Source: a virus. From it: DNA of 64,000 bases. Position numbers and translations under genes: made by a program. The DNA is taken from positions 1 through 64,000 of the IMG/VR virus record IMGVR_UViG_3300046747_000672; one strand, 5' to 3'. Position 1 is the first letter of the stretch. Each line of letters starts with the position of its first letter. Positions 1 to 64,000 of this stretch are shown here, piece after piece. The notes beneath the pieces are model-generated. The model saw only the letters and a program-made list of their open reading frames with translations, was not told the origin of the DNA and did not search any database.

Positions 1-1
1 G

Positions 2-88
2 ACAGCTTTCGCCGATTCGATGAAGCCAGCCGGTGGCCCCGCCGAGCCGGCCGGCATCCCGCCGAGTCGCTGGGGCACTGATCACTGA
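2..88 (+). CDS. 3' end of a tail gene (partial)
   Basis: Only the last 28 codons are inside the window, ending in TGA three bases before the next ATG. The tail is rich in Pro, Gly and Ala with no recognisable motif. From its position just before the DNA-circularisation homologue it is probably the C-terminus of the tape-measure protein, the usual upstream gene in Mu-like baseplate blocks. That is inference from order only. Confidence 0.5.
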   Translation, partial: TAFADSMKPAGGPAEPAGIPPSRWGTDH

Positions 89-91
89 CCG

Positions 92-988
92 ATGGCAACC
101 CTCGACGTCCTCTCCACCCTCCAGCCCCCGTCGTGGCGCGGCATCCCGTTCCCGCTCACGTCACTGCACAACGGCTTCACGCACGACCACGTCGAGCACA
201 AGTTCCTCTACCAGGCTGGCGCATACATCGAGGCGACCGGCCGGAACGCGCTGAACTTCCAGGCGCGCATCCCGTTTTGCAACGGTGTCGAAGCAGCGTC
301 GTTCGAGCCGTGGGCGGGACAGGTGCTCTACCCGGACCTCTTCAATCGCTTCCTGCAAGCGGTGCTCGATGAGACGTCGGGCGAGTTCGTCCATCCGAAC
401 TTCGGAACGCTCACCTGCAAGGCGCGCGATGTCGATTGGGAGTTCGCCGGCAACGGGCCGCGCGATGGCGCCATCCTGTCGTGCCGCTTCTACCACTCGA
501 ACGACGACAAGGATTCTCTTGCCGATGCGCTCACGGTCCAGTCACCGATGGCGCGCGCGTCGTCGAGCGCCGCGGTCCTGGACGACCAGCTCGCAGCGAC
601 GGGCCCGCTACCTGAACTCTCGAACGACAAGCAGTCCTTCGGCGAGCTCGTGTCCGACGTCGGCGACGGCACGGGGAACGTCGGGCGCATCACGTCGAAG
701 CTCGACAACACGGACGCGGCACTTCAGCGGCGCGATTCCGTCGGCGACTGGCCGCTCCGTGGCGCCGTCGAGGACATGCGCGCCGCCGTGTTCGACCTCC
801 AGTCGTTCAACGGCGTCGGCACGCAGCGAACGCGAGAGACGACCGTGTCGTGGGGCACGACGCTGCCCGTGCTCGGCATCCGCCTCGGCGTGCGCACGCA
901 AGACCTCGTCGAAATGAACCCGAGCCTGGCGCGAAGCCCGCTCGTTCCTGCTGGCGTCCGCGTGCGCTACCCGTTCGGGGCGCGGTAG
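92..988 (+). CDS. DNA-circularisation-like tail protein (Mu gp43 type) with LysM-like C-terminus
   Basis: A 298-residue virion protein. Residues about 10-140 match the DNA circularisation N-terminal family: a WRGIPFPLTS opening, EHKFLYQAGAYIEATGR, and a VHPNFGTLTCKARDVDWEF stretch that aligns with the family's 'LVHP..G' block. Residues about 250-298 look like the LysM-type fold often fused to tail connectors (LGIRLGVRTQDLVEMNPSL then VPAGVRVRYP). In Mu-like phages this protein joins the tail tube or tape measure to the baseplate hub. It lies four bases upstream of the hub gene, in the expected order. The ATG is the first after the previous stop. Family assignment is by motif recall and is fairly secure. 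Confidence 0.8.
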   Translation: MATLDVLSTLQPPSWRGIPFPLTSLHNGFTHDHVEHKFLYQAGAYIEATGRNALNFQARIPFCNGVEAASFEPWAGQVLYPDLFNRFLQAVLDETSGEFVHPNFGTLTCKARDVDWEFAGNGPRDGAILSCRFYHSNDDKDSLADALTVQSPMARASSSAAVLDDQLAATGPLPELSNDKQSFGELVSDVGDGTGNVGRITSKLDNTDAALQRRDSVGDWPLRGAVEDMRAAVFDLQSFNGVGTQRTRETTVSWGTTLPVLGIRLGVRTQDLVEMNPSLARSPLVPAGVRVRYPFGAR

Positions 989-991
989 TCG

Positions 992-2503
992 GTGCCGTTC
1001 GGCGTCGTCACAGCGCCCGCCGCCGCGGGTGCGCCGAGCGCGTACGGCGCCATATCGGTTCAGATCGGAAGCGTCACCCTGACGTCCTTCCGAAGCTTTC
1101 GCTTCACCCAGCATTTCCTCACGCCGACCGACTCGTTCTCCTTCGAGCTGTCGACGGACGTCATGACCGACGAGGTCCTTGACGCCGTCTTCACCCCTGG
1201 CGTGAAGCTCACGTTCTTCATCGACGATGCGAAGCAGTTCACCGGGTACATCGACGTCGTCGACACGTCGAACGCGGGCCGGCACGAGGGGAGCTCGATC
1301 ACGATCGAAGGGCGCGACGCGATGTCGCCCGTCATCGACTCGCAGATCGACCCCGACCACCACTACCCGGACAATACGCCGCTCGACAAGTTGCTGCGCG
1401 ACACGCTCGCGCCGTGGTTCGAGAAATTCGACATCACGAACGAGGCGAACATCGACGTCGCTGCGGGGAAGGCCGCACGCGCGAAGCTGAAGCGCCGCAC
1501 GAAGCGAAAGAGCAAGGCTCTCAGCCAGTACCCGATTCCGAAGAGCAAGCCGGAGCACAACGACAGCTTCTTCGTGTTCCTGTCGCGCATCACGCAGCGC
1601 TACGGGCTCTGGATCTGGCCGAGCGTCGACGGCGATACCGCCATCGTCGGCAAGCCCAACTTCGATCAGGAGCCTTGCTGCCAACTACGGCGGCGACGGC
1701 AGCAGACGGTCGCAGGATTCGGCCGAGCGATGGGCGCGCCGCCGTCCGATGGATCCAACAACATCGTGCGCGGCGGCATCCGGCGCGACTCGTCGGAGCA
1801 GCCGAGTTTCATCGTGGCGCGCGGCAACGTGCCTCCGAAGACGGTGGAGCATCAGCGGATCAAGGTCATCATCGGCAACCCGTACGACAACGTGCTGGAG
1901 CGCCTCATCGGCTCGCCCCCGGCCGACCCGACCGGCCCGGTCGACTTGAACTCGCTCGGCAACGCGGAGAACATCCGCCCATTCTTCGACGCGCAGCCGA
2001 ACCCAAGACCGAATGCCGTCAGTGCGGACGACGCGATCAAGAACATCCTGGTCGGGTCCAAGATCATCGAAGACCCGTCGCTGACCTCCGCGCACGAGAC
2101 GGGCACATCCAACTCGCTCCTTGCGCGCAAGCAGTTTCTGACCGTCACGGATGTAGAGGTCATCCCGGTCAAGCCGATCCAGATCCAGAACGTCTACGCG
2201 TCTCTCACTGCGCGACCGCGCTACCTGAAGGACCGACACAGCCGCACGCTGGAGGAGCTCGAGCGCTTCGCGCGCCGCCAGATGTCGCTCTGCACGCGGA
2301 AGGCGTTCGTGGGCAACTACGAGATCGCTGGCTTCAAGATCGACGACGCGATTCCGGTCGTCGACACCGTCGTCGAAGTCGATGACGAGCTCTCGCGCTT
2401 CAAGGGTCTCCTCTGGGTCGAGGGGCGAGAAGTGACGTTGTCACGCAGCGGCGGGGCGACATGCCGGCTCAGTTTGATTCCGCTTTTTTCCATTCAATTC
2501 TGA
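992..2503 (+). CDS. Baseplate hub protein (Mu gp44 / gpD-like)
   Basis: 503 residues from a GTG start 3 nt after the previous stop. The N-terminal ~130 residues carry the hub fold pattern: an early beta strand block, then TDSFSFELSTDVMTDE, a VKLTFFIDDAKQFTGYIDVV strand pair and ITIEGRDAMSPVIDSQID, all typical of late-control gpD/gp44 hubs. The C-terminal half has the usual second barrel segment. The hub is the trimeric ring through which the spike and tube connect. Its place between the circularisation homologue and the spike-like gene supports the call. A TTG or ATG within the first 20 codons cannot be excluded as the true start. Confidence 0.82.
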   Translation: MPFGVVTAPAAAGAPSAYGAISVQIGSVTLTSFRSFRFTQHFLTPTDSFSFELSTDVMTDEVLDAVFTPGVKLTFFIDDAKQFTGYIDVVDTSNAGRHEGSSITIEGRDAMSPVIDSQIDPDHHYPDNTPLDKLLRDTLAPWFEKFDITNEANIDVAAGKAARAKLKRRTKRKSKALSQYPIPKSKPEHNDSFFVFLSRITQRYGLWIWPSVDGDTAIVGKPNFDQEPCCQLRRRRQQTVAGFGRAMGAPPSDGSNNIVRGGIRRDSSEQPSFIVARGNVPPKTVEHQRIKVIIGNPYDNVLERLIGSPPADPTGPVDLNSLGNAENIRPFFDAQPNPRPNAVSADDAIKNILVGSKIIEDPSLTSAHETGTSNSLLARKQFLTVTDVEVIPVKPIQIQNVYASLTARPRYLKDRHSRTLEELERFARRQMSLCTRKAFVGNYEIAGFKIDDAIPVVDTVVEVDDELSRFKGLLWVEGREVTLSRSGGATCRLSLIPLFSIQF

Positions 2504-2509
2504 CGTTCA

Positions 2510-3409
2510 ATGCCCGAAGGCTCCTGGGAGATCTCGCACGTTCTCTTCGCGAAAGCGGACAACGCGACGGGCGCGATCACCTACCAGCTCGGCGACGTCA
2601 AGAGCAACGAGGTCTACGACGTCGAGGCGCCGGTCTTCCAGATTCCGGGCGCGCTCTGCCTGCCAGCGAATCCTGTCGCGGGACAGTCCGCCGCTGAAGC
2701 CGTCACGCTCACGCACCCGGCGGGCAACGTGGTTGTCGCCTGTCGCTCCGTGCGGAGCGCGGCGATCGCCGGGCTCATCAAGATGGGCGAGTCGTCGTTC
2801 TTCGCCGACGGGTCGCAGGCGTGTTCACTCTACAAGCTCGACGGGTCGCTCACCCATTTCACGACCCACGACAACACGGCGAACGGGCGGTCCGTCTACT
2901 ACCGCATCTCGCCCGAGCGAGGCTTCGACGAAGCGTGGCCATGGGGCCGGCGATTCTTCGACAAGTCGGGCCACCACTTCGTTCACGTCTCGGGCGCGCA
3001 GTTCCACCTCGGCTCGGTCAACGCGCCAGCGCCGCTCAACACGTTCAGCACGACCTTCTCGCTCACGGCAGCGATGGGGCGGCTCAACGCGTCGTTCGTG
3101 TCGGTCGGCCCAGACAATGCCGTGTTCTCCCCTGTCGCGCGCGCGGACGCAGTGATCGCAGCGCTCGACGCCGCGTCTTCAGCGTTGACGACGGTCACGG
3201 CTTCTCTGGTCGCGATCAACGCGGCCCTCGTGGCGCTCGGCGCGATTCCCGTCAACTCCGCAGCGGAGTCGCTGTGCGCAGCGGTTGCCGCGCCGGTGAC
3301 CGCTGCCGGACTGGCGATCAGCGCGGCGGCCAGCGTCATCGCAGGCGGCGCCGTCGGAACGGTGCCAGTGCCTGGCCCCATCGGTTCGCAGTGTCTCTCG
3401 ACCGCGTGA
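2510..3409 (+). CDS. Baseplate spike / gp45-like assembly protein
   Basis: 299 residues. The first ~170 residues read as beta-rich spike domains (for example FADGSQACSLYKLDGSLTHF), consistent with gp45/gpV-like puncturing or spike-assembly proteins. The last ~90 residues are an unusual Ala/Val-rich segment (repeated AALDAASSALTTVTASLVAI type text) that would form a hydrophobic helix or beta stack. The gene sits exactly where Mu gp45 would be, between hub and wedge. The identification is mainly positional and conservation is weak. Confidence 0.6.
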   Translation: MPEGSWEISHVLFAKADNATGAITYQLGDVKSNEVYDVEAPVFQIPGALCLPANPVAGQSAAEAVTLTHPAGNVVVACRSVRSAAIAGLIKMGESSFFADGSQACSLYKLDGSLTHFTTHDNTANGRSVYYRISPERGFDEAWPWGRRFFDKSGHHFVHVSGAQFHLGSVNAPAPLNTFSTTFSLTAAMGRLNASFVSVGPDNAVFSPVARADAVIAALDAASSALTTVTASLVAINAALVALGAIPVNSAAESLCAAVAAPVTAAGLAISAAASVIAGGAVGTVPVPGPIGSQCLSTA

Positions 3410-3412
3410 CGC

Positions 3413-3703
3413 ATGCCCGCCATTGACCTCACCCCGCCGCTCATCTGCGACAAGATCACGCCGCCCGTGTTTCCGACGCTGCCATCCGGCGTGTCGTTCG
3501 ACGCGGCACTCCCCAATCCTTCTTTCCCCTTCTCTGCGCGGCTCTGCTGCAAGGTTCTCCAGTTCGACGTCGGCAGCTTGATCCCGCCGATCAGCATCGG
3601 CATCTCGGTCCCGATTCCGTACGTCATCGCGCTGAACACGCTCATCGGACAAATGAACGCGTACATGGCGGCCATTCCGATGATCTGCCCGAAAGAGATT
3701 TGA
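3413..3703 (+). CDS. Small Pro/Ile-rich tail protein, unknown
   Basis: 96 residues, starting 3 nt after the previous stop. The sequence is rich in Pro and Ile (PPLICDKITPPVFPTLPSG; SLIPPISIGISVPIPYVIA) and ends in KEI. There are three Cys residues and no signal peptide. The position between the spike and the gp25-like wedge suggests a baseplate component. I do not recognise the family. Confidence 0.7.
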   Translation: MPAIDLTPPLICDKITPPVFPTLPSGVSFDAALPNPSFPFSARLCCKVLQFDVGSLIPPISIGISVPIPYVIALNTLIGQMNAYMAAIPMICPKEI

Positions 3704-3704
3704 C

Positions 3705-4175
3705 GTGGCAACCGGACTCAGCACGCCTTACGGCATCGGCCCGTACGGCCTCGGCACGCCGCCGACCGCGCCAACGCCGGGCGGTCTCGTGAACCGCGAC
3801 GCGAGCGGCGTGCAGCAAGGCTCCGTCGCCATCTCGCTCGACAACGCGTCGAAGGGCCAATACGTGTTCGACGCGTACGGCCGCCGACTCGGGTCCGGCA
3901 ACGTGCGGCACATGGCCACGCTTGCGCTGTCGACGGTGCGTGGCTCGAGCTGCGTGCCGGACCTCGGCGAGCGCTTCTCGGAGATCCGGAAGATCGAAGA
4001 CTCGTTCGAGAAGGAGCAAGCGGCGCGCATCACCGAAGCGCTGAGTTCCATGGTCGAGCGCAAGATCATCACCATCGACGCGATCACGGTTGACCCAGGA
4101 CAAGGCCACCCGGCGTCGACGCGCGTCCGCCTGACCGACCTCACGCAGAACATTCCGATCGATCTGGTTCTCTGA
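3705..4175 (+). CDS. Baseplate wedge protein, gp25/gpW-like (Mu gp46 type)
   Basis: 156 residues from a GTG codon one base after the previous stop. Residues about 55-156 fit the gp25/W wedge family: a DGYGRRLGSG-like turn (here DAYGRRLGSGNVRHM), a short helix around EIRKIEDSFEKEQAARITEAL, then VERKIITIDAITVDPG and a closing beta hairpin. Such proteins form the wedge core that initiates sheath polymerisation. The stop overlaps the ATG of the J-like gene (TGATG), as in related operons. The Gly/Pro-rich first 40 residues are an extension not typical of the family. Confidence 0.78.
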   Translation: MATGLSTPYGIGPYGLGTPPTAPTPGGLVNRDASGVQQGSVAISLDNASKGQYVFDAYGRRLGSGNVRHMATLALSTVRGSSCVPDLGERFSEIRKIEDSFEKEQAARITEALSSMVERKIITIDAITVDPGQGHPASTRVRLTDLTQNIPIDLVL

Positions 4176-5716
4176 TGGCAACCAAGCTCCTTGTCCCGTC
4201 GCCCGCAACAAGCCGCGACGCGATGCTGCGGACCATCCGCTCCGGGCTGATTCAGCGCGGCGTCACGAACCCGAACGTGACGAAGGATTCTGACTGGTTC
4301 GTCGCCACGACGGCCTACGCCGACCAGCTTTCGCCGGTCTACGCGAACCAGCAAGTTCTTGCCGACGATCTCATGCCGGACACGGCAGAAGACGTCGGCC
4401 TCATTCGCTGGCTCGACATCTTCGATCTTGCCCCCCGCGCCGCCCAGCCGGCATCAGGCAACATCGTACTTGATACGTCGGCGGCGACCTTCGTCGCGAC
4501 CGGCCGGCAACTCCTGGACGGCCAGGGGCAGACCTACGAGGTCACGACCGGTGGCACCTATTCGAACGGCGCAACGATTCCGGTCCGTGGCGTCTCGACA
4601 GGGAAGGGGACCGACCACCCGCAAGGCTACCCGCTCCAGTGGGTCGGCACCGTGCCGAGCTTCGCGAATCAGCGACAGCTCGTCGGTCTCGGCGGCCTCA
4701 CCGGCGGCGCCGACATCGACACGTCCGAGACGAGCCGCAACCGTCTCTTCGACTACATGCGGAACCCTCCGCAGGGCGCGAACTGGACGCAGATCGCAAC
4801 CTGGGCGGTCGAAGCGAGCGCGAGCGTCCAGGCGGCCTACGTCTACCGCGCCCTCAACGGCCCGGCGACGGTTGGCCTCTGCGTGCTCGGGGGGCTCTCG
4901 TACGACACATCGAACGGCTGGACCCGCGCGGTCCCTGACGCCGTCGTTGCCACGGTGGCCAGCTACGTCGCGGCGCGTATGGACCGAACGAACCTGGTCA
5001 CGACGACGCCGAAGGACACAGGGGGCGCTACGCCGGACGTGGACGCGTCGATCTCCATTGGCGTGTCGCTGCCGCTCTCGGTCGCGGGCGGCGGTCCTGG
5101 TGGCGGCTGGATTGACGCCGACCCATGGCCGGACCTCTCCACGGCTGCGACCCGCGTTTACGTGTCCTCGGTGACGTCCTCGACCGTCTTCACTCTGACC
5201 AGCGACGACCCTGGAAACTGCCCGACGTCCACGAAGCTCATCGCGGGCGAGACGCAGATCGCCTGGTTCTCGTCGACGCAGTTCGCCGATGGGCAGGACC
5301 CGATCGTAACCGCCACGGTGACCGCGGTGTCGGGCTCGACCGGCGCCATCCAGGTGACCGTGAGCGTCCCGTTCTCCGGCATCGCGTCGGGCGACTACGT
5401 GATGCCGAACTCGGTCAACGTTCAGACCTATGCCGCCGCGCTGCTCGCGTCGATGGGCGACATGGGCGCCGGGCAATGGACGAGCCATGCGCCGACGCTC
5501 ATTTTCGCTGCGCGCCGCCCGCTCGTGACCGCGTCGAATCCGTCGGACATCGGCCCGACGCTGCTGCGCGCGATCTCCGACGCGGGCGAAGAAGTGACCG
5601 ACGTCGCCTACCTCTACCGGAGCGCAACGAACCCTGGCGTTCCGGCCAACACCACGACGGCGTCGCCGTTCGTGTTCGTGCCGAAAACGTTCGCCCTCAT
5701 GAACAAGATCCCCTGA
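4175..5716 (+). CDS. Baseplate J-like protein (Mu gp47 type)
   Basis: 513 residues. The N-terminus has the J family arrangement: MLRTIRSGLIQRG, DADW-like SDWFVATTAYADQLSPVYAN, then GLIRWLDIFDLAPRAAQPASG leading into a beta domain. The ENRSRLL-like block appears as TSRNRLFDYMRNPPQGANWTQ, followed by VQAAYVYRAL, which matches the conserved helix-strand in J proteins. J forms the upper baseplate ring that bridges wedge and tail fibres. A beta-rich insertion in the C-terminal third makes it somewhat longer than the usual 350-400 residues. Confidence 0.82.
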   Translation: MATKLLVPSPATSRDAMLRTIRSGLIQRGVTNPNVTKDSDWFVATTAYADQLSPVYANQQVLADDLMPDTAEDVGLIRWLDIFDLAPRAAQPASGNIVLDTSAATFVATGRQLLDGQGQTYEVTTGGTYSNGATIPVRGVSTGKGTDHPQGYPLQWVGTVPSFANQRQLVGLGGLTGGADIDTSETSRNRLFDYMRNPPQGANWTQIATWAVEASASVQAAYVYRALNGPATVGLCVLGGLSYDTSNGWTRAVPDAVVATVASYVAARMDRTNLVTTTPKDTGGATPDVDASISIGVSLPLSVAGGGPGGGWIDADPWPDLSTAATRVYVSSVTSSTVFTLTSDDPGNCPTSTKLIAGETQIAWFSSTQFADGQDPIVTATVTAVSGSTGAIQVTVSVPFSGIASGDYVMPNSVNVQTYAAALLASMGDMGAGQWTSHAPTLIFAARRPLVTASNPSDIGPTLLRAISDAGEEVTDVAYLYRSATNPGVPANTTTASPFVFVPKTFALMNKIP

Positions 5717-5717
5717 C

Positions 5718-6212
5718 ATGCCGCTCCCCGACGTAGACGACCTCGACACGTTCGGCGGCGCGCGCACGAACTACAGTCCGAAGATCGACCCGACCACCGA
5801 CGTCGGCTCCGAGGACATCAACCCGTGCTTCGCGAACGTCGCGATGATGACGCACACCGTCGAGCGCGCATGGGTGAAATTCAACGGGCACACGTACGTC
5901 GGTCCGACCGACACCATCTCCGTCGTCGACCATGACGCCGTGTGGGGCAGCGGTACGGGCGTGAAGCCGGCCGTCTCGCAGACTGACGCAAACACGTTCG
6001 TGATCACGTGGACCGCGACGCAGAATGATCTCCTCGCGGCGTCACACACGCTCAACATCCGGCGCCCGAGCGAACCGCTGACCATCGACACGGCGCTCAG
6101 CAAGGCGAAGGTGACGGCGTTCACGGCGAACACGATCACCATCAAGACCTTCAACGCGGCCGGCTCGGCGAACGGCCTATCCGGCATCCCGATCATCGTC
6201 GGCTGGCGCTGA
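5718..6212 (+). CDS. Baseplate-region virion protein, unknown
   Basis: 164 residues, ATG two bases after the J-like stop. Residues about 50-164 are mostly beta (WVKFNGHTYVGPTDTISVVDHD, then FVITWTATQNDLLAASH) with a Gly-rich end, consistent with a small Ig-like or fibre-attachment domain. No enzymatic motif. The stop overlaps the ATG of the next gene (TGATG), so it belongs to the baseplate operon. Confidence 0.7.
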   Translation: MPLPDVDDLDTFGGARTNYSPKIDPTTDVGSEDINPCFANVAMMTHTVERAWVKFNGHTYVGPTDTISVVDHDAVWGSGTGVKPAVSQTDANTFVITWTATQNDLLAASHTLNIRRPSEPLTIDTALSKAKVTAFTANTITIKTFNAAGSANGLSGIPIIVGWR

Positions 6213-6874
6213 TGCGTCTCGGCGGCTTCGCGCATCTGCCGGTGCGTCTCGGCGGCGGCGAGCCGCGCGTCGAGACCATCTACAATTCGCTGAACCAGGC
6301 GCGCGGCACGGCATACGACACGACCGACGAGAGCAACGTCACGGCGGAGACGCTGGCGCAGGCGCGCGCTATCGACGCCGCGTGGGGCGCGAACGAGCGC
6401 ATGTCGCTCCAGACCGACCCGCGACGGATGTCGGACTTCCTCTCGCGCTGGGAGAAGATCCTTCGCCTTCACCCGGGGCCCGACGACACGGTGGTCGCTC
6501 GCCGGAGCGCCGTCCAGGTGAAGTTCCTCGCTTGGATCGGCCCTGCCGGACTCGAGGACCTCGTCGCCGAGATCGCGGGCGACAGCTTCATCGGCATCGA
6601 ATTGACGGCGCTCGCCGACTCCGTTCCTAGGTGGCCGCCGAACGGGTACCCGAACAACTTCACGTCGAACTGCGCGCACATCCTCGTCCGTGTTCGATTC
6701 GGCGCCAACCAAACAATGGCGGAGTTCTGGGACATGCGCGCGCGGCTGTCGCGCACACTCGCCGACTTCTTGCCGGCGCACATGACCTTCGACATCGGGA
6801 CGTACCGCGTTGGCGGAGGGACAGGGTTCTTCTTGGACGAGCGCAACCTCAACTACTCCACGTTTCGGGCCTGA
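6212..6874 (+). CDS. Mu gp48-like tail/baseplate protein
   Basis: 220 residues. The central part resembles the gp48/YmfQ group: RRMSDFLSRWEKILRLHPGP followed by RRSAVQVKFLA and a long mixed alpha/beta stretch. The C-terminus contains a conserved-looking RLSRTLADFLPAHMTFDIGT. In Mu this protein follows gp47 and helps attach fibres, which is the order seen here. The N-terminal ~50 residues (MRLGGFAHLPVRLGG...) are less conserved. Confidence 0.65.
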   Translation: MRLGGFAHLPVRLGGGEPRVETIYNSLNQARGTAYDTTDESNVTAETLAQARAIDAAWGANERMSLQTDPRRMSDFLSRWEKILRLHPGPDDTVVARRSAVQVKFLAWIGPAGLEDLVAEIAGDSFIGIELTALADSVPRWPPNGYPNNFTSNCAHILVRVRFGANQTMAEFWDMRARLSRTLADFLPAHMTFDIGTYRVGGGTGFFLDERNLNYSTFRA

Positions 6875-6883
6875 CGGACTGAC

Positions 6884-7834
6884 ATGACGATTCAGAAGAT
6901 GCGCGTCTCGCCGTACGGCGTGAACGATGAGCTCTTGTCCGTGGAGGTCAACCTCCTGAACGACCAGATGCCGGCGTTCGTCGATGGCGAGGATGGCGGT
7001 CTCTACGAGCCGACGACGCCCATCGCCATCGGCGGCAACGGCCTCACGTGCACAACGTTCTTCAGTACGTCAGCCGCGTGCAGCACGTTGCTCGACGGCA
7101 CAGTCGTGTTTCCGAACGGGTTCTCGTGCACGGGCACGTCGACAACGACGTTCGGCGACAACTCGGTCAGTATCGGTAGCGGTGGCGAGCTTACGGCGTA
7201 CTGCGACTCGTTTTTCAATGGCGATGTCACGTGCACGGCGGCGTCGAACGTCGCGCTCTCTGCCGGCGCTGGCGTGTTCACTTGCGGCAAGACCGCATCG
7301 TTCGGATCGACGGTGGCAATCAGCGGCGCCGTCACGTGCGGGTCGACGCTTGCTGTGGCCGGCGTCGCGACGTTCGCGGCGAAACCAGTGTTCTCGGATG
7401 GCCTAACGGTTGGCGCTGGCACTCACACCGTCGATTTCAACAATTCTACGACGAACATCGGCGGCACGCTGAATCTGTCCGCGATTGTGCGGCTCATCAG
7501 TTCGGCCCGTATCCAATACAGATATGTTGCCGGCGTCAACGCGAATCACACCTACACGATCGCAGACTGCGACATGATCGTGGTTCCGCCGAGCGGCTCG
7601 ACGACGACGCGCATCTACACCATCAGCAACACCGGGTGCTCCGGCGGCGAAGTGATCGAGATCTTCAACGGCAACTTTCCGACGCAGAGATTCTCGATCG
7701 TGCAGCATGACGGTGGCACCGCGATCGCCGACCTTGACGGCACGCTCGACTTCATTGGCGTCAAAATCGTGAATGACGGCAGCGGCAACGCAACAAGCGC
7801 GTGGAAGGTCGTTAGTGCGACGTCGGCGCCGTGA
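6884..7834 (+). CDS. Tail fibre-like protein with beta-helix style repeats
   Basis: 316 residues. After a 50-residue N-terminal domain (MRVSPYGVNDELLSVEVNLL) come short imperfect repeats rich in Thr, Ser, Gly and Cys, such as SGAVTCGSTLAVAGVATFAA and VTCTAASNVALSAGAGVFTCG, typical of trimeric beta-helix shafts. The C-terminal ~110 residues form a globular tip-like domain beginning near YRYVAGVNANHTYTIADCDM. The recurring TC pairs are unusual and may give covalent or metal cross-links. Likely a short fibre or decoration protein. Family not recognised. Confidence 0.68.
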   Translation: MTIQKMRVSPYGVNDELLSVEVNLLNDQMPAFVDGEDGGLYEPTTPIAIGGNGLTCTTFFSTSAACSTLLDGTVVFPNGFSCTGTSTTTFGDNSVSIGSGGELTAYCDSFFNGDVTCTAASNVALSAGAGVFTCGKTASFGSTVAISGAVTCGSTLAVAGVATFAAKPVFSDGLTVGAGTHTVDFNNSTTNIGGTLNLSAIVRLISSARIQYRYVAGVNANHTYTIADCDMIVVPPSGSTTTRIYTISNTGCSGGEVIEIFNGNFPTQRFSIVQHDGGTAIADLDGTLDFIGVKIVNDGSGNATSAWKVVSATSAP

Positions 7835-7837
7835 TAA

Positions 7838-8227
7838 TCACTTGCAGCAGAACACGTCCGGCTTGGTTGCGTCTGGGCTGATGCAGCCGCGACGCTCTGG
7901 GCTCGATCCGTGGCACACGTAGAGATTCTTCGGCGCAAGCGTCGGACACGTTTCGTTGTCGATACCCTGGAAGACGCAGCCCGACGTGTCCGATCCGTCT
8001 GACGCGCCGCCATCGCCGTCGCACCCGCACGCGCCGAACGAGGCGCCGTCGTCGCTGCACGTCTGAACGCTCTTCGCGCCACCCGCGCACGAGCATTCGA
8101 CCTGCTCGCCAGGCGTGCAGCCCATCGGCGTCGCCGCCGCCGGGCCCGAGAAATCGCCGCCGCCGCACCCCGCCAAAACCAGCACCGCCACACCCGCCAA
8201 AACTCGCATTCCGTCAAGGCTAGCCAT
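7838..8227 (-). CDS. Host-like Cys-rich lipoprotein embedded antisense in the tail operon
   Basis: 129 residues. The N-terminus is a lipoprotein signal (MRVLAGVAVLVLAGC; lipobox LAGC with Cys about residue 21). Then comes a short linker and the block PGEQVECSCAGGAKSVQTCS plus DGASFGACGCDGD. This C-C-C repeat style is frequent in outer-membrane lipoproteins of Polyangia. The rest carries three more Cys and no enzyme motif. A GGAG 9-10 nt upstream supports the ATG at 8227; a Met six codons later is an alternative. It lies between two plus-strand tail genes and points the other way, so it is probably independently expressed cargo (a moron) acting at the cell surface, for example in receptor masking or superinfection exclusion. 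The role is inference. Confidence 0.75.
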   Translation of the reverse strand: MASLDGMRVLAGVAVLVLAGCGGGDFSGPAAATPMGCTPGEQVECSCAGGAKSVQTCSDDGASFGACGCDGDGGASDGSDTSGCVFQGIDNETCPTLAPKNLYVCHGSSPERRGCISPDATKPDVFCCK

Positions 8228-8265
8228 GTCCGTCTCCGCCGCAACTGAACAAATGGGTACCACCG

Positions 8266-11200
8266 TTGGTTAGCCCCCTCGTCGAGGTCAATTCCGCGTC
8301 CCTTGGCGCATGGACATCCACAGAAAATGGCGTCAACGTGGCGCTTGGCGAGACCATCAGCGTCCGCCTTGCCGACTCGGCAGGCGTCCGCTTTTGGGTC
8401 TTGTCGGTCATCGGCACGGACGAAGTCGTGCTCGCGCCGACGATCACGCAGGCGAGCGTTGTGAGCGGCGTGGCGACCTTCACGGCGCCCGCCACGCCGA
8501 CGGACGGGTGGGCGGTCATCATCCGATCGCAGGTCGGAATCCGCGGACTCGAGCTCGACAACAACAACGCGATCCAGACCGGGTACACGTCGAGCTTCGG
8601 CGTCTACACGCCGACCGCGATCAACGGCCGCGTCGGCGCGACGAACGAGACGAGCGAGGGGTCCGCCGCATTCGGCTGGGTGCCGAAGCTCAACGCTGTC
8701 GCGAAAGCCCCGCCTGGCGCTGGCGGTCCGCCGACGGGCGCGGCAACGGGCGACTGGTCCGGCACCTTCCCGAGCGGCACCAACAAGCGCGTCAACAACC
8801 AATACGTGCCGTGGAAGTCCACGGTGCGCGCGGCGACGACGGCGAACATCACGCTCTCCGGCTCGCAGGCTGTCGACGGCGTGACGCTGACGAACGGTGT
8901 CGACCGCGTGCTCGTGACGGCGCAAACGACCGCGTCGCAGAACGGCATCTATCTCTACAACTCCGGCGGAGCGTGGACCCGCGCGTCGGACATGGCGACG
9001 TCGCAGGACACGCTGCCAGGCAGTCGAGTTCACATCTACGACGGCAACACGTGGGCGAACACCGAGTGGACCCTCACGACGCAGGGTTCACTTTCGCTCG
9101 GGTCGACGTCGCTTCAGTTCACGCCAGGTCGCACGCCTACGGTTGCAGCACTTCGCCTCGTCGCCGGCAAAGTGACTGGCGAGACGATCGAGGTGCCGTG
9201 CTTCGCGTCGCACGGCGATGGCGGCGGCGGGACCTTCGTGTGGAAGGTCGGCACGCAGCCGACGGACGACAAGGGCGTCAACATCGTCCCGTCCGTAACC
9301 ACCGCGGGCTGGTGGCAGCGCCGGTATTCGGGACCTGTGTCCGTCAAATGGTTCGGCGCGAAAGGGGACGGCACCACCGACGACGCCCCGGCGATCCAGG
9401 ACGCACTCACCTACTTCTCCAGCAACCTGCTGTCGGGCAGGATCATTTTCCCGAGCGTCGGCAATCTGGGGCAGTCGCTCTACTACAACCTTGCATCGAA
9501 GATCACGGTGCAGGGGAGCTTGGGGCACTCGATCTGGCTCGATGGCGAGTACACCTCGCCCAACGGTGTCGGCGGCGCCAAACTGAGTTTTTCCGGCGCG
9601 TCTGGCACGAAGGGGATGATCGACCTTCTCGGCGCCAACGACGTCCGGATAACGAACTTCGACATCATCGGCAACAGCCTGCCGAAGTACGTCGTGTGGT
9701 TTCATCCTGACCAGGCGGCGTCGCCACAGCCGCTCGGCGCGTCGAAGCTTCTGATCGACAACGTCAACATCCGCTATCCGCAGAATGTTGCCGGAGCCTG
9801 CGCACTCGGCTTCGGCCCTGACGCAGGCGAGCCGGTCAATCAGTCCGACAACATCACGGTTTCGAACTCGCGCATTCAGGGGACCGGGGGAGCTGGGTAC
9901 AACCCCGTCGGCATCAAGAACCTATCGGGTGGCAACGCGAAGCTTGCCAAGTTCGACAACGTCAACATCGGCGGTTTCAAATACGCCTACGATTTCGCGA
10001 ATACCAGCGGCCCAATCACGATCATCGCCGGCGGCGTGTCCGACTGTGTAACGGCCGCCATCTATGCGTCCAGCGTGCAGCTGGAGATCCTCGGGTGGGA
10101 CTGCGAGACCAACCTCGGCGACTGCAAGATCGTCACTGGGTCCTTCGGTGGAGGCAACGGGACCATCCACTTCCAAGGCTGCGAGCTCGAGTACCAGGAC
10201 GGGCCAGGAACAGGACACGGCACAGCGACGAACGACATCGCCATCGATTGGCCTGGCGGGATGCTGTCGTTCGAGCAATGCGGCATCATCAACAGTCGGT
10301 CGGTCGCGATTTCAGGTGCCACGGCGGCGACTCCGATCGTTCTCACGGTCCCGTCGGGGCACGCCATCGTTGCGGGCGACCGGATCCAGATCAGCGGCGT
10401 TGTCGGCATGACAGGCGTCAACACGGCCGACTACTCGTTCAGCCAGGTGACGTCGGTCACATCCACGACATTGACGGTCACCGGGACAGGGACCGGCGCG
10501 TACGTGAGCGGCGGGACGATTCATCTCGAGCCGAAGATCCTGATCGAGACGAATACGCTCGGCGCGGGCAACCCGATGTCCGGCGTCTTCAGCGTGGGCA
10601 ACACGTGGCTGCACTGCGGCAGCAACCTGCCGATCTTCGATCGCAGCACGGGACTACGGCTTCTCGATTCGACCAACGCGCAGGCGAAGCCGTGGGCGAT
10701 TCACTCGTTCAACGACGTCGGCTTCCAGGAGGGGCGCTCGACCCCGCATGCGCTGCCGACGACGCTCGGTCGGTCGCTGCGCTTCGCTTCGCTGGCCGCT
10801 GGCGTGCTTCAGGTCGACTCGACCGGTACGGTGTTCTCGGCGAGCGCGCCCATTCCCGACGCCACCTCGTCGGTGAAGGGCATCATCAAGCTCGCGCAAG
10901 ACATCGCCGGGTCCGCAGCGCTCCCGACGGTTGTCGGCCTGACGGGAACGACCGGAACCGTCGCGATGCACGGCACGAAGGTGCTGTGGGACACGAACGG
11001 TCCGAGCGTCGAGACGTCGAGCGGAGACCTGGTCCTGCGCGTCAACACGGCGGGCAAAAACGTCAGTATCTTCGACACGACGAACCGCATCTTCGACCTG
11101 AACTACAACAGCGGGAACGCATACTTTCAGCTTCCTTCCAACATCAGCAGCCTTGGCGTGTTCGCAAACACGGCAGGGGGGCAGTACCTGCGGTTTCAGG

Positions 11201-12261
11201 CGTCCACCATGTACTTGGACGCCGACCTCAACATTCGGTCGATCTCGTCCACGCAGCGCATGTCGGTCACGAGCGGCGGCGTGACGATGGACAGCCTGGC
11301 AGGCACGGGCTCGCGAATCGTCCTCGCCAGCGCTGCCGGGCTCTTGTCGGCGCTCACCGCTGGCTCGAACGGGCAAGTCTTCGCCATGGTGTCCGGGTCG
11401 CCGGCATGGTCGACCCCTGGCGGCGACGTGACGGGCGCGCCGAGTGCGAGCACGGTGGTGCAGCTCACGGGCGCGACGAACAGCGTCGCCATCCCTTCCG
11501 GGACGCATCTCGACTGGGCGAGCGGGCCGACAATCGCCAAGGGCGGCGCGAGCAGTTCGGGGCTTCAACTCAAGGTCAACGCGGCCAGCGAGGCTCTCAG
11601 CTTTTATGAGAGCTCCAATCGCGCGTGGAGTACCGCGTGGAACAGCGGCAACCCGTATATCCAGCTCGGCTCAACCGCGACGTCGCTGCAAATCACGGCG
11701 GACACAGGCACATCGCAGTCGATGCGGCTCCTCGTGGCCGGGACGACTCCGGTCGGGCTTCAGCTTGCCGCCGACACGATCGACTTCTTGCAGGGTAGCA
11801 CGACCGCGAAGGGCCGGTATACGAATACTGGTTTTCGCATCGGCGATGCGACGAATCCGACGCACACGCTCGAAGTTGCCGGTCAAATGGGCATCGATGG
11901 GCAGATCGTCTGGTCGAGCGCGTCTACTGCGGCGGTGCTGAACGCGAAGACGAACACCGCGATCGTGTTCATGATCGCCGGCACGAACATGGCGGAGATC
12001 GACCCGACCGGTGTCGTGGTGATCAGCGACGTCATATCGGGGCCGGCGTCGAATCCGTCGGTCGGCATCGACCTCTATTCAGAGGCAGGTCGCCCGACGT
12101 GGCGAGGCAGCGCATCGGGATCGAAGAAGGTCAGTTGGGAAAGCAACGTTGCGGCCACCGCTGGCATTGGCGGCGCGACGCTGCCGGCGGCGCCGGCTGA
12201 ATTCCTTACGCTATTCGTAGACGGCAACGCACGGAAAATCCCGCTGTACCCAGCATTCTGA
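8266..12261 (+). CDS. Large tail spike/fibre with pectate-lyase-like beta-helix
   Basis: 1,331 residues from a TTG codon; the frame is open a little further upstream and a CTG at 8245 is possible, so the start is uncertain. Order: an N-terminal Ig-like domain (VSPLVEVNSASLGAW), a fibre-hinge module around residues 180-285 (NGIYLYNSGGAWTRASDM), then the signature of pectate-lyase-3 tailspikes near residues 360-380 (FGAKGDGTTDDAPAIQDAL), a right-handed beta-helix to about residue 750, and a long C-terminal region of repeated fibre modules (TNRIFDLNYNSGNAYFQ and SNRAWSTAWNSGNPYIQ are two copies). This protein should bind and probably cleave surface polysaccharide for host recognition. The catalytic residues cannot be named from sequence alone. 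Confidence 0.85.
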   Translation: MVSPLVEVNSASLGAWTSTENGVNVALGETISVRLADSAGVRFWVLSVIGTDEVVLAPTITQASVVSGVATFTAPATPTDGWAVIIRSQVGIRGLELDNNNAIQTGYTSSFGVYTPTAINGRVGATNETSEGSAAFGWVPKLNAVAKAPPGAGGPPTGAATGDWSGTFPSGTNKRVNNQYVPWKSTVRAATTANITLSGSQAVDGVTLTNGVDRVLVTAQTTASQNGIYLYNSGGAWTRASDMATSQDTLPGSRVHIYDGNTWANTEWTLTTQGSLSLGSTSLQFTPGRTPTVAALRLVAGKVTGETIEVPCFASHGDGGGGTFVWKVGTQPTDDKGVNIVPSVTTAGWWQRRYSGPVSVKWFGAKGDGTTDDAPAIQDALTYFSSNLLSGRIIFPSVGNLGQSLYYNLASKITVQGSLGHSIWLDGEYTSPNGVGGAKLSFSGASGTKGMIDLLGANDVRITNFDIIGNSLPKYVVWFHPDQAASPQPLGASKLLIDNVNIRYPQNVAGACALGFGPDAGEPVNQSDNITVSNSRIQGTGGAGYNPVGIKNLSGGNAKLAKFDNVNIGGFKYAYDFANTSGPITIIAGGVSDCVTAAIYASSVQLEILGWDCETNLGDCKIVTGSFGGGNGTIHFQGCELEYQDGPGTGHGTATNDIAIDWPGGMLSFEQCGIINSRSVAISGATAATPIVLTVPSGHAIVAGDRIQISGVVGMTGVNTADYSFSQVTSVTSTTLTVTGTGTGAYVSGGTIHLEPKILIETNTLGAGNPMSGVFSVGNTWLHCGSNLPIFDRSTGLRLLDSTNAQAKPWAIHSFNDVGFQEGRSTPHALPTTLGRSLRFASLAAGVLQVDSTGTVFSASAPIPDATSSVKGIIKLAQDIAGSAALPTVVGLTGTTGTVAMHGTKVLWDTNGPSVETSSGDLVLRVNTAGKNVSIFDTTNRIFDLNYNSGNAYFQLPSNISSLGVFANTAGGQYLRFQASTMYLDADLNIRSISSTQRMSVTSGGVTMDSLAGTGSRIVLASAAGLLSALTAGSNGQVFAMVSGSPAWSTPGGDVTGAPSASTVVQLTGATNSVAIPSGTHLDWASGPTIAKGGASSSGLQLKVNAASEALSFYESSNRAWSTAWNSGNPYIQLGSTATSLQITADTGTSQSMRLLVAGTTPVGLQLAADTIDFLQGSTTAKGRYTNTGFRIGDATNPTHTLEVAGQMGIDGQIVWSSASTAAVLNAKTNTAIVFMIAGTNMAEIDPTGVVVISDVISGPASNPSVGIDLYSEAGRPTWRGSASGSKKVSWESNVAATAGIGGATLPAAPAEFLTLFVDGNARKIPLYPAF

Positions 12262-12262
12262 A

Positions 12263-12601
12263 ATGAACGAACGAACCATTCCCAAGCCGATCGATTTCGA
12301 CGGGCTCGCCTGGACTTTCGAAAAGTGTGTTGCGCACGTCGTGGACACGCACCCGCTGTTCAACTCGACGCGCAGCGGGGCGCGCGCTGGCGATCGAATC
12401 GTGAACGCGCTCGCCGGCAAGTCGGCGGGCGACGTGTTCACCTGGATCGACGATGACGCGAAGCTCGCCGACCAGGCGTTCGCGGAACCCCCGCAAGGGT
12501 ACTGCCCGCCGCTCGTGCGCGTGGATGGCGACCAGCGAACTCCCGTGACGGTACCGGCGCGCGCATTCATCTCGTTCATCAACACCGTGTCTCCAGAATA
12601 A
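12263..12601 (+). CDS. Unknown protein after the tail spike
   Basis: 112 residues, ATG one base after the spike stop. A soluble, mixed-composition protein (FDGLAWTFEKCVAHVVDTHP; TVPARAFISFINTVSPE). It may be a spike chaperone, because small genes in this position often assist fibre assembly, but no chaperone motif is visible. Confidence 0.7.
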   Translation: MNERTIPKPIDFDGLAWTFEKCVAHVVDTHPLFNSTRSGARAGDRIVNALAGKSAGDVFTWIDDDAKLADQAFAEPPQGYCPPLVRVDGDQRTPVTVPARAFISFINTVSPE

Positions 12602-12664
12602 TTCTCACGTTGCCAGCGCCATGGGTGGGGCGGTGATGGCAACGGCAACCTGCGAAGGATTCCC

Positions 12665-13114
12665 ATGGACCCCATCGACGCTGCCAGAGCGGCGCGCGAA
12701 CGAGCGGAAGTAGAGGCAGTACGTCGTCACCCTGCGCGCGAGCCATCGGACCCGCCGCCATCGTCGTCACCCACCCGAGCGAGCTTCCGTGTTGGCGTCG
12801 CGCACTTCGCCGGCTGGGCGGAGCGCATGTCGAAGCGCGTCACCGTGCTTCTCGCGATCGCGTCGAGCGCGTCCGTCGTCGGGTCGTTCGGGTTCGCATT
12901 TTGGACGGCGCACCAAGACTTCGTGCACCAGAACCAGATCGCGGACATCAACGCGTCGGTGCGGCGGATCGAACTCGCCGTCGAGTCAATCTCGCTCGGC
13001 ACGAAGAACGATCGCGAACAGGTGCGACTCATCAACGAAACGTTGTTTGCTCATACTCAACAGATCGCAGCGATGTCGGGGCCGGGGAAGCGCGTGCGAC
13101 AAATAGGACCCTAA
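12665..13114 (+). CDS. Membrane-anchored protein with periplasmic helix
   Basis: 149 residues. The first ~55 are polar and Pro-rich. A single membrane helix follows at about residues 58-80 (VTVLLAIASSASVVGSFGFA), then a helical, probably coiled segment to the end (DINASVRRIELAVESISLG). This layout resembles inner-membrane spanins or holin-associated proteins. It opens a run of envelope genes to 15,592. The function is inferred from layout. The 63-nt upstream gap shows no hairpin. Confidence 0.65.
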   Translation: MDPIDAARAARERAEVEAVRRHPAREPSDPPPSSSPTRASFRVGVAHFAGWAERMSKRVTVLLAIASSASVVGSFGFAFWTAHQDFVHQNQIADINASVRRIELAVESISLGTKNDREQVRLINETLFAHTQQIAAMSGPGKRVRQIGP

Positions 13115-13121
13115 CGAAGCC

Positions 13122-13676
13122 ATGACCGACGACAAGAAGCCGGATGTCGCCACAGATAGGGACGCTCCGCTAACCCCGCGGAGCGCGTCCCTGGTACCGC
13201 CGAGAGACCGACCCACGCCGAGGCGGCCGAGCGAGCCGCCTCCGACCGCTGGGGAGGTCGTGGAGATTGTGCACAGGGTCATCGAGACCAACCTCGTAGA
13301 GGCGATCGTCGAGCGCGTCATCGACGAAAAGGTGGCGCCGCTACGAACGAAGATTGACGACCTCCACGCGCTTCTGATGGGCGCGCCCGCGACCGGCGTG
13401 CATCCACTCGTGAAACGCAAGGACGGACGGGAGGGGGGCATCGGCACGGCCTTCCACGACCTCAACGACCACCTGACCGGAATCAAGGGGACAGGCGACG
13501 CGGTGTACGAGCGACTCTCGAAGATCTACGAGCTGCTCACGGCGGACGTGCTCCAGGTCCATCAGGAACACACGGTGTTGCTCGGCAAGGTCGACAACCA
13601 CGACCACCGCATCGCCATTCTCGAAGAGAAGTCGCCGCCGAGCTCGAACGGCAAGCATCACGGAGAACAAACATGA
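13122..13676 (+). CDS. Soluble coiled-coil protein of the lysis region
   Basis: 184 residues. Residues 1-50 are acidic and Pro-rich. Residues about 52-90 (VEIVHRVIETNLVEAIVERV) and 110-175 (DAVYERLSKIYELLTADVLQ) are amphipathic helices with heptad patterning. No transmembrane segment. The stop overlaps the ATG of the next gene, suggesting coupled translation with the holin-like protein. Function unknown. Confidence 0.68.
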   Translation: MTDDKKPDVATDRDAPLTPRSASLVPPRDRPTPRRPSEPPPTAGEVVEIVHRVIETNLVEAIVERVIDEKVAPLRTKIDDLHALLMGAPATGVHPLVKRKDGREGGIGTAFHDLNDHLTGIKGTGDAVYERLSKIYELLTADVLQVHQEHTVLLGKVDNHDHRIAILEEKSPPSSNGKHHGEQT

Positions 13677-13954
13677 CGCTATCGATTCAACACGCGTGGG
13701 TCCCGATCCTCATGCTCCTCCTATCGACCTTGAACCGAACGTTCAAGGAGGAGGTGACCGGTTTTCCGACCCTTGCGCCGACCTGGCGCGCGCTCATCGT
13801 CTCGGTCACCGGCATTCTCGCCGGCGCCCTAGAGCAGGTGACGACAGGCGGCAACTTCCTCAATGCGCCTGTCGTCGCGCTCATCACCGCCGGTCCGTCG
13901 CTCGCGACGCTCATATTCGACGTTGTGAAGGGACCGAAGGTCCCTGCTTCTTGA
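13673..13954 (+). CDS. Holin-like two-helix membrane protein
   Basis: 93 residues with hydrophobic segments at about 6-22 (HAWVPILMLLLSTL) and 40-85 (ALIVSVTGILAGALEQ; APVVALITAGPSLATLIFDV), separated by a charged loop (RTFKEEVTGFP). Size, topology and location next to other membrane proteins and upstream of the endolysin fit a holin. No family-specific motif is seen. It overlaps both neighbours (ATGA at its start; TTGA at its end). Confidence 0.6.
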   Translation: MTLSIQHAWVPILMLLLSTLNRTFKEEVTGFPTLAPTWRALIVSVTGILAGALEQVTTGGNFLNAPVVALITAGPSLATLIFDVVKGPKVPAS

Positions 13955-14049
13955 GCCCGCGTGATTGGGGTTCGCTTCTTCTTTGGTGGGGGCTCATTGG
14001 CGCGGTGGTAGCGGCTGTCGTCAGCTACCTCGCGCTCACGCATTCGTAG
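13951..14049 (+). CDS. 32-residue single-helix membrane microprotein
   Basis: Begins at TTG inside the TTGA that ends the holin-like gene. It encodes LSPRDWGSLLLWWGLIGAVV and ends in SYLALTHS: one strong membrane helix and a short tail. The overlap and hydrophobicity suggest a holin modulator or antiholin, but it is short and codes in a GC-rich region, so chance cannot be excluded. Confidence 0.5.
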   Translation: MSPRDWGSLLLWWGLIGAVVAAVVSYLALTHS

Positions 14050-14061
14050 GAGAGATCACAC

Positions 14062-14487
14062 ATGAAGAAGGTGTTGTTGGTTGCGGCGCTTGCCGCGACG
14101 TTGCCGGGTTGCGCGGCGTGGCAGAAGGTGCAGCCGGTTCTGAGCGATGTGGAGGCGAAGATCACGGACGCCTCGGCGCTCATCGATGCGATTCAATCGG
14201 TCGTGACCGTGTTCTTCCTCGCGCGTCCGGCGCCGGAAGTTCAAGCCAAGGTCGAGAAGGCGATCGGCGACGTGTCGCTCGGTCTGTCGGCTGCCTCGCG
14301 CGCGCTCCGTGGCGTGGAGAATGCGTCCCAGGAGCAGCTCGACGCAGCATGGAAAGATTTCCGTGGCTCCTACGCTGAACTGCTCGTCATCCTCCGCGAC
14401 ATCGGCATCGTGTCGGCCGACGGCAAGATGGCGACGCGGCGTGGAACGGTCGCGCTACCTGATCCGCTCGCGATGGGGCATCAGTGA
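14062..14487 (+). CDS. Helical lipoprotein (o-spanin-like?)
   Basis: 141 residues after a good ribosome site (AGGAGAG, 8 nt before ATG). Signal peptide MKKVLLVAALAATLPGC with Cys17 as the lipidated residue. The mature part is almost all helix (VQPVLSDVEAKITDASALID; VQAKVEKAIGDVSLGLSAA) ending in a short basic/Gly tail. An outer-membrane-anchored helical lipoprotein beside holin-like genes is what an outer spanin looks like, although 141 residues is long for one. The partner could be the protein at 12,665. Confidence 0.68.
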   Translation: MKKVLLVAALAATLPGCAAWQKVQPVLSDVEAKITDASALIDAIQSVVTVFFLARPAPEVQAKVEKAIGDVSLGLSAASRALRGVENASQEQLDAAWKDFRGSYAELLVILRDIGIVSADGKMATRRGTVALPDPLAMGHQ

Positions 14488-15263
14488 CGAGATTCGGGCT
14501 CGGCTGCCACCCATCGCCGCCCGATCGTCTCGGGCTCGGCTCGCCGATGCACCTTCGCGCGGTCTCGTCGGTGCCGTACGCCGCAGCCGTCGCGCTACCC
14601 CCGCCGGTCGACCAGGGCCAGACGAGTTCGTGCACGGGCAATGCGAGCGCGATGGCGTTCTGCGAAGCCATGACGAATGTGGCCAACCTGCCGGCCGGGC
14701 AGTGGGTCGAGCTCCCGTCGCGCCTGGCGCTCTACTATGCCGCGCGCGCGCTCCGCGGCTCGGCGGCGAACGACGACGGCGCCTACCTCTCCGACGTGTT
14801 CGAGGGGGCGCGCCTGATTGGCGTCGGCCCCGAGTCGGCGTGGTCGTTCTCCGATGACATCGCCAAGGTGACGAGTCAGCCCGACTGGGGCTACATGCGC
14901 CGCGCGGCCGACCAACGCGTCACCACGGGCGCATGGCGTATCACGTCGTCGGGGTCGCAACGTTTACAGGACGTGAAGGCTGCGATCGCGACAGGTAGCA
15001 CGGTCGTGTGGGGCTCGCGGCTCGACGAGGCGTTCCTCGACCTGCCGTCCGGCTCCGTGTGGCCAGGCGTTCGCGGATCGGTGATCGGCGGACATGCGAT
15101 GGTATTATTTAAATATGAGGGCGACGTGTTCTGGTCGCGCTCGAGTTGGGGCGACTGGTGCGAAGGCGGCTCGGCGCGCGTAGCTGCCGCTGCCGTCGCC
15201 TCGCCGGACGCGTCGGACTTCTGGGTGGTGGCGATGGCGAAAGACTACTCGAGGGCAGCGTGA
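14484..15263 (+). CDS. Papain-like (C1 family) cysteine peptidase
   Basis: 259 residues, GTG start inside the GTGA overlap with the lipoprotein stop. Gln44 and nucleophile Cys50 lie in VDQGQTSSCTGNASAM. The catalytic His204 is in VIGGHAMVLFKYEG, followed by SRSSWGDWCEGG. Papain enzymes have Asn-Ser-Trp-Gly at that last motif; here the Asn is replaced by Ser220. There is no propeptide or signal peptide, so it acts in the cytoplasm or in the virion. Possible roles are processing of virion or lysis proteins, or attack on host proteins after entry. Activity is uncertain because of the missing Asn. Confidence 0.78.
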   Translation: MTRFGLGCHPSPPDRLGLGSPMHLRAVSSVPYAAAVALPPPVDQGQTSSCTGNASAMAFCEAMTNVANLPAGQWVELPSRLALYYAARALRGSAANDDGAYLSDVFEGARLIGVGPESAWSFSDDIAKVTSQPDWGYMRRAADQRVTTGAWRITSSGSQRLQDVKAAIATGSTVVWGSRLDEAFLDLPSGSVWPGVRGSVIGGHAMVLFKYEGDVFWSRSSWGDWCEGGSARVAAAAVASPDASDFWVVAMAKDYSRAA

Positions 15264-15592
15264 GGCGGCTCATCGTCGCGCTTCTGCTCTGCGCGCCAGC
15301 GTGCGGCCCGAAGCCCACGCCGAATCCGCCCGTGCCAGCCGTTGACGCAGGCGCCGATACGAGGCCCGACGCCGCGCCTCCCGTCATCGTCGGCGCTGGA
15401 TGCGCGCCAGCGTGCGCTGTTCTCTCGTGGCTCGGTTGCGTCGAAGGCAGGCCAACGCCGAACGGCGACTCGTGCGACGCGGTGTGCGAGCGAGCTCGCG
15501 CGTTCCCGAACTTCTCGCTGCCGACCGCGTGCATCTCGACCGCGCGAACCGTCGGCGCCGTGCGCGCGTGCGGCGTGAAGTGCGCGCAGTAG
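15260..15592 (+). CDS. Small Cys-rich lipoprotein
   Basis: 110 residues. The GTG start overlaps the peptidase stop (GTGA). Signal MRRLIVALLLCAPAC with Cys15 in the lipobox, then a Pro-rich linker (GPKPTPNPPVPAVD) and a compact domain with six Cys (GCAPACAVLSWLGC; ACGVKCAQ), likely disulfide-bonded in the periplasm. Its position in the envelope cassette suggests a secreted partner of the peptidase or a superinfection-exclusion factor. Unrecognised family. Confidence 0.68.
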   Translation: MRRLIVALLLCAPACGPKPTPNPPVPAVDAGADTRPDAAPPVIVGAGCAPACAVLSWLGCVEGRPTPNGDSCDAVCERARAFPNFSLPTACISTARTVGAVRACGVKCAQ

Positions 15593-15657
15593 TTCTGTAG
15601 CCAATCGAAACAAGCAGTCCTTTGAGCGCGCCTCGACGGCGCGATGGGGTGAAAAGC

Positions 15658-15864
15658 ATGTCTCAGATCAAGTGGGAATACATGAGCGAGGCGGGCGACG
15701 TCGCACGCATGGACGTGCTCGGGAAAGATGGCTGGGAAGCGTTCTCGGCCGTGCCCGTGTTCGGTCGCACCGACGATTCGATGCTTCGCATTCTCTACAA
15801 GCGACCGAAGGGCGACAACAAGTCGTGCCCGACGGTGAAGGTGGAGGTGACCTGTGGCTCGTGA
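15658..15864 (+). CDS. DUF4177-like small protein
   Basis: 68 residues from the ATG preceded by GGGGTG. WEYMSEAGDVARMDVLGKDG then GWEAFSAVPVFGR and ILYKRPKG follow the 'WEY... GxxGWE... KRP' pattern of DUF4177-type proteins, small beta domains of unknown function that are frequent in phages and bacteria. An ATG 12 codons earlier is possible but poorly placed. Confidence 0.7.
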   Translation: MSQIKWEYMSEAGDVARMDVLGKDGWEAFSAVPVFGRTDDSMLRILYKRPKGDNKSCPTVKVEVTCGS

Positions 15865-16234
15865 GGTCTTCGTCGTGGACGCCGTCGTCGAAGAGGGCGG
15901 CGGGAACCGTCATGTAGACGTTGTTCTGTGGCTTGCCGCACCGGCCAATCGCGTGCGGCCAAACCAAAATGCGACGCCCGGCATTCTGGCGGACACCGCG
16001 GTGGCGTGGGGCTACACGACTGCCGAACTCGCTGCCGTGCGTGCCGGGACGATTGTCGTTGAGTTGACGAGGATCAACGAGGGCGAGATCACGGGGCCGG
16101 TGACCATCGCTAATTTCCAGGCAGCGGCCGATGCCCTCTACACCAAGAGGCAAATTATACTTACGAATAGCGCCCTAGGCGCCAAGACGATCGGCATGGC
16201 GCGTTCGGGCGGGACCTGGGGTTCGGCTCCGTGA
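15854..16234 (+). CDS. Unknown virion-region protein
   Basis: 126 residues from a GTG overlapping the previous gene by 11 nt. VFVVDAVVEEGGGNRHVDVV and WLAAPANRVRP suggest a beta domain, with a helical middle (TVAWGYTTAELAAVRAGT). Overlap with both neighbours places it in the operon. No function can be assigned. Confidence 0.68.
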   Translation: MAREVFVVDAVVEEGGGNRHVDVVLWLAAPANRVRPNQNATPGILADTAVAWGYTTAELAAVRAGTIVVELTRINEGEITGPVTIANFQAAADALYTKRQIILTNSALGAKTIGMARSGGTWGSAP

Positions 16235-16650
16235 AGGCGCGCGTCGGCGGATTCATCGTCGACGTCGCCACTGGTCAATTCATCTCGCGCGACCTCACCG
16301 ATCGCACGGTCGAGCGCACGTGCCAGGAATGTCACCAGCGCCCAGGCAATCGCCGGTGCGACTTCCCCGTAAAGGAGCCGCACCGGTTTGCTTGCGAGAA
16401 GCGCCTTTGCGAGGCGTGCGCGGTCCACATCTTCACGCGCAACGATTGCGACTACTGCGCGGCGCACGCGAAGGAAGCCGGCATTCAGCTTCATCCGATC
16501 GTGCGCGACTACGCGCAGCGCGCGCGTCTCCCACGTGACCTCATCGAATGCCGCAACCTGTGCGGCGAAGAGCTCCGCGAGAAGACGCGCGAGATCCTCG
16601 CCGCCACCTACCGAACAGAGAAAGAACATGCCGCTCGCCTACGAGCTTGA
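16231..16650 (+). CDS. Zinc-binding Cys-rich protein
   Basis: 139 residues, GTG start sharing GTGA with the upstream stop. Cysteines are arranged CQECHQRPGNRRC, CEKRLCEAC, NDCDYCAAH and a later RNLCGEE, a B-box or ring-like set with His (HIFTR, AAHAKE) suited to binding two zinc ions. The C-terminal helix is charged (ELREKTREILAATYRTEK). Intracellular adaptor or assembly factor; specific role unknown. Confidence 0.68.
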   Translation: MKARVGGFIVDVATGQFISRDLTDRTVERTCQECHQRPGNRRCDFPVKEPHRFACEKRLCEACAVHIFTRNDCDYCAAHAKEAGIQLHPIVRDYAQRARLPRDLIECRNLCGEELREKTREILAATYRTEKEHAARLRA

Positions 16651-17122
16651 GCCCGACGTCGTGATCGCCCAGGAGGCGTTCACGGCAGCGCAGCAAGAGC
16701 AAGATCTCGCGTCGGCGCTCGCCGTCGCTTGGATCGCCGAACGCGTGACGAGCATGTCCGCGTCCGCGGCGCGCGCGTTTCGCGAACGGGCGAGACTCGA
16801 CCCGCCGCCGGAACTCGCGACGCTGATCGCCGAATGCGACGCACTTGGAGCGGTCGCCGCCGCGAAGCAAGCGGAGTTCGAGGGTGCGACGCGCGCTGCG
16901 GTGAAGCGCCTTCATCCGGATCTCGTAGAGATGCAGGAGGCCCTTGCCGCGGCGGAAGCGACGCTCGTCAAGGCGCAGGACGCTCTGGCAGAGGCGATCT
17001 CGTGCGCCGATCCGGACGACGAGATCAAGCGCCTCAGCGATGAGGTGAACGCCAGGACGATCGCCGTCAACCGTGCGCGTCGCGACGTGCGGCGACAAGT
17101 CGAAAGGGACGGGCTCGGCTAA
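16628..17122 (+). CDS. Helical scaffold-like protein
   Basis: 164 residues, ATG within the last codons of the zinc-binding gene. Nearly all helix with long Ala/Glu-rich amphipathic stretches (MQEALAAAEATLVKAQDALA; EIKRLSDEVNARTIAVNRA), consistent with a coiled-coil assembly or chaperone protein. No membrane segment. The stop overlaps the next ATG. Confidence 0.68.
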   Translation: MPLAYELEPDVVIAQEAFTAAQQEQDLASALAVAWIAERVTSMSASAARAFRERARLDPPPELATLIAECDALGAVAAAKQAEFEGATRAAVKRLHPDLVEMQEALAAAEATLVKAQDALAEAISCADPDDEIKRLSDEVNARTIAVNRARRDVRRQVERDGLG

Positions 17123-17589
17123 TGTCGACGGTCAAAGTATCGTACGCCGCAGCGACGTCCATCACATGCTCGATGGCGAGCAAGACGAGCGGGCAGGGGC
17201 GGCGCTCCGCCGTCGTCGACAACAGCTCGACGCTCTACGTCGACGCGCTGATCCTCGGATCGCTCACGATCGGCACGTTCACCTCGCCGGCAAGCTGGTC
17301 GATGTACGGCTACGCGTCTGCCGACGATGGGACGACGTACGAGACCGGCGGATCGACGGACGCCGACTGGAACACGATTCGAGGTGACGAGAAGTCGCTT
17401 GGTCCATCGGTTGCGGCGTACACGAACACGACAGCGTTCGCTGGCGTCTTCACGCTCGCCGCTGCGTACCGAGGGGTAGCGCCGCGTAACTGGGGCATCA
17501 TCGAATCGCAGCTGAACTGCGGGACGCTGTCGGCGACAGAGGGAAATCATCTGAAGAAGTACACCGGCATTCTTCTGACAAGCACCTAA
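17122..17589 (+). CDS. Virion decoration-type beta protein
   Basis: 155 residues, beta-rich (VDALILGSLTIGTFTSPASW, ASADDGTTYETGGSTD, KYTGILLTST end), without Cys-rich motifs. It resembles the small structural proteins encoded beside other fibre or LamG-type genes in tailed phages. Its last codons overlap the antisense homing-endonuclease gene tail to tail by four bases. Confidence 0.65.
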   Translation: MSTVKVSYAAATSITCSMASKTSGQGRRSAVVDNSSTLYVDALILGSLTIGTFTSPASWSMYGYASADDGTTYETGGSTDADWNTIRGDEKSLGPSVAAYTNTTAFAGVFTLAAAYRGVAPRNWGIIESQLNCGTLSATEGNHLKKYTGILLTST

Positions 17590-18185
17590 GCGGCGCGCAG
17601 TGCGCGCGCGGGGTCCCATCCGAAAAGCACGAGGCGTGAATACAAGGTGCCATATCCGATACCGGTCACTTCGCTCCATTCGGCGATGGTCATCGACCTG
17701 CCATCGTGTGTGATGACGCGCGAATTGCGTCGGTTCCTAGCCTGCTCTGTCATGGTCGCCCACTTGCAGTTGCCTGGCTCGTAGTTGCCGTCATTGTCAA
17801 TTCGCTCAATCGCATGCTTTCGCGAAGGCCGCAGGCCTATGTCAGCGATGAACGCTGGGAAGTCGTGCCATCGCTTGTCGAGCGAAATTCCTCTCGCGCC
17901 ATAGTGAATGTATTCTGCGCAGTTCTTGTTGTAGCAGCGAGTCTTGATGCCGGTCCAGATCCGATACTCGGACGTCTCCGTCATGCCATGCGTGCGACGG
18001 CAGCCGATGAAGTTTTCCTTGGACAGGCACCCGCAACTGCGCGTGGTTCCGTTGCGCAACGACTGGACGCGAACGCTTGTTTGGTTGCCGCAGCTGCACA
18101 TACACAACCATCGTCCGACCTCATTGCGGCGAACCGCGACAAGCCTGCCAAAACGTTGACCTCTCAAATCGAGAAAGTTTCCCAT
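17586..18185 (-). CDS. HNH-like homing-endonuclease family protein, antisense
   Basis: 199 residues. The order matches a common free-standing phage endonuclease family: LRGQRFGRLVAVRRNEVGRW, a CSCGN..V..L..G.T.SCGC zinc knuckle (CMCSCGNQTSVRV; SCGCLSKENF), a YRIWTGIKTRCYNK block, YGARGISLDKRWHDFPAFIA, then IERIDNDGNYEPGNCKWAT, which holds the His/Asn-type metal site, and a C-terminal helix-turn-helix-like DNA-binding part (SMTIAEWSEVTGIGYGTLYS). It points against the surrounding virion genes, as expected for a selfish gene that has invaded the operon. ATG at 18185 is the best start. Confidence 0.75.
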   Translation of the reverse strand: MGNFLDLRGQRFGRLVAVRRNEVGRWLCMCSCGNQTSVRVQSLRNGTTRSCGCLSKENFIGCRRTHGMTETSEYRIWTGIKTRCYNKNCAEYIHYGARGISLDKRWHDFPAFIADIGLRPSRKHAIERIDNDGNYEPGNCKWATMTEQARNRRNSRVITHDGRSMTIAEWSEVTGIGYGTLYSRLVLFGWDPARALRAA

Positions 18186-18245
18186 CCTTGCGCGCTACCA
18201 CATGCAGTCCGTGTGTGCGAGCCGCATAGAAGCGATTCCTGATCC

Positions 18246-18998
18246 ATGGGCGGAAGCTTCGGCAGCGGTCAAGACGTTCGGCGCGGCACGAACATCCCGA
18301 GCATCACGTCGTTCTCGATTGCGTGGTGGTACAAGTACACGAACGCGTCGAGCTACGAGGTTTGCTTCAGCTACGACAACGCTCAAGCATCCATGGGCGA
18401 CTGGATGCAGTTCGGACAGGACTCGGGCGGCATCTACTACAGTTCGGACAGCGTCGGCGGACTCGCCCTGACGGGTGGCGCCAGCACGAACTGGCGGTTC
18501 TTCTGCTTCGTCCGCAACGGGTCCACGACCAACGCGACGACGATTTACAATGCCATCCAGGGCAACGTTCTCAACGTACAGACGCAGAGCAACGACGTTG
18601 CCGCGATGACATCGCCATCGGTCTACATCTCGACGTCAGGCTTCGGTGAGCAGGCAGTCGGGCTCGCGGCGGAGGTGTGGCTATTCGACCGCCCACTCAC
18701 TGCCCAAGAGGCAACACACCTCTACCAGTACGGAGTCCCGGCGAACTACGCTGGCGTCAATTCGTACCTGCCGATGTCCGGCATCCCGCTCGGCCGGAGC
18801 GTCTACGGCCTCGGTGGAAACTGGACCGTGACCGGCTCGCCGACGGTGATCGCGTCGGCGCCGCAGCGTGCGCCCGCTGGCTACGGACTCGGGCTCAACA
18901 ACATCGCCGCAGCTGCGGCGTCGCAGGCGGCAGCGGCCAGTGATGGTGGCATGTCGACCTCCGATCGACTTCGACGAAACGCGCTCCTCCGCATGTGA
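18246..18998 (+). CDS. LamG/concanavalin-like virion protein
   Basis: 250 residues. IPSITSFSIAWWYKYTNASS, WRFFCFVRNGSTTNATTIYN and VGLAAEVWLFDRPLTAQEAT follow the beta-sandwich pattern of LamG domains used by phages for glycan binding. The family's opening strands are short here: the ORF begins just after an in-frame TGA and lacks a clear ribosome site, so the N-terminus may have been trimmed when the adjacent endonuclease gene inserted. The C-terminal ~40 residues are Ala-rich and low in complexity. Confidence 0.7.
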   Translation: MGGSFGSGQDVRRGTNIPSITSFSIAWWYKYTNASSYEVCFSYDNAQASMGDWMQFGQDSGGIYYSSDSVGGLALTGGASTNWRFFCFVRNGSTTNATTIYNAIQGNVLNVQTQSNDVAAMTSPSVYISTSGFGEQAVGLAAEVWLFDRPLTAQEATHLYQYGVPANYAGVNSYLPMSGIPLGRSVYGLGGNWTVTGSPTVIASAPQRAPAGYGLGLNNIAAAAASQAAAASDGGMSTSDRLRRNALLRM

Positions 18999-19021
18999 GC
19001 GTCGCCAGGAGACACTCCAAA

Positions 19022-19495
19022 ATGGGACGAATGTATACGGCGGTCTTCCAGGCCGTCGCGGTCACTGCTGCGCAGGACCTGTTCACCATCATCACGAGCT
19101 CTACGGCTGCCGTGGTCGTGCACGCGATCTACATCGGGCAATCGTCCGACTTCGGCGACGCGCAGGACGAGCTTCTTCGAATTGCGTTGAAGCGCGGCAT
19201 GACGTCGAACGGTTCAGGCGGCGGAACGTACACCCCAGTGCCGCTTGTGCCGACGGACGCAGCCTTCGGCGGAACGTGCCGGATCAACGACACCACGGCG
19301 TCGAGCGGCGGGACCATCGTCGTGCTCGACGAGCAGTGCTTCAACGTGCGTTCCGGGTACGTGTTCGTTCCAACGCCGGAGATGCGCTCAGTCGTTCAAG
19401 CGAGCACAGGCGGGCGATTCGCCGTGAACCTCGTCGCGGCTCCAGCGGACTCGCTGACGGTGAGCGGGACCATCTACTTCGAAGAGCTCTCGTAA
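19022..19495 (+). CDS. Virion structural protein, unknown
   Basis: 157 residues from the ATG with AGGAGA upstream; a GTG nine codons earlier is in frame but less likely. A beta-rich protein (MYTAVFQAVAVTAAQDLFTI; VVHAIYIGQSSDFGDAQDEL) of the type often encoded next to tail fibre genes. No motif assigns a role. Confidence 0.68.
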   Translation: MGRMYTAVFQAVAVTAAQDLFTIITSSTAAVVVHAIYIGQSSDFGDAQDELLRIALKRGMTSNGSGGGTYTPVPLVPTDAAFGGTCRINDTTASSGGTIVVLDEQCFNVRSGYVFVPTPEMRSVVQASTGGRFAVNLVAAPADSLTVSGTIYFEELS

Positions 19496-19546
19496 CTCAT
19501 TTGGTTTTCATCCCGCTGGCGTAGCCGGCGTTAGGAGACATCTCAT

Positions 19547-19993
19547 ATGTCGCTCTCAAATTCTGCGGAGACAGCCGCTCTCCGCCTGTTTTTCACGAAC
19601 ACTACGTGGGCGAACGTTGGCGACGCGACAGGTCTCGTTGGATCTGGCACCGCTGGCAGCTTCTACATTTCGCTCCACACGGCGGACCCTGGCGAAGCCG
19701 GCGATCAGACGACCAGCGAGATCGCATACACCGGCTATGCGCGCGTGGCCGTCGCGCGAACGACGGGCGGTTGGACCGTAGCCGGCAACAGCGTATCCAA
19801 TGCTGGCACGATCACATTCGGCACGATGACGGCCGGCGCTGGCGGGACGGCGACATACTTCGTGATCGGTCGAGCGTCGACAAGCACGGGAGAGATCATC
19901 CTCTCCGGCGCGCTCACGAATAGCGTGGTCGTGTCGCTCGGCAACCCCGTGGCGTCGTTCGCCATCGGAGCTCTCACGGCGACGGCGGACTAA
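19547..19993 (+). CDS. Phage tail-fibre/attachment family protein
   Basis: 148 residues, TAGGAG ribosome site 8 nt before ATG. SFYISLHTADPGEAGDQTTS then AYTGYARVAVARTTGGWTVA is a frequent signature of a small phage structural family; the rest is a beta sandwich with TFGTMTAGAGG and a closing strand (VASFAIGALTATAD). Virion location is inferred from the family and neighbours. Confidence 0.75.
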   Translation: MSLSNSAETAALRLFFTNTTWANVGDATGLVGSGTAGSFYISLHTADPGEAGDQTTSEIAYTGYARVAVARTTGGWTVAGNSVSNAGTITFGTMTAGAGGTATYFVIGRASTSTGEIILSGALTNSVVVSLGNPVASFAIGALTATAD

Positions 19994-20003
19994 GTAGCCC
20001 GCG

Positions 20004-21371
20004 ATGAGCAGAGGCGTCTACCGCCGCAGGTGGTTTGCGCCTCCGCGCGCTGCGATCGTTGCCGTCCTCACGGCGGCGCAATCGGGCGCGCTCGTTGGCA
20101 GCACGTCGTTCAGCGTCGTCGGCGCTGGTGCAGCCACGTCCGCTGGCGTGCTCGCTGGCACGTCTGCGGTAACGGTCTCGCAGACCGGCGCGGCGACGGG
20201 CACTGGTGCTGCCGTCGGCGCGGCGAGCCTCAGCGTCATCCCGACGGGTGCCGCTACTGGGTCAGGCGCGCTCGTCGGGACGGCATCGCTCTCGTTTGCC
20301 GCAACGGGCACTGCCAGCGGCACAGGGGCGCTCGCTGGGGCATCCGCGGCCACGCTGGCAGGGTCAGGCGTTGCGACCGGCAGCGGAGCGCCAGCGGGCA
20401 GCGCCACGGCATCACTTGCCGCGACGGGGACCGCGACCGGTTCAGGCGCGGCCGTCGGAAGCACGACGGTGACGATCACGCCGACAGGCATCGCCACGGG
20501 GACGGGGGCCCTCGTCGGCGCATCGACCGTCGCGCTCTCTGGCTCGGGCGGGGCAACGGGCAGCGGGGCCGCCGCGGGAGCCGCCACGCTCGCAGTCACG
20601 GGCTCCGGAGGACTGGCCGGTTCTGGCGCGCTGGCGGGCACGTCAACGCTCTCCCTGACCACGACGGGGGCGGCGACATCCGCCGGCGCTCTCGCTGGTT
20701 CCGGTGCCGGCACGTTCACGCCATCGGGCATTGCGACCGGAAGCGGATCGCTTTCGGCGAGCGCGACGCTTGCTCTGTCGGCTACCGCATCCGCCATCGC
20801 GGAGGGCGCGCTCGTCGGCGCTGCCAGCTTCTCGATCACCGGCCAGATCCAGACCGGCGCCGCCGGGTCGGCCTCGTTCTCGATCATCGCGAGCGGGAAC
20901 GCGACAGGCACCGGGGCGCTCGCTGGTGCCACCACAGCGACGCTTTCGGCGTCTGGTGCAGCAACCAGCGCCGGAGCACTGAGCGGCGCTACTACAGTCT
21001 CCTGCGCGGCCACGGGCACCGCGACGAGCCAAGGCGCTTGCGTCGGTAGTGCCAGCGTCGAGGTCGCTTGCGCTGGCACGGCGGCCGGGTCCGGTGCGCT
21101 CGTCGGTGCCGCATCCTTCGCGTTCGCCGCCTCCGCGACTGCCGAGGTCGGGACCGGACCAACCGGCTCGGCGTCATTCGCGTTCACCTGCGCGGGCACG
21201 CTCACGGCGCCAGGCGCGCTTGTCGGCTCGGCGTCGTTCGCACTGTCGGCGTCCGGGACGCTGACTGCGTCGGCGACGGTGCCGATCCGCGTCCGGACGC
21301 ACCTCGTCGCTCTCGCTCGGCCGACATCGACTCTCATGGCTCTTCCACGACCGACCACGACGCTCGCATGA
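20004..21371 (+). CDS. Protein of about nineteen 20-residue Gly/Ala/Ser repeats
   Basis: 455 residues. After a basic N-terminus (MSRGVYRRRWFAPPRAA) the sequence is a run of 20-residue units with consensus (G/S)xGAL(V/A)GxxxxxxxxxxGxAT, for example GSGALVGTASLSFAATGTAS and GTGALAGASAATLAGSGVAT. About 19 units are visible; two have 18 residues and others 19 or 21. A short basic end (VALARPTSTLMALPRP) closes it. The pattern predicts a stacked beta-roll or fibre shaft. At DNA level the unit is a 60-bp degenerate minisatellite. It lies among virion genes and its stop overlaps the next ATG. Confidence 0.78.
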   Translation: MSRGVYRRRWFAPPRAAIVAVLTAAQSGALVGSTSFSVVGAGAATSAGVLAGTSAVTVSQTGAATGTGAAVGAASLSVIPTGAATGSGALVGTASLSFAATGTASGTGALAGASAATLAGSGVATGSGAPAGSATASLAATGTATGSGAAVGSTTVTITPTGIATGTGALVGASTVALSGSGGATGSGAAAGAATLAVTGSGGLAGSGALAGTSTLSLTTTGAATSAGALAGSGAGTFTPSGIATGSGSLSASATLALSATASAIAEGALVGAASFSITGQIQTGAAGSASFSIIASGNATGTGALAGATTATLSASGAATSAGALSGATTVSCAATGTATSQGACVGSASVEVACAGTAAGSGALVGAASFAFAASATAEVGTGPTGSASFAFTCAGTLTAPGALVGSASFALSASGTLTASATVPIRVRTHLVALARPTSTLMALPRPTTTLA

Positions 21372-21709
21372 ACCGACTCGAGATCACCCGCGGCGACACG
21401 AAAATCTTCGCGTCGTCCGTCGCTGGCGACGACAAGTCCCTCGCCGGCGCGACGATCCGGATGATGTTCCGCCGCACGGCAACGGGCGTCGCGGTCATCA
21501 CGAAGTCGACGAGCAGCGGCATCGCGGTCACCTCCGACGTCGCCGACAACCGGGCGTTCACCGTGACGTTTCTGCCGGCGGACACGTCGGCGCTCTCCGT
21601 GCGCGGCGAGGTGTTTTCGTACGACGTCGAGATCACGTACGCCGACGGATACGTGGTAACGACTGAGAGCGGGACCTTGGTTGTCAACGGGGACGTCACT
21701 TTCACATGA
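21368..21709 (+). CDS. Ig-like virion domain protein
   Basis: 113 residues, ATGA overlap with the repeat gene. MNRLEITRGDTKIFASSVAG and LAGATIRMMFRRTATG look like the N-terminal Ig-like domain found in BppU-type baseplate proteins and other phage attachment proteins (the 'ITRGDTKTF... LTGATI.F' style). Probably attaches the repeat fibre to the particle; that is inference. Confidence 0.65.
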   Translation: MNRLEITRGDTKIFASSVAGDDKSLAGATIRMMFRRTATGVAVITKSTSSGIAVTSDVADNRAFTVTFLPADTSALSVRGEVFSYDVEITYADGYVVTTESGTLVVNGDVTFT

Positions 21710-21728
21710 GCAAGGAGAACGCCGGCTA

Positions 21729-22421
21729 ATGCGCACTGTTGCCTGGGTCGCCGGCATCGGTCGGCTATCTGCTGCGGAACTTCACGCGCTGGCGCTCGCG
21801 GCCGATGCGATCGACACGCCGGTCGACGCTCTCGCCGCGGTGATCAGCTTCGAGACCGGTGGCACGTTCAACCCTGCCGAACCGAACCGCGCCGGCTCCG
21901 GAGCGACGGGACTGATCCAGTTCATGCCTTCGACGGCGAAGAGCTTGGGGGCGACGACGGACGCGCTCGCGAAGATGACGTTCACCGAGCAGCTCGCCTA
22001 CGTCTCGCGCTACTTCTCATGGTTCCGCGGCCCGTTCGACACCGTCGAGAAACTGTACTGCGCGGTCTTCTGGCCCGCCGCGATTCATCAGCCGGACGAC
22101 TACGTGATCGCGGTCGCAGGCTCGGCCGTGTTTCGGCAGAACGCCGGCTTTGACACGCGCGGGAATCGCGACGGCAAGATCACCCGAGGCGAGATTTGCC
22201 ACGCTGTCAGGTCCGTGCTCGATGCGGCAGCGGACAAGCCTCGGATCGAGATCGCAGAACCTGACGACGCAGGGTCGCCGTTCACCAACGACGAGAAGGC
22301 GCAAATACTCGCGCTCGTTGCCGCGACATCGAGTCTGGCGACCGAGGACTTTCGCCATGGCTCGCCCGTGCCAGACGACGAAGTCACACAGCCGGACGCA
22401 CCGCTGAAGCCGAGCGCCTAG
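21729..22421 (+). CDS. Endolysin-type lytic transglycosylase
   Basis: 230 residues, AAGGAG about 10 nt before ATG. The fold opens with an SLT-type helix: ISFETGGTFNPAEPNRAGSG places Glu42 as the catalytic acid, and GLIQFMPSTAKSLGATTD is the conserved Gly-Leu-Gln-Phe-Met-Pro block of Slt-type lysozymes. The helical remainder (FTEQLAYVSRYFSWFRGPFD) fits. No signal peptide, so release depends on the holin. The C-terminal ~70 residues are acidic and may bind the wall. Last gene of the rightward late operon, followed by a terminator. Confidence 0.85.
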   Translation: MRTVAWVAGIGRLSAAELHALALAADAIDTPVDALAAVISFETGGTFNPAEPNRAGSGATGLIQFMPSTAKSLGATTDALAKMTFTEQLAYVSRYFSWFRGPFDTVEKLYCAVFWPAAIHQPDDYVIAVAGSAVFRQNAGFDTRGNRDGKITRGEICHAVRSVLDAAADKPRIEIAEPDDAGSPFTNDEKAQILALVAATSSLATEDFRHGSPVPDDEVTQPDAPLKPSA

Positions 22422-22481
22422 CGCCACCAAAACTACCTGCCCGACAGCCGCTCTGACCTCCGGCGGCCCGGGACGCCAAAG

Positions 22482-22511
22482 GCCACTCTCGCGCGAGCGG
22501 GGGTGGCTTTT
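22482..22511 (+). terminator. Rho-independent terminator of the late operon
   Basis: An 11-bp stem (GCCACTCTCGC with GCGGGGGTGGC, two G-T pairs) around a GCGA loop, followed by TTTT, 60 nt after the endolysin stop. It should end the rightward late transcript. Confidence 0.75.
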
Positions 22512-22631
22512 CGTGTTTTGGCGATGCCCATTCGGGCAATAGGGCCCCCGCGGCGTCATCACCGCCAGGGAGGCTTGTCGACTCATTTTCCCAGACTTGC
22601 GTCTGCGTCGTCACGAGTCGGCGGAGACCTG

Positions 22632-22659
22632 AAAATCACAGTCCCGTACTGCGATTTTT
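22632..22659. terminator. Probable bidirectional terminator at the convergent junction; insertion target of the transposon
   Basis: AAAATCACAGT, loop CCCGT, ACTGCGATTTT plus a T: a 10-of-11 bp stem flanked by A-run and T-run, usable from both sides. The single mismatch is A-C in plus-strand RNA but G-U in minus-strand RNA. The transposon begins at the next base, and the last eight bases of this hairpin (CGATTTTT) are its duplicated target. The 22,512-22,631 stretch between the two terminators holds no gene that I can support. Confidence 0.6.
22652..22659 (+). repeat. Left target-site duplication (8 bp)
   Basis: CGATTTTT directly touching the left inverted repeat. The same eight bases follow the right end; the ninth base differs on both sides, so the duplication is exactly 8 bp. 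Confidence 0.8.
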
Positions 22660-22679
22660 GGTGCTGTCCTAATTTGCCC
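22660..22679 (+). repeat. Left terminal inverted repeat of the transposon
   Basis: GGTGCTGTCCTAATTTGCCC, identical to the reverse complement of 27,772-27,791. Similarity stops after base 20 on the inner side. Confidence 0.88.
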
Positions 22680-22745
22680 AGCCTCGTGGCGGTCGGCCCC
22701 CGCTGCCCGTGACGTCGCGACGGAGCGTGGCTAGGCTTCGGTGCA

Positions 22746-23075
22746 ATGGTGCCGACCAAGATGAGCGGGACGACCCGATGGATCGAGTTCAACCCTGAAG
22801 CCTCCAAGGCCTTCGACGTTGTCGACGCCATCGTCTCAGACGAGCGGATCGCGTTCGATGCGAAGGACGGGCAGTACCAGTACGTCGTGAAGCTGGCGCC
22901 TGCTCCTGGGGAGCCCGTTCGGTGGACTGGCGACTGGGTCGGCAAACTACCCACCGACGGCGGCGGCCTGGTCGATGTCCGCCGCTACGACTCGAAGGAA
23001 GGCGGCGTGGCGCTGGTCGGCGTTTGGAAGGATGGCGAGAACGTGGTGGACTGGATCACGGAGCTCCGGCCGTAG
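22746..23075 (+). CDS. Transposon cargo protein, unknown
   Basis: 109 residues, first gene inside the left end. WIEFNPEASKAFDVVDAIVS, AFDAKDGQYQYVVKLAPAPG and VWKDGENVVDWITELRP show a compact alpha/beta protein without catalytic motif. A Met five codons in is an alternative start. The stop is directly followed by the ATG of the next gene, so the two are probably co-translated. Confidence 0.6.
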   Translation: MVPTKMSGTTRWIEFNPEASKAFDVVDAIVSDERIAFDAKDGQYQYVVKLAPAPGEPVRWTGDWVGKLPTDGGGLVDVRRYDSKEGGVALVGVWKDGENVVDWITELRP

Positions 23076-23399
23076 ATGGGCAAGCACGACAACGTGCAGG
23101 ACGACGTCTCGGTCGAAGAGCTCCAGCGCGCGGTGGAACACTTGCACGGCTGCACCGCGACGTTCGTCGAAGCCGTCGAGGTCCGCGAGGAGCACGGCGG
23201 TAAGGTCATCTGGGAGGGCGCGGTGAAGATCTTCGACCTCGTCGGCCACCCGAAAGCGAAGCGCGCATATGCTTGGTCGTACGCGACGACAGGCACCAAG
23301 CGACGCTTCGTCGCGGTGCTCGGGTTGCCGCCCGTGGACTCGGCCGTGATGGCCGTCAGGGCGACGATCTTGGCGGACGAGAAGGCAAGTCGAGGCTGA
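23076..23399 (+). CDS. Transposon cargo protein, unknown
   Basis: 107 residues immediately after the preceding stop. ELQRAVEHLHGCTATFVEAV then VIWEGAVKIFDLVGHPKAKR and a FVAVLGLPPVDSAVMAVRA end suggest a small alpha/beta fold. No known family recognised. After its stop the DNA turns to the opposite-strand tRNA-like pair. Confidence 0.6.
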   Translation: MGKHDNVQDDVSVEELQRAVEHLHGCTATFVEAVEVREEHGGKVIWEGAVKIFDLVGHPKAKRAYAWSYATTGTKRRFVAVLGLPPVDSAVMAVRATILADEKASRG

Positions 23400-23449
23400 T
23401 CGCGCGATTTAGTCCTAGAACTAAACGGCATTTCGCTTCATGCTGGACA

Positions 23450-23537
23450 GCGGAAGGTGGTGGAATCGAACCACCGGGCGCGCGAACGCCCGCCAGGGCA
23501 TGTAGAGGACCCAGTTTTTCGCCGTTTCGGGCACCTT
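23450..23537 (-). tRNA. tRNA-like gene 1 (class II, anticodon uncertain)
   Basis: Read on the minus strand: acceptor GGAAGGT pairs perfectly with ACCTTCC. A perfect T-arm follows the family rule (GGTGG TTCGATT CCACC). Just before it is a long variable arm, GGGCG with CGCCC around a 6-nt loop, as in Leu/Ser/Tyr-type tRNAs. Total 88 nt, no encoded CCA. The D and anticodon arms are ambiguous because one GGG run can pair with either side. The best anticodon loop is CTCTACA, which would read CTA (amber), but position 37 is C and the stem has a mismatch. It could be a diverged phage-type tRNA, a pseudogene or a tRNA mimic. Confidence 0.45.
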
Positions 23538-23542
23538 CCTGG

Positions 23543-23639
23543 TCGGCACGGTACGAGTCGAACGTCGCAGGTGGCAGCCTGCGTCCCCTTCGGATGCGTG
23601 TCGTGCATCCCGCCAACCGAGGCAGGCAGGGGAACCGTG
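23543..23639 (-). tRNA. tRNA-like gene 2 (class II, degenerate)
   Basis: Five bases upstream of the first copy. On the minus strand GGCACGG pairs with CCGTGCC. Inside are a CCTGCC/GGCGGG hairpin (D-like), a perfect GGATGC/GCATCC hairpin with the 7-nt loop ACGACAC (anticodon-like), a CGCAGG/CCTGCG long variable arm, and a short T-arm (ACG TTCGACT CGT). The T-stem has only three good pairs and U33 is missing, so charging as a normal tRNA is doubtful. The five-hairpin layout is still clearly tRNA-shaped. 97 nt. Confidence 0.4.
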
Positions 23640-23648
23640 CCAGAATCG

Positions 23649-24452
23649 CTAGTTCTTCACCTCCTCGGCGTCATCGATCTGGGTCTCCAAGAAGGCGTTC
23701 ATGCGCTTCACGTCGGCCGCGGTGAAGTCGGGCGGGAGTGGAATGTCGATCACGCGTCCCCGCGATAGCTTGCACTTGTAGACAATGAAGTCCGCCGGAA
23801 CGTGAAGCGTCTGCGTCCCGGCTGGCGCGGCGGGCGATTTCGGCGTGTCCGCACTATTCTCCTTCGCGACCGCGGGCGCGGCATCGAGACTGATCTGCCC
23901 CGATGGCGTCAGCAGCTCTGCCGTCTTCAGCGAATCAAGGAATGCGTCTGCGGCCATCAGGGCCATCGACTCCACAATACCGTGGTCGGTGTAGAGAAGG
24001 TTCCTGAGCCCCTCCCTCGTCGGAGCAGGGTGTCCACTGAATTGTTCGAGGAGCTTCGTGTACAACTCGGTGGTCCGCATCGCGGCGATCTTCGCGGCGC
24101 GCCCAGCCTCCGGCGTCAGAGGGTTCGTGACACGAAGGGCGAGGTCCGTCACCTTGAGGCGTCCGCTTTCGCCGCGCCCGACGCGTTCGATCAGGCCGTA
24201 CAGCATCGCGCTCGGCACCCCGTACGCCCACCGACGGTCCGTGTTCTTCGCGATCCCCAGCTCCCTCATTATCGCGTCGCTCGATGCCTCCTTGCCTCCG
24301 ACGCGCCGAACGGCCTGCACCATCTCGATCGCCTGCCCGATGCCGTAGTACGGGTACTTCGTTTCGCTTCGAGCTTTGCCATCTCCCGAAGCCACGTTTT
24401 CTGGTCGCTGCGAATCCGACCCGTTTCCCCCCGCTGCATTCTGGTCGACCAT
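23649..24452 (-). CDS. DUF5343-like protein, transposon cargo
   Basis: 267 residues. YPYYGIGQAIEMVQAVRRVG, AMLYGLIERVGRGESGRLKV, AAMRTTELYTKLLEQFSGHP and IVESMALMAADAFLDSLKTA resemble DUF5343, an all-helical winged-helix-like family often found in mobile elements. A Pro/Ala linker leads to a C-terminal domain (FIVYKCKLSRGRVIDIPLPP) that may be a substrate- or nucleic-acid-binding beta module. The tRNA-like genes follow nine bases after its stop on the same strand and could be co-transcribed. Confidence 0.6.
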   Translation of the reverse strand: MVDQNAAGGNGSDSQRPENVASGDGKARSETKYPYYGIGQAIEMVQAVRRVGGKEASSDAIMRELGIAKNTDRRWAYGVPSAMLYGLIERVGRGESGRLKVTDLALRVTNPLTPEAGRAAKIAAMRTTELYTKLLEQFSGHPAPTREGLRNLLYTDHGIVESMALMAADAFLDSLKTAELLTPSGQISLDAAPAVAKENSADTPKSPAAPAGTQTLHVPADFIVYKCKLSRGRVIDIPLPPDFTAADVKRMNAFLETQIDDAEEVKN

Positions 24453-24623
24453 GACGTTGAACCTCGTGTCCAGAATCTATCCGAACCTAACCGGCGACGT
24501 CAGTAGATTTGATATTTTCGTTAGGCGTGGCGTTAGATTGTCAGCCGAACCGGTCAGAATAAAATAAGTTTTGATCTGATAAACTGCCGTACTAATTCAT
24601 ATTTTTGTTCTAGACTCCGGTGC
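24453..24623. promoter_or_regulatory. AT-rich divergent promoter region
   Basis: 171 bp between divergent genes. Around 24,540-24,615 the DNA is far more AT-rich than its surroundings (for example AATAAAATAAG and TAATTCATATTTTTGTT). A likely promoter zone for the DUF5343-like gene and the small gene at 24,624. No exact -35/-10 pair is claimed. Confidence 0.4.
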
Positions 24624-24851
24624 ATGTCGTCGAGGTCAATCGCCAGAGTCGTTGGGCTGTCTGAGTTGATGGAGTCATTCGACGGGATGGCAAGAAGCGT
24701 GTTCGGGATGTCTGGATCCGAATTCGAGATGGCTTATTACGCTGGAATCATTGCTGATTCTGGTGAATTACGGGACCTCGCCTCTGTGCTATCGCTCATC
24801 GAGCGACTCCGTGAGCGAGATAAGATCGTCAGGATTGGACGACCTCTTTGA
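24624..24851 (+). CDS. Small protein of the transposon, unknown
   Basis: 75 residues (LSELMESFDGMARSVFGMSG; LRDLASVLSLIERLRERDKI). Mostly helical, no Shine-Dalgarno, possibly leaderless from the AT-rich region. Its codon use is less GC-rich than neighbours. It could be a regulator of the element, but that is a guess. Confidence 0.45.
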   Translation: MSSRSIARVVGLSELMESFDGMARSVFGMSGSEFEMAYYAGIIADSGELRDLASVLSLIERLRERDKIVRIGRPL

Positions 24852-24866
24852 TTCCGACAGACTCAC

Positions 24867-25067
24867 CTATGAATCGGTCGCTGCCGCGACAACCTTTCGG
24901 ATCCAGTCCGAAAGAGCGAGCCCAGACTTCTCGGCCGCCGTCTCGGCCGCGTCCCGCTCCGCCTGCGTCCACCGCAACGTGAGCGCCGCCGCCTTTCGCT
25001 CCTCTGGCGCCTTGGGCGGCCTCCCCATCCTCTTCTTCGGTGTCTTGCTCGCTTTGCGTTGGCTCAC
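24867..25067 (-). CDS. Ribbon-helix-helix-like protein
   Basis: 66 residues. The GTG start overlaps the transposase stop (GTGA). A basic N-terminus (KRMGRPPKAPEERKAAAL) is followed by LRWTQAERDAAETAAEKSGL and ALSDWIRKVV, the strand-helix-helix pattern of RHH regulators. Translation coupled to the transposase suggests control of the element or assistance to the transposase. Confidence 0.65.
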   Translation of the reverse strand: MSQRKASKTPKKRMGRPPKAPEERKAAALTLRWTQAERDAAETAAEKSGLALSDWIRKVVAAATDS

Positions 25068-25906
25068 GATCGCCCCACATTCATGGCCGCGTCGAGCAGG
25101 TCGTCTATCGACCACAGCGTCGCTGTGATACCTGCGGCCATCGCTGGCGTCGTGCGAAGCGTCGTGTGCCGTCGCACGAAGTTATAGAAACCGAAGTGAA
25201 GCGCGGTCGCCGCAACGTGGTTCTCGAACTTCTTCGAGTGCGCGTTGGTGAGGCGTGTGTACCGGCGAACGCCCATGCGCACCGTGAGGTTCTGGCGCTC
25301 GACGTAGGACGTCGAAACGAGCTCGGCGACGGGCTCGCCAAAGATCGGCGTCTTCTCCGTGCCCGTGACCTTGGGCGGCGAGTACCTACCAGGACCGGTG
25401 GCTTCGGCCTCGTACGATTTTACGAGCGTCGCGTAGTCGACGCCTTTATCTGCGAAGGCACCGCGGATCGCCTCGACGTACGTGCGGAGTCCGTCCGTCG
25501 TGACCTGCACGCGGTAGCGAAGACGCGAGGCGAGGTCCGCCACGAACGCATCGGTATGCGCTGCGTCGCGTTTCCCAACGAGGAACGATGGGACGAGCTT
25601 CGTTTCCGCGTCGAGCGCGACGAAGGTCCACGTGTCGCCGATGCGGGAGGAATCATCTTCCGGAAGGACGTGACGTTGCTTCTTGCCGACGAACGCCCAG
25701 AGCTCGTCCAGCTCCAGCCGCTCGCAAGCAAGGTCGCGCATCGTCGCGTTGAGCAGGTCAGCGCAGCCGTTCCCGACACGGACCATGAGGCGAAGGATCG
25801 TGTCCCGATGCACGCTAGTCATCCGCTCGATCGAGCGGGCGGAGTTCCCCTCCACGAGGGCCGAGAGGATCGCGATCTGCTTCTCACGGGGAAGAACGTT
25901 GCTCAT
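25064..25906 (-). CDS. IS1-superfamily DDE transposase
   Basis: 280 residues from the ATG after a short AT-rich leader. An N-terminal HTH (REKQIAILSALVEGNSARSI) is followed by ELDELWAFVGKKQRHV (Asp67), a DTWTFVALDAETKLVPSFLV core, VQVTTDGLRTYVEAI (Asp138), and YVERQNLTVRMGVRRYTRLT (Glu203), with TNAHSKKFENH and a TPAMAAGI end. The Asp-Asp-Glu spacing and TDG and YVERQN blocks are those of IS1/InsB enzymes. It cuts and joins the inverted repeats that bound this element. An upstream in-frame extension is not supported by a ribosome site. Confidence 0.8.
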   Translation of the reverse strand: MSNVLPREKQIAILSALVEGNSARSIERMTSVHRDTILRLMVRVGNGCADLLNATMRDLACERLELDELWAFVGKKQRHVLPEDDSSRIGDTWTFVALDAETKLVPSFLVGKRDAAHTDAFVADLASRLRYRVQVTTDGLRTYVEAIRGAFADKGVDYATLVKSYEAEATGPGRYSPPKVTGTEKTPIFGEPVAELVSTSYVERQNLTVRMGVRRYTRLTNAHSKKFENHVAATALHFGFYNFVRRHTTLRTTPAMAAGITATLWSIDDLLDAAMNVGRS

Positions 25907-25979
25907 GATACTTATTGTATCGCATAAATGCCACGTGGCAAGAACCCCTTTTTGCGACGCAATAAATTGGCCGCCCGGT

Positions 25980-26465
25980 CTATGCCATCGGATGCGATTC
26001 CCAGTGCGCTTGCCGCGAGCGCATGCCGACGCGAAACGGCTTTGGCGACGAAGCAATCTCGTGGAGAGTTTCGGCCGGATAATGCGTGGCCGGTTTCTCG
26101 TTGGCGACCAGTAGGCGCAGCATGCGATCACATGTCACGCCAATCTCGTCGTGATCGTTTTCCCAGCGCGAAAGCGTGGCCGGGTCGATGCCCATGCGCT
26201 GAGCAAGATCTCGCCCACTCAGCCCAATAGACTTCCGCAAGAATTTGATCTCGTCCCCCGTGAATCTAGTGGGCTTCTGAATCAGAGCCATCGCGATAGA
26301 CTTGTGGAGCCCTTCAATGTTTGAGATCGCGACTTCAGTGGCGCCGCACTTTCCACAACGCCGGACGGGGACATCGCAGAGGGTCACGTAAGGGAGACCG
26401 CACTCCGCGTATTTGTAGTTCTCCGTCGTTTCCGTAAGCCTATTGCCACACTCGGTGCATTTCAT
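25980..26465 (-). CDS. MqsA-like antitoxin (zinc finger plus HTH)
   Basis: 161 residues from the ATG overlapping the toxin stop. N-terminal zinc site Cys3-x2-Cys6 and Cys37-x2-Cys40 (MKCTECGNRL; VRRCGKCGAT), then a HTH_3-type domain about residues 66-106 (FTGDEIKFLRKSIGLSGRDL; AQRMGIDPATLSRWEND). This zinc-finger-plus-Xre plan is the MqsA/YgiT type. It should bind and neutralise the neighbouring toxin and repress the pair. The C-terminal 45 residues are extra. 73 nt separates it from the downstream transposase. Confidence 0.72.
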   Translation of the reverse strand: MKCTECGNRLTETTENYKYAECGLPYVTLCDVPVRRCGKCGATEVAISNIEGLHKSIAMALIQKPTRFTGDEIKFLRKSIGLSGRDLAQRMGIDPATLSRWENDHDEIGVTCDRMLRLLVANEKPATHYPAETLHEIASSPKPFRVGMRSRQAHWESHPMA

Positions 26466-26797
26466 CGATGCTTCCTCCATGCCGTGGCGATGTACAGTTC
26501 TGTTCGGCTTCGAAAGCCAACGATCACGCACATCCTTGGAGTTTCTATGTGGTGCCTCCAGCACCCATTCTCCCATTCGGCCTCACTGACAACGCCAGCG
26601 CGCAAAATGTTCGTCACGTCCACCATGGATAGATTGTCCTTCTCCATCTCCCTCAATGCGTGCCCCTTCGGGGGCACGACGAATCCTCCAGAAAGGATGG
26701 CAGTGATGACCTCCTTCGCCTCCCTTGCCTTAAGCGGTTCGAGCAGTTCTACGTCATCTCCGTCTTGATCTTTAGTCAACGCTTGTCCTCCGGTCAA
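26462..26797 (-). CDS. DUF4258-type toxin
   Basis: 111 residues, toxin-first order, overlapping the antitoxin by four bases. VVPPKGHALREMEKDNLSMV then WENGCWRHHIETPRMCVIVG and a TELYIATAWRK end fit DUF4258, a RelE/MqsR-like small RNase group partnered with zinc-finger antitoxins. The catalytic residue cannot be fixed from sequence; His and Arg in the middle block are candidates. It probably stabilises the element by addiction. Confidence 0.68.
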   Translation of the reverse strand: MTGGQALTKDQDGDDVELLEPLKAREAKEVITAILSGGFVVPPKGHALREMEKDNLSMVDVTNILRAGVVSEAEWENGCWRHHIETPRMCVIVGFRSRTELYIATAWRKHR

Positions 26798-26841
26798 GGC
26801 CTAGACCAACGGGTTCGTTTTCGGCAAATTGTCGAATCTAC

Positions 26842-26857
26842 TTGACCGTCAGGTCAA
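26842..26857. promoter_or_regulatory. Palindromic operator candidate upstream of the toxin-antitoxin operon
   Basis: TTGACC GTCA GGTCAA, a perfect 6+6 inverted repeat 45 bp upstream of the toxin start. A second, imperfect palindrome with the same GGTC...GACC arms (GGTCAAGGCCTAGACC) lies at 26,792-26,807 across the start codon. MqsA proteins bind palindromes, so these are plausible autoregulation sites. Confidence 0.5.
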
Positions 26858-26904
26858 CTGCCTAGCTCGACTTCGCTGGGCATAAATACGCCGCAGCGCA
26901 TCGC

Positions 26905-27225
26905 TCACCGACTCCCGCAGAACGGGCACGGCTGCGGCCCGGGCCACCTGCCGGCTAGGATCTGTTCGACGGGCGCCCAAGCGATCCTCGCCACGCAGAG
27001 CGCCATGCCAGGGCTCACCCGATGCTTCGCTTCGGTCGAGTGTCGCAGCGTGCGCAGTCCGACCCCCATCAGTTCGGCCACCCGCTTGCGCCCGTAGCGA
27101 GCTCGCAGCTTGCGGATCGCGGCCTTCACGTTCACCTGCTCGGCTGCCGTGAGTTGCCACGACCGCTTCGGTGGCGCGCCAGGCGCACGCCGCGACCAAG
27201 CCTGCTTCTCCCGAAGGATCGTCAT
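26905..27225 (-). CDS. HTH regulator-like protein with C-terminal CPFC
   Basis: 106 residues. SWQLTAAEQVNVKAAIRKLR and ARYGRKRVAELMGVGLRTLR read as a helix-turn-helix about residues 25-62. The end GPQPCPFCGSR is a half zinc knuckle. Last of three genes on this strand at the right end of the transposon; 18 nt after the previous stop. Likely a transcription regulator of the element. Confidence 0.6.
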   Translation of the reverse strand: MTILREKQAWSRRAPGAPPKRSWQLTAAEQVNVKAAIRKLRARYGRKRVAELMGVGLRTLRHSTEAKHRVSPGMALCVARIAWAPVEQILAGRWPGPQPCPFCGSR

Positions 27226-27243
27226 GCGTCCGCGCGCCTCGCG

Positions 27244-27441
27244 TCAACGCGCGGAATGGCAAAAGCGCACGACGGCGCGCACTCGGCTGTCCTCCGCCTG
27301 CACGCGAAGCGCTTCCAGCACGATGTAGAGCGCCGCCGCGTGGCAGTTGCCAGCGGACGCATGCAGGCGGCTCGCGTCGCAGAGCTCGGCGAGCATCCTG
27401 TAGAGCTCGATGCCGATGGCCGGTGGCCTCGGTCGCTTCAC
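27244..27441 (-). CDS. Transposon cargo microprotein, unknown
   Basis: 65 residues from a GTG sharing GTGA with the stop of the upstream gene. IELYRMLAELCDASRLHASA then AAALYIVLEALRVQAEDSRV indicates a helical bundle. Function unknown; coupling argues it is real. Confidence 0.6.
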   Translation of the reverse strand: MKRPRPPAIGIELYRMLAELCDASRLHASAGNCHAAALYIVLEALRVQAEDSRVRAVVRFCHSAR

Positions 27442-27656
27442 GAACGCCCCCTCCTGCCCAGCCTCGCCGCGGTGGCCAGCCAAACGGCGTCGACCGCCTC
27501 TGCGTGCGCCTTCCAGGCAGCTTCGATGGCGACCATCAGCAGACGGAACGCATGGCGCTCGGCGGCCTTCAGTGCCGCGAGTTCGGCCATGGCTTCGTCT
27601 GCGACGTCGCGCCGGTTGCGCCCCTTCGGGCGGACTCGTACCTTCCCGTCGTTCAT
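27438..27656 (-). CDS. Transposon cargo protein, unknown
   Basis: 72 residues, GGAGG 9 nt before ATG. Basic N-terminus (KVRVRPKGRNRRDVADEA) and a long amphipathic helix (ELAALKAAERHAFRLLMVAI). Could bind nucleic acid. It opens the three-gene operon at the right end. Confidence 0.62.
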   Translation of the reverse strand: MNDGKVRVRPKGRNRRDVADEAMAELAALKAAERHAFRLLMVAIEAAWKAHAEAVDAVWLATAARLGRRGRS

Positions 27657-27682
27657 CGGACTTACCTCCGGTGGACTGGGCT

Positions 27683-27703
27683 CCGAGCGTCTCTAGCGCT
27701 CGG
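27683..27703 (-). promoter_or_regulatory. Hairpin in the leader of the right-end operon
   Basis: CCGAGCG and CGCTCGG around a 7-nt loop, 27 nt upstream of the first start codon. It may be an operator or attenuator. The DNA between it and the transposon end (27,704-27,771) holds no gene. Confidence 0.35.
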
Positions 27704-27771
27704 GGCCCGCTTGGTTTCTGCCGGAGGGGTAGCAGTCGGAGCGGAGCGACGGGTGGGGAAAGGTGGCGGAC

Positions 27772-27791
27772 GGGCAAATTAGGACAGCACC
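27772..27791 (-). repeat. Right terminal inverted repeat of the transposon
   Basis: Reverse complement of the left end, 20 of 20 identical. With the flanking duplications it defines the element. Confidence 0.88.
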
Positions 27792-27799
27792 CGATTTTT
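27792..27799 (+). repeat. Right target-site duplication (8 bp)
   Basis: CGATTTTT directly after the right inverted repeat, matching 22,652-22,659. Confidence 0.8.
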
Positions 27800-27861
27800 A
27801 GCTTTCTTCGGCGCGGAACGCAAGTCACCCAGGAAGTTCGTTCCGAATCGCAAGGATAGCA

Positions 27862-28086
27862 TTAGCCGCCCTTCCTCGGCAGCGTCGCGAAGTACAGCCG
27901 CAAAGCGCTCTCGACCACCGCGGACTGCGTAACGCCGAGCTCCGTACGGAGGACCGCGAGGATCGCCTTGCCCGCTTTGGAGAGGGAGAGCTCGACGCGG
28001 TACTGACCTCGCGCCGCCCGCTCCTCGTGCGAGATGGTGGGGCCGCTCGGGCCGGACCTGGACTTGCGCGCCTTCTGTGAGGTCAT
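27862..28086 (-). CDS. Ribbon-helix-helix-like protein, last gene of the early operon
   Basis: 74 residues. QYRVELSLSKAGKAILAVLR then TELGVTQSAVVESALRLYF follows the strand-helix-helix layout of RHH/CopG-type DNA-binding proteins. The start overlaps the next gene upstream by ATGA. It is the last leftward gene before the terminator that the transposon split. Confidence 0.65.
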   Translation of the reverse strand: MTSQKARKSRSGPSGPTISHEERAARGQYRVELSLSKAGKAILAVLRTELGVTQSAVVESALRLYFATLPRKGG

Positions 28087-28319
28087 CGGACGCTGTAGGG
28101 CGGATAGCCGGCGGCAACGGCGTCGTCGTTGGCCAGCTTCACCGCCGCGTCCCCTCCGCCGCATCTGCCGCAGAGCGGACCGCCAGTGAATATCGGGCCT
28201 GACGTCCTGCATACGCCGAGCGTCGCGCCTCCGGCTCCGCAGTTGATGCATTGGCGAGGAACTGTGCTGTCGGGGTCGATGTTGTCCGCCTCGTACGTGC
28301 CGACGCGAGAGAGGTTCAC
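28083..28319 (-). CDS. Four-Cys zinc ribbon microprotein
   Basis: 78 residues from a GTG start (GTGA overlap). Zinc ligands Cys24-x2-Cys27 and Cys50-x2-Cys53 (PRQCINCGAGG; GGPLCGRCGGG). Unknown function. Confidence 0.65.
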   Translation of the reverse strand: MNLSRVGTYEADNIDPDSTVPRQCINCGAGGATLGVCRTSGPIFTGGPLCGRCGGGDAAVKLANDDAVAAGYPPYSVR

Positions 28320-28540
28320 GCGTCCTCTGGGATCCGAAGTGCTCGGATCTCGGCGGATGCGACCCAGTAGATCCAGCATTCTCCGCTATCGTCGCGCGTA
28401 TCGCTGACCGTGTAGCCAGCGGCTTCCAGGTCTCGGCGCGCCGTAGCCAGGCACTCCGCGTCGATTCGGGCGACCTTGCCACCGTCCGTGTCCGGGTCCG
28501 CGCCAACGTCCGACATCCCCCAGCTGCGCTTGATTTCCAT
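28316..28540 (-). CDS. Small unknown protein
   Basis: 74 residues, AGGAGAG ribosome site before ATG. IDAECLATARRDLEAAGYTV and CWIYWVASAEIRALRIPED suggest a helix followed by a beta sheet. No match recognised. Confidence 0.65.
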   Translation of the reverse strand: MEIKRSWGMSDVGADPDTDGGKVARIDAECLATARRDLEAAGYTVSDTRDDSGECWIYWVASAEIRALRIPEDA

Positions 28541-28544
28541 TTGC

Positions 28545-28835
28545 CTATCTCTCCTCGGAAGCGGTGTCCGCCGCCGCATAATGCGCTGGTTCGTGTGCCG
28601 GGCCGCGCCACGCGTGAGCTCGTAGCAGCGCATCTGAGAGGCCACGGTATTCCTCCGGCGCCCGGCCACCGCCCCGCCAGCGGGAGGCCTCCCACCAGAC
28701 GCGACATTCCCGGCTCCAATCTGGGATGACGCGGCGAAACTCATCGTCCCCTCGTTCGGCGAGGACCAGCGCCGCATTGTAGCTCCTGCCGCCTAGCCTA
28801 CGCGACAGTCCAGCGATGAATTCTTTGCTTGTCAC
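28545..28835 (-). CDS. Small Arg/Trp-rich protein
   Basis: 96 residues from a GTG (GTGA overlap). FIAGLSRRLGGRSYNAALVL and RVIPDWSRECRVWWEASRW are the most structured parts. No family recognised. Confidence 0.65.
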   Translation of the reverse strand: MTSKEFIAGLSRRLGGRSYNAALVLAERGDDEFRRVIPDWSRECRVWWEASRWRGGGRAPEEYRGLSDALLRAHAWRGPAHEPAHYAAADTASEER

Positions 28836-29098
28836 GACGCACCTCCGACGAGGCGGATCGTGAACCCGAGCTTGCGCAGTCGCGCGACTACGAGCTGCCG
28901 CGGACCGTCGATGACTCGACGCTCTCCGTCCTCCGCAGGATACGACACGCGCAATTGCGGCTCGTCTCCAATCTCGACCACGTGGCCCGCGCGGCGCAGG
29001 TCGAAGCCCACGTCGAGCGGGTGCAAGCGATATCGGATCGACGTGACGTCGGTCGCATTTTCGAAGGCGCCGTCCGTCATCTCGGCCCGCGCGCTCAC
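28832..29098 (-). CDS. Small beta-rich unknown protein
   Basis: 88 residues (RYRLHPLDVGFDLRRAGHVV; PQLRVSYPAEDGERRVIDGP). ATG shares ATGA with the upstream gene. No recognised domain. Confidence 0.65.
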   Translation of the reverse strand: MSARAEMTDGAFENATDVTSIRYRLHPLDVGFDLRRAGHVVEIGDEPQLRVSYPAEDGERRVIDGPRQLVVARLRKLGFTIRLVGGAS

Positions 29099-29331
29099 GA
29101 CGCGCCTCCGTCATCAATTCGAACGCAGTCCTCGGCGTGCCGCACGTGGACGCGCCACGGGCGATCTCCGCCGCCCCAATACTCAGTGACATTCGCGATT
29201 TCGCCGCGCACTAGCACAGAACCGTCTGCCACCGCCGCGATGTCGCGGCGAACGGACTCGTCCCCCTCGATCGTGACGATCTCATTGTGCGCGTCGCTGC
29301 AATTGATCGCTGTCGTGATATTACAGTTCAT
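29095..29331 (-). CDS. Small unknown protein
   Basis: 78 residues after a GGAG site. NEIVTIEGDESVRRDIAAVA followed by GSVLVRGEIANVTEYWGGG reads as a small beta domain. The 68 nt upstream contain a GC-rich dyad but no gene. Confidence 0.62.
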   Translation of the reverse strand: MNCNITTAINCSDAHNEIVTIEGDESVRRDIAAVADGSVLVRGEIANVTEYWGGGDRPWRVHVRHAEDCVRIDDGGAS

Positions 29332-29399
29332 GGTGACCAGCTCCTTGTTGGTTGCCCACGGGGCGGGCCGTTCTCGCGGCGCCGCCCCAACTACATAAA

Positions 29400-29816
29400 T
29401 CAGAACCCCGCCTCGGCTAACGGCATCACGCGCACGACGCGCGTCGGCAGCACGAGCACGGCGCCGTCCGCCGCGTCCCAGTCCGCCTCGTCGCTCTCCT
29501 CGCCCTCGAGTTCGAGCACCGCGCACCCGTCGACCGAAGCGCCGCGCGAGGCGAAGTAGGACTGGAGCGCCGCGAGAGAGCGGCAGCAGGACACCCCGCG
29601 TCGCACGTCCTCGACCGTCCCCTGGCGCCCGCAACGAGCGCACGGGGAGAGGACGAAATCGTCGTCGATCATCTGGCCGACGTCGCCCTGCCCACGGCAG
29701 TCGGGGCACCTCTTGCTCGACTCGCCAACCCATACACGCGACGACCAGCGGTCCTCGGACAACACCGACTCGGGAGTCTCGCCGGCAGGGTGCACTCGGT
29801 AGAACGTCGACCTCAT
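29400..29816 (-). CDS. DnaJ-type zinc-finger protein
   Basis: 138 residues. FYRVHPAGETPESVLSEDRW then CPDCRGQGD and CARCGRQG, the CxxCxGxG repeats of DnaJ-like zinc fingers, and an acidic helical C-terminus. A Met 16 codons upstream also has a weak ribosome site, so the start is not fixed. Confidence 0.68.
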   Translation of the reverse strand: MRSTFYRVHPAGETPESVLSEDRWSSRVWVGESSKRCPDCRGQGDVGQMIDDDFVLSPCARCGRQGTVEDVRRGVSCCRSLAALQSYFASRGASVDGCAVLELEGEESDEADWDAADGAVLVLPTRVVRVMPLAEAGF

Positions 29817-29901
29817 GAACCCAATATGCGCGCGGCCCGGACCGCGCGCAACAGGAATCGACATGGCCTCGGTCGATTTTAACTTACGCCGAGAAACAGC
29901 C

Positions 29902-30003
29902 TCAAAACCGCTCGCCGTACGACAGCCAAAGCCAGGCCCCGATCATCCCGATGCCAAAGATCAGGAGCACGACCCGGAGGTCCCCTGGATGGGGCGAGAT
30001 CAT
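29902..30003 (-). CDS. 33-residue single-helix membrane microprotein
   Basis: LRVVLLIFGIGMIGAWLWLS forms one membrane helix; ATGA overlap with the upstream gene. Function unknown. Confidence 0.55.
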   Translation of the reverse strand: MISPHPGDLRVVLLIFGIGMIGAWLWLSYGERF

Positions 30004-30179
30004 CTCTTGGTCTCGTCGCGCTTGTAGTCGTACGTCTCGACCTGCTTGGTGATCATCCTCCCCGATGTCTCCCGCTCGTCCAGGTACGTCGCCAAGCGCC
30101 GCATGAGCCTGTCCCAGATCGACGGGCGCTTCGGTCCGCCGATCATCGCGGCGGCTGTGCTGCGTTCGATGCTTTCCAT
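30000..30179 (-). CDS. Small basic protein
   Basis: 59 residues from the ATG with GGAGGG upstream. RPSIWDRLMRRLATYLDERE and KQVETYDYKRDETKR. Helical and charged; unknown. Confidence 0.62.
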   Translation of the reverse strand: MESIERSTAAAMIGGPKRPSIWDRLMRRLATYLDERETSGRMITKQVETYDYKRDETKR

Positions 30180-30227
30180 GGTCACCCTCCGTGTCCCTTC
30201 TATCATCGCTACTTGACGATGAGAACC

Positions 30228-30350
30228 CTACCGCTGCGCGGCGTCCGCGCCCACGGTCCACTCTGGCAAGCCCGTCCGCCTCAATCGCTGCGTCCTCTTC
30301 GTCGCGCTCATCCCGCCAGCGGCGGCGGAGCGGAGAGCGGCGCCGTTCAT
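30228..30350 (-). CDS. Possible 40-residue microprotein
   Basis: The ATG overlaps the upstream stop as ATGA and the frame ends at 30,228 (TKRTQRLRRTGLPEWTVGAD). The evidence is the overlap only; basic and low in complexity. Confidence 0.4.
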   Translation of the reverse strand: MNGAALRSAAAGGMSATKRTQRLRRTGLPEWTVGADAAQR

Positions 30351-30583
30351 TCTTCGCTCCACTCCGCCTCGATCGTGAGGGTCTCGGGCGCACGCACGGC
30401 CTCCGTGTGGCGCCGTCGAATCCTCCACCTACTGCCGATCGCCAAGCGAATGAAATCGTCCTCATCAGCTGCCTCTACGGTGATCGGATGCAGGCGATTG
30501 CCGAGCGTGATGGCGCTTTGCGGGTCCTCATCGTCGACCCGTCGTTCTCCGAACGACCGCACCGAAAACCATACCCGGATCAC
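30347..30583 (-). CDS. Small beta-rich unknown protein
   Basis: 78 residues, GTG in a GTGA overlap. VIRVWFSVRSFGERRVDDED and HPITVEAADEDDFIRLAIGS. No family recognised. Confidence 0.62.
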   Translation of the reverse strand: MIRVWFSVRSFGERRVDDEDPQSAITLGNRLHPITVEAADEDDFIRLAIGSRWRIRRRHTEAVRAPETLTIEAEWSEE

Positions 30584-30828
30584 GACCGCGCCCCAGTCGT
30601 CGCCGGCATGATGATCTCGAGCTCGCTCACGTCGATGGCGTCTTCCACGCGGCGGATTTGCTCGCGCTCGTAGTAGCCCCAGCCGACGGCCTCGCACTCA
30701 ACGAGCTGGTGCACCGTCCAACCACGGTGGGGCCGGGCGAGCGCAAGCGCGGCCTCAGCGCTCGCCCTCCAATGCTTCTGGTAACCGGCCTCGTCGAGCA
30801 CGACGAAGTCGTCCAGCCGCCGCTGCAT
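30580..30828 (-). CDS. Small alpha/beta unknown protein
   Basis: 82 residues, TGATG overlap at the start. YQKHWRASAEAALALARPHR and WTVHQLVECEAVGWGYYERE. No recognised domain. Confidence 0.65.
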   Translation of the reverse strand: MQRRLDDFVVLDEAGYQKHWRASAEAALALARPHRGWTVHQLVECEAVGWGYYEREQIRRVEDAIDVSELEIIMPATTGARS

Positions 30829-31277
30829 CACGACGCCACCGCCTTTCCGTCGCGGCGCGTAGCCGGGGCGCGCTCGTCCTCGTCGGCGAGCAGAGTCGGG
30901 TCGATGCACGCCTGCCCGACGAAGACCCGCAGCGTTTCGGATTCAAAGCGCGCCGCGATGGGCACGGGATAGCCGAGGTCGCGCAGAAGCGACGCTGCGC
31001 GCTCCGCGTCCACGAAGTCGAGCATCTGCGGCGGCACGTAGGAGACCGAGCCGCGCGCGCCGACCACGACCGCCTCGGTGCCGCTCATGGTCATGTGCGC
31101 GAGCAACGCGCTGCCTGCCGTCCGCTCTTCCTCTCGCAGACCGGCAATCTTCGCCTGGAGGTCGAGCAGGCGCACCGCGAGTTGCTCGGGCGACAGCGTC
31201 GGCGCTGGAGCGGGGATCGTCTGACGCCCGTCGTCGTTGTGAACCTCGAAAAAACCGGATACCGTACGTTTGTTCAT
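30828..31277 (-). CDS. Coiled-coil protein of unknown role
   Basis: 149 residues after an excellent GGAGGGG site. Residues about 30-65 (SPEQLAVRLLDLQAKIAGLR) are a coiled coil, followed by a beta domain (VVVGARGSVSYVPPQMLDFV). Resembles small proteins beside phage single-strand-annealing genes only in size; no firm assignment. Confidence 0.68.
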   Translation of the reverse strand: MNKRTVSGFFEVHNDDGRQTIPAPAPTLSPEQLAVRLLDLQAKIAGLREEERTAGSALLAHMTMSGTEAVVVGARGSVSYVPPQMLDFVDAERAASLLRDLGYPVPIAARFESETLRVFVGQACIDPTLLADEDERAPATRRDGKAVAS

Positions 31278-31339
31278 GGGAGTACCCCTCCTTTGGGCCA
31301 CGCCCTCCGGCTGTTAGAAGCAGCGCGGAGGGCACCTGT

Positions 31340-31618
31340 TTATTTGCTGTGCGAGTCAATCCAGGATGCGACGGTCGCGCCAGCGGCAAGGCAAAAGAAA
31401 ACAAGGCTGAACGCGTCCCGTGAGACAACGGTGAACCAGAGCGCGACGGCGGCGACCAGCAGAAAGACGACCGGCTGACGAGACCAACGCGGCGCGCCCC
31501 AGATAAGGACGGCGATGCCGATGACGCACGCGGCGACCACGGGCACAGCGATGTTGTCGGGGATGCCGCCTTCGGTCGCTTCGGGGAGCGAGTTCATAGT
31601 TTCGTGAAGTGGGCGCAT
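31340..31618 (-). CDS. Three-helix membrane protein
   Basis: 92 residues with membrane segments in IAVPVVAACVIGIAVLIWGA, VVFLLVAAVALWFTVVS and FSLVFFCLAAGATVASW. The start follows the neighbour's stop by four bases; a Met seven codons later is an alternative. Likely inner membrane; role unknown. Confidence 0.62.
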   Translation of the reverse strand: MRPLHETMNSLPEATEGGIPDNIAVPVVAACVIGIAVLIWGAPRWSRQPVVFLLVAAVALWFTVVSRDAFSLVFFCLAAGATVASWIDSHSK

Positions 31619-31622
31619 CGGG

Positions 31623-32135
31623 TCACTTAATCTGACATTCGTGCGGATGCGCCTCACCGCACCCTAGGCACCACCTTCGCGCGATCGCTGCCAGGATGAG
31701 CGCTCGCTCTTCCGGCGAACGCCGCTCGAAACTCATGATGATCATGGCGGCGGCCTGCTCGACAGGAACCTTCGATCTCTCGCAACTCATTTTGTCTTCT
31801 CCCTCTCCTCCGTGAGGCAGCGACGGATCGATCGGTTTGATGCTGCTCGGATGGAACCGCTCCTCTAGTCCGCTAGGGAATTCGCCACACAAGCGGAGAA
31901 TCAACTCACCAGTCTCATATCCAAACGGTGAGCGAAGATACTGCTCAAACTCTGCCTCGGTCATGGACGCTGGCAGTCCGAACACCTCGACGCACTCCTC
32001 GAAACTGCTGAGTCCGGAGTGTGCCCACGATGCGGCGCATCGAGCGCAATACGGCTCCATTTCCCCTGTCGCAAGCCAGAAGCACGAAGCGGCGCCGTTG
32101 CACACGACGCATGGGGGGAACGTTCTGTTGTTCAT
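31623..32135 (-). CDS. Zinc-ribbon protein, unknown
   Basis: 170 residues. Cys pairs CVVCNGAASCFW and CARCAASWAH near the start and CLGCGEAHPHEC at the end would bind two zinc ions. The middle is helical (EECVEVFGLPASMTEAEFEQ). Overlaps the upstream gene by ATGA. Confidence 0.68.
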   Translation of the reverse strand: MNNRTFPPCVVCNGAASCFWLATGEMEPYCARCAASWAHSGLSSFEECVEVFGLPASMTEAEFEQYLRSPFGYETGELILRLCGEFPSGLEERFHPSSIKPIDPSLPHGGEGEDKMSCERSKVPVEQAAAMIIMSFERRSPEERALILAAIARRWCLGCGEAHPHECQIK

Positions 32136-32311
32136 CTGCCTGCCTCCTTCGCCCTGCCCTTCGCCCGCGCCACCCTCTCATACCCCCGACACGCATCCTT
32201 CGCGAACCTCGTCGCCAGCGTCTCCAAGCCAGCAGCGGCGAGGAGCTCGGAAAGGCGGAGCGCTGCGTCGGCGGTGGGAGTGGGAGAGACGGGTCGGTCG
32301 GTGGCTGTCAT
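32132..32311 (-). CDS. Small helical unknown protein
   Basis: 59 residues, ATGA overlaps on both ends. AALRLSELLAAAGLETLATR and RFAKDACRGYERVARAKGRA. Unknown. Confidence 0.63.
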   Translation of the reverse strand: MTATDRPVSPTPTADAALRLSELLAAAGLETLATRFAKDACRGYERVARAKGRAKEAGR

Positions 32312-32592
32312 CGGACCCACCACGCTGCCCTGTTCGGCGTCTCTGCCGACGCAGCGCTACGGAACGTTCGTTCGCCGCGCGCCTTCCATTTGTTGTCCGC
32401 GGCGGTGAATGCGCCTCTCGCTTCGGCGCGCAGAATCTGCATTGCCTGCTTGCGCATCTTCGGCAGAAGACCTTCTAGCGTCATCGGCACGGAAGAACGG
32501 AGAGTCGACGCTGAAGGATTATTGAGGTGCGCCGTCGCGAGCTCGAGTGCGAGCTCCTCGACCGCCGTAGCGTTCAACGCGGACGGTTTCAT
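32308..32592 (-). CDS. Small helical unknown protein
   Basis: 94 residues (VEELALELATAHLNNPSAST; LLPKMRKQAMQILRAEARGA). Overlaps both neighbours. Unknown. Confidence 0.64.
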   Translation of the reverse strand: MKPSALNATAVEELALELATAHLNNPSASTLRSSVPMTLEGLLPKMRKQAMQILRAEARGAFTAADNKWKARGERTFRSAASAETPNRAAWWVR

Positions 32593-32744
32593 CGCGCACC
32601 CCCAACCAGCCGCGCAAGAATCCGTTCCGCCGCAGCGGCATCAGCGTCGCGACGCGCTTTCAGATCCGCGAGGAGCGAAGACACCGTCAACGACGAAGCG
32701 GGGACTCGGACGGTGGGTCGCTCGGTTGATTGCGTCGTGTTCAT
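32589..32744 (-). CDS. Small helical unknown protein
   Basis: 51 residues from ATG (RVPASSLTVSSLLADLKARR). ATGA overlap downstream. The 90-nt stretch upstream (32,745-32,834) is AT-richer than average and may hold an internal promoter. Confidence 0.58.
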   Translation of the reverse strand: MNTTQSTERPTVRVPASSLTVSSLLADLKARRDADAAAAERILARLVGGAR

Positions 32745-32834
32745 GAGAATCATCATGCGCCGAGACGCTAGCAAAAACAAGCATTAATTGTCTGGCTCAT
32801 GCCGAATCCATTCCGAGTCAGTCATTCCGCCGTC

Positions 32835-33026
32835 TTACGGGGCCATTCCGTCGGCGATCCGAAGGAGCGTTTGCCTCGCCCATTCGACCAGCGTGCGAGA
32901 TCTTGCTCGTTCCGAAGCGGCTTCCAGCTTCGCTCGCTCATCCTTCGACAGGCGGATGTAGAGCGGCGGGGCGTCTGTTGGAATCTTGAGAGGCGGGCGC
33001 CCGAGGCGCTTCGTTTTTTTGACCAT
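32835..33026 (-). CDS. Ribbon-helix-helix-like DNA-binding protein
   Basis: 63 residues. KRLGRPPLKIPTDAPPLYIR then LSKDERAKLEAASERARSRT and LVEWARQTLLRI match RHH regulators in layout. It may repress part of the early operon. The 40 nt after its start contain no gene. Confidence 0.66.
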   Translation of the reverse strand: MVKKTKRLGRPPLKIPTDAPPLYIRLSKDERAKLEAASERARSRTLVEWARQTLLRIADGMAP

Positions 33027-33066
33027 GACACACGAACGTAACCCGGAGCGCTAGTTACTGCAAGCG

Positions 33067-33408
33067 TCAGCTCGTCCGCCACCTCTTCGCCCTCTCATGC
33101 GCATCGACGTCCCCGGGCGCATCGCAGTGGATGCCGCACTTGCCGCACAGCGTGCACCCGCCAGCCGCCTGGCAAGGGTGACCACACGGGAGCGGCGGCG
33201 GGACGATCGCCTCCGCGTAGGCGCGCGCTGAGACGGTCTCGCTGGCGGCGACGCCGAGGACGACCCAGTAGGTCCGCTGCCCGTCATGCTCGCTCGTGCG
33301 GACGCTGACGCGCCCGTGAACGCCGAAGCGCCTGGAGACCTCGACGATGGCTTCGACGAGCCGAACGATGACGACGGGCCACGGGCGAGCGGCGGGGTGG
33401 GTCGACAT
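33067..33408 (-). CDS. Zinc-knuckle protein, unknown
   Basis: 113 residues. A beta domain (YWVVLGVAASETVSARAYAE) and a C-terminal Cys cluster CGHPCQAAGGCTLCGKCG followed by IHC. No enzyme motif. Confidence 0.65.
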   Translation of the reverse strand: MSTHPAARPWPVVIVRLVEAIVEVSRRFGVHGRVSVRTSEHDGQRTYWVVLGVAASETVSARAYAEAIVPPPLPCGHPCQAAGGCTLCGKCGIHCDAPGDVDAHERAKRWRTS

Positions 33409-33457
33409 GCGGGGAGGATATCGCAGGTCGGAGCGGCGCGCGGTCGGGCCTGCGTCG

Positions 33458-33550
33458 CTACCATGGCGGCCTGAATGTCCTGCCAGCGAGCCAGACGATC
33501 ACGGCAACGGCGGAGCCCCCGACGAGCACGCCAAGGATGAAGAGCGTCAA
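33458..33550 (-). CDS. 30-residue single-helix membrane microprotein
   Basis: TTG start inside TTGA, sharing bases with the stop of the upstream gene. LTLFILGVLVGGSAVAVIVW plus a short basic tail (AGRTFRPPW). The same start arrangement as the 13,951 microprotein supports translation. Confidence 0.5.
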   Translation of the reverse strand: MTLFILGVLVGGSAVAVIVWLAGRTFRPPW

Positions 33551-33777
33551 TGGGCGCCGTCCTCTCCGACGTCCCACCCAGGTCGCTCATCATCAACGAG
33601 GGTCCTGTCGGAGGTGCACCACCCGTCGCAGACGAACCACGGCACGTCGAGCGCGAGAATGGCGTGTCCTTGCCGGTCTCGGCGGTACAGGTGGTCGTCC
33701 GGGAAGCCGGCCATGCCGCCACGGTGCGGGTCGAGCTCGTAGGCGGTGGCGCAGAGGAAGTGGAGGGCGAGGGTCAC
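33547..33777 (-). CDS. Small acidic unknown protein
   Basis: 76 residues from a GTG (GTGA overlap). VTLALHFLCATAYELDPHRG and HAILALDVPWFVCDGWCTSD, with three Cys. No recognised family. Confidence 0.64.
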   Translation of the reverse strand: MTLALHFLCATAYELDPHRGGMAGFPDDHLYRRDRQGHAILALDVPWFVCDGWCTSDRTLVDDERPGWDVGEDGAH

Positions 33778-33941
33778 TTCGACTTCCTCGCACTCCCGAT
33801 CGACACCGTCCGCCTGTCGGTGACGTTGATCCCTGCCCGCTTCCAGTCCGGCCACGTGCGAACGACAGCCGCGACGCGATCTACGTCGCGCCAGAATGCG
33901 CGGCTTTCGGGAGTCGACAGGTTGCGGAGAATACGCCTCAC
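33774..33941 (-). CDS. Small unknown protein
   Basis: 55 residues, GTG in a GTGA overlap. STPESRAFWRDVDRVAAVVR and KRAGINVTDRRTVSIGS. Unknown. Confidence 0.62.
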   Translation of the reverse strand: MRRILRNLSTPESRAFWRDVDRVAAVVRTWPDWKRAGINVTDRRTVSIGSARKSK

Positions 33942-34534
33942 GCGCAATCCTTCTTCGGCCGCATCGCCGCCAACCACCTCGCATGCGCCGCAACGTCCAC
34001 GCACTGCCAGCCCATGCATTCCGGCTCGTCGCAGTCGCACGGGGCGACGTCCTGCCCGTTCTCTCGCAGCCACTCGACCGTGACGTCAGAACGTTCGGCG
34101 TAGCCACGGAACCACGTTTCGCCTGCCTCATGCAGCGCTTGTCGCCACGCGTCGCTGCGTTCGTTGGGCGCGTTCAAGAACAAGACGACGTGGTCCATGG
34201 TTTCGTCGGTCCATCGTTCGCGCCACGCTGGCGCGTGATTCGTTGATGCGATGGCGGAGTCGTGCCCGTTATTCATAATCGCTACCCAAACCTCACGACT
34301 GCCGTCAGTGCTCCGAAGAAGTATGGCCACGCCTCCCAGCACATCCGGGTCGATGTCGCCGATCGTGAGCGAGTTTTGCTCTGCCAAAAGGATGGTGGCG
34401 CGTGCACGTTCGATTACTTGCGCCGCTGGAATCTCCGCGCCATCACCGTCCCAGTCGTACTCCAGGCGCGCAAGGCGATCGAAGCTGAGGAGATGGGATT
34501 GGTGGTCTGCATTCCTAGGGTTTGAATCGGACAC
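33938..34534 (-). CDS. Unknown conserved-looking protein
   Basis: 198 residues from a GTG overlapping the upstream TAG by one base, AAGGAG ribosome site. LARLEYDWDGDGAEIPAAQV and GDIDPDVLGGVAILLRSTDG resemble a widespread uncharacterised family (the 'WDG.GA' group) often found in mobile DNA. The C-terminal Cys cluster (CDCDEPECMGWQC) may bind zinc. Confidence 0.68.
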   Translation of the reverse strand: MSDSNPRNADHQSHLLSFDRLARLEYDWDGDGAEIPAAQVIERARATILLAEQNSLTIGDIDPDVLGGVAILLRSTDGSREVWVAIMNNGHDSAIASTNHAPAWRERWTDETMDHVVLFLNAPNERSDAWRQALHEAGETWFRGYAERSDVTVEWLRENGQDVAPCDCDEPECMGWQCVDVAAHARWLAAMRPKKDCA

Positions 34535-34962
34535 TACCTTGCACTCCTTCTCGGGCAAACATGCCGCTCCCACCTCGCCAGCGCCCGACTCGCACGGACG
34601 GCGCCCGCGTAGAGCCGTCCTTGCCCGCATCGTAGGCAACCGACGGCGCACGGTCCGCGCGAGCCGATTCCGATCTGTCCGTCGGCTTGGTGGAGCATTT
34701 CGGCGAAGCGGGTTGCGATGTAGAGCCTACCAAACTCGCACCGAAGCGGGACGCGGTTGAGCGGCACGTCGTCGAAGAGCGCATCGAGAGCGTCGATCGC
34801 GTCTGATGTGATCGGCACCGTGTACGTCGTTTCGAACGAGGTCGCGGCCGGAAGCGGCGGCAAGTCTGCTGGTGCCTCGCGCTTGAACTCGTAGCTGAGG
34901 TCGCTGGCGGGCATTTCGATGCCGCCGATCGATATCGTCGAGAAGGTTGCGTGCGCGCTCAT
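34534..34962 (-). CDS. Unknown protein with zinc-ribbon-like Cys cluster
   Basis: 142 residues, ATGA overlap with the SLOG gene upstream. PASDLSYEFKREAPADLPPL, TSDAIDALDALFDDVPLNRV, then CAVGCLRCGQGRLYAGAVR. No family recognised. Confidence 0.66.
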   Translation of the reverse strand: MSAHATFSTISIGGIEMPASDLSYEFKREAPADLPPLPAATSFETTYTVPITSDAIDALDALFDDVPLNRVPLRCEFGRLYIATRFAEMLHQADGQIGIGSRGPCAVGCLRCGQGRLYAGAVRASRALARWERHVCPRRSAR

Positions 34963-35390
34963 TCCCGAAACTCCTCCACGCGACGCCCCATCCCTTTTGC
35001 CTGATCGCAGCAATCCTTCGTGCCTGGGCCGCCGGACGGGAAGGCGACGACGAGTCCCGGACGAACCGTCCTGAGCATGACCCGGTTGCGCACGGGCCCC
35101 GCGGACCGGCACATCGGTCCGAGACGACACTTCGACGCGTGATAGCAGACGTGGACCGTCCACTCGGCGGCGAACGTCTTGCCATCCACTCCGCGCGCCT
35201 CCCGCCAGTTGCACGCGAACAGGTCGGCGCCCGTCTCGCATCCGCCCTCGGCGAGGTAGCCGATCGGCGTCTTCGCGTGGATGGCGTCCAGTGTCGTCCA
35301 TACGAATGCCTCGTTGGTGAGATCTCGGCCTCCGGTCACGACGAGAACGAGATCGTCGGCGCGGCGCGGGAGTTTCCCCGTGATGGTCAC
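34959..35390 (-). CDS. DUF2493/SLOG-family nucleotide-binding protein
   Basis: 143 residues. VVTGGRDLTNEAFVWTTLDA, IGYLAEGGCETGADLFACNW, then AGPVRNRVMLRTVRPGLVVA and FPSGGPGTKDCCDQAKGMG match the YspA/SLOG (Rossmann-like) proteins that sense nucleotides. GGRD and the GP.RN..M motifs form the ligand pocket. SLOG proteins often work in nucleotide signalling and conflict systems; a specific ligand cannot be inferred. Confidence 0.78.
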   Translation of the reverse strand: MTITGKLPRRADDLVLVVTGGRDLTNEAFVWTTLDAIHAKTPIGYLAEGGCETGADLFACNWREARGVDGKTFAAEWTVHVCYHASKCRLGPMCRSAGPVRNRVMLRTVRPGLVVAFPSGGPGTKDCCDQAKGMGRRVEEFRE

Positions 35391-35560
35391 TTGGACCTCT
35401 CGCCGCTCGCTTGGGCCTCGTCGCGCTCCGCTCGCACGGCGTCGAGCTCGCCAAGCAGCGCCGTGATGTCAGCCTTTGCGCGCGGCGGGCAACAGTTCGA
35501 CGGGTCGTCGTGTCGTCCTCGGATCGCCGCCCCTTTCTTCGCCGTCAACCTGTCGCCCAT
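35387..35560 (-). CDS. Small unknown protein
   Basis: 57 residues, TAATG overlap at the start. GDRLTAKKGAAIRGRHDDPS, then a helix LLGELDAVRAERDEAQ. Unknown. Confidence 0.62.
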   Translation of the reverse strand: MGDRLTAKKGAAIRGRHDDPSNCCPPRAKADITALLGELDAVRAERDEAQASGERSK

Positions 35561-35778
35561 TACTCTTCCTCCGTCGCCGGCATGAACTCGCACTCGTCGA
35601 TCGCTTTCCGGATCTTGCGCAGCGCCGTCGCTCGATCCTGAGAAACGCGCACGCCGAAATCGTTCATTGTGATGAGCCACCCAACTGCGTCGCGGCACCA
35701 GTCTGGCAGTTCATCGAGGCGTGACCGAAGCTGCTCGATGATAGGCACGTAGCGCTTCAATTCGACGACGTCACCCAT
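35560..35778 (-). CDS. Small helical unknown protein
   Basis: 72 residues (YVPIIEQLRSRLDELPDWCR; RVSQDRATALRKIRKAIDEC). TAATG overlap. Unknown. Confidence 0.63.
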   Translation of the reverse strand: MGDVVELKRYVPIIEQLRSRLDELPDWCRDAVGWLITMNDFGVRVSQDRATALRKIRKAIDECEFMPATEEE

Positions 35779-36035
35779 TACGCCTCCTTCACTTCCGACC
35801 ACCTCGTCCAGTGCCACTCCTCGGTAGCGTGGCTCCAGATAGCTTTGCCCGCCTCTCCGTTCTCGAAGATGACGTCAATCGACCACCTGTCCGACTCCGC
35901 CTTTCTGAAGCCCGCCAGACTGCCATCCGGACCGTAGTATGGCCTGTCGCCTGATTCGACGGTCAGCGTGACCTTAGAAACGCGAAGCCTGCCGTCTGGT
36001 CCTGTTTTTGGGAGGTGGATGTGAGGCTTTTTCAC
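35778..36035 (-). CDS. Small beta-rich unknown protein
   Basis: 85 residues from a GTG with AGAGAG upstream. RVSKVTLTVESGDRPYYGPD and IDVIFENGEAGKAIWSHATE. No recognised fold. Confidence 0.64.
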   Translation of the reverse strand: MKKPHIHLPKTGPDGRLRVSKVTLTVESGDRPYYGPDGSLAGFRKAESDRWSIDVIFENGEAGKAIWSHATEEWHWTRWSEVKEA

Positions 36036-36060
36036 GTGGATCTCTCTTGCTTGTGGTCGG

Positions 36061-36528
36061 TCACGCGATAACCCCAAAGCGGAGCCTGACGAAGCGCTCG
36101 ATGTGGTCGGCTACTTCCGCCGGGCCCGCACATCCTCTTGGCGAGTCGTCCGAACCGACGAAGGAGTCGTCTTTCGGCGGAGCCACACCTGGCGCAAACA
36201 AATATTCTGCGTCGTCTGTCGATATCCCAAAGATGCCAGAGGCGGCATGAAACGAAGCGAAGGAGCTATCGTCGGGCGTGCCATCCGATACGTAGACGTA
36301 CCCGTCGGTTCCTCGCTTGAGACGAAGCCCCGCCGCAGCAAGCTCCGGTATCGTCGTCGCCCATCCGAGCGCGCAGGCCGTCGTGCCGCACGATAGGTCG
36401 GGCGCGTCCTGCCAGTTTTGGCCGACCCATCTGCCATAGTCGAAGCGCTCCACTGGCAGTGCTCGCAGCTTCGCCACGACCAACATCAGGCGGCGCACGC
36501 TTGTTTCTCTGTCCATCGTTTCAGCCAT
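36061..36528 (-). CDS. Unknown protein of a common phage/host group
   Basis: 155 residues. VVAKLRALPVERFDYGRWVG, then CGTTACALGWATTIPELAAA, a pattern seen in small uncharacterised proteins of phages and bacteria, and a C-terminal half containing DDAEYLFAPGVAPP. A possible 9-residue leader ORF (36,521-36,550) overlaps its start. Function unknown. Confidence 0.66.
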   Translation of the reverse strand: MAETMDRETSVRRLMLVVAKLRALPVERFDYGRWVGQNWQDAPDLSCGTTACALGWATTIPELAAAGLRLKRGTDGYVYVSDGTPDDSSFASFHAASGIFGISTDDAEYLFAPGVAPPKDDSFVGSDDSPRGCAGPAEVADHIERFVRLRFGVIA

Positions 36529-36546
36529 CCTCGTCCACGTCGTCGG

Positions 36547-36807
36547 TCATCCTGGGTCCTCCTCCGTATCGCTCGGGATGATCTCGCCCAGCGTCACGCG
36601 CTTCGGGTCCTGGTCGGCGAAACCGTCGAGCAACGACAGCGATCGTCCTTGTATCAGGTTGAACGCGAGGTGCTCGGCCACGTCCTCCGGCGTCATAAAC
36701 GGGTAGAACTGTGAGCGCCACTCGTCGGTCAGGACCGACTTCAGCAGCGCCGGCGCGATATCGATCTCGACGGTGAAGGTTGCGTAGAATTTTCGGTGCT
36801 TTGCCAT
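36547..36807 (-). CDS. Small unknown protein
   Basis: 86 residues. FYATFTVEIDIAPALLKSVL and FMTPEDVAEHLAFNLIQGR. Helical/beta mix, unknown. Confidence 0.64.
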   Translation of the reverse strand: MAKHRKFYATFTVEIDIAPALLKSVLTDEWRSQFYPFMTPEDVAEHLAFNLIQGRSLSLLDGFADQDPKRVTLGEIIPSDTEEDPG

Positions 36808-36813
36808 GGTCTC

Positions 36814-37251
36814 CTACTTCCCAATGCAGTCGTGGTCGCAGTCCGCGTCGTACGGGCCCATCGGGTGCCCGTTGGGGCAAACCGCCGTGCCAAAGGCCTT
36901 GCGACAGAAGCGATGCATTTCATCGACCGTCGTCGATAGCTCTCGCAGATCATCGCCGTGGACGTTCAGTTCCGCCATCCGCCGCACCATCCTCATCGCA
37001 AGCGGCTGCGCCTGAAGGTACTCCAGTGTCCCCTGGTCAAGCTTGCCGGATAGGGTCGCGAGTTCGTGGACCGGAACGTGGAGCAACGCGGCGAGCTTCT
37101 CCCAGCGTTCGCTCTTGATGCTGCGCCGTCCGTATTCGACGTCGTGCAGAAATGCACCGGACACGCCGAGCGCCGTTGCCAGCGCGCCCTGCGACATGCC
37201 CTGGCGCTTCCGAGCGGCACGGACCATGGCGCCGAATTGCTCGCGGCTCAT
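36814..37251 (-). CDS. XRE-family regulator
   Basis: 145 residues. HTH_3 domain about residues 5-65: MVRAARKRQGMSQGALATAL, GVSGAFLHDVEYGRRSIKSE, RWEKLAALLHVPVHELATL. The C-terminal part has a Cys/His motif (CPNGHPMGPYDADCDHDC) that may bind metal. A candidate early-operon regulator or phage repressor, though it lacks the cleavage domain of CI-type repressors. Confidence 0.74.
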   Translation of the reverse strand: MSREQFGAMVRAARKRQGMSQGALATALGVSGAFLHDVEYGRRSIKSERWEKLAALLHVPVHELATLSGKLDQGTLEYLQAQPLAMRMVRRMAELNVHGDDLRELSTTVDEMHRFCRKAFGTAVCPNGHPMGPYDADCDHDCIGK

Positions 37252-37451
37252 CGCTCTCCCATCTCCCTTCGCCGCCACCCCTGCACGACCTGCACGGCCC
37301 CATCGACAACAACGACCGGCCACAGGATGGCGGTCATCAGAATCGCCGCCCACGCGCCGTAGTCGCGCAGCGGGTAGCGCTCCACGCGGAAGGTAAGGAC
37401 GGCGTAGTAGGCGAAGGCCGCGAGGGCGGGGAGGAGGTAGAGGAGGATCAT
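37248..37451 (-). CDS. Two-helix membrane protein
   Basis: 67 residues: LLYLLPALAAFAYYAVLTFR and AILMTAILWPVVVVDGAVQV. ATGA overlap with the zinc protein upstream. Unknown role. Confidence 0.62.
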   Translation of the reverse strand: MILLYLLPALAAFAYYAVLTFRVERYPLRDYGAWAAILMTAILWPVVVVDGAVQVVQGWRRREMGER

Positions 37452-37708
37452 GTCGCCACAGCCATGCCGAACGGCGCCAGCCATTCGCGGCGACGCTTCC
37501 CCGTGAACCCGCACTCGTGGCAGCCGGCTCCTAGGTAGCAACCGGCCTTGTCGTCGTAATCGTAATACTTGGCGTTTTCCATGCACTCTCCCAGTTCGCA
37601 ACAGCCGGAGCACGAGTCGGTCCACCGGACGACGAAGTGGTCGGCGCCGTCCAAGGGGACCACCTTGTGGAGCGAACCGTCAGCGTCGCGTCGAAACCGT
37701 CCGATCAT
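37448..37708 (-). CDS. Zinc-binding protein, unknown
   Basis: 86 residues (SCSGCCELGECMENAKYYDY; CYLGAGCHECGFTGKRRREW). Cysteines suggest two metal sites. Function unknown. Confidence 0.64.
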   Translation of the reverse strand: MIGRFRRDADGSLHKVVPLDGADHFVVRWTDSCSGCCELGECMENAKYYDYDDKAGCYLGAGCHECGFTGKRRREWLAPFGMAVAT

Positions 37709-37890
37709 CGTCGCCTCGCGGAGCACATCGGACACCCTGAGGCTTTGAATCTTCGCGCCGGTTCGTAGGGTGCCGGTTGCACAGCCGTCATTACGCGTCC
37801 CCCGTGCCGAAACGCCAGCGCCTGCTGGTGCGTCAGAAACGCGCCGCATTTCCCGCACGCGAGACGGACTGGCTGGTAGAGGTCTCTCAC
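37705..37890 (-). CDS. Zinc-ribbon microprotein
   Basis: 61 residues from a GTG (GTGA overlap). CGKCGAFLTHQQALAFRHGG and CPMC at the end. Likely one zinc-ribbon. Confidence 0.63.
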   Translation of the reverse strand: MRDLYQPVRLACGKCGAFLTHQQALAFRHGGRVMTAVQPAPYEPARRFKASGCPMCSARRR

Positions 37891-38180
37891 TCGCCCTTCT
37901 CCATGGCGTCCGAGAGAGCGATCAGGTCGTTCTCGTCGAACTTGGCTTCGGCCAGCGGCGGCGCATCGGGTAGTCCGGCCACGAATGCGCCGAGTCGGTC
38001 TGGCACCGCGTCGAGCACTTCGACCGTGACGCGAACGCGGCTGCCGTCCAGCCCGCGAAACCATCCAGTGTCAGTCGGGCCATCCTGATCGCCGGCGATC
38101 TCCCCGTCGTCCAAATACTGCGACTGGCAGTGGTCGCACCATAGATGGACGGTGCCTTCGATTACGCGCTTCTCGCTCAC
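37887..38180 (-). CDS. Unknown protein with one zinc knuckle
   Basis: 97 residues. VHLWCDHCQSQYLDDGEIAG then a beta/helix part (LIALSDAMEKGE end). Overlaps both neighbours. Confidence 0.64.
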   Translation of the reverse strand: MSEKRVIEGTVHLWCDHCQSQYLDDGEIAGDQDGPTDTGWFRGLDGSRVRVTVEVLDAVPDRLGAFVAGLPDAPPLAEAKFDENDLIALSDAMEKGE

Positions 38181-38527
38181 GTCTTCTCCTCCGCCAGGAT
38201 TACCCCGAGTTCTTGCTCCGCCTCGTCGAGCTTGCCGCGCAGTCGATCGACCTTCCCCTTTGCTTTCGCCGCCGCGTCCATGCGCCGCAGCGCCTTCACT
38301 GCCATGTCCGCCGCGACCGATTCACTCGGAAGCTTCTTCGCGCACGCTGGGCACAAGACGCCGGTCATGTTCGCCGTCCAGCACTTCGTGCATTCGATCG
38401 AGCCATAGTAGGTCCAGCCAGATGACCAAAAGGCGGCGACGCCGCACGTGGAGCATCGCCATTTGAGCCGACCTGATGCGTCGCGCCCGACGGTGAAGTC
38501 GGTGTAGTTCTTGTGGGTGCAGTTCAC
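38177..38527 (-). CDS. Zinc-finger and coiled-coil protein
   Basis: 116 residues. Cys clusters CSTCGVAAFWSSG, CTKCW and CPACAKKLP, then a basic coiled coil (AAKAKGKVDRLRGKLDEAEQ). Overlaps both neighbours. Possibly nucleic-acid binding. Confidence 0.66.
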   Translation of the reverse strand: MNCTHKNYTDFTVGRDASGRLKWRCSTCGVAAFWSSGWTYYGSIECTKCWTANMTGVLCPACAKKLPSESVAADMAVKALRRMDAAAKAKGKVDRLRGKLDEAEQELGVILAEEKT

Positions 38528-38739
38528 GACGCCTCCGCTTCCTCTCCGACGGGCTCAAGCCCCCAGAGCCACGCGCCCCACTTCGGCCCGATCGCGCGCA
38601 GCGTCTCGGCGCTCATCTCGCACGTGAAGCAACCGCGCCCGTCGTCGGATGTGACGATGATGCCTCGCTTCTCGTAGGTCTCCCGTCGCACGAAGCGACC
38701 GAAGAGGTCGAGGCCGATGATCCAGCCGCGGTAGATCAT
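38524..38739 (-). CDS. Small unknown protein
   Basis: 71 residues (IIGLDLFGRFVRRETYEKRG; TLRAIGPKWGAWLWGLEPVG). Unknown. Confidence 0.62.
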   Translation of the reverse strand: MIYRGWIIGLDLFGRFVRRETYEKRGIIVTSDDGRGCFTCEMSAETLRAIGPKWGAWLWGLEPVGEEAEAS

Positions 38740-38990
38740 CGCAACGCTCCGCTACCGTCGCTCAAGTGCGACAGCAGGTACGCGTCCAAAAACAGAACTG
38801 CATCGCCGGCCCAGCCGAGCGCATCTCCGTCGGTCCGCGCTTGCCGGATGGCATCGTCGGACTTCCATCCGGCGCTCATGAGCGCCGCCGCTTTCATCGC
38901 ATGGGCGATGAACTCAACAGCGAGAGCGCGACCCGAGGAGTTGGCGGGAGCGTAGTCGGAGGGGGAGAATTTGAAATCGGCTGTGGCCAT
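38736..38990 (-). CDS. Small helical unknown protein
   Basis: 84 residues (RALAVEFIAHAMKAAALMSA; DALGWAGDAVLFLDAYLLSH). Its ATG follows the upstream TAG directly. Unknown. Confidence 0.63.
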   Translation of the reverse strand: MATADFKFSPSDYAPANSSGRALAVEFIAHAMKAAALMSAGWKSDDAIRQARTDGDALGWAGDAVLFLDAYLLSHLSDGSGALR

Positions 38991-39188
38991 CTACGCATCC
39001 TCGTCGTCGTTGCCATCGCTCAAATCGTCGTCGCGGTCGTCGCGGTCGTCGCATCGGCACATCAGGTCGCACATCCCGCCAGCGCAGACGCCGTCGCACG
39101 GGACGGTCGCGCACTCCTGGCAGCAGCGGCAGTCCTTCGCCATCTCTTCGTAGAACTCCGGAGGTGGGAGAAACGGGCCGTCGGTCAT
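38991..39188 (-). CDS. Cys-rich acidic microprotein
   Basis: 65 residues with ten Cys (DCRCCQECATVPCDGVCAGG; CDLMCRCDDRDD). Acidic tail (DDDLSDGNDDEDA). Possible metal-binding inhibitor; not assigned. Confidence 0.63.
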   Translation of the reverse strand: MTDGPFLPPPEFYEEMAKDCRCCQECATVPCDGVCAGGMCDLMCRCDDRDDRDDDLSDGNDDEDA

Positions 39189-39505
39189 GCCGCCTCCGAC
39201 GGGTCGTCGGGCATGCACTTGCGACACCAGTCGGGCGCCCATGCGACGTGGAGCCAGCCGATCGAGAACTGGCAGTGCGGGCCGTCGTAGTAGTCGTGAT
39301 CCATCCCGAATCGGAAGCTGCCGGACACGTAGACGATGCCGTACCGAACCATGCGGCGGCCAAACTCGCCGTCGTCTTGGCGGTACTGCTCTACGAAGCC
39401 GAGCGACCACGGCTTGACCTCGAAAACCCAGCGCCACGCGCGGAGTGGAGCCCCCTCCCAGGCTGGCTCCGTCTCTGCCGTGGGGCGACCTGTCCAGAGG
39501 ATCAT
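39185..39505 (-). CDS. Trp-rich unknown protein
   Basis: 106 residues. RAWRWVFEVKPWSLGFVEQY and FGMDHDYYDGPHCQFSIGWL. An alpha/beta protein with many aromatic residues. Overlaps both neighbours; unknown. Confidence 0.65.
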   Translation of the reverse strand: MILWTGRPTAETEPAWEGAPLRAWRWVFEVKPWSLGFVEQYRQDDGEFGRRMVRYGIVYVSGSFRFGMDHDYYDGPHCQFSIGWLHVAWAPDWCRKCMPDDPSEAA

Positions 39506-39723
39506 GGCGCCTCCAAACCGAGCAGCCCAAGGAACCGGAGCATGCTTTCCTGGGTGATGACGGCTTGCCCGTCGCTGAGACGCGCCACGTCGAGATCGAC
39601 TCCTGCGAGACGCAGCACGCCGATGTGCGTCGCGTAGGGGATGCCGTCGGGCGGGCCATCGGGTGGCGCCGCCTCGGTCCACTCGACGGTGTCGAAGAGG
39701 GCTTCGGCGGGAGTGCGGGTCAT
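39502..39723 (-). CDS. Small unknown protein
   Basis: 73 residues. ALFDTVEWTEAAPPDGPPDG and RLAGVDLDVARLSDGQAVIT. Start five bases after the upstream stop. Unknown. Confidence 0.62.
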   Translation of the reverse strand: MTRTPAEALFDTVEWTEAAPPDGPPDGIPYATHIGVLRLAGVDLDVARLSDGQAVITQESMLRFLGLLGLEAP

Positions 39724-39728
39724 GCTCT

Positions 39729-40076
39729 TCACCAGTCCGCCGAGCAGAAGTATCCAGGCCCCAAATCGGCGCACCATTCGCCGCACGTTTTCGATCGTGT
39801 CAGCCCGCCATCATCGTGAAACTCGAAAACTCGGTCCGGCGGAAGTTCGTCGATCTCGGCATCATCGAAGTTTGGCTCGCTGCCGAGCACGTCGGCAGCA
39901 AGGGCGAGGCGCCAGGCTTCATCAGCCGTTGGCGCGATTACGTATTCAGAGTCGTCGATTCGCCAGAATTTCATTGCCGGTCTCCTTTTCGCCCACCACT
40001 CCGGATCGCAAACGTGGCAAGCGCCACAGCCGCCAGCGATGACTGGGCAATCACGCTCAATTCCGTTGATGGTCAT
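39729..40076 (-). CDS. Unknown protein with zinc knuckle
   Basis: 115 residues. CPVIAGGCGACHVCDPEWWA, then WRIDDSEYVIAPTADEAWRL and a C-terminal GEWCADLGPGYFCSADW. The middle WRIDDSEYVIAPTADEAW stretch is of a type seen in small phage proteins. ATGA overlap with the fusion gene. Confidence 0.64.
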   Translation of the reverse strand: MTINGIERDCPVIAGGCGACHVCDPEWWAKRRPAMKFWRIDDSEYVIAPTADEAWRLALAADVLGSEPNFDDAEIDELPPDRVFEFHDDGGLTRSKTCGEWCADLGPGYFCSADW

Positions 40077-41041
40077 ACGGACCCTCCCGCTCGCGAATAC
40101 GCAAGCGCCAACCGCGTCCGCAGTTCGGCAACGTTGCTCCCGTCGTACCGGAGCACCCGCGAGTCCTCCTCGTAGCCGCCCGGCGCGTACTCCGTGTTCC
40201 ACGGCTGCGCGACACAGACGACAATGCCGCGCGGTCGCACCTTAAGCCAGCTCTCGAAGTATGGCGGGTAGTCGTCGACAAGCACGCGACCGTAGACGAA
40301 CGACTTGTCGCTCGTGACCGTGACGATGGCGTCAGGAAGATGCTGCCGGCACCACTCGACCTTCTCGCTCCACGCCGAAGGCGTAGCCGATGGTCCCTTC
40401 GTAAGGACGTGCAGCGAGAAGCCGACGTCCCGAAGTTCGGACACGACCTCGAGCCCGGCTCCGAGCGGCAGCAGGTTGCGCCAGAAGCCGGGCTGGCGCT
40501 GGATGAGCTTGCGTCGCGCCTCGATGTGGGGCGGTTCTTCCGAGTCGGCGTAGCGCCGCCCGCACGGCTCTTCGGATGGGGCCTGGAGCGCGCACATGGC
40601 GTTGCCCATCGCGCCGTCGTAGTCGGCGATGGTGCCGTCAAGGTCGACGAGGGCCCAGAGGTCCGTCACGTGGTCCTCGCAGTCTCGGAACTGGCGCCGC
40701 GACCGGAGCACGCGACCGGGAGCGCCTCGTCGCCAAATCGGCCACCGCACCGAGGTGCAGACGTTGTCGAGAGCAAAGTCGTGGCCGACGCTCGCTCTGG
40801 CTTTCGCGAGCGCAGCGTGCCCCTCGTCGGTCATCTCGTAGCAGATGCGCCAGCGCTCGGGCTGAATCGTGAAACCGTCGCCGTCAACCATGGCGCCGAG
40901 TTCGGGCAATTCGCAGAGCCAGCCTTTCGCGACCAGTCGTCGGATGACGCGCAACGGAGTGGATCGCGACGATGCAATTGACCAGCCGAACTTGGCGTTG
41001 TGCTCGGCTCGTTTAAGGACGGCGAATTCGGATCGGGTCAC
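40073..41041 (-). CDS. wHTH-deoxyribonucleotidase (NT5C-like HAD) fusion
   Basis: 322 residues from a GTG (GTGA overlap). Residues 1-~110 look like a winged-helix domain (STPLRVIRRLVAKGWLCELP; ERWRICYEMTDEGHAALAKA). Residues 127-322 are a 5'(3')-deoxyribonucleotidase: WALVDLDGTIADYDGAMGN (nucleophile Asp133 and Asp135), PHIEARRKLIQRQPGFWRNL, VLTKGPSATPSAWSEKVEWC and VYGRVLVDDYPPYFESWL. The enzyme should remove phosphate from dNMPs in the phage nucleotide pool. The N-terminal domain is unusual for this family. A GTG with GAGGA before residue 126 could also start the phosphatase alone. Confidence 0.74.
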   Translation of the reverse strand: MTRSEFAVLKRAEHNAKFGWSIASSRSTPLRVIRRLVAKGWLCELPELGAMVDGDGFTIQPERWRICYEMTDEGHAALAKARASVGHDFALDNVCTSVRWPIWRRGAPGRVLRSRRQFRDCEDHVTDLWALVDLDGTIADYDGAMGNAMCALQAPSEEPCGRRYADSEEPPHIEARRKLIQRQPGFWRNLLPLGAGLEVVSELRDVGFSLHVLTKGPSATPSAWSEKVEWCRQHLPDAIVTVTSDKSFVYGRVLVDDYPPYFESWLKVRPRGIVVCVAQPWNTEYAPGGYEEDSRVLRYDGSNVAELRTRLALAYSRAGGSV

Positions 41042-41331
41042 AGGTATTCCTTCCTCTCTGTTCGCGCCGTGAAGCACCGCCTGCCGCACCGCGCGCCAGC
41101 GACCTCGACGCGGCATCCGCCAAGACGGGTCTCGTCGCTGCTTCGCATGACGCGTTCGCGATCCGCCGGGTCGCCGAGATCCTCGGACTCGCGCTCGACG
41201 TGACCGGCAGAGCAGACCCACGTCGTGGTCATGACGACGGCGTAAGGCGGGTCGTAATCGCCCATATCGGTGCCTTCGTCCCAATCGGTGGCGGTCAAGG
41301 CTTCCCCTTTGCGCCGGATGCCGGGAGGCAT
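41038..41331 (-). CDS. Unknown protein
   Basis: 97 residues. YDPPYAVVMTTTWVCSAGHV and CRVEVAGARCGRRCFTARTE, with several Cys. The ATG overlaps the lipoprotein stop (TGATG); a GTG one codon earlier also fits. Unknown. Confidence 0.64.
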   Translation of the reverse strand: MPPGIRRKGEALTATDWDEGTDMGDYDPPYAVVMTTTWVCSAGHVERESEDLGDPADRERVMRSSDETRLGGCRVEVAGARCGRRCFTARTERKEYL

Positions 41332-41501
41332 CACTTCACGCCTCCGTCAACGTCGCGCGACACGCATTCGCAGCCGCCAGACGGCGAATAGCGGAGCATG
41401 CGGGCTCCGCCGCTCACGCAGGCACGTCCGCAGACGGCGATCTCGTCGTTCATGCACGCGAGGAGAAGGAAGGGGAGGAGGACGATGACGAGGCGAATCA
41501 T
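41331..41501 (-). CDS. 56-residue lipoprotein
   Basis: MIRLVIVLLPFLLLAC is a clear lipoprotein signal (Cys16), followed by a short Cys-rich mature part (IAVCGRACVSGGARMLRYSP; GGCECVSRDVDG). ATGA overlap with the HAD gene and TGATG overlap at its end. It would be exported and lipid-anchored, and is a candidate superinfection-exclusion or surface-change factor. Confidence 0.62.
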   Translation of the reverse strand: MIRLVIVLLPFLLLACMNDEIAVCGRACVSGGARMLRYSPSGGCECVSRDVDGGVK

Positions 41502-41986
41502 GCAGTCCTCCTACCCGCGCGCACCGGTCGCGCGAGCACGCCCATCGCCGTCGGGATGTGGTGGTCCTGGAGACCGGTCTGCGAGTCGGTCCGCACCAGT
41601 CGGTCGGCGAGGTGCGCCATGTCGCTCGAGTCGTCCAAGATCACGAACGACCGAACGTCGGCGCCGTCGCGGCTCAGCCAAGCTTGGATCTCCCGCCCGC
41701 GCGGCACGCTGCCCCAGAGGACCGGCGTCGCCCCGATCACGTCACCCGTGAACCCGCGCGAGTCGAGGAGGCGCTGGAGGTCCTTGATGGTGCGCCCGAT
41801 GCGCCACGTCGAAGAGACGACGACCTGCGCGCCCGCGAGGGCGAGGAGACGGTTCAGCCGGGCGACGAGGCCGCGATCGATGCGTTCGTCGCCGGAGACG
41901 GGGGAGCCGTGGAGGGCGTAGTGGTGGGTGAAGGTCTCGACGGAATTCAGCACGCCGTCGAAGTCGAGAAATACGAGCGGTGTCAT
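41498..41986 (-). CDS. HAD-family phosphatase (RNA-repair-type HAD)
   Basis: 162 residues. MTPLVFLDFDGVLNSVETFT gives the HAD nucleophile Asp8 and Asp10. VVVSSTWRIGRTIKDLQRLL and SFVILDDSSDMAHLADRLVR supply motifs II-IV. This is the 'HAD domain in Swiss Army Knife RNA repair' type. The substrate may be a nucleic-acid or nucleotide phosphate. Confidence 0.74.
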   Translation of the reverse strand: MTPLVFLDFDGVLNSVETFTHHYALHGSPVSGDERIDRGLVARLNRLLALAGAQVVVSSTWRIGRTIKDLQRLLDSRGFTGDVIGATPVLWGSVPRGREIQAWLSRDGADVRSFVILDDSSDMAHLADRLVRTDSQTGLQDHHIPTAMGVLARPVRAGRRTA

Positions 41987-42237
41987 GCGGGCTCCTTCGT
42001 TGGGACGTCGAAGTCGCCCCACATCGCTCGGTCGATGTTCGACGGCGCCGATAGCCGGTCCGCTTCGTTGCGGATCTGGTTCAGCTTGCGCTCGAGTGCC
42101 CGAACGGCGGCGTCCCGGCTGCGATGGTAGCCGGCGGTGACGCAAAGGTCGGCGGCAAGCATCGCCGTTGCGGACCACCACACGCCGGACGTGACGGCGA
42201 TGCAATCGACTTCGATCTGGCGAGGGGGGCGATTCAT
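41983..42237 (-). CDS. Small unknown protein
   Basis: 84 residues (IAVTSGVWWSATAMLAADLC; RDAAVRALERKLNQIRNEAD). ATGA overlaps on both sides. Unknown. Confidence 0.63.
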   Translation of the reverse strand: MNRPPRQIEVDCIAVTSGVWWSATAMLAADLCVTAGYHRSRDAAVRALERKLNQIRNEADRLSAPSNIDRAMWGDFDVPTKEPA

Positions 42238-42587
42238 GCGGGGCCTTTCGGGCCGACCGGCTCCGCGTCCGAGCTCCCGGCAGCGATTGCTGCGTTGCAT
42301 GCGGGACAGTCGCTCTCGGCAGGGAGACCGTCGATGCACATGAGCGCACCATACCCGTCGAGAGCTCCTTCCACGATCGATGCAGGGAGGAGGTCGCCGA
42401 CCAAGTCACGCCGCCGGAATTCGATTTGGAGCCGGAGCATCTCGCCATGAAGGAGCTCGGCGGCGGCGCAGACGAGATGGACGCTCTCGCCTTCAGCGCC
42501 GTCGTTTCCTTTCCAGTTCTCTCGAAGGAACTCGATCGCGGACGTCAAGGCGCGCATCTGCACCGGGTTTTCTTTCGTGTGTTTCAT
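42234..42587 (-). CDS. Unknown protein with zinc knuckle
   Basis: 117 residues. TSAIEFLRENWKGNDGAEGE, VCAAAELLHGEMLRLQIEFR, then CPACNAAIAAGSSD. Helical. Unknown. Confidence 0.64.
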   Translation of the reverse strand: MKHTKENPVQMRALTSAIEFLRENWKGNDGAEGESVHLVCAAAELLHGEMLRLQIEFRRRDLVGDLLPASIVEGALDGYGALMCIDGLPAESDCPACNAAIAAGSSDAEPVGPKGPA

Positions 42588-42985
42588 GCGGGCTCCTTGT
42601 TCAGCCGGACCTCGAACTTGAACCTCGCCCACACCGTCGGGAAGGCAGCCTTGGCGAGCGCGATGCCGCGGTCGAAGTCGATGGCCTCGTCGAAGACGAA
42701 GACGCTGTTCGACCCGGGTCGACCGTCGACCGAGTAGTCCCAGAAGGCGATGGCGGTCCAGTTCGTCCCGCGCTCGTCGCGCGCAAGGTGGATGGCGGCA
42801 AGACCTTCCGGTGCACGCCGATCGCGCGTGCCCGGGGGGACGAGTCCGCCGTCGGTCTTCTCGCCCCACGGGAGCTGGTAGAGCGTGCGGCTACGGAGCC
42901 AGGTCGGACGGTAGTCAGGAGCGGTTCCGGGCCCCCACAGGTAGTGCCCCTTGTCGCCGACGCAGCCGAAGTAGAGGACGCGCAT
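42584..42985 (-). CDS. Unknown protein
   Basis: 133 residues. VGDKGHYLWGPGTAPDYRPT, HLARDERGTNWTAIAFWDYS and RPGSNSVFVFDEAIDFDRGI. Possibly an alpha/beta domain of phage origin; not identified. Confidence 0.65.
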   Translation of the reverse strand: MRVLYFGCVGDKGHYLWGPGTAPDYRPTWLRSRTLYQLPWGEKTDGGLVPPGTRDRRAPEGLAAIHLARDERGTNWTAIAFWDYSVDGRPGSNSVFVFDEAIDFDRGIALAKAAFPTVWARFKFEVRLNKEPA

Positions 42986-43308
42986 CAGGTGGGCTCCTTC
43001 GGCAGCAGTCCGTAAGCACGCTCGCCCTTTTCGCCGCCGCTCCGCCTGAGATCGACATGGGTCCAGGCGCGATGAAAACCTGCCTCGCGCAGCGCAAGCT
43101 GCCCGGCATCGTCAAGGACGAAGTCCTCGGGCACGCCGTAGATCTCGATCGAGCGGTCGTAGTAGTCGGTCGTGAAGTCGTCCCAGCGGTCGCCGAGGAT
43201 CGACTGGAGAATGTCGAGTAGTTCATCCTCGGCGCGCGAGGCGGCGCGCTCGGCGGCCCAGAGGCGATCGGCGAGGGGGAGCGAGGTGGCGTCGACGGGG
43301 ATGGTCAT
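42985..43308 (-). CDS. Unknown helical protein
   Basis: 107 residues. ADRLWAAERAASRAEDELLD, DDFTTDYYDRSIEIYGVPED and LREAGFHRAWTHVDLRRSGG. TGATG overlap at its end. Unknown. Confidence 0.64.
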   Translation of the reverse strand: MTIPVDATSLPLADRLWAAERAASRAEDELLDILQSILGDRWDDFTTDYYDRSIEIYGVPEDFVLDDAGQLALREAGFHRAWTHVDLRRSGGEKGERAYGLLPKEPT

Positions 43309-43757
43309 GCCGCCTCCCATCGGAACTTGCGCTGCGTCGGATGGAGATCGACGCGCGGGCGATCGGGGCGGTTCCAAGAACCGCCCCCGGCCTCGCCGAT
43401 TAGTTTCCACCCAGAAGCGCGCAAACTGGCGCCTCCTTCCTCCGGAAGTGTGTAGGTGACCAGCCGCCGATACCCCATCGAGCGCGCCGCTCGCCAACAT
43501 GCGGAGTAGAGGAACGAGCAGGCGTTCCTCTCGCCCGTCGAGCAGAGCCTCGTGACCTCAGCGGTCCAGCCGTCTTGGAGATTCCTGGCGACGGGCCGAC
43601 CCACGATTGCGACTGCGACCACGGCGGAGCCGATGGCGGCGCCAAGGGCGAAGAGTCCGCCCCGTGGCGGACGATGGTGCCGGTGATGCTCGGCAACGAA
43701 GACCGACGCTTCGCGAAGCGAGATGGGGCAGAGAGCGAGCCGCTCGGCGAGCGTCAT
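43305..43757 (-). CDS. XF1762-family (GNAT-like) protein
   Basis: 150 residues. SLREASVFVAEHHRHHRPPR, GLFALGAAIGSAVVAVAIVG, EVTRLCSTGERNACSFLYSA and MGYRRLVTYTLPEEGGASLR fit the XF1762 phage family, acetyltransferase-like folds of unknown substrate. Confidence 0.74.
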   Translation of the reverse strand: MTLAERLALCPISLREASVFVAEHHRHHRPPRGGLFALGAAIGSAVVAVAIVGRPVARNLQDGWTAEVTRLCSTGERNACSFLYSACWRAARSMGYRRLVTYTLPEEGGASLRASGWKLIGEAGGGSWNRPDRPRVDLHPTQRKFRWEAA

Positions 43758-44272
43758 GGCGTCTCCTTCGTCGCCCACATCTTGAACAGGGTGACGACGT
43801 TGTTGAAGGCGTTCGCCCGCCCGTTCTGGAGACCAGCGGCGTCGCGGTAGCCAGCCGAGATCACCCGGCCAAGCTCGTCGCGGTCGACCGCGCCCCAGAA
43901 CAAGTCGGACGCTTCCTTGGTCAGTCCGAGACCGGCGCCGGCCGAGCAGACCGCGGCCCGCATCTGATCGACGATGGCGCCGCTCGGCGCCGAGAACAAC
44001 CATTCCAACTGTGCCTCCCGCGGCGCGCCGTCCGGCTGCTCCAGGTGGCAGTGGTCGCAGAGGAGGAAGAAGTTGTCCGGCTCGTTCGAGCCCCCGTGGC
44101 TTGCGGCGACGACGTGGGCGCGGGACGGCTTGCTACTGCCGACGCAGCGGCAGGCCCAGCAGGTCAGCGCCGCCTCCTCTGGCGCGATGCCGAGCCGCGC
44201 GACGAGGGCAGTATTCGACTCGACGATTGCCGCGTGCGGCGGGCGGGGCATAGGCCCTCGGCGAGAGGTCAT
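43754..44272 (-). CDS. HNH endonuclease
   Basis: 172 residues from the ATG with ATGA overlap. CWACRCVGSSKPSRAHVVAA gives Cys38, Cys41 and the His53 region, followed by HGGSNEPDNFFLLCDHCH with Asn and Cys72/Cys75. The classic HNH metal site is present. A C-terminal helical domain (LGRVISAGYRDAAGLQNGRA) may bind DNA. It could be a homing or a packaging-type endonuclease; no terminase genes are seen nearby. Confidence 0.75.
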   Translation of the reverse strand: MTSRRGPMPRPPHAAIVESNTALVARLGIAPEEAALTCWACRCVGSSKPSRAHVVAASHGGSNEPDNFFLLCDHCHLEQPDGAPREAQLEWLFSAPSGAIVDQMRAAVCSAGAGLGLTKEASDLFWGAVDRDELGRVISAGYRDAAGLQNGRANAFNNVVTLFKMWATKETP

Positions 44273-44496
44273 CGCCAGACCCTCCGCTCTCGGCAGGTTG
44301 AGCCGCGCCAATTTCCGCGGCACAGCGTCACCCAGACAGGGTATTTTACGGGAAGCATCGCCGCTGCACCGCTACGGTTGGTCCTCGTAGATTCCCGCAC
44401 GCTCGACCTTGGCGCCTTCTTCGAGTCCAGGCGCTGGAGCTGCAAAACAGCTAGATTCGCGACGCAGTCAACCAGAGAGTCAATTTCGTGTTTCAT
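44269..44496 (-). CDS. Small unknown protein after the integrase
   Basis: 75 residues from ATG overlapping the integrase stop (ATGA). EIDSLVDCVANLAVLQLQRL is helical; the rest is basic (LCRGNWRGSTCRERRVWR). May be a DNA-binding helper; not an obvious excisionase. Confidence 0.6.
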   Translation of the reverse strand: MKHEIDSLVDCVANLAVLQLQRLDSKKAPRSSVRESTRTNRSGAAAMLPVKYPVWVTLCRGNWRGSTCRERRVWR

Positions 44497-45653
44497 GCCG
44501 GCGCCGGCTCCTTCTTGGTGGCGACGCTCGCCAAAGTGAGGACCGGAAGGCACTGGACGGCCTCGCAAAGCGGCCCCCAGTCCCAGTTCGTATACTGGTC
44601 GACGATGTCGCCCTTGGCGTTGTGGGTGATCCGCTCGACGACTTCCTTCCTGGCGCCACCTCGGCGGGCAAGAGAGATGAACGTGTGGCGGGTGGCGTGG
44701 ACCGTGTGGGGCGCGATCTCGACGGCCCTGCACGCCGTCAAGAACCGCTTGTAGGCCATCGACTTCGTGAGACACGCTGCAGCGTCCGGCACGTCGCGGC
44801 GAGGAACGATGAAGTCGTTGGGGCGAGGCTTCCGCAAGTAGAACAACTCCCAGCCTTCTCGATACCACTTGTCGAGGATGTTTTCGAGCGCAGGATGCAC
44901 CGGAGCGCGTCTCGGGCGCTCTGTTTTTAGCGGCTGCCCGTCATACTGACTGTCGATGGTCAGACATTGCAGCGGGAGCGATGCGCGATCGAGATCTCGC
45001 CAGCGCCGCCCGCAGACCTCGCCCTCACGCATCCCGGTAAAAAAGGCGAGCGCTACCCAGACGCGCGCATCCCAATCGACGCGGCTGTCCGACGTGAGAA
45101 TGGCGACTTCGCTTGAGGCGTAAGGCTCTCTCGGCGCCGAGGTCCCACGCCGGAGGGTCCCTGCCGGTAGTTCGCACGGGTCGATGGCGGTCAACTCGTG
45201 AATCCTTGCGTCGCGAAACATCGTGCGAAGAACGCCGACGATGAGCGCGATCGACTTCTCGCTCAATCGCATCCGCTTGCCGTAGCGACCGCTGTACGTC
45301 TCGCGGAGGTCGTCGACGAGTTGGACCGTGTGACGGACTCGGACATCCTCCACCTTGAGCCGCGCATACCATGGTGCTCTCGCGAGCACGTGGTTCTTGA
45401 ACAGGCTCTCCTCGTTCGCCGCCGAACGACCCTTCCGCTTCGGAAACCAAGCTTGCGCATAGGATCCAACGGTCGCGGCGCCGGTCTTCCTGGCGGAGTA
45501 TGTGCCGACGGCGATCTCCTTTTTCATAGCCGCGTCGCGGCGCTCTGCTGCCCGTCGGTCTGTCCCGACACGCTCCCAGAGTTGTTGTTTGCCCCACTTA
45601 TTCGCGATCCAATAGACGGTCGAGCTCTTCAGCTTGCGTGGGACGACGGCCAT
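44493..45653 (-). CDS. int: Tyrosine recombinase / integrase
   Basis: 386 residues. Catalytic residues: Arg209 (FFTGMREGEVCGRRWRDLD), Lys243 (LKTERPRRAPVHP), His319 and Arg322 (VHATRHTFISLARRGGARK), His344 (ITHNAKG) and Tyr354 (VDQYTNWDW). An N-terminal arm-binding domain (VYWIANKWGKQQLWERVGTD) and a core-binding SAM-like domain (EESLFKNHVLARAPWYARLK) precede it. It should integrate the phage at a host attachment site. It is embedded in the operon, overlapping both neighbours, and no obvious attP core or arm sites are visible next to it. Confidence 0.88.
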   Translation of the reverse strand: MAVVPRKLKSSTVYWIANKWGKQQLWERVGTDRRAAERRDAAMKKEIAVGTYSARKTGAATVGSYAQAWFPKRKGRSAANEESLFKNHVLARAPWYARLKVEDVRVRHTVQLVDDLRETYSGRYGKRMRLSEKSIALIVGVLRTMFRDARIHELTAIDPCELPAGTLRRGTSAPREPYASSEVAILTSDSRVDWDARVWVALAFFTGMREGEVCGRRWRDLDRASLPLQCLTIDSQYDGQPLKTERPRRAPVHPALENILDKWYREGWELFYLRKPRPNDFIVPRRDVPDAAACLTKSMAYKRFLTACRAVEIAPHTVHATRHTFISLARRGGARKEVVERITHNAKGDIVDQYTNWDWGPLCEAVQCLPVLTLASVATKKEPAPA

Positions 45654-45931
45654 TACTTCACCCGCCGCAGACTCTCGCGCAATTCGGACTTGAAGAAGCG
45701 GTACTCTCGCGTCCCGATCTTGTGGTAGGGGATCTTGCCTTCCTTGGCGCGCCTAGCGAGCGTCTTCGGGTGAATACCGACGAAGCCAGCCGCCTGCTTC
45801 AGGTCCATGATCTCGTTGGCGGGCTGCTGGTCGCGCTCCGCCTGCGCTTCGAGTTCTTCGCGGAGGACCTCGCGAATCTTTTCGATCAAGTCCGGGGTCA
45901 TTTCGTCGATCACGCGTCGGCTCGCCATCAT
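45653..45931 (-). CDS. HTH_17-type DNA-binding protein, candidate excisionase
   Basis: 92 residues, TAATG overlap with the integrase. LIEKIREVLREELEAQAERD is a coiled helix; then LKQAAGFVGIHPKTLARRAK and EGKIPYHKIGTREYRFFKSE match the MerR/excisionase-like HTH_17 fold. Its position directly before int fits an Xis or integrase regulator. Confidence 0.76.
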   Translation of the reverse strand: MMASRRVIDEMTPDLIEKIREVLREELEAQAERDQQPANEIMDLKQAAGFVGIHPKTLARRAKEGKIPYHKIGTREYRFFKSELRESLRRVK

Positions 45932-46356
45932 GTCTCTCCCTTTACATAATCGACAAGCTTCGCCGACTTGCGCCGTCGCGCCGGCTTTAACGTGTTACGA
46001 ATGAACGCCCGAATTTCGGGACCGTAAATGAACCATTCCCCACGTATTCGCAGATGTCGAAAACGGTCGTGCAATTCGAGCTCAAGTTCTTCTCCGCCGC
46101 CTCGAATGAGGAGGACACATTCGATTGGTTGATGGTTCCCGATCTGAAGAAACGACACGCGTTTCGGGAAGTCCGTGGTGCGCCCTATCTTGACCGCCCT
46201 CATCTTCCCTGCGCGAACGAAGTAGACAACGGATTGTTTTGGCTCAGGAGGAGTGTCGTATCTACCTTCCGCTTGCCATTGCGCCGCAATAGCGGCCACC
46301 TCGGCGACACCGACAGACGACTCTTGCGTGAACTTATATCCTTCACCGTCACCCAT
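45928..46356 (-). CDS. GIY-YIG / T5orf172-like protein
   Basis: 142 residues from the ATG preceded by GGAGG. QSVVYFVRAGKMRAVKIGRT then FPKRVSFLQIGNHQPIECVL and HDRFRHLRIRGEWFIYGPEI match the T5orf172/Mug113 branch of GIY-YIG nucleases (Tyr, Lys-Ile-Gly, Arg, Glu motifs). Possible endonuclease or DNA-binding modulator; it neighbours the recombination genes. Confidence 0.72.
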   Translation of the reverse strand: MGDGEGYKFTQESSVGVAEVAAIAAQWQAEGRYDTPPEPKQSVVYFVRAGKMRAVKIGRTTDFPKRVSFLQIGNHQPIECVLLIRGGGEELELELHDRFRHLRIRGEWFIYGPEIRAFIRNTLKPARRRKSAKLVDYVKGET

Positions 46357-46396
46357 CACCAGCCTCCACTTCCTTCCCAGCGCGCTCCGAAGTTGC

Positions 46397-46738
46397 TCAC
46401 AGCCCTCGTCGCCTCCGCTCGACTTCCTTCGTGACGCGCTCCTCGACCGCCTGCGCCGCCGCCCGCTTGAGCCACTCCGTGAGGTGACTGTTCTTGGTCC
46501 ACGCGACCGAAACCGCCTCATCGATGGCGCTCGACAGGCGTCTCCGGATCTCAGCCTGGATCATCGGCACGGCCTCGCGCTTGACGAACGCGACGACGTC
46601 GAACTCGTCGATCGCCTGTTCGACGGCGCCCTTGATGCCTGCAACAAGCTCCGTGGTCTGCGACACGACGGCCGCGACCATCTGCTGCTTCATGTAGTCG
46701 AGCTCGATGCGAATTCTCGGAAAGTCCGGTCTATCCAT
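46397..46738 (-). CDS. Helical unknown protein
   Basis: 113 residues almost wholly helical (SQTTELVAGIKGAVEQAIDE; AAAQAVEERVTKEVERRRRG), with a basic C-terminus. Possibly a DNA-binding or scaffold protein. Ends 40 nt before the GIY-YIG gene start. Confidence 0.62.
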   Translation of the reverse strand: MDRPDFPRIRIELDYMKQQMVAAVVSQTTELVAGIKGAVEQAIDEFDVVAFVKREAVPMIQAEIRRRLSSAIDEAVSVAWTKNSHLTEWLKRAAAQAVEERVTKEVERRRRGL

Positions 46739-46847
46739 CGCCCTCTCCTCTGATCTCTCTCCACCCGCGCCACATCATGTAGACGCCCATAACGAACATG
46801 CCGACCGCGAGCCCGACCCCGAAGCCGTCCGAGAATTCGTGCGACAT
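46731..46847 (-). CDS. 38-residue membrane microprotein
   Basis: FGVGLAVGMFVMGVYMMWRG is one membrane helix with many Met; TGATG overlap at its start and an 8-nt overlap at its end. Unknown. Confidence 0.55.
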   Translation of the reverse strand: MSHEFSDGFGVGLAVGMFVMGVYMMWRGWREIRGEGDG

Positions 46848-47089
46848 CACGCCCGCCCCAAATTCGCCGCCACCACCACACCCCCGCGCGAAGCCACACC
46901 CCACCACGCGTTGCGCTGGTAGTCGGTCCACCCTCGTGGGCGCAGCGCTCGCAGGCAGACGGGCACCGTGTAGTTCGGCGCCGGCTCCTTCCCCGTCACC
47001 GCGATCCACGTCCACCGTCCAGCCCACCCGCGCGACCAGACGTCGCCCTTGCGGCGCAGCGAGCGAATGCGCGAGACGCGCTTCTTCAT
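46847..47089 (-). CDS. Small basic unknown protein
   Basis: 80 residues. SRIRSLRRKGDVWSRGWAGR and RPRGWTDYQRNAWWGVASRG. Basic and Trp-rich; possibly nucleic-acid binding. Confidence 0.6.
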   Translation of the reverse strand: MKKRVSRIRSLRRKGDVWSRGWAGRWTWIAVTGKEPAPNYTVPVCLRALRPRGWTDYQRNAWWGVASRGGVVVAANLGRA

Positions 47090-47100
47090 GGTGCGGCGTT

Positions 47101-47331
47101 TCACTTCGTCCCCTCGGCAGCGACAGCGTCGCGCAGCGCCGCGGCGAGCTGGCAAGTACCATCGTGCTTCGCTTCGCTCACGACGTAATGCCGCACGTCG
47201 CATTCAGCGCACTCGACGTATTGAGCGCCGTCGTCTGCGTGCCGCCCGTGAACCCACTCCCTCGCCATCAGCAACGCGGCGAGGCGCCCCACGAGCTCGA
47301 TGAGGGCGTCCTCGTCGTAGTCAGCTAGCAC
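47101..47331 (-). CDS. Small unknown protein with zinc knuckle
   Basis: 76 residues from GTG with GGAGG upstream, overlapping the upstream gene by 11 nt. ALIELVGRLAALLMAREWVH and VECAECDVRHYVVSEAKHDG. Unknown. Confidence 0.63.
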   Translation of the reverse strand: MLADYDEDALIELVGRLAALLMAREWVHGRHADDGAQYVECAECDVRHYVVSEAKHDGTCQLAAALRDAVAAEGTK

Positions 47332-48139
47332 GTTCCGCCTCCTTCGCCCGCCGAACCGGCTCCGGCTTGTTCGGTCCGTACTTGTCAGACAGCGGCATAT
47401 AGATCGCGCGCGCGTCAACGTGCTCGAAATGGTACGAGCCGTCGTCCAGCAGCACCATCGCCGTAAGCCGTCCGCCAGCATAGCAGCCGGTGTCGATGCC
47501 AACGCACGTGGAAGCGTGACCGCTGCCGAATTCGCCTACCTCGTTGCTGTCGACATGCGGTCCGATGAAGCGATGAATGTGGTGCCCATAGACGATGTTC
47601 TCCGGTCCTCGCCACCGCTGCGACCAGAACCACTTGTCCGTGGGGTCTGGCGCGTCCCCATCCTTCGCTGAATACGCCGTGCCATCGTCGTTGATGAACC
47701 GCGTGCGGAGAAGCGCTTGCGAGTCCTTCTGCTCCTCGAAGGTCTTACTCGGCTCGAGTCCTGCGTGGATCGCATACCACCCTTGGCCGATGTCGATCGA
47801 CATGGGCAGGCCGTGCATCCACTCGATGTCGTCGTCCGTCAACGCGAGGTTCTGCGCCGCCTGCACGGCCGTGAAGCGGATTGGATTCTTCTTGCCTCCT
47901 GCTACCTCGCGAAGGTGGTGCCCGCGCCAGCGCACGTGCTTGTCATCGTGGTTCGAGGCCGTGCTTTCAAAGCCAGCCTTGCGGACCATCCGGACGACGC
48001 CGACCGGATCGGGTCCTCTGTCCATGAAGTCGCCGAGCATCACGACGCGATCGGTTGAACCGACGGCGAGGACGGTGAGCAGCTCTTCGAGCTCGACGCG
48101 GCACCCGTGCACGTCGCCGATCACGAGGACGCGGCTCAT
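47321..48139 (-). CDS. Metallophosphatase (PP2A/ApaH-like)
   Basis: 272 residues. GDVHG at 8-12, GDFMDRG at 36-42, SNHDDKH at 62-68 (canonical is Gly-Asn-His; Ser is a small change), IHAG at 124-127 and YGHHIHR near 184-190. A calcineurin-like phosphatase acting on nucleotide phosphates, phosphoproteins or RNA ends. It overlaps the RlaP-like gene (ATGA), so the two enzymes likely act in one pathway. Confidence 0.78.
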   Translation of the reverse strand: MSRVLVIGDVHGCRVELEELLTVLAVGSTDRVVMLGDFMDRGPDPVGVVRMVRKAGFESTASNHDDKHVRWRGHHLREVAGGKKNPIRFTAVQAAQNLALTDDDIEWMHGLPMSIDIGQGWYAIHAGLEPSKTFEEQKDSQALLRTRFINDDGTAYSAKDGDAPDPTDKWFWSQRWRGPENIVYGHHIHRFIGPHVDSNEVGEFGSGHASTCVGIDTGCYAGGRLTAMVLLDDGSYHFEHVDARAIYMPLSDKYGPNKPEPVRRAKEAERAS

Positions 48140-49212
48140 GAAAACGACTCCTCGACGAGCTCTCGGCACAAGGCGTCGAGTGCCGGGCGATCGGTCGAGT
48201 GACGCAGCGTCGACGTCTTGTAAAGCTCGCCAAGTTCCGCGTCCTGACGCGCGGCCCACTCGGTCAACTCTTCGTACGACCACGCACCGTTGCGAATCGC
48301 GAGGAGTTCGTCCCGATCGGGACGCTTCACGATCACGCGCCAGCTCTCCAAAATCTCGCGACACATTCGCATGAGCCGCACCAGGTGCATGGCGTGCTTG
48401 GTGTCAAAGCCCCACTTCGACTCAAGTGCGGCACGCGCTTCGTTCCTGGTTGCCTTCCAGTTCTGATACTGCTCCCACTCGACTTTGCGCGCCTTGTACT
48501 GGCGCTCCAGATCAAGCAATCGGAGGAAGTTCTCCTCGTAACCAATCGAGCGCGCGGCGGCGGCGTACTGCGCATCGGCCGTAACCCCGATTTCGCCGAG
48601 CATCTCCGCCATGAGGTTCTGAAGACGGATCCGGTCCGCTGGCTCGACTCCTGACATGTCGTCCAGGTGCCACTCGCCGAGTCTCTTCTCGATCGCCGCG
48701 TGCGCCGCCTGAAGCTGGTCCGCAGGGATGACTGTTCGCTCGGGCAGACCCAGATCGGTCCGTGTCGGCGGCGATTGAGGTGGCGTCTTCAGCCACCTGT
48801 AATGGGTCGCGATCCGCTTGAGTTGCGCGTGCGCGTATCCCGAAAATGTGAAGCGCGCCTTTTTCGAAAGAAACAGCTCTCGCGCCTCGAGTAGCCGAAG
48901 CCCAGCTGGCGTCACCATTCTCCGGTCCGCCTCGTCGCCCCACAAAACTTCGATAATGTTTGGATTGCACTCCGAGGCGAGCGCGAAGAACTTCCGGATG
49001 TCGTAGACGACCATGTCCGGGTCCTTCGACTCCGCTTGTTCGAAGCGCTTGTCGAACCCATGGAAGTACTCACGCGGCGGGATGGCAATCCCTTTGATGT
49101 CGATGTCGCTCGTTGGCGTGTTGAGTCCGTACGCCGTTGAGCCGTGCGTGACGCAGAGAATCGTCCGCTCGCGAAGCCACGTGAGATTACCTCGGTAAGG
49201 TAGCGGTTCCAT
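48136..49212 (-). CDS. RlaP-like nucleotidyltransferase (YcgL/COG3541 type)
   Basis: 358 residues from ATG with GGGAGAGG upstream. THGSTAYGLNTPTSDIDIKG holds the pol-beta-like GS...DxD signature (Gly24-Ser25, Asp36, Asp38). DIRKFFALASECNPNIIEVL and a long helical C-terminal domain follow. RlaP proteins are RNA-ligase-associated pol-beta-family enzymes proposed for RNA repair. No RNA ligase is seen here; the partners are the adjacent metallophosphatase and perhaps the HAD at 41,498. Confidence 0.76.
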   Translation of the reverse strand: MEPLPYRGNLTWLRERTILCVTHGSTAYGLNTPTSDIDIKGIAIPPREYFHGFDKRFEQAESKDPDMVVYDIRKFFALASECNPNIIEVLWGDEADRRMVTPAGLRLLEARELFLSKKARFTFSGYAHAQLKRIATHYRWLKTPPQSPPTRTDLGLPERTVIPADQLQAAHAAIEKRLGEWHLDDMSGVEPADRIRLQNLMAEMLGEIGVTADAQYAAAARSIGYEENFLRLLDLERQYKARKVEWEQYQNWKATRNEARAALESKWGFDTKHAMHLVRLMRMCREILESWRVIVKRPDRDELLAIRNGAWSYEELTEWAARQDAELGELYKTSTLRHSTDRPALDALCRELVEESFS

Positions 49213-49214
49213 CG

Positions 49215-49496
49215 TCACCTCTCCCACCCCTTCGCCCCGATCAGCCTCCGCACGTCGGCGGCCATCGACTCGCGCCCGGCTTCGTAGGCGGCGTTGAGAA
49301 GCGACGCGACGCGATCTGCGTCAATCCTGGCGACGTTGTCGCCGTCGTTCACGGACAGCGTTGCCGCTTCATTGAGCGGCTGCATGAAGTACAACGGCGG
49401 CGAGATCCTGGCCATCCCTGGCCCATGGAACTCGTGCGCGACGCCGAGCGCCGTCGTGGTCTCGGTGACGGAGTAGGGGAGCTTGGGGGCGGTCAT
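49215..49496 (-). CDS. Small unknown protein
   Basis: 93 residues (ETTTALGVAHEFHGPGMARI; RVASLLNAAYEAGRESMAAD). Two bases separate its stop from the nucleotidyltransferase start. Unknown. Confidence 0.63.
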   Translation of the reverse strand: MTAPKLPYSVTETTTALGVAHEFHGPGMARISPPLYFMQPLNEAATLSVNDGDNVARIDADRVASLLNAAYEAGRESMAADVRRLIGAKGWER

Positions 49497-49705
49497 CGAT
49501 TGAGAGCCTTTCGGAGCATCTCAACGCTTCCGCCGTTCGAGTTCGGATGGAACCGGAGCGCGACGCCTGCTGCGTACTCCAGTTCGGCGACGCGCGACTT
49601 AAGCGCGCGCGCCAGCTCACGAAGCTCCTCGTACTGCCCGACGTCGATCGTAGCCCGCCCCATCGACGACACTTCGCTCAGCAACCACAACTCTCGGTCG
49701 TTCAT
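49493..49705 (-). CDS. Small helical unknown protein
   Basis: 70 residues from the ATG with GGAG upstream. ELWLLSEVSSMGRATIDVGQ and ELARALKSRVAELEYAAGVA. Unknown. Confidence 0.62.
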   Translation of the reverse strand: MNDRELWLLSEVSSMGRATIDVGQYEELRELARALKSRVAELEYAAGVALRFHPNSNGGSVEMLRKALNR

Positions 49706-49707
49706 CG

Positions 49708-50016
49708 TCACTCCTCCGTCGTGCAAAGCCAGCCGCGCCCGCATCGCTTCACCCACTCGATGGCGGTGAGCTCGACGTCAGAACTGTCGTCGTCATCCAT
49801 GGTCGGTAGTCCCGTCTCGTTGTTGCACCAGATGGTCAGCTTCTCTTCGTCGTGGATGGCGAGCCAGTATTCCTCATCCTCACCCGCACCCGCCCCGGCG
49901 TTCGGGAAGCCCAGGGACTCCGCCCACGCGTTCCACGCGTCCTCCTTGCTTTCGGCGATGACCCACTCGCAGCGGTCGGGCGAGACATAGAGCTTCAGTG
50001 CGCCCACCTCACCCAC
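49708..50016 (-). CDS. Unknown protein
   Basis: 102 residues from GTG, 8-nt overlap upstream. LKLYVSPDRCEWVIAESKED then WLAIHDEEKLTIWCNNETGL and CGRGWLCTTEE. Similar in style to the protein at 39,729 (WVIAESKEDAW versus YVIAPTADEAW), suggesting a duplicated small phage family. Confidence 0.64.
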   Translation of the reverse strand: MGEVGALKLYVSPDRCEWVIAESKEDAWNAWAESLGFPNAGAGAGEDEEYWLAIHDEEKLTIWCNNETGLPTMDDDDSSDVELTAIEWVKRCGRGWLCTTEE

Positions 50017-50251
50017 GCGCCACCTCCAGTCCCAGGTCGATCTTCACAGCGCACGCCGCCGAGCACGCGAAGTGCGTCGCCTGGCGCCCTTGCGGCAACA
50101 GGTCGCGCCGCATCAGCCACCCGGGCGGCAGGCAGTCGACGGGCTCGCCGAGGTCGCTCGCGCTCACGCTGCCTTTCGCGACGGCGCAGCAGGACGCGCA
50201 CGTGAACGTCGTGGGGCGGAGCCAGTGGCGGAGGTCAGGCATCGGCGGCAT
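50009..50251 (-). CDS. Zinc-knuckle protein, unknown
   Basis: 80 residues. FTCASCCAVAKGSVSASDLG and HFACSAACAVKIDLGLEVAR are two Cys pairs. The start overlaps the upstream gene by 17 nt; a Met three codons later is possible. Confidence 0.62.
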   Translation of the reverse strand: MPPMPDLRHWLRPTTFTCASCCAVAKGSVSASDLGEPVDCLPPGWLMRRDLLPQGRQATHFACSAACAVKIDLGLEVARG

Positions 50252-50579
50252 CGTTCTCTCGTTCCTCTTCCGCGACCTCTTCGGCCCACTTCTCAACGTC
50301 AACTAGTGCCCGTTCGACGGCAGTCCCGAGAGTCGCGCCTTCCCATTCGTAACAGCGCGACGGTACGATGACGTAGCACCACAACTTCAGCTTGACCCAG
50401 TCGTCGCCCTTGGATGTCTCGAAGTGGTTCGGCAAGTGAATCTCCCACGTTCCCTCGTAGGTCTTGCAATGCGGCTCGAAACGAAGCTTGCGCGCAATGG
50501 CGGAGAACGTCGCCTGCCTCAACGCTTGGAAGGCGGCGATCTCGTCGCCGGAGAATAGCGGCTTGATGGGCTGGTTCAC
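50235..50579 (-). CDS. Unknown protein
   Basis: 114 residues, GTG start (GTGA overlap). GDEIAAFQALRQATFSAIAR, EIHLPNHFETSKGDDWVKLK and LWCYVIVPSRCYEWEGATLG. Mixed alpha/beta, unknown. Confidence 0.65.
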   Translation of the reverse strand: MNQPIKPLFSGDEIAAFQALRQATFSAIARKLRFEPHCKTYEGTWEIHLPNHFETSKGDDWVKLKLWCYVIVPSRCYEWEGATLGTAVERALVDVEKWAEEVAEEERENDAADA

Positions 50580-50965
50580 GGCGCCGTCCCCGCACAACGG
50601 TGGTCCCACATGGGAACCATCTTCGATGCGAAGTCCCAGATCGCGACCAGCATCTTGCCGAAGTTCTCGCCGTCGCCACGCCCGCACATGTGGAGGCTTT
50701 CTTCCTCTGCCATCCTGAACTCGAGGCAGCCGTCCCATTTCACGTACCCGCTCGCGAACCGTCCCGCCTCCTCGATGCGCTCGACCATGTCGAGCGACTC
50801 TCCGCCGCGTCGCCGGTAGAACCGTTGCGAGCGGTCGAGCGACCAGCCGATGATTTCGTAGACCTCGAAGTCGGCGCCGTGCTCCGAGCAACCTCCGAAT
50901 GGCGTCAGGCGGATCGCGAAGTTGATCGCGTCCATGTTGTGGGTGGTCCACTGGCGGTCGATCAT
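50576..50965 (-). CDS. Unknown protein
   Basis: 129 residues. MDAINFAIRLTPFGGCSEHG, FEVYEIIGWSLDRSQRFYRR and YVKWDGCLEFRMAEEESLHM. ATGA overlap with the ASCH gene. Unknown. Confidence 0.65.
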   Translation of the reverse strand: MIDRQWTTHNMDAINFAIRLTPFGGCSEHGADFEVYEIIGWSLDRSQRFYRRRGGESLDMVERIEEAGRFASGYVKWDGCLEFRMAEEESLHMCGRGDGENFGKMLVAIWDFASKMVPMWDHRCAGTAP

Positions 50966-51618
50966 GGCCTGATCCTCCGAAACTCGACGACCCACACCCG
51001 CGGGTTCGTCGTCCAGTTTGCGCGATCGCGGTTGATCGAATCCCACAGACACGCGAATGCGCCGCGGTGCGTGCCGCTAAGTTCTCTTGAGAGTTTGCCT
51101 GCGCCATCGAAAACGATGGCCGCATCGGTCCATCTCGCCCCTTCCGCCTGCGCATCCTTCTCGGTGATGTCCTGCAACCGCTCAACTCGAACTCCCGCTA
51201 CCTCCAGTGTGATTCGCGACGCCCACTTGGGCATGTAGAGCGGCGTCACCCAGCCGGCGCTGGCCGCTTTCGGTATCTTCCAATTGTTCGTGACATCGTA
51301 TTCAGAAAAGAAGGAGCACGAGTTGTCTGCGGCGTATTCCACATTGACGTCGGCGCAATCGCATGCATCGGAACCGTGACCATGGGCGATGCTCGGGCGC
51401 CAGGTTTCCTTCACCCAGAGTTTGTCGCCTGACAGGCCGTACCGGTTCCGAATGCGTCGAGTGCCAGTCGACTCATTGGAGTTCGACGCCAGAACGTCGT
51501 CGAACTCCACATCGCGAGCGAGCGGGACAATGCGACGTGTCTGTGTTTTTGCGCCGGACAGGATCGCCAGGACCATGGGCGCAGAGAACAGGATGGGGCG
51601 ATCGGCGGTAGCGCTCAC
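50962..51618 (-). CDS. ASCH-domain phage protein
   Basis: 218 residues from GTG sharing GTGA with the tiny upstream ORF. ILFSAPMVLAILSGAKTQTR then GDKLWVKETWRPSI, LYMPKWASRITLEVAGVRVE and LQDITEKDAQAEGARWTDAA match the phage branch of ASCH domains (a PUA-like RNA-binding fold). The usual 'K..E.R' ligand-binding block appears as GAKTQTRR. Probably an RNA-binding modulator of phage expression. Confidence 0.76.
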   Translation of the reverse strand: MSATADRPILFSAPMVLAILSGAKTQTRRIVPLARDVEFDDVLASNSNESTGTRRIRNRYGLSGDKLWVKETWRPSIAHGHGSDACDCADVNVEYAADNSCSFFSEYDVTNNWKIPKAASAGWVTPLYMPKWASRITLEVAGVRVERLQDITEKDAQAEGARWTDAAIVFDGAGKLSRELSGTHRGAFACLWDSINRDRANWTTNPRVWVVEFRRIRP

Positions 51619-51671
51619 GGGCCAGCCTCTTCCTGGCAATCGAGGCAGTAGGCGTCCCAATCGGTGCTCAC
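51615..51671 (-). CDS. Possible 18-residue Cys microprotein
   Basis: GTG after a strong AAGGAGAG site, encoding STDWDAYCLDCQEEAGP with one CxxC, ending in TGA that overlaps the ASCH start. Could be a leader ORF or a microprotein. Confidence 0.4.
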   Translation of the reverse strand: MSTDWDAYCLDCQEEAGP

Positions 51672-51705
51672 GATTCTCTCCTTCTCCGCTGTACTCGGGA
51701 GGCCA

Positions 51706-53328
51706 TCAGTCCCACCGATCGATCCTGTATTCCAGCCGGACGCCGTTGCCGTCGGTGACTCGCACGTGAACGACATCGTTCGAGCCCTTCTGAAGCATCA
51801 GCCCGCACGCCGACGCGTCATCCTCGCCAGCGATCCGGGCGCCTCGCGAGTACGCTTCGATCGTGGCACGAATGCCGTGAAATTCAGCTCGCATGATCTC
51901 CGGGAACAGTCCAGCTCCAGCCGTCTTCGCACGCGAGTCCTTGGCCCCGTCGATGACGATGACGGCGCCCTCTCCTTGGTGCGTGAACGTGCCTCCAAAC
52001 CACGATGGCGGGCGAAGCGTGATGGCCGTAACTGGCGACCACACGTTGGCGACGAGGCCCCACGAGGCTGCTATCGATCCGCCATTGTAGAGGTACCAGG
52101 AGAACGGGTTTCGTTTCTCCGACGAGTCCCATTGCAGAATGGGCGGCGCCTCCGAATTTGCCGCGGTCACGATCGCGGTGAAATTGCCGGCGTGCGGGAC
52201 GAGGACAGCGATCGTCTTCGCGCCAGCGAGAACCGTCCGCCGAAACTTCTCCCACGTGATCGCTTGCGACGGCACCGCCATCAGCGGCAGCGTCGTGCCT
52301 TCCTTCGGTTTGAGGTGCGAAAAGACGCCGCCTGCCTTGGGCGTCTCAGGAACTGCCGGCCTCCACAGCGCGTCGACCTCTCCGAGCCGCGCGAATCTGC
52401 GCTCAAGCGATCCGGCTGCTTTCAGTTTCTCGATGACCTTTTCTGCCTGCGCGATGTTGCCAGCCGAAGGCGCAGCTTGCGGACGCTGGTACTGGAGCGG
52501 ATGCATCTTGTCCTTGAACCGGCGCGCCACCTCCTCGAACGGCATTCCGGCGGCGATGTCTTCGAGCAGCGTTCCGATCATCGAACTCCGTGGATGGCAG
52601 AATCCAGCAGGCGCTGATGCGATGGCGCGCCACACGATGTTTGCGCGGCGTCCCTTGTGCGTAGCGATCGCGGTGTGCAGGTCAGCCAACCACTTTGCCG
52701 GACCAAGCACCTTCTCACTTCGGTACAGCGCGTCGCTGTTCAGCAGCGAAAGCGCCTGCGCAAGGACAGGCGGCGCAAACTCTTCGAGAGCGCGCTGAAC
52801 ATTTTTGAAGTCCTCCAGCTTCTCCGCCATAGCCTGACCGGCGGTCTGAACGAGGTTCCGGAAGACGTGGTCGGGCGTCGGGCTGACGCTTAGGTGAACC
52901 CAGTCGCCTTTGCGCGATGGCGTGAAATGCTGCCCCAACGTCGGTTCAGACGATAGGAACACGCCAGTTACGATGGCCCGGCGCAGTCTGGCGGTTATCG
53001 CTTCAACCGCCGAAGCGTGGTCGTTGTCAGCGTCGGACATATGCCACGCCGCTGGCGCAGTCGTGCCATTCTCGCCGATCGTCACGAGCCCGCCAACCCG
53101 CTCGACGAAGCGACGACATGCGTTGCAGTTGTGGTACTGGCGCGACGTCGCTGGGAAGCTCCCCAGATATACGTCCCACAAGTCCGGCGTGTCCGTCGTG
53201 AAGACATGTGCCTTTGAAGTGTTGGCAGCGAAGCGCGCGTCGACGCGCTTCAAGAAGTCTGCGTAGCTTGCGTCGGCAGCGTTGCCGGTTTGCGGCGGAG
53301 CGTCGTTGGTTACTGTGATCACTTGCAT
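51706..53328 (-). CDS. Large unknown phage protein
   Basis: 540 residues, GGAGA five bases before ATG. DFLKRVDARFAANTSKAHVF, YHNCNACRRFVERVGGLVTI (Cys pair), KGDWVHLSVSPTPDHVFRNL, SLLNSDALYRSEKVLGPAKW, then a C-terminal half with GAVIVIDGAKDSRAKTAGAG. It looks like a conserved phage protein and is the largest minus-strand gene here, but no known enzyme motif is clear. Confidence 0.7.
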   Translation of the reverse strand: MQVITVTNDAPPQTGNAADASYADFLKRVDARFAANTSKAHVFTTDTPDLWDVYLGSFPATSRQYHNCNACRRFVERVGGLVTIGENGTTAPAAWHMSDADNDHASAVEAITARLRRAIVTGVFLSSEPTLGQHFTPSRKGDWVHLSVSPTPDHVFRNLVQTAGQAMAEKLEDFKNVQRALEEFAPPVLAQALSLLNSDALYRSEKVLGPAKWLADLHTAIATHKGRRANIVWRAIASAPAGFCHPRSSMIGTLLEDIAAGMPFEEVARRFKDKMHPLQYQRPQAAPSAGNIAQAEKVIEKLKAAGSLERRFARLGEVDALWRPAVPETPKAGGVFSHLKPKEGTTLPLMAVPSQAITWEKFRRTVLAGAKTIAVLVPHAGNFTAIVTAANSEAPPILQWDSSEKRNPFSWYLYNGGSIAASWGLVANVWSPVTAITLRPPSWFGGTFTHQGEGAVIVIDGAKDSRAKTAGAGLFPEIMRAEFHGIRATIEAYSRGARIAGEDDASACGLMLQKGSNDVVHVRVTDGNGVRLEYRIDRWD

Positions 53329-53403
53329 GAGAGTCTCCATGGCAATCGAAGTAGCAAAAAGCACGGCTGGCGCCATCGCCAGGGGCGGCGTGTCGGGACC
53401 AGG

Positions 53404-53697
53404 CTAAGCATCGAGGACCTCTTTCGTCGCCATCGGCCACCCATCCAGTTCTCGCGCCTTCGCCCTGTACAGCGGCCCGCTGCCCTTGCGCGTGCAGTCA
53501 ATCTCCTCGCTGTCGCGCAGCCGCCACAGCGCCCGCTCGAGCTCGCCGCGGTTGAACCGGATCTGAAGCTTCGTCCACACGTCGTCGAGTGACCACGCGC
53601 GCGTCGGCGACGACTCCAGCAGCGCGACCACGGCGGCCCGACACGCCTTGGCGCGCTGCACCGGACCGCGGGTCGACGGGAAGCCTTGGCTGCTCAT
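53404..53697 (-). CDS. Winged-helix-like small protein
   Basis: 97 residues. CRAAVVALLESSPTRAWSLD, DVWTKLQIRFNRGELERALW and LRDSEEIDCTRKGSGPLYRA read as a winged-helix DNA-binding domain. ATGA overlap upstream. Possible regulator. Confidence 0.66.
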   Translation of the reverse strand: MSSQGFPSTRGPVQRAKACRAAVVALLESSPTRAWSLDDVWTKLQIRFNRGELERALWRLRDSEEIDCTRKGSGPLYRAKARELDGWPMATKEVLDA

Positions 53698-53894
53698 GAT
53701 TCCTCCGCGATGACGCAGAGCACGTCGTGCGGGTCGCATTGAAAGAGTCGTGCTGCTTCCCGCCGAGCATCGATAAACATTCTGGTCTTGACGGTCACAA
53801 CCTCGTCCGGCGAGCCCTTACGGCGGCAGCGCCAAAGGACGGGCGTCGCGTTCGGGTGGCCGATGCGCGGGTCTTCGATGGCGCCGTGTTTCAT
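53694..53894 (-). CDS. Small basic unknown protein
   Basis: 66 residues (PRIGHPNATPVLWRCRRKGS; MFIDARREAARLFQCDPHDV). Unknown. Confidence 0.62.
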   Translation of the reverse strand: MKHGAIEDPRIGHPNATPVLWRCRRKGSPDEVVTVKTRMFIDARREAARLFQCDPHDVLCVIAEES

Positions 53895-54256
53895 TGCTGA
53901 GCTCGCTGCGGGACGGCGACGACCGCCCACGGCTTGGGCGTCTTGCAACCGGAGATTGGATACGTGCGCTCTGGCTCGCAGCCGTGCCCCTTCTCGACGG
54001 CAAATGCGCCAGGGGCACCGCACAGAAGCTGCTCCTTCTGATCGCCAAAGTTGACGTCGCATGTGACGTAGCCGTCGCCATCTGAGTCCGTTGTGGCGCA
54101 GGCGAGGCCCATGGGCCTGTAACCCATCTTGTCGAGCCATTCTCTCGCCGACTGCTCCGGCGCCGCTCGATTGCGGTTCGCTTTGTCGTCGCAGGCGGCT
54201 GCGCAAACGAACGCGAACGCCATCATCCAGAAAAGCCACTTCTGCACGCTCATCAT
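53891..54256 (-). CDS. Cys-rich lipoprotein
   Basis: 121 residues. MMSVQKWLFWMMAFAFVCAA then AC gives a lipoprotein signal (Cys22 likely lipidated). The mature part has paired Cys (GLACATTDSDGDGYVTCDVN; LLCGAPGAFAVEKGHGCEPE) and ends in a VVAVPQRAQQ tail. Its calcium-style DSDGDG loop resembles EF-type motifs. Surface protein; role unknown. Confidence 0.64.
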   Translation of the reverse strand: MMSVQKWLFWMMAFAFVCAAACDDKANRNRAAPEQSAREWLDKMGYRPMGLACATTDSDGDGYVTCDVNFGDQKEQLLCGAPGAFAVEKGHGCEPERTYPISGCKTPKPWAVVAVPQRAQQ

Positions 54257-54465
54257 TTCGTCAGCTCCTTTTCAAAAGCCCTTGAACACAGCACGCACCG
54301 ATTCACGGGCTTATCCACGAGCCTCCCGGTCACGCTGAGACCGCACAGCGGCGGCGACTGGAAGCGCAGCGGCTTCTGCTCGGACCACCGCGCGGGCTCG
54401 ATGGCGGCAAGGAGATGCGCGACCGGCAGAAGCGGCGTGGGGACGGGGACGAACCAGCGGGTCAT
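54253..54465 (-). CDS. Small unknown protein
   Basis: 70 residues. WFVPVPTPLLPVAHLLAAIE and CGLSVTGRLVDKPVNRCVLC (two Cys pairs). Unknown. Confidence 0.62.
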   Translation of the reverse strand: MTRWFVPVPTPLLPVAHLLAAIEPARWSEQKPLRFQSPPLCGLSVTGRLVDKPVNRCVLCSRAFEKELTK

Positions 54466-54956
54466 GGTGCGCTCACGGCTGCCGCCGCCTCGTCGATCAC
54501 GTCCTGATACGGAAGCCACATCCGCACGATCTGAGCTTTCGTTACGTCGCTGTCGCAGCCATTCGATTTGTGCTGCTGCGTCGGCTTCAGCATCCGGCAC
54601 TCATACGGGCGATCGTCGTGCGCCATGGAGCATCCGGTCGTGGTCCACTGGACGCACTGACCGCCCCAGCTTGGATCGCGGAGTCGCCGCCCCGTGACGG
54701 TCGCAGGCCGAACGTATTCGGTCTGGCAAAGAACAGGGTCGGCGAGCTCTTCGCCAAGCGCCGTTCGCACGTCACCTTCCCACCAGTCGATGGCGTACTT
54801 GCCGCTCGCGAAGGCCTTTGCCAGCGCCGCCACAATCTGGCTTCGGTCGCTCCCCCAGTCTTCCGGTCGCGTGAGTCCAGGCATCGACTTGCAACACGCG
54901 CCGCCGCAAGCGCTGCACAGATCGGCGTCGACGTACATGGGGAGCTTCGCGCTCAT
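54462..54956 (-). CDS. YkgJ-like Cys-cluster protein
   Basis: 164 residues. LCSACGGACCKSMPGLTRPE is the N-terminal Cys cluster; CSMAHDDRPYECRMLKPTQQ adds more. The pattern resembles YkgJ/zinc- or iron-cluster proteins of unknown function. Confidence 0.66.
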   Translation of the reverse strand: MSAKLPMYVDADLCSACGGACCKSMPGLTRPEDWGSDRSQIVAALAKAFASGKYAIDWWEGDVRTALGEELADPVLCQTEYVRPATVTGRRLRDPSWGGQCVQWTTTGCSMAHDDRPYECRMLKPTQQHKSNGCDSDVTKAQIVRMWLPYQDVIDEAAAAVSAP

Positions 54957-55369
54957 TCGGCGCTCGCCCGGATTGAGAAGCCGCCGTAGTAGCCGTTGTG
55001 CTCGTTGTGAGACGACACGACGAACTCGCCCTTGCTCGTCTTCACGGCGAGGAACTGCACCTCGTGCGCATCGCACCCGTCCGCCGCGTCCGGAGCTTCG
55101 CGCAGTTCTATCCCGACGAGCGTCGCCCCGACGTAGTCGGCCAGCGTGTCATCGGTCCGCATGTAGCGGTTCTCGCAGCACGACTGGCCGTCGTCCCACA
55201 GCTTCAGCGTTGACCCATCGTCGAACGCGAAGCGGAGGACGTCATCCTTGTCGTCCAATACGACGCCGACGATCGTCTTTCCGATAGCTGCACTCACGGC
55301 GTCAAAGGTTTCCTTGCCGCTGTCGAGCATGTTGAGCATCACGTTCATCCCTAGATTCACGAACTTCAT
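54953..55369 (-). CDS. DUF7448-like phage protein
   Basis: 138 residues. IGKTIVGVVLDDKDDVLRFA, FDDGSTLKLWDDGQSCCENR, YMRTDDTLADYVGATLVGIE and VSSHNEHNGYYGGFSIRASA fit a phage family sometimes named DUF7448. Function unknown. ATGA overlap with the 19-residue ORF upstream. Confidence 0.72.
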   Translation of the reverse strand: MKFVNLGMNVMLNMLDSGKETFDAVSAAIGKTIVGVVLDDKDDVLRFAFDDGSTLKLWDDGQSCCENRYMRTDDTLADYVGATLVGIELREAPDAADGCDAHEVQFLAVKTSKGEFVVSSHNEHNGYYGGFSIRASAE

Positions 55370-55425
55370 GCCCGTTTCTCCGTTCTCGTCGGCAGCCGCT
55401 GCCGCGCTGCGTCTCGCCTGGCCAT
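55366..55425 (-). CDS. Possible 19-residue basic microprotein
   Basis: MARRDAARQRLPTRTEKRA, with TGATG overlap at its start and ATGA overlap at its end. Exact couplings at both ends suggest it is translated, but it is very short. Confidence 0.4.
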   Translation of the reverse strand: MARRDAARQRLPTRTEKRA

Positions 55426-55724
55426 CACTGCACCCTCCGCGGCACCACGCACACATCCTTCGCCCCCGAATCCGGAGCCGCCCACGGCGCGCCGGCCGCT
55501 GGATCCTGGTCCAGCACGATGGCCTCTACGCCCACGTCATGCCCGCGGTACGGCGCCACGAGCTCCTCCAGCGCCTCCCACGAGTGCACGACGGCGAACG
55601 AGACCCGCGCGCGCTCGCGGTCGTTGAAGCGCACGAGGAGTTCGGCTGGGCCCGACGGGAGCTCCGGCGCGACGTTGGCGGCGCACGAGATGACGAGGGC
55701 GAGGAGGATGAGGAGGCGGTTCAT
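55425..55724 (-). CDS. Lipoprotein, unknown
   Basis: 99 residues. MNRLLILLALVISCAAN is a lipoprotein signal (Cys14). Mature part: LVRFNDRERARVSFAVVHSW and HDVGVEAIVLDQDPAAGAPW. ATGA overlap upstream. Exported lipid-anchored protein. Confidence 0.64.
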   Translation of the reverse strand: MNRLLILLALVISCAANVAPELPSGPAELLVRFNDRERARVSFAVVHSWEALEELVAPYRGHDVGVEAIVLDQDPAAGAPWAAPDSGAKDVCVVPRRVQ

Positions 55725-55972
55725 GGGTTGGTTCCGTCTGGGTTCACGAAGCGGAGAAGGCCGAGTCGTCCGGCGATTCGAATCAGGTTGGTCGAACGTC
55801 GTTCGAAGAAGCCACGGCAGCAGACGTCTTTGTCGTCCGCCTTGTGGCAGATGAAGTGGACGCCGCGCCGTGCGCAATCGCGCAGCACATCCTTCGCGCG
55901 CGCCGCGCTGACGATGCGCCTCTTGGAGAAGAGGCACTGGTCGCATTGCTTGTGCATGACGAGGAAGCTCAT
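55721..55972 (-). CDS. Cys-rich small protein of a phage/host family
   Basis: 83 residues. KQCDQCLFSKRRIVSAARAK, VLRDCARRGVHFICHKADDK and DVCCRGFFERRSTNLIRIAG. Cys spacing (CxQCLF; CHK...VCCRGF) is common in small phage or bacterial proteins of unknown function. Confidence 0.68.
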   Translation of the reverse strand: MSFLVMHKQCDQCLFSKRRIVSAARAKDVLRDCARRGVHFICHKADDKDVCCRGFFERRSTNLIRIAGRLGLLRFVNPDGTNP

Positions 55973-56691
55973 GCGGCGGCCTCAAGAATTTGGCGAATCA
56001 CTTCGCCGACGACTTGCGCCGCCTGCGGAACGACGGCATCTCCGAGAGAGGCAACTCGGTCCACCCGATGGGGAATCCCATGAACTGCTCGCACCAAGTC
56101 GGGCTCAATGCCCCACGAAAAAGCTCCGACAGCCGAGGACCTCGACCTCGGGTCCGGCGTAGTTCCTCCGCTCGGCTGAAGTAACCTCGCGTTGCATCGC
56201 TTTTGATGAGCGTGGGCAACAACGAAGACGCGGTTCCGGAGATGAGCCGCGCCGACGTCTCTGGCGGCAATCCCCATGGCGCGCGTTCGATATCCCAGTT
56301 GATGCAAATGGGTCCGCACCGCACACAGCCATCGATTGCGCCCGACTGCGACGTTTTCGATGACGACCCACGGCGGGCGCTTTTGCTCGACGAGCCTTGC
56401 GAAGTACCTCCACAGTCCCGACCGCTCCCCTCGGACAATGCCGACGTTCTTGCCCGCCGCCGATACGTCCTGGCACGGGAATCCGCCGCAGATGAGATCC
56501 ACGTCATGAAGTTGGGCAGCACGCACTGTCTCGACATCGCTCCACCTCGGCACGTCGGGCCAGTGCTTCGCGAGCACGCTTCGCCGGAATTCATCCCTCT
56601 CGACCTGCCAAAGCACAGGACCGAGCCCTGCCCACTCGAGGCCGAGCTCTAGCCCGCCGATCCCGCTGAACAGCGAACCAATCGTCAGCAT
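55969..56691 (-). CDS. C5-cytosine DNA methyltransferase
   Basis: 240 residues, TGATG overlap with the small gene upstream. Motif I SLFSGIGGLELGLEWAGLG, motif IV GGFPCQDVS (nucleophile Cys73), motif VI ENV near 112, HLRNRVFVVAHAHQ in VIII, and GDAVVPQAAQVVGEVIR as motif X. The target-recognition part between VIII and IX is short. No restriction enzyme is adjacent, so it is a stand-alone modification enzyme, probably protecting phage DNA. Confidence 0.84.
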   Translation of the reverse strand: MLTIGSLFSGIGGLELGLEWAGLGPVLWQVERDEFRRSVLAKHWPDVPRWSDVETVRAAQLHDVDLICGGFPCQDVSAAGKNVGIVRGERSGLWRYFARLVEQKRPPWVVIENVAVGRNRWLCAVRTHLHQLGYRTRAMGIAARDVGAAHLRNRVFVVAHAHQKRCNARLLQPSGGTTPDPRSRSSAVGAFSWGIEPDLVRAVHGIPHRVDRVASLGDAVVPQAAQVVGEVIRQILEAAA

Positions 56692-56840
56692 CACTGCACA
56701 TCCCTCATCGCCCGCCACGCAGCGCGGAACGACCAGAACACGAACCTATCGACAGGTGGCACCCGCCGCACGCACGCCAGGATGGCGCACGGCGGCAGGT
56801 CGAGTTCGAGCGCGAGAAGGACGAGGTCGGCGGCGGGCAT
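56691..56840 (-). CDS. Small unknown protein
   Basis: 49 residues. ADLVLLALELDLPPCAILAC and RRVPPVDRFVFWSFRAAWRA. The stop overlaps the methyltransferase ATG. Unknown. Confidence 0.58.
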   Translation of the reverse strand: MPAADLVLLALELDLPPCAILACVRRVPPVDRFVFWSFRAAWRAMRDVQ

Positions 56841-56843
56841 GAC

Positions 56844-57734
56844 CTACTCGATGTCCTGGCGATCGTCGCTGCCCGACAGCGGCTCTTGCTTCTTTGGCCG
56901 TTGCACTTTCTGCGTCGCAGGCTCCGCTGCAACCGGAGTCGCGAGCAGCGTCGCCTCGAGCTCCCTCGGGCTGCCAGGTACCAGCGCTGCCGGCGTCGTG
57001 ACGTCAGACAGCACTGTGCCCGTGGTGTCGACGATCTCTTCCGACGTCGACATGCCGAGCGACAACTCCGGAGCGAAGACGCGCGTCCAGAAGCCGCCGG
57101 AGCGGTACATGAGCATCAGTTCGGGCATCGTCTTCCACTTCGACCCGTTTCTCGAGTACCACCCCTCCGCTTTCGCCATCGCGATCGTGACGAGCGGCCC
57201 GACGCACTCCTCGCCCGACTCGCGATCCTTCGCCACGGCACGGCACCCCCATTCGTCGGTGCCCTCCTTGCCCTGCCATCGGAAGCGAATCGGCGAGAAC
57301 CGTCCGCTGCTGTTGACGGTCCCGATCAAAAACTGCGATCGCCACCCGGGGCGCCCGTGGATGATGTCCAGGTTGGTCATCACCATCAGAACCGACGCGC
57401 CGACGCGGCTCGCCATCTCGATGGCGATGAGGCAGTTCGGGATGTTGTTCTGGTACTGCGTCGGGACCATCGTGCTCGCCGACAGCGCATTCGCCATGCG
57501 GTAGGCACCCTTGAAGTTGGCTTCGCTGGCGAACGCGTTCAACGCGCGCTGCGCCTCGTCGCCCGTCGGCGGGGCCATCATCGCGACATGCGCGGCGGCG
57601 CCCGCCTGAGCGGAAGCCGAAGCCGGAACGGGCGCTTGGACGCCTACGTCAGCCATCCCGTTCGATGAGACGGAAGGCTTCGGAGCCTCCGCCGGAAGTC
57701 CTTGCGATTGAGTCACGTCGATCATTCCTTTCAT
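56844..57734 (-). CDS. RecT-like single-strand annealing protein
   Basis: 296 residues from the ATGA overlap; a Met three codons in is an alternative. ANFKGAYRMANALSASTMVP, NNIPNCLIAIEMASRVGASV, MTNLDIIHGRPGWRSQFLIG, SSGRFSPIRFRWQGKEGTDE and WKTMPELMLMYRSGGFWTRV resemble phage RecT-type annealing proteins. The N-terminal ~55 residues are Ala/Pro-rich. Coupled to the RecE-like exonuclease directly upstream, forming a recombination pair. Confidence 0.72.
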   Translation of the reverse strand: MKGMIDVTQSQGLPAEAPKPSVSSNGMADVGVQAPVPASASAQAGAAAHVAMMAPPTGDEAQRALNAFASEANFKGAYRMANALSASTMVPTQYQNNIPNCLIAIEMASRVGASVLMVMTNLDIIHGRPGWRSQFLIGTVNSSGRFSPIRFRWQGKEGTDEWGCRAVAKDRESGEECVGPLVTIAMAKAEGWYSRNGSKWKTMPELMLMYRSGGFWTRVFAPELSLGMSTSEEIVDTTGTVLSDVTTPAALVPGSPRELEATLLATPVAAEPATQKVQRPKKQEPLSGSDDRQDIE

Positions 57735-58561
57735 GCCCACGGGGGCAGTACGACTGTCTGTATCTCGACCGGATACGCCGGCCACGAATCCTTCGCGAGG
57801 CAATCGGCGAGCGTCGTCATGTGGCGCTGCACATGGGTGTACCCGCGCCCGATCCCCTCCGCCTCGAGCGTGTGAATTGCCACCGCGTACGGCGGCGTCT
57901 TCTCGACCGCGCCGAACATGAAGTACTTGACCGCAGCGCCGAGCGCGCCGTACCCGGCTCGGTAGAGAGCGTCCTGCCAGTGGTACCTGTAGCGGACGAT
58001 CTCCTTCGCAAAGGAGTCCTTGCTGGCATCCTCGGTCGACTTGACGTCCAGGACCATGCCGAGCCGCTCGACGTAGTAGTCCGAGCGACTCTTGCACGTC
58101 AGCCCGGTTGCGGCGTCTTTCCACACGAGCGTGAGTTCGGACTTGCCGTCAACAACCATTCTGCCGGCGAGCGGGTGGCGGCGAAACGCGTCGACCATGC
58201 CAGCGATCGCGTCGCTGTCTTCCGCCGAGAGAAGCTCGCTGCCGGCGTGGGCACCGCGCCATTCGGCGCGCGCCTTCTTGTTGTCGGTCTTGCGGCAATC
58301 GCCGAACTCGGGTTCCACGGTGAACGCGCCTTCGAACAGGTGGGGCTCGAGCAGCGCGCAGTGGAACGCTCGCCCGAACGAGAGCGCCGGCCCTGTCTTC
58401 TCCGGCGAGACGCCGTCGATGTACGCCTTGTAGTGCGCCGGCGTTTGGCTGACGCGCTCCAGCGCGGACTTGCTCACCACGCCGAGCTTCCGCTTCAGGT
58501 AGACGTGCGCCGGAATGTTCGGGTGAACGCCGGGAGGCAATTCGTGAACGGGCAGGTTCAC
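57731..58561 (-). CDS. RecE-like PD-(D/E)XK exonuclease (DUF3799)
   Basis: 276 residues. KSALERVSQTPAHYKAYIDG, LSFGRAFHCALLEPHLFEGA (His67), GKSELTLVWKDAATGLTCKS (Glu142), RSDYYVERLGMVLDVKSTED (Asp161, Asp172-x-Lys174) and HWQDALYRAGYGAL (Gln196) match the RecE/Cas4-like exonuclease core. It should resect DNA ends for the RecT-like partner. Confidence 0.78.
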   Translation of the reverse strand: MNLPVHELPPGVHPNIPAHVYLKRKLGVVSKSALERVSQTPAHYKAYIDGVSPEKTGPALSFGRAFHCALLEPHLFEGAFTVEPEFGDCRKTDNKKARAEWRGAHAGSELLSAEDSDAIAGMVDAFRRHPLAGRMVVDGKSELTLVWKDAATGLTCKSRSDYYVERLGMVLDVKSTEDASKDSFAKEIVRYRYHWQDALYRAGYGALGAAVKYFMFGAVEKTPPYAVAIHTLEAEGIGRGYTHVQRHMTTLADCLAKDSWPAYPVEIQTVVLPPWA

Positions 58562-58962
58562 CGCTTCCCCGCCTTCAGCCGCACGACCTTCCCATCGCCG
58601 CCCTCGAGCGCCTCACGAAGCGCCACCGACTCCTTGCTCGCCGGGTGCATCTGCGTCTTCAGCGCCATCTCGCATGCCGCGCGAAGCCGCCTGCGCTCGT
58701 CGTCGAGCGTTGCCGCCAGTTCCCGCTGCTCCTCGTGGACCGCCGCCAAGACCTCGCCTAGCGCGCCGTGGAGCCACGCCGCCTGGTCGTGCGTCAGGAC
58801 GAAGATACGGCGCTCTGTCACCTTGCCGGTTGGAGCGCGACTCGTCAGTTCCTCTTCGCCAATCTCGTAGAGTTCGTTGACGCCGCGGCGGACGACCGTG
58901 CGGAAGAGAGGGTCTTTCGGGTCGGTGCTGAGGCGTACGCGTTCGATGTCTTTGGGTTTCAC
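58558..58962 (-). CDS. Small helical unknown protein
   Basis: 134 residues from GTG (GTGA overlap). RTVVRRGVNELYEIGEEELT, FVLTHDQAAWLHGALGEVLA and LDDERRRLRAACEMALKTQM. Helical; perhaps an accessory of the RecE-like enzyme, by position only. Confidence 0.64.
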   Translation of the reverse strand: MKPKDIERVRLSTDPKDPLFRTVVRRGVNELYEIGEEELTSRAPTGKVTERRIFVLTHDQAAWLHGALGEVLAAVHEEQRELAATLDDERRRLRAACEMALKTQMHPASKESVALREALEGGDGKVVRLKAGKR

Positions 58963-59114
58963 GGAATGATTCCCTTCAGGCAGTACAGCCGAATCTTCTC
59001 GACGCTGTCGCCGCGCTGCTTGGCGAGCTCGATCGCGAAGTCGCGCCGATCCTCGCGACGGTCGCGTCTCGGATTGCCTTTGCCACGGGCGCGTCTGGTT
59101 CTCGAATGGAGCAT
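58959..59114 (-). CDS. Small basic unknown protein
   Basis: 51 residues. RTRRARGKGNPRRDRREDRR and FAIELAKQRGDSVEKIRLYC. GTGA overlap at its end. Probably DNA- or RNA-binding from charge. Confidence 0.58.
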   Translation of the reverse strand: MLHSRTRRARGKGNPRRDRREDRRDFAIELAKQRGDSVEKIRLYCLKGIIP

Positions 59115-59115
59115 C

Positions 59116-59295
59116 TCACGCCACCTTCCCGAGCCGCTGCCCCACCACGCGCATCCACTCGTCGGCGGGCATGTCGCTCGTCGACGACGGCGGCAGTCCG
59201 GTGATCTGGAGCAGCCACGCGACGAAGTCGTCGAACGACGGGCGAGGCGGAATGAGGCTGTTGCGGATGTGCACGGGTTGTCGGGTTCGGTTCAT
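59116..59295 (-). CDS. Small unknown protein
   Basis: 59 residues. FDDFVAWLLQITGLPPSSTS and ADEWMRVVGQRLGKVA. Ends one base before the next gene. Unknown. Confidence 0.6.
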   Translation of the reverse strand: MNRTRQPVHIRNSLIPPRPSFDDFVAWLLQITGLPPSSTSDMPADEWMRVVGQRLGKVA

Positions 59296-59341
59296 GTTGG
59301 TCTCTTGATTGGAGAATGGGTGGTCGTCTCATCGACTCCAT

Positions 59342-59405
59342 GCAGGACCGTCGGCACGCGTCTCGTCGTTTCGGTCCACTTGGTGGTCGAAGCCAACGGT
59401 CCTGC
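59342..59405 (-). ncRNA. Structured intercistronic RNA element
   Basis: In the only sizeable gap of this part of the operon (59,296-59,432). On the minus strand GCAGGACCGTTGGC pairs with GCCGACGGTCCTGC, 14 bp with one G-U pair, enclosing about 36 nt that contain an inner CCAC-CAA-GTGG hairpin with outer TTCG/CGAA pairing. Could be an attenuator, processing site or small RNA. Function not known. Confidence 0.5.
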
Positions 59406-59432
59406 TTGCAATCGATGATTGTAACGCATTGC

Positions 59433-59756
59433 TCATTGTCCGTCGAGTATTGCCAACGCCTCCGCTTCCTTCAGCGCGACCATGACGTCGCCCCAGGTTC
59501 GCTCGGGCGCGTCGTGCCAGAGGACAATCGGCTGCACTCCGACGGCGCGCTCCAAGTAGTCGTATGCGGCATAGAACAGGCCGTAGGCCGGTGTCGCGGA
59601 GCTTGCTTCGTCGGCTGCCGACGCTTGATTGGTGACGTGAACAAGCGCCGCCGTCGCAGTCCACCGCGTGACGCGGTCTTCCGTCGAGTACCGTGCCCAC
59701 TTCTCCGGCGCGTCGATGAGGGCGCGCGCCGCCGCCAGCGCTTCACTCGGCTTCAT
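59433..59756 (-). CDS. DUF6197-like protein
   Basis: 107 residues. PSEALAAARALIDAPEKWAR, then TAALVHVTNQASAADEASSA and VLWHDAPERTWGDVMVALKE follow the DUF6197 pattern (helical start, then 'W.D...RT...V...L'). Function unknown. Confidence 0.68.
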   Translation of the reverse strand: MKPSEALAAARALIDAPEKWARYSTEDRVTRWTATAALVHVTNQASAADEASSATPAYGLFYAAYDYLERAVGVQPIVLWHDAPERTWGDVMVALKEAEALAILDGQ

Positions 59757-59910
59757 CGTCGTACTCCCGAAGTTGCCGCCGAAGGTCGTCGGCGAAGCGC
59801 TCCTCGTCGCGGACGTGCGAGTAGATGGCGTAGTTCCAGACGGAAAATATGAACGCCGCGAACGTTACGCCGATGCTGCAGGCCAATGCGACCGTGTCGG
59901 TGGCGCTCAT
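59743..59910 (-). CDS. Single-helix membrane protein
   Basis: 55 residues. DTVALACSIGVTFAAFIFSV is the membrane helix; a charged tail follows (RDEERFADDLRRQLREYDDE). Overlaps the DUF6197-like start by 14 nt. Unknown. Confidence 0.58.
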   Translation of the reverse strand: MSATDTVALACSIGVTFAAFIFSVWNYAIYSHVRDEERFADDLRRQLREYDDEAE

Positions 59911-60314
59911 CGCCTCGCTCCTCGCGCCACGTCCCAGCACACATTTTCGTGAAACCAATTGCCCATGTCGTCCGTGCGCCCGCCCGTTTTGACGTAACCA
60001 GAGCAATGGGCGCAAAGCGGATAGTCCCGCGTCGGCACGTCGCTCGCGCGCCGCGGAATCAGATGCCCCGGCGGAATCGACTGCGCGATCCTGCGCGCCG
60101 AGTTGAAGGCGGCGGCGGCCGGCGGCAGCGACGCGCGGCGACCGTTCACGATGCGGCTCAACCGCTCCGCCGACGAGCCGAGATGGCGCGCCGTCGCAAG
60201 GAGGTCCGCGCTGACGCGTTCGCGCGGCCCGTTGGCAGGCGGCGACGACTTGATGCGCGTCGTGGACACCGGCGGCATGTCGTCGGCGGGAGGCTTCGGG
60301 AGGCGATGGATCAT
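59907..60314 (-). CDS. Unknown protein with zinc knuckle
   Basis: 135 residues. Pro-rich N-terminus, a helical middle (SADLLATARHLGSSAERLSR) and CAHCSGYVKTGGRTDDMGNW near the end. ATGA overlap upstream. The middle may be HTH-like. Confidence 0.64.
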   Translation of the reverse strand: MIHRLPKPPADDMPPVSTTRIKSSPPANGPRERVSADLLATARHLGSSAERLSRIVNGRRASLPPAAAAFNSARRIAQSIPPGHLIPRRASDVPTRDYPLCAHCSGYVKTGGRTDDMGNWFHENVCWDVARGARR

Positions 60315-60571
60315 GAATCGATATCCGTTGTGAGAGGGAAGAGAACCGCGTTGAGTTGCACTCTGTAGGCTCCGCCACGCTGCGTCGTGATGCGGTAGAC
60401 CGGCACCGCGAGGTGCTCCGTCGGCAGTTCGAACAGGAAGGTCGTTTCGATGGCGCCGTCGCCTAGGTCGACGCTCGCCTCTCGCAGGCCTCGGTCTCGG
60501 TACTCGGCGGTCTTCGCCATCGTGTCGACGAGCGAGACGTCGCGCCACACGGCATCGGCGACTTTGGTCAC
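60311..60571 (-). CDS. Small beta-rich unknown protein
   Basis: 86 residues from GTG (GTGA overlap). ASVDLGDGAIETTFLFELPT and EHLAVPVYRITTQRGGAYRV. Unknown. Confidence 0.63.
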   Translation of the reverse strand: MTKVADAVWRDVSLVDTMAKTAEYRDRGLREASVDLGDGAIETTFLFELPTEHLAVPVYRITTQRGGAYRVQLNAVLFPLTTDIDS

Positions 60572-60924
60572 GGGGACACCGCGCCATCGACGAACTCGAC
60601 TTCGACGCCGTCCACGGCGAATCGCTCGGTCAGCCGCTTCTCTCGCGTGGCATCGTCGATCCCATCGTCGTCGTTAATGTTGGAGATGTCGTACTGTCGC
60701 GACCCTCCATTCCAGAAGACCCATGCCGGCCACCGCGGGTCCCCCTTCGTGAGCGAGCATTCGATGCTGACAGGATACTGCTGGCTCTTGAGCCGCTCCG
60801 GCGCCACGCCGCACGCCTCGCCGAGGAAGCCAAGGACGCAACACTTTCCTTCGCTGTTGCGCAAGACGCCGACGCCATCGCCGACTCCGCGCGCCCACTT
60901 CGACCTGTCGATTACGAGTTTCAC
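60568..60924 (-). CDS. Unknown protein of a small phage group
   Basis: 118 residues from GTG. KLVIDRSKWARGVGDGVGVL then NSEGKCCVLGFLGEACGVAP, a pattern ('IDRSKW.RG... GK.CCLGF') shared by small phage proteins I have seen before. The rest is alpha/beta. Function unknown. Confidence 0.67.
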   Translation of the reverse strand: MKLVIDRSKWARGVGDGVGVLRNSEGKCCVLGFLGEACGVAPERLKSQQYPVSIECSLTKGDPRWPAWVFWNGGSRQYDISNINDDDGIDDATREKRLTERFAVDGVEVEFVDGAVSP

Positions 60925-61382
60925 GTTGCCACCCTCTTGCTGCTTGCCAGCAGCCGCTCGAAAACCGCCAGCCGTTTCTTCGCTCGAACGTCCGAGCGCT
61001 TGCATCCGATGTACGCGACCAACGCTCGCCGAATCGTGCCCGTCCGTCGTCGCAGCGTGACGAGCGCGCGCGCAGCAAGCGACTGCGCCAGCGTGTTCGA
61101 CGCGCACACCTCGGCGGGCGCGTAGCCGTTCAGCCAATGACGATGGAGCTGCGGCGCCGCGAATGCTTCGCCGTTGTCGCACTCGTAGCTGCGGCAATGG
61201 CAGCGCTCGATGCGCTCCTCGAACCGCGATTCCTCGAAGTGGACGGCGACGAGCCCGAGCATGAGTTCGGTGTCATCGGCGGCGGCGACAGCGATGTCCG
61301 CCGCGTACCTGTCACGTTGCTCCGCGCCCAGGGTCGGGGCGAGCGTCGAGATCAACATCGCTACGACGGTCGCTTCGATCAT
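60921..61382 (-). CDS. Exported lytic-transglycosylase-like protein
   Basis: 153 residues. MIEATVVAMLISTLAPTLGA is a probable signal peptide. LVAVHFEESRFEERIERCHC places a candidate catalytic Glu, then FAAPQLHRHWLNGYAPAEVC and SLAARALVTLRRRTGTIRRA fit a small SLT-type lysozyme fold with disulfide-capable Cys. Unlike the late endolysin it carries an export signal and lies in the early operon. It could remodel wall peptidoglycan early, or regulate lysis. ATGA overlap upstream. Confidence 0.62.
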   Translation of the reverse strand: MIEATVVAMLISTLAPTLGAEQRDRYAADIAVAAADDTELMLGLVAVHFEESRFEERIERCHCRSYECDNGEAFAAPQLHRHWLNGYAPAEVCASNTLAQSLAARALVTLRRRTGTIRRALVAYIGCKRSDVRAKKRLAVFERLLASSKRVAT

Positions 61383-61567
61383 CGTCCCTCCATCGTCTCC
61401 GACTCGAACACCGCGCGCATCGCCCGAAGCCTCTCGGGCATGTCGAGCAGCGCCCGCGCGGCCCAGTCGGAGCCGTTCACGTTGGCCGCCAAGTACTCGC
61501 CGACGAGGCGGATGGCTTCGTCGAAAGCGGAGAGGGCGAGCTTGCGCTGTGCGGCGGGGGCGGTCAT
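61379..61567 (-). CDS. Small helical unknown protein
   Basis: 62 residues. ALSAFDEAIRLVGEYLAANV and RALLDMPERLRAMRAVFESE. ATGA overlap. Unknown. Confidence 0.62.
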   Translation of the reverse strand: MTAPAAQRKLALSAFDEAIRLVGEYLAANVNGSDWAARALLDMPERLRAMRAVFESETMEGR

Positions 61568-61956
61568 CCCACCCTCGGCATGCGCGCAAATGCGTCCGCG
61601 GCCTCGACCCAGATCCAAGATTGCACGTGCGAGTCTTCCGGGTCGCGCCCAAGCGATTGGATCGTGTGCATCCACCTGCCGCTGAACGCGACGTGGTGAA
61701 CCTGCTCGTCGACGTGCGAAACAACAACGTGGACGGGCAGGTGGCACTTGCGATCGACCGACGGTAGCTCGACCCAAAAGCTCGTTTGGTCGCAGTCCTG
61801 CGGCAGAAGCGGCGGAAGCTTTCGCGTGCTGAGACGCCGAGCGCGCGGCGCTTCCGGCGGCGGGGTGAACTGCTTCGGCGGGACGCGCGGAGTGACAGGC
61901 GACACGTCGTCATCGGACGGCGGGACGGCGGGCGGGAATGCTTTGGCGGGGTTCAT
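61564..61956 (-). CDS. Unknown protein
   Basis: 130 residues. Pro-rich N-terminus, then SFWVELPSVDRKCHLPVHVV and VSHVDEQVHHVAFSGRWMHT. Beta-rich C-terminal part. Unknown. Confidence 0.64.
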   Translation of the reverse strand: MNPAKAFPPAVPPSDDDVSPVTPRVPPKQFTPPPEAPRARRLSTRKLPPLLPQDCDQTSFWVELPSVDRKCHLPVHVVVSHVDEQVHHVAFSGRWMHTIQSLGRDPEDSHVQSWIWVEAADAFARMPRVG

Positions 61957-62228
61957 TCGGCTTTCTCGATGATCTCGAACAGGTGGAACACGAGGCTTCC
62001 TCCTCTGAATTGGGCCGTGCCTACGAACTTCACATGCGGCTCTTCGATCAGATGCCCCGTGCCAGCGAGACGGAATGAACGAGGCGCAGGGGGTGCTTCT
62101 GGGTCGACGAGCGCCCACAGCACAGGCTCGTTGTGCTGGTTGTCGAAGTGGAGGAGCTCGGCCCCGCTGGGCAGCAGGAGCTGGAACTGATCGGCCATGG
62201 GGCAGGCGAATTTGTAGACGGTTCTCAT
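61953..62228 (-). CDS. DUF7352-like phage protein
   Basis: 91 residues. ADQFQLLLPSGAELLHFDNQ, HNEPVLWALVDPEAPPAPRS and GTGHLIEEPHVKFVGTAQFR match DUF7352 (pattern 'LWALVD... GTGH.I... FVGT'). Small beta protein, unknown role. ATGA overlap. Confidence 0.72.
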   Translation of the reverse strand: MRTVYKFACPMADQFQLLLPSGAELLHFDNQHNEPVLWALVDPEAPPAPRSFRLAGTGHLIEEPHVKFVGTAQFRGGSLVFHLFEIIEKAE

Positions 62229-62581
62229 CGCCCGCCTCCAACCTTCTTCGCTTCCATCTTCTCGAGCTCCTCCCGAATCGGCATCCGCGCCGCGACCATG
62301 TCCCGGAGCAGTGCCACGTCGTCCGTCGGCGTCGTCTTCGCGAGGGGCGCCGTCTCGCTCTTCGTCTCGCCCGTGATCGCCGCCAGTTCCGCCTCGAGTT
62401 TGCGCTGCTTCTCTCGCGCCCGCTGCCCGAAGTCCTCCCGCAAGTGCGAGATGGCGAGCCGCAGGAGGTTCGCTGCGTCGTCGGTGTTGCCACCCGCGAG
62501 CTTGGCGGCGGCGTCCTTCGCGAGGGCGCACGCCTGGGCGTAGTGTGGTAGGATGGCGGAGCGGCGGAGGTTGCGGGTCAT
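62225..62581 (-). CDS. Helical unknown protein
   Basis: 118 residues. HYAQACALAKDAAAKLAGGN, LLRLAISHLREDFGQRAREK and DMVAARMPIREELEKMEAKK. Unknown. Confidence 0.64.
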   Translation of the reverse strand: MTRNLRRSAILPHYAQACALAKDAAAKLAGGNTDDAANLLRLAISHLREDFGQRAREKQRKLEAELAAITGETKSETAPLAKTTPTDDVALLRDMVAARMPIREELEKMEAKKVGGGR

Positions 62582-62802
62582 CGCGCGCCTCGCTGCGCCG
62601 ATCGAAGCAGCTTCACGGCTGCGCGCAAAGCACGCGCATCCTCTCGATGCTCCGTCGACGTCTCTCCGCCCGGTGGGTCATCCGCCCAGACGTCCGATTG
62701 CTTGGCTTCCTGGTGGAAGAAGTCGATGACCATCTTGCGACCGCGCGCAGGGATGTTGCTCCACGCTTCAGCGGCGCCGCCGGGTGAGACTTTGGTTTTC
62801 AC
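62578..62802 (-). CDS. Small unknown protein
   Basis: 74 residues, GTG start (GTGA overlap). AAEAWSNIPARGRKMVIDFF and EHREDARALRAAVKLLRSAQ. Unknown. Confidence 0.62.
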   Translation of the reverse strand: MKTKVSPGGAAEAWSNIPARGRKMVIDFFHQEAKQSDVWADDPPGGETSTEHREDARALRAAVKLLRSAQRGAR

Positions 62803-63041
62803 GCCGACCTCCTCGGCTCGAACTGCCCCATCGCGACCGCCTCGTCGACCGCCGCCTGTTGCTCCAGCGTCAACCCGTTGAACGACTCGTCCTCTTGCTC
62901 CAAGTCGAACACGATGACGCGCTTCCCCGGGTACATGGCCGCCAATCGGCGCACAGCGTCGAGGCAACCGTCAAAATCATCGTGCCGCGTCGACGTGTGA
63001 ACGCAGAGTCGATCGAAGCAGTTGACGATGTAACGGCTCAC
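62799..63041 (-). CDS. Small unknown protein
   Basis: 80 residues, GTG (GTGA overlap). DCFDGCLDA-like block (HDDFDGCLDAVRRLAAMYPG) then KRVIVFDLEQEDESFNGLTL. Unknown. Confidence 0.63.
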   Translation of the reverse strand: MSRYIVNCFDRLCVHTSTRHDDFDGCLDAVRRLAAMYPGKRVIVFDLEQEDESFNGLTLEQQAAVDEAVAMGQFEPRRSA

Positions 63042-63565
63042 GCGGACCTCCCGAAGGGCGCAGCGTCTTCGTTCGCTGCCTGCTCGGCCGGCACCGTCAT
63101 CACGATGGAGCAGTGCCAGCGACCGCCGTGGGGGCAACTGACGTTGATGGCGCCGCGCAACGCCGGGTCGTAGGATACCACCACGTCGCCGCACGGGAGA
63201 CCGCCGGAGTCGGAGCCGCCGCACTTGCGGCACGTGCAGACGTACTCGTAGCGCGTCGTCGTCTTCTGGGGCGCCGAGCGGACGGCGAAGCTCTGCCGGT
63301 CGAACCAGGATGGCGCGTTCTCGTTGGCCGCGGCAGGCGCCTTCGTCGGCGGGCGCAGCGCGACAGCGCCGACGAGCATCTCCCACGTCTGCGGACTTGG
63401 CTCCGACACCTTGCTGCCGGCGGCGAAAACGCGTTGCTCAGCGGGCGTGTACGCCGCGAGCTTCATCGCCTGAGCCATCGACTCGACCGCGTTGGCAGCG
63501 GGCGGGACCTGGGCGAGCATCGCTCGCACTTTCACGATGCGGTTTCTCGTTTCGAACTGGTTCAC
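63038..63565 (-). CDS. Unknown protein with zinc ribbon
   Basis: 175 residues from GTG with GGAGG upstream. NRIVKVRAMLAQVPPAANAV and SPQTWEMLVGAVALRPPTKA, then a Cys cluster RYEYVCTCRKCGGSD, a LPCGDVVVSYDPAL strand block and INVSCPHGGRWHCSIVMTV. Unknown function. Confidence 0.67.
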   Translation of the reverse strand: MNQFETRNRIVKVRAMLAQVPPAANAVESMAQAMKLAAYTPAEQRVFAAGSKVSEPSPQTWEMLVGAVALRPPTKAPAAANENAPSWFDRQSFAVRSAPQKTTTRYEYVCTCRKCGGSDSGGLPCGDVVVSYDPALRGAINVSCPHGGRWHCSIVMTVPAEQAANEDAAPFGRSA

Positions 63566-63762
63566 GTTGCCTCCTTGCCGAAGATCACGGCGTCGGGGTT
63601 GCCGCAGAGCGCGATGAGATCGCGTCGCGCCCGGATGAAGAAGTCGAGGTTGTCGGAGTCGGCGAACGTGATTCGCGCCGGTTCCTCGTTGTCGAGCGCC
63701 GCGTGCGCCACCGTCGCGTCGCCGTAGTTCACGAGCAGGAGATTGACGCCACAGCACGCCAT
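63562..63762 (-). CDS. Small unknown protein
   Basis: 66 residues (GVNLLLVNYGDATVAHAALD; LDFFIRARRDLIALCGNPDA). GTGA overlap at its end; a GTG one codon earlier is possible. Unknown. Confidence 0.6.
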   Translation of the reverse strand: MACCGVNLLLVNYGDATVAHAALDNEEPARITFADSDNLDFFIRARRDLIALCGNPDAVIFGKEAT

Positions 63763-63818
63763 CACGCCGATGACGGCGTGGTCAGTGGAGCGACCGGCGA
63801 GGGGACGGGAGAGCGGCG

Positions 63819-64000
63819 CTAAGGCTTGGAGCGCACCGACGCTGGCGTTTCTTCGGCGCGACGATGCTGGAGCTCCAGCCGAGCCTCCCAGAGGGCCCAA
63901 GCCGTTTCCTTCATCGCCTTCACGCGTGCCGCTACGTAGCCCTCGTCGCCCGGGTTGTGTCGCACGCCCGCTGTCTGTTCGGCCACGATGAGGATTAGCC
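63819..64000 (-). CDS. Partial gene at the right edge
   Basis: The frame stays open to the window end; a GTG at 63,986 is possible but lacks a ribosome site. AEQTAGVRHNPGDEGYVAAR and AMKETAWALWEARLELQHRR. Unknown; probably continues to the right. Confidence 0.5.
   Translation of the reverse strand, partial: LILIVAEQTAGVRHNPGDEGYVAARVKAMKETAWALWEARLELQHRRAEETPASVRSKP

Follow-up and report, generated by a model that had tools for sequence, protein, structure and literature searches.

What are the two tRNA-like genes at positions 23451–23642 on the minus strand of this viral DNA, what carries them, and what might they do? The window, that is, the whole stretch of 64,000 nucleotides analysed here, is part of a virus record of 113,762 bases. 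The initial annotation had described two tandem class-II tRNA-like genes carried as transposon cargo, and had named suppressor tRNAs, decoys for tRNA-cleaving nucleases and tRNA mimics as possible roles. That they are tRNA genes and that they are transposon cargo is well supported by the results below. The best reading of them, to which we assign a probability of roughly 0.6, is that they are stop-codon-reading allo-tRNAs, a known but poorly understood kind of tRNA, travelling as cargo of a lineage of IS1-type transposons.

The element in question spans positions 22660–27791 (5,132 bp). Its terminal inverted repeats (IRs), GGTGCTGTCCTAATTTGCCC at 22660–22679 on the plus strand and its counterpart at 27772–27791 on the minus strand, are complementary at 20/20 positions, and they are flanked by an 8-bp target site duplication (TSD), CGATTTTT, at 22652–22659 and again at 27792–27799. 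The DDE transposase (25064–25906, minus strand) matches Pfam DDE_Tnp_IS1 (PF03400) with 27.3 bits, above the cut-off of 24.1. Against NCBIfam transpos_IS1 it scores 61.3 bits (E = 1e-16), which is below the equivalog cut-off of 100, and it is therefore called IS1-type here and not IS1 proper. Two backbone genes of the transposon group encode a 107-aa protein (23076–23399, plus strand; tblastn relatives in loci L013, L003, L015, L062, L065 and L052) and, near the right IR, a 106-aa protein (26905–27225, minus strand; relatives in L013, L007, L003, L015, L014 and L052). Both families recur across the group and have no Pfam match above the cut-off. Homologues in L013 were also found for a 75-aa protein (24624–24851, plus strand; tblastx/tblastn) and for a ribbon-helix-helix (RHH) small protein (24867–25031, minus strand; Pfam NikA-like, 3e-6). 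Variable cargo is represented by a 109-aa ORF (22746–23075, plus strand; from the ORF list, with stop and frame checked) and by an MqsA-type antitoxin (25980–26576, minus strand; NCBIfam TIGR03830, 75 bits), next to which lies a DUF4258-like protein (26462–26797, minus strand; Pfam E = 7e-4, under the cut-off), a putative partner toxin. At 23073–23078 the TAG of the 109-aa ORF abuts the in-frame ATG of the 107-aa ORF; the tRNA of the window has a CUA anticodon.

Reading along the minus strand, a gene for a 267-aa protein with a tandem winged-helix-like architecture (23649–24452) ends at 23649, gene A starts 6 nt later at 23642, and gene B follows from 23539 to 23451. The predicted structure of the 267-aa protein has modest confidence (mean pLDDT 61), and a comparison of the model with the PDB gave winged-helix proteins as top matches, none of them significant (E = 0.025 at best). 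No relatives of this gene were found in virus contigs and plasmids. A related element encodes a 292-aa protein (L014:7810-8688) that shares with it only the C-terminal motif TQTLxVPADFxxYKCK, and no tRNA was found near it.

Both tRNA genes have a T-loop of the TTCGA type and a V-arm hairpin, as annotated initially. Gene B runs from 23539 to 23452, with G73 at 23451. Its acceptor strands, GGAAGGTG and CACCTTCC, form 8 bp, and its T arm, GTGG-TTCGATT-CCAC, has a 4-bp stem. The anticodon loop is CTCTACA, with U33, the CUA anticodon that had been pointed out for one of the genes, and C37. The D arm is irregular, and the anticodon stem, which keeps four of six pairs, ends in a C-U mismatch on the loop side. 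Gene A, the one correctly said to lack U33, runs from 23642 to 23544 and, with its tail, to 23540. Its acceptor strands, UGGCACGGU and ACCGUGCCG, form 9 bp, starting with a U-G pair; the T arm, ACG-TTCGACT-CGT, has a 3-bp stem, the V arm (CGCAGG/CCUGCG) has 6 bp, and the anticodon stem (GGATGC/GCATCC) also has 6 bp. The loop is ACGACAC, with C33 and the anticodon GAC, so that a stop anticodon is absent from gene A. An additional CCCC/GGGG helix encloses its D and anticodon arms. Two points of the initial description have to be revised. The 7-bp acceptor stems do pair, but they are really parts of 12-bp acceptor/T branches, divided 8/4 in gene B and 9/3 in gene A. Similarly, the five letters GACCA between the genes were correct but do not separate them: they are base 72, A73 and the encoded CCA of gene A, and they abut G1 of gene B.

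It is important to point out that the standard tools, ARAGORN and Rfam at gathering level, detect neither of these genes, and by this measure neither is a canonical tRNA. With Rfam in sensitive mode, gene B matches tRNA-Sec (RF01852) with 26 bits (E = 0.006), below the gathering threshold of 47. A match to the BTH_s1 sRNA (20.7 bits against a threshold of 74) was taken as chance. Also found in the window was a 98-nt ARAGORN call of tRNA-Gln(CUG) at 7224–7321, which has no Rfam support at gathering level and is probably spurious. The folding energy of gene B is weak (z = −1.8) and that of gene A is better (z = −2.69). For gene A no sequence homologue was found, and it was identified by this fold and by a geometric scan. 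Over 72 transposase loci, the scan returned 9 long tRNA-like branches versus 1 in reversed sequence; a short-form scan gave 22 matches versus 4 in reversed and 2–10 in shuffled sequence, and weak members of the set may therefore be chance.

The RNA of gene B is conserved. A covariance model built from two Myxococcales MAG copies, with the window left out, finds gene B as its sole match in the 64 kb, at 54.4 bits (E = 1e-13, a rough value since the calibration was short). Three sequences were aligned over 25 pairs: pairing is kept in 93% of the cells, and in six of the pairs both sides have changed, compared to 2.2 expected by shuffling and 0–1 in slid controls. This is the opposite of the broken or non-covarying stems that the initial annotation had named as telling against the genes. 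One of the double changes is at the eighth acceptor pair, which is G-C in gene B and A-U in the relatives, and this favours 8/4 over 7/5 for the branch. Chance hairpins were accordingly rejected as the source of gene B, on the grounds of its homologues, the covariation and the leave-one-out model. The best canonical match to the gene B model is a Myxococcota tRNA-Tyr(GUA), and over the T arm and acceptor, which make up its final 24 nt, gene B differs at one position from the tRNA-Tyr of L097. At the DNA level, a similarity search of phage and plasmid collections gave short T-arm matches only, and a search of virus contigs with the T-arm pattern gave no match.

The pair was also sought in related elements. 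Relatives of the 267-aa protein, 48–52% identical to it, are present in two Myxococcales MAGs (L007, L013 and L008). In the MAG from a fen, two tRNA genes in tandem come after the corresponding gene, each with a UUA (ochre) anticodon, and the module of winged-helix gene, two tandem tRNAs, RHH gene and IS1-type transposase occurs there in two copies. The first tRNA of L007 is a normal-looking, canonical class II tRNA (Rfam tRNA, 61.7 bits, threshold 29), while the second one aligns with gene B of the window. The second copy (L013) is 79% identical, and its contig carries a complete transposon of 6,033 bp with the TSD AGGCGTTT, six of whose protein genes have counterparts in the window element. 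A 6-bp anticodon stem is found in gene A and in the second tRNAs of L007 and L013. The Leu-type partner tRNA shows two double-sided changes, a number that shuffles do not discriminate with two sequences only. The third relative, L008, has the 267-aa-type protein and no such tRNA pair.

We now turn our attention to the wider transposon group. A search for IS1-type transposases in virus contigs and 379 Myxococcota genomes yielded the 72 distinct loci, 25 of which, the window included, are delimited by terminal IRs and a TSD of 8–9 bp. tRNA-like genes lie in or beside 20 of the 70 transposases in the tree, and all 20 rows fall within one half of it (39 rows). The tree implies 9 gains or losses of tRNA, 8 of them forced by supported branches, versus 17.7 with shuffled labels, and none of 500 shuffles did as well. 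The transposases nearest to that of the window (L060/L015, L003 and L125) have no detected tRNAs, which indicates that tRNA cargo is often gained or lost. On one virus contig (L062), a complete element of 6.3 kb, flanked by the 9-bp TSD CAGTTTCGG, contains a 9/3 UUA tRNA. Another 9/3 UUA tRNA, with an encoded CCA, was found in G141 (L112/L129) by the RNA model alone among the 379 genomes, and it adjoins an IS1-type transposase, an RHH gene and a 107-aa-type gene. Most other matches of the model in Myxococcota, at 30–46 bits, were set aside as probable chromosomal tRNAs (10 of the 14 loci checked are tRNA-Tyr). L017 and L032 are complete, TSD-flanked elements in which a Gln-like tRNA precedes the transposase, and tRNA-like genes were also found at L018, L039/L086, L059, L126, L131, L132, L134, L146, L149, L065, L081 and L127. 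Most of the strong members precede the transposase by 19–290 nt and share its strand. A tRNA-Ile call at L080 was left out of the count, as it has no normal T loop.

Some observations on individual elements may be recorded here. In L062, ORFs for an XRE antitoxin-like and a SecB-like chaperone protein (L062:5403-6440) directly precede the 9/3 tRNA; they share one frame and are parted by TAA-ATG only (L062:5979-5984), and the tRNA has a UUA anticodon. In the tRNA-like genes of L017, L032 and L039/L086, the 5-bp anticodon stem contains one bulged base, and the loop is 8 nt long and contains UUAC, an arrangement comparable to that of frameshift-suppressor tRNAs. The L032 element, besides its tRNA-like gene, contains a Y RNA-like (YrlA) match (L032:2779-2910; 40.4 bits, threshold 69) that resembles a permuted tRNA, and L146:140-211 matches the int-alpA RNA with 35.6 bits (threshold 35.8).

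The anticodons of these genes are strongly biased. About 18 of the 22 tRNA-like genes carry UUA or CUA, the exceptions being gene A (GAC), L081 (UAU), L146 (GUA) and L127 (a Gly-like loop); for degenerate members the anticodons were assigned by eye. The loop motif YTACA is present in 14 of the 22, where shuffling predicts 1.0 (p ≈ 2e-14); once close copies are removed, 11 of 18 have it (p ≈ 2e-11). Members had been collected through homology, ARAGORN/Rfam calls and T-arm/acceptor geometry, not by the motif. These p-values nevertheless overstate independence, since the gene B family entered via a model containing the motif, the motif had been noticed before the test and the members are related. 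The suppressor role proposed initially is thus favoured for gene B, which has an anticodon complementary to a stop codon, homologues with UUA and a UUA/CUA rule across related elements behind it; for gene A, with GAC, C33 and no homologue found, it is not supported.

Genes with this architecture have been described. Allo-tRNAs have 8/4 and 9/3 branches, an extra (fifth) loop before the D arm and occur in polycistrons of irregular tRNAs (PMC7609411), findings of Mukai et al. 2017 as given in that review. The same source mentions a suspected link to transposons or toxin-antitoxin systems, an ochre anticodon among the 9/3 members, a UAU pseudogene that overlaps with an ORF related to transposons, anticodons that are mostly sense, and some irregular allo-tRNAs that are inactive or uncharged in E. 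coli assays (PMC7609411). Genes A and B, with their 12-bp branches, long V-arm hairpins and long anticodon stem, fit this kind, class II. The remark in the initial annotation that tRNA genes in an IS1-type element were unfamiliar is hence only partly right. A search of the open-licence literature gave no report of such tRNAs as delimited IS1-type cargo, nor of the YUACA signature.

The results suggest that a transposon lineage moves its own stop-codon-reading tRNAs around, and the following course of events can be envisaged. An IS1-type transposon would have jumped into the virus, bringing genes of the allo-tRNA kind as cargo. The winged-helix gene, gene A and gene B would form one co-transcribed minus-strand unit, from which the tRNAs would probably be excised, with RNase P acting, and then CCA-tailed. 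They would probably be charged by a host synthetase insensitive to the anticodon (of Ser, Leu or Ala type). In that case UAG would be read by gene B (CUA), and UAA, plus UAG by wobble, by the UUA relatives on other elements. Since UAA is the rarest stop where hosts are GC-rich, low-level ochre suppression would be tolerated and would permit readthrough of element-borne or host messages, to the benefit of the transposon. Among the 55 long ORFs of the window the stops are TGA in 35 cases, TAG in 17 and TAA in 3, and an ochre-reading tRNA would therefore cost such a genome least.

Whether these tRNAs are charged and bring about readthrough we consider an evenly balanced question. C37 in place of A37 is poor for decoding, the irregular arms and the inactive irregular allo-tRNAs of the review likewise speak against function, and the genes common to the window and L013 have no in-frame stop needing readthrough in their coding frames. 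The TAG-ATG adjacency at 23073 and the TAA-ATG one in L062 were considered as readthrough sites and rejected, as they look like ordinary operon joints. The transposase of L132 (L132:1501-2310) has one in-frame TAG with the frame intact beyond it, and a UUA tRNA-like gene 266 nt upstream; since the transposase of L023 has a TGA and no tRNA was found there, this is not counted as evidence of readthrough. The broader claim, that elements of a broad IS1-type lineage in Myxococcota and their viruses include as a component of their own a dedicated functional stop-reading tRNA whose YUACA loop is conserved, is put forward tentatively, and we lean somewhat against it.

Other roles were also considered. 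It has been proposed that phage tRNAs counter tRNA-cleaving defences (PMC10264068), and the genes could by analogy be decoys or replacements, that is, look-alikes that absorb or survive tRNA-targeting toxins or defence nucleases. The irregular D and anticodon arms would agree with this, as would the recurrent cargo of toxin-antitoxin type (MqsA-type in the window, XRE and RelE-like ORFs in L017, antitoxin and SecB-like ORFs in L062). However, a decoy for a nuclease that attacks a sense tRNA should retain the anticodon loop of that tRNA, and what is kept instead is the stop-reading YUACA, and the tRNAs that bear it seem to differ in origin (Leu-, Gln-, Tyr- or Ser-like); this makes the decoy role unlikely. 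We regard as no more probable a regulatory tRNA mimic, in which the folds would act on the transposon's own messages, for instance as processing sites or as leaders controlling transposase synthesis. The same-strand location 19–290 nt upstream of the transposase in many elements is what such a mimic would need, hairpins flank both sides in L017, L018, L032 and L039, and the conserved C37-A38 is unnecessary for decoding. Yet position and strand vary, the window pair being 1.4 kb downstream of the transposase and the L062 gene on the opposite strand, and the encoded CCA and A73/G73 of several copies point to use as tRNA.

More improbable still is that the genes are decaying passengers, captured from host or phage and drifting without function. 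This would account for the irregular arms, for the members missed by ARAGORN, and for the many elements of the family without tRNAs together with the frequent gains and losses on the tree, but not for the compensatory changes, the anticodon loop conserved across distant elements, or the tandem pair, which is conserved downstream of a gene whose protein is about 50% identical between elements. Finally, recoded phages are known to have stop-reading tRNAs, and the virus itself might use a recoded stop codon that the tRNA serves. This we consider hardly credible: the long ORFs end normally, with the stops counted above, the standard-code coverage is 83%, and the tRNAs are part of an inserted transposon and recur in bacterial chromosomes.

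Allo-tRNAs come from metagenomes and have had no settled home or purpose. The present results give many of them an address (IS1-type transposons of a defined group, with TSDs), together with characteristic neighbouring genes and a strong signature in the anticodon, and on this footing their role can be tested. If the broader claim is true, the tRNA would be a mobile recoding device, allowing expression of the transposon or of its cargo through UAA/UAG wherever a new host is entered. If functional, suppressors would be moved by transposons between bacteria and phages, which bears on the spread of readthrough and of code changes.

It remains to compare the genes with known systems. The classical nonsense suppressors, such as supF, which is derived from tRNA-Tyr, share the CUA/UUA anticodon. 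Gene B differs from them in its 8/4 branch, irregular D arm, C37 and G73, and in being natural, mobile and conserved and not a selected mutant. Selenocysteine tRNA (RF01852), the best Rfam match of gene B, has the 8-bp acceptor and the long V arm in common with it, whereas the anticodon here is CUA/UUA and not UCA, the score is 26 bits versus 47, and no sel genes were seen in the element. As in the IS1 family and insertion sequences with passenger genes, there is an IS1-type DDE transposase, with IRs starting with GGT and TSDs of 8–9 bp; unlike in IS1, the transposase is a single ORF that stays under the NCBIfam equivalog cut-off, and it is accompanied by backbone genes (107 aa, 106/109 aa, RHH) and tRNA cargo. 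With allo-tRNAs the genes share the 12-bp 8/4 or 9/3 branch, the long V arm and anticodon stem, the extra element between acceptor and D arm, the tandem arrangement, 9/3 members with an ochre anticodon and the suspected association with transposons or toxin-antitoxin systems. What sets the present genes apart from them is that they are cargo of an IS1-type transposon delimited by IRs and TSDs, beside a winged-helix gene, in Myxococcota and virus contigs, and with a conserved YUACA anticodon loop.
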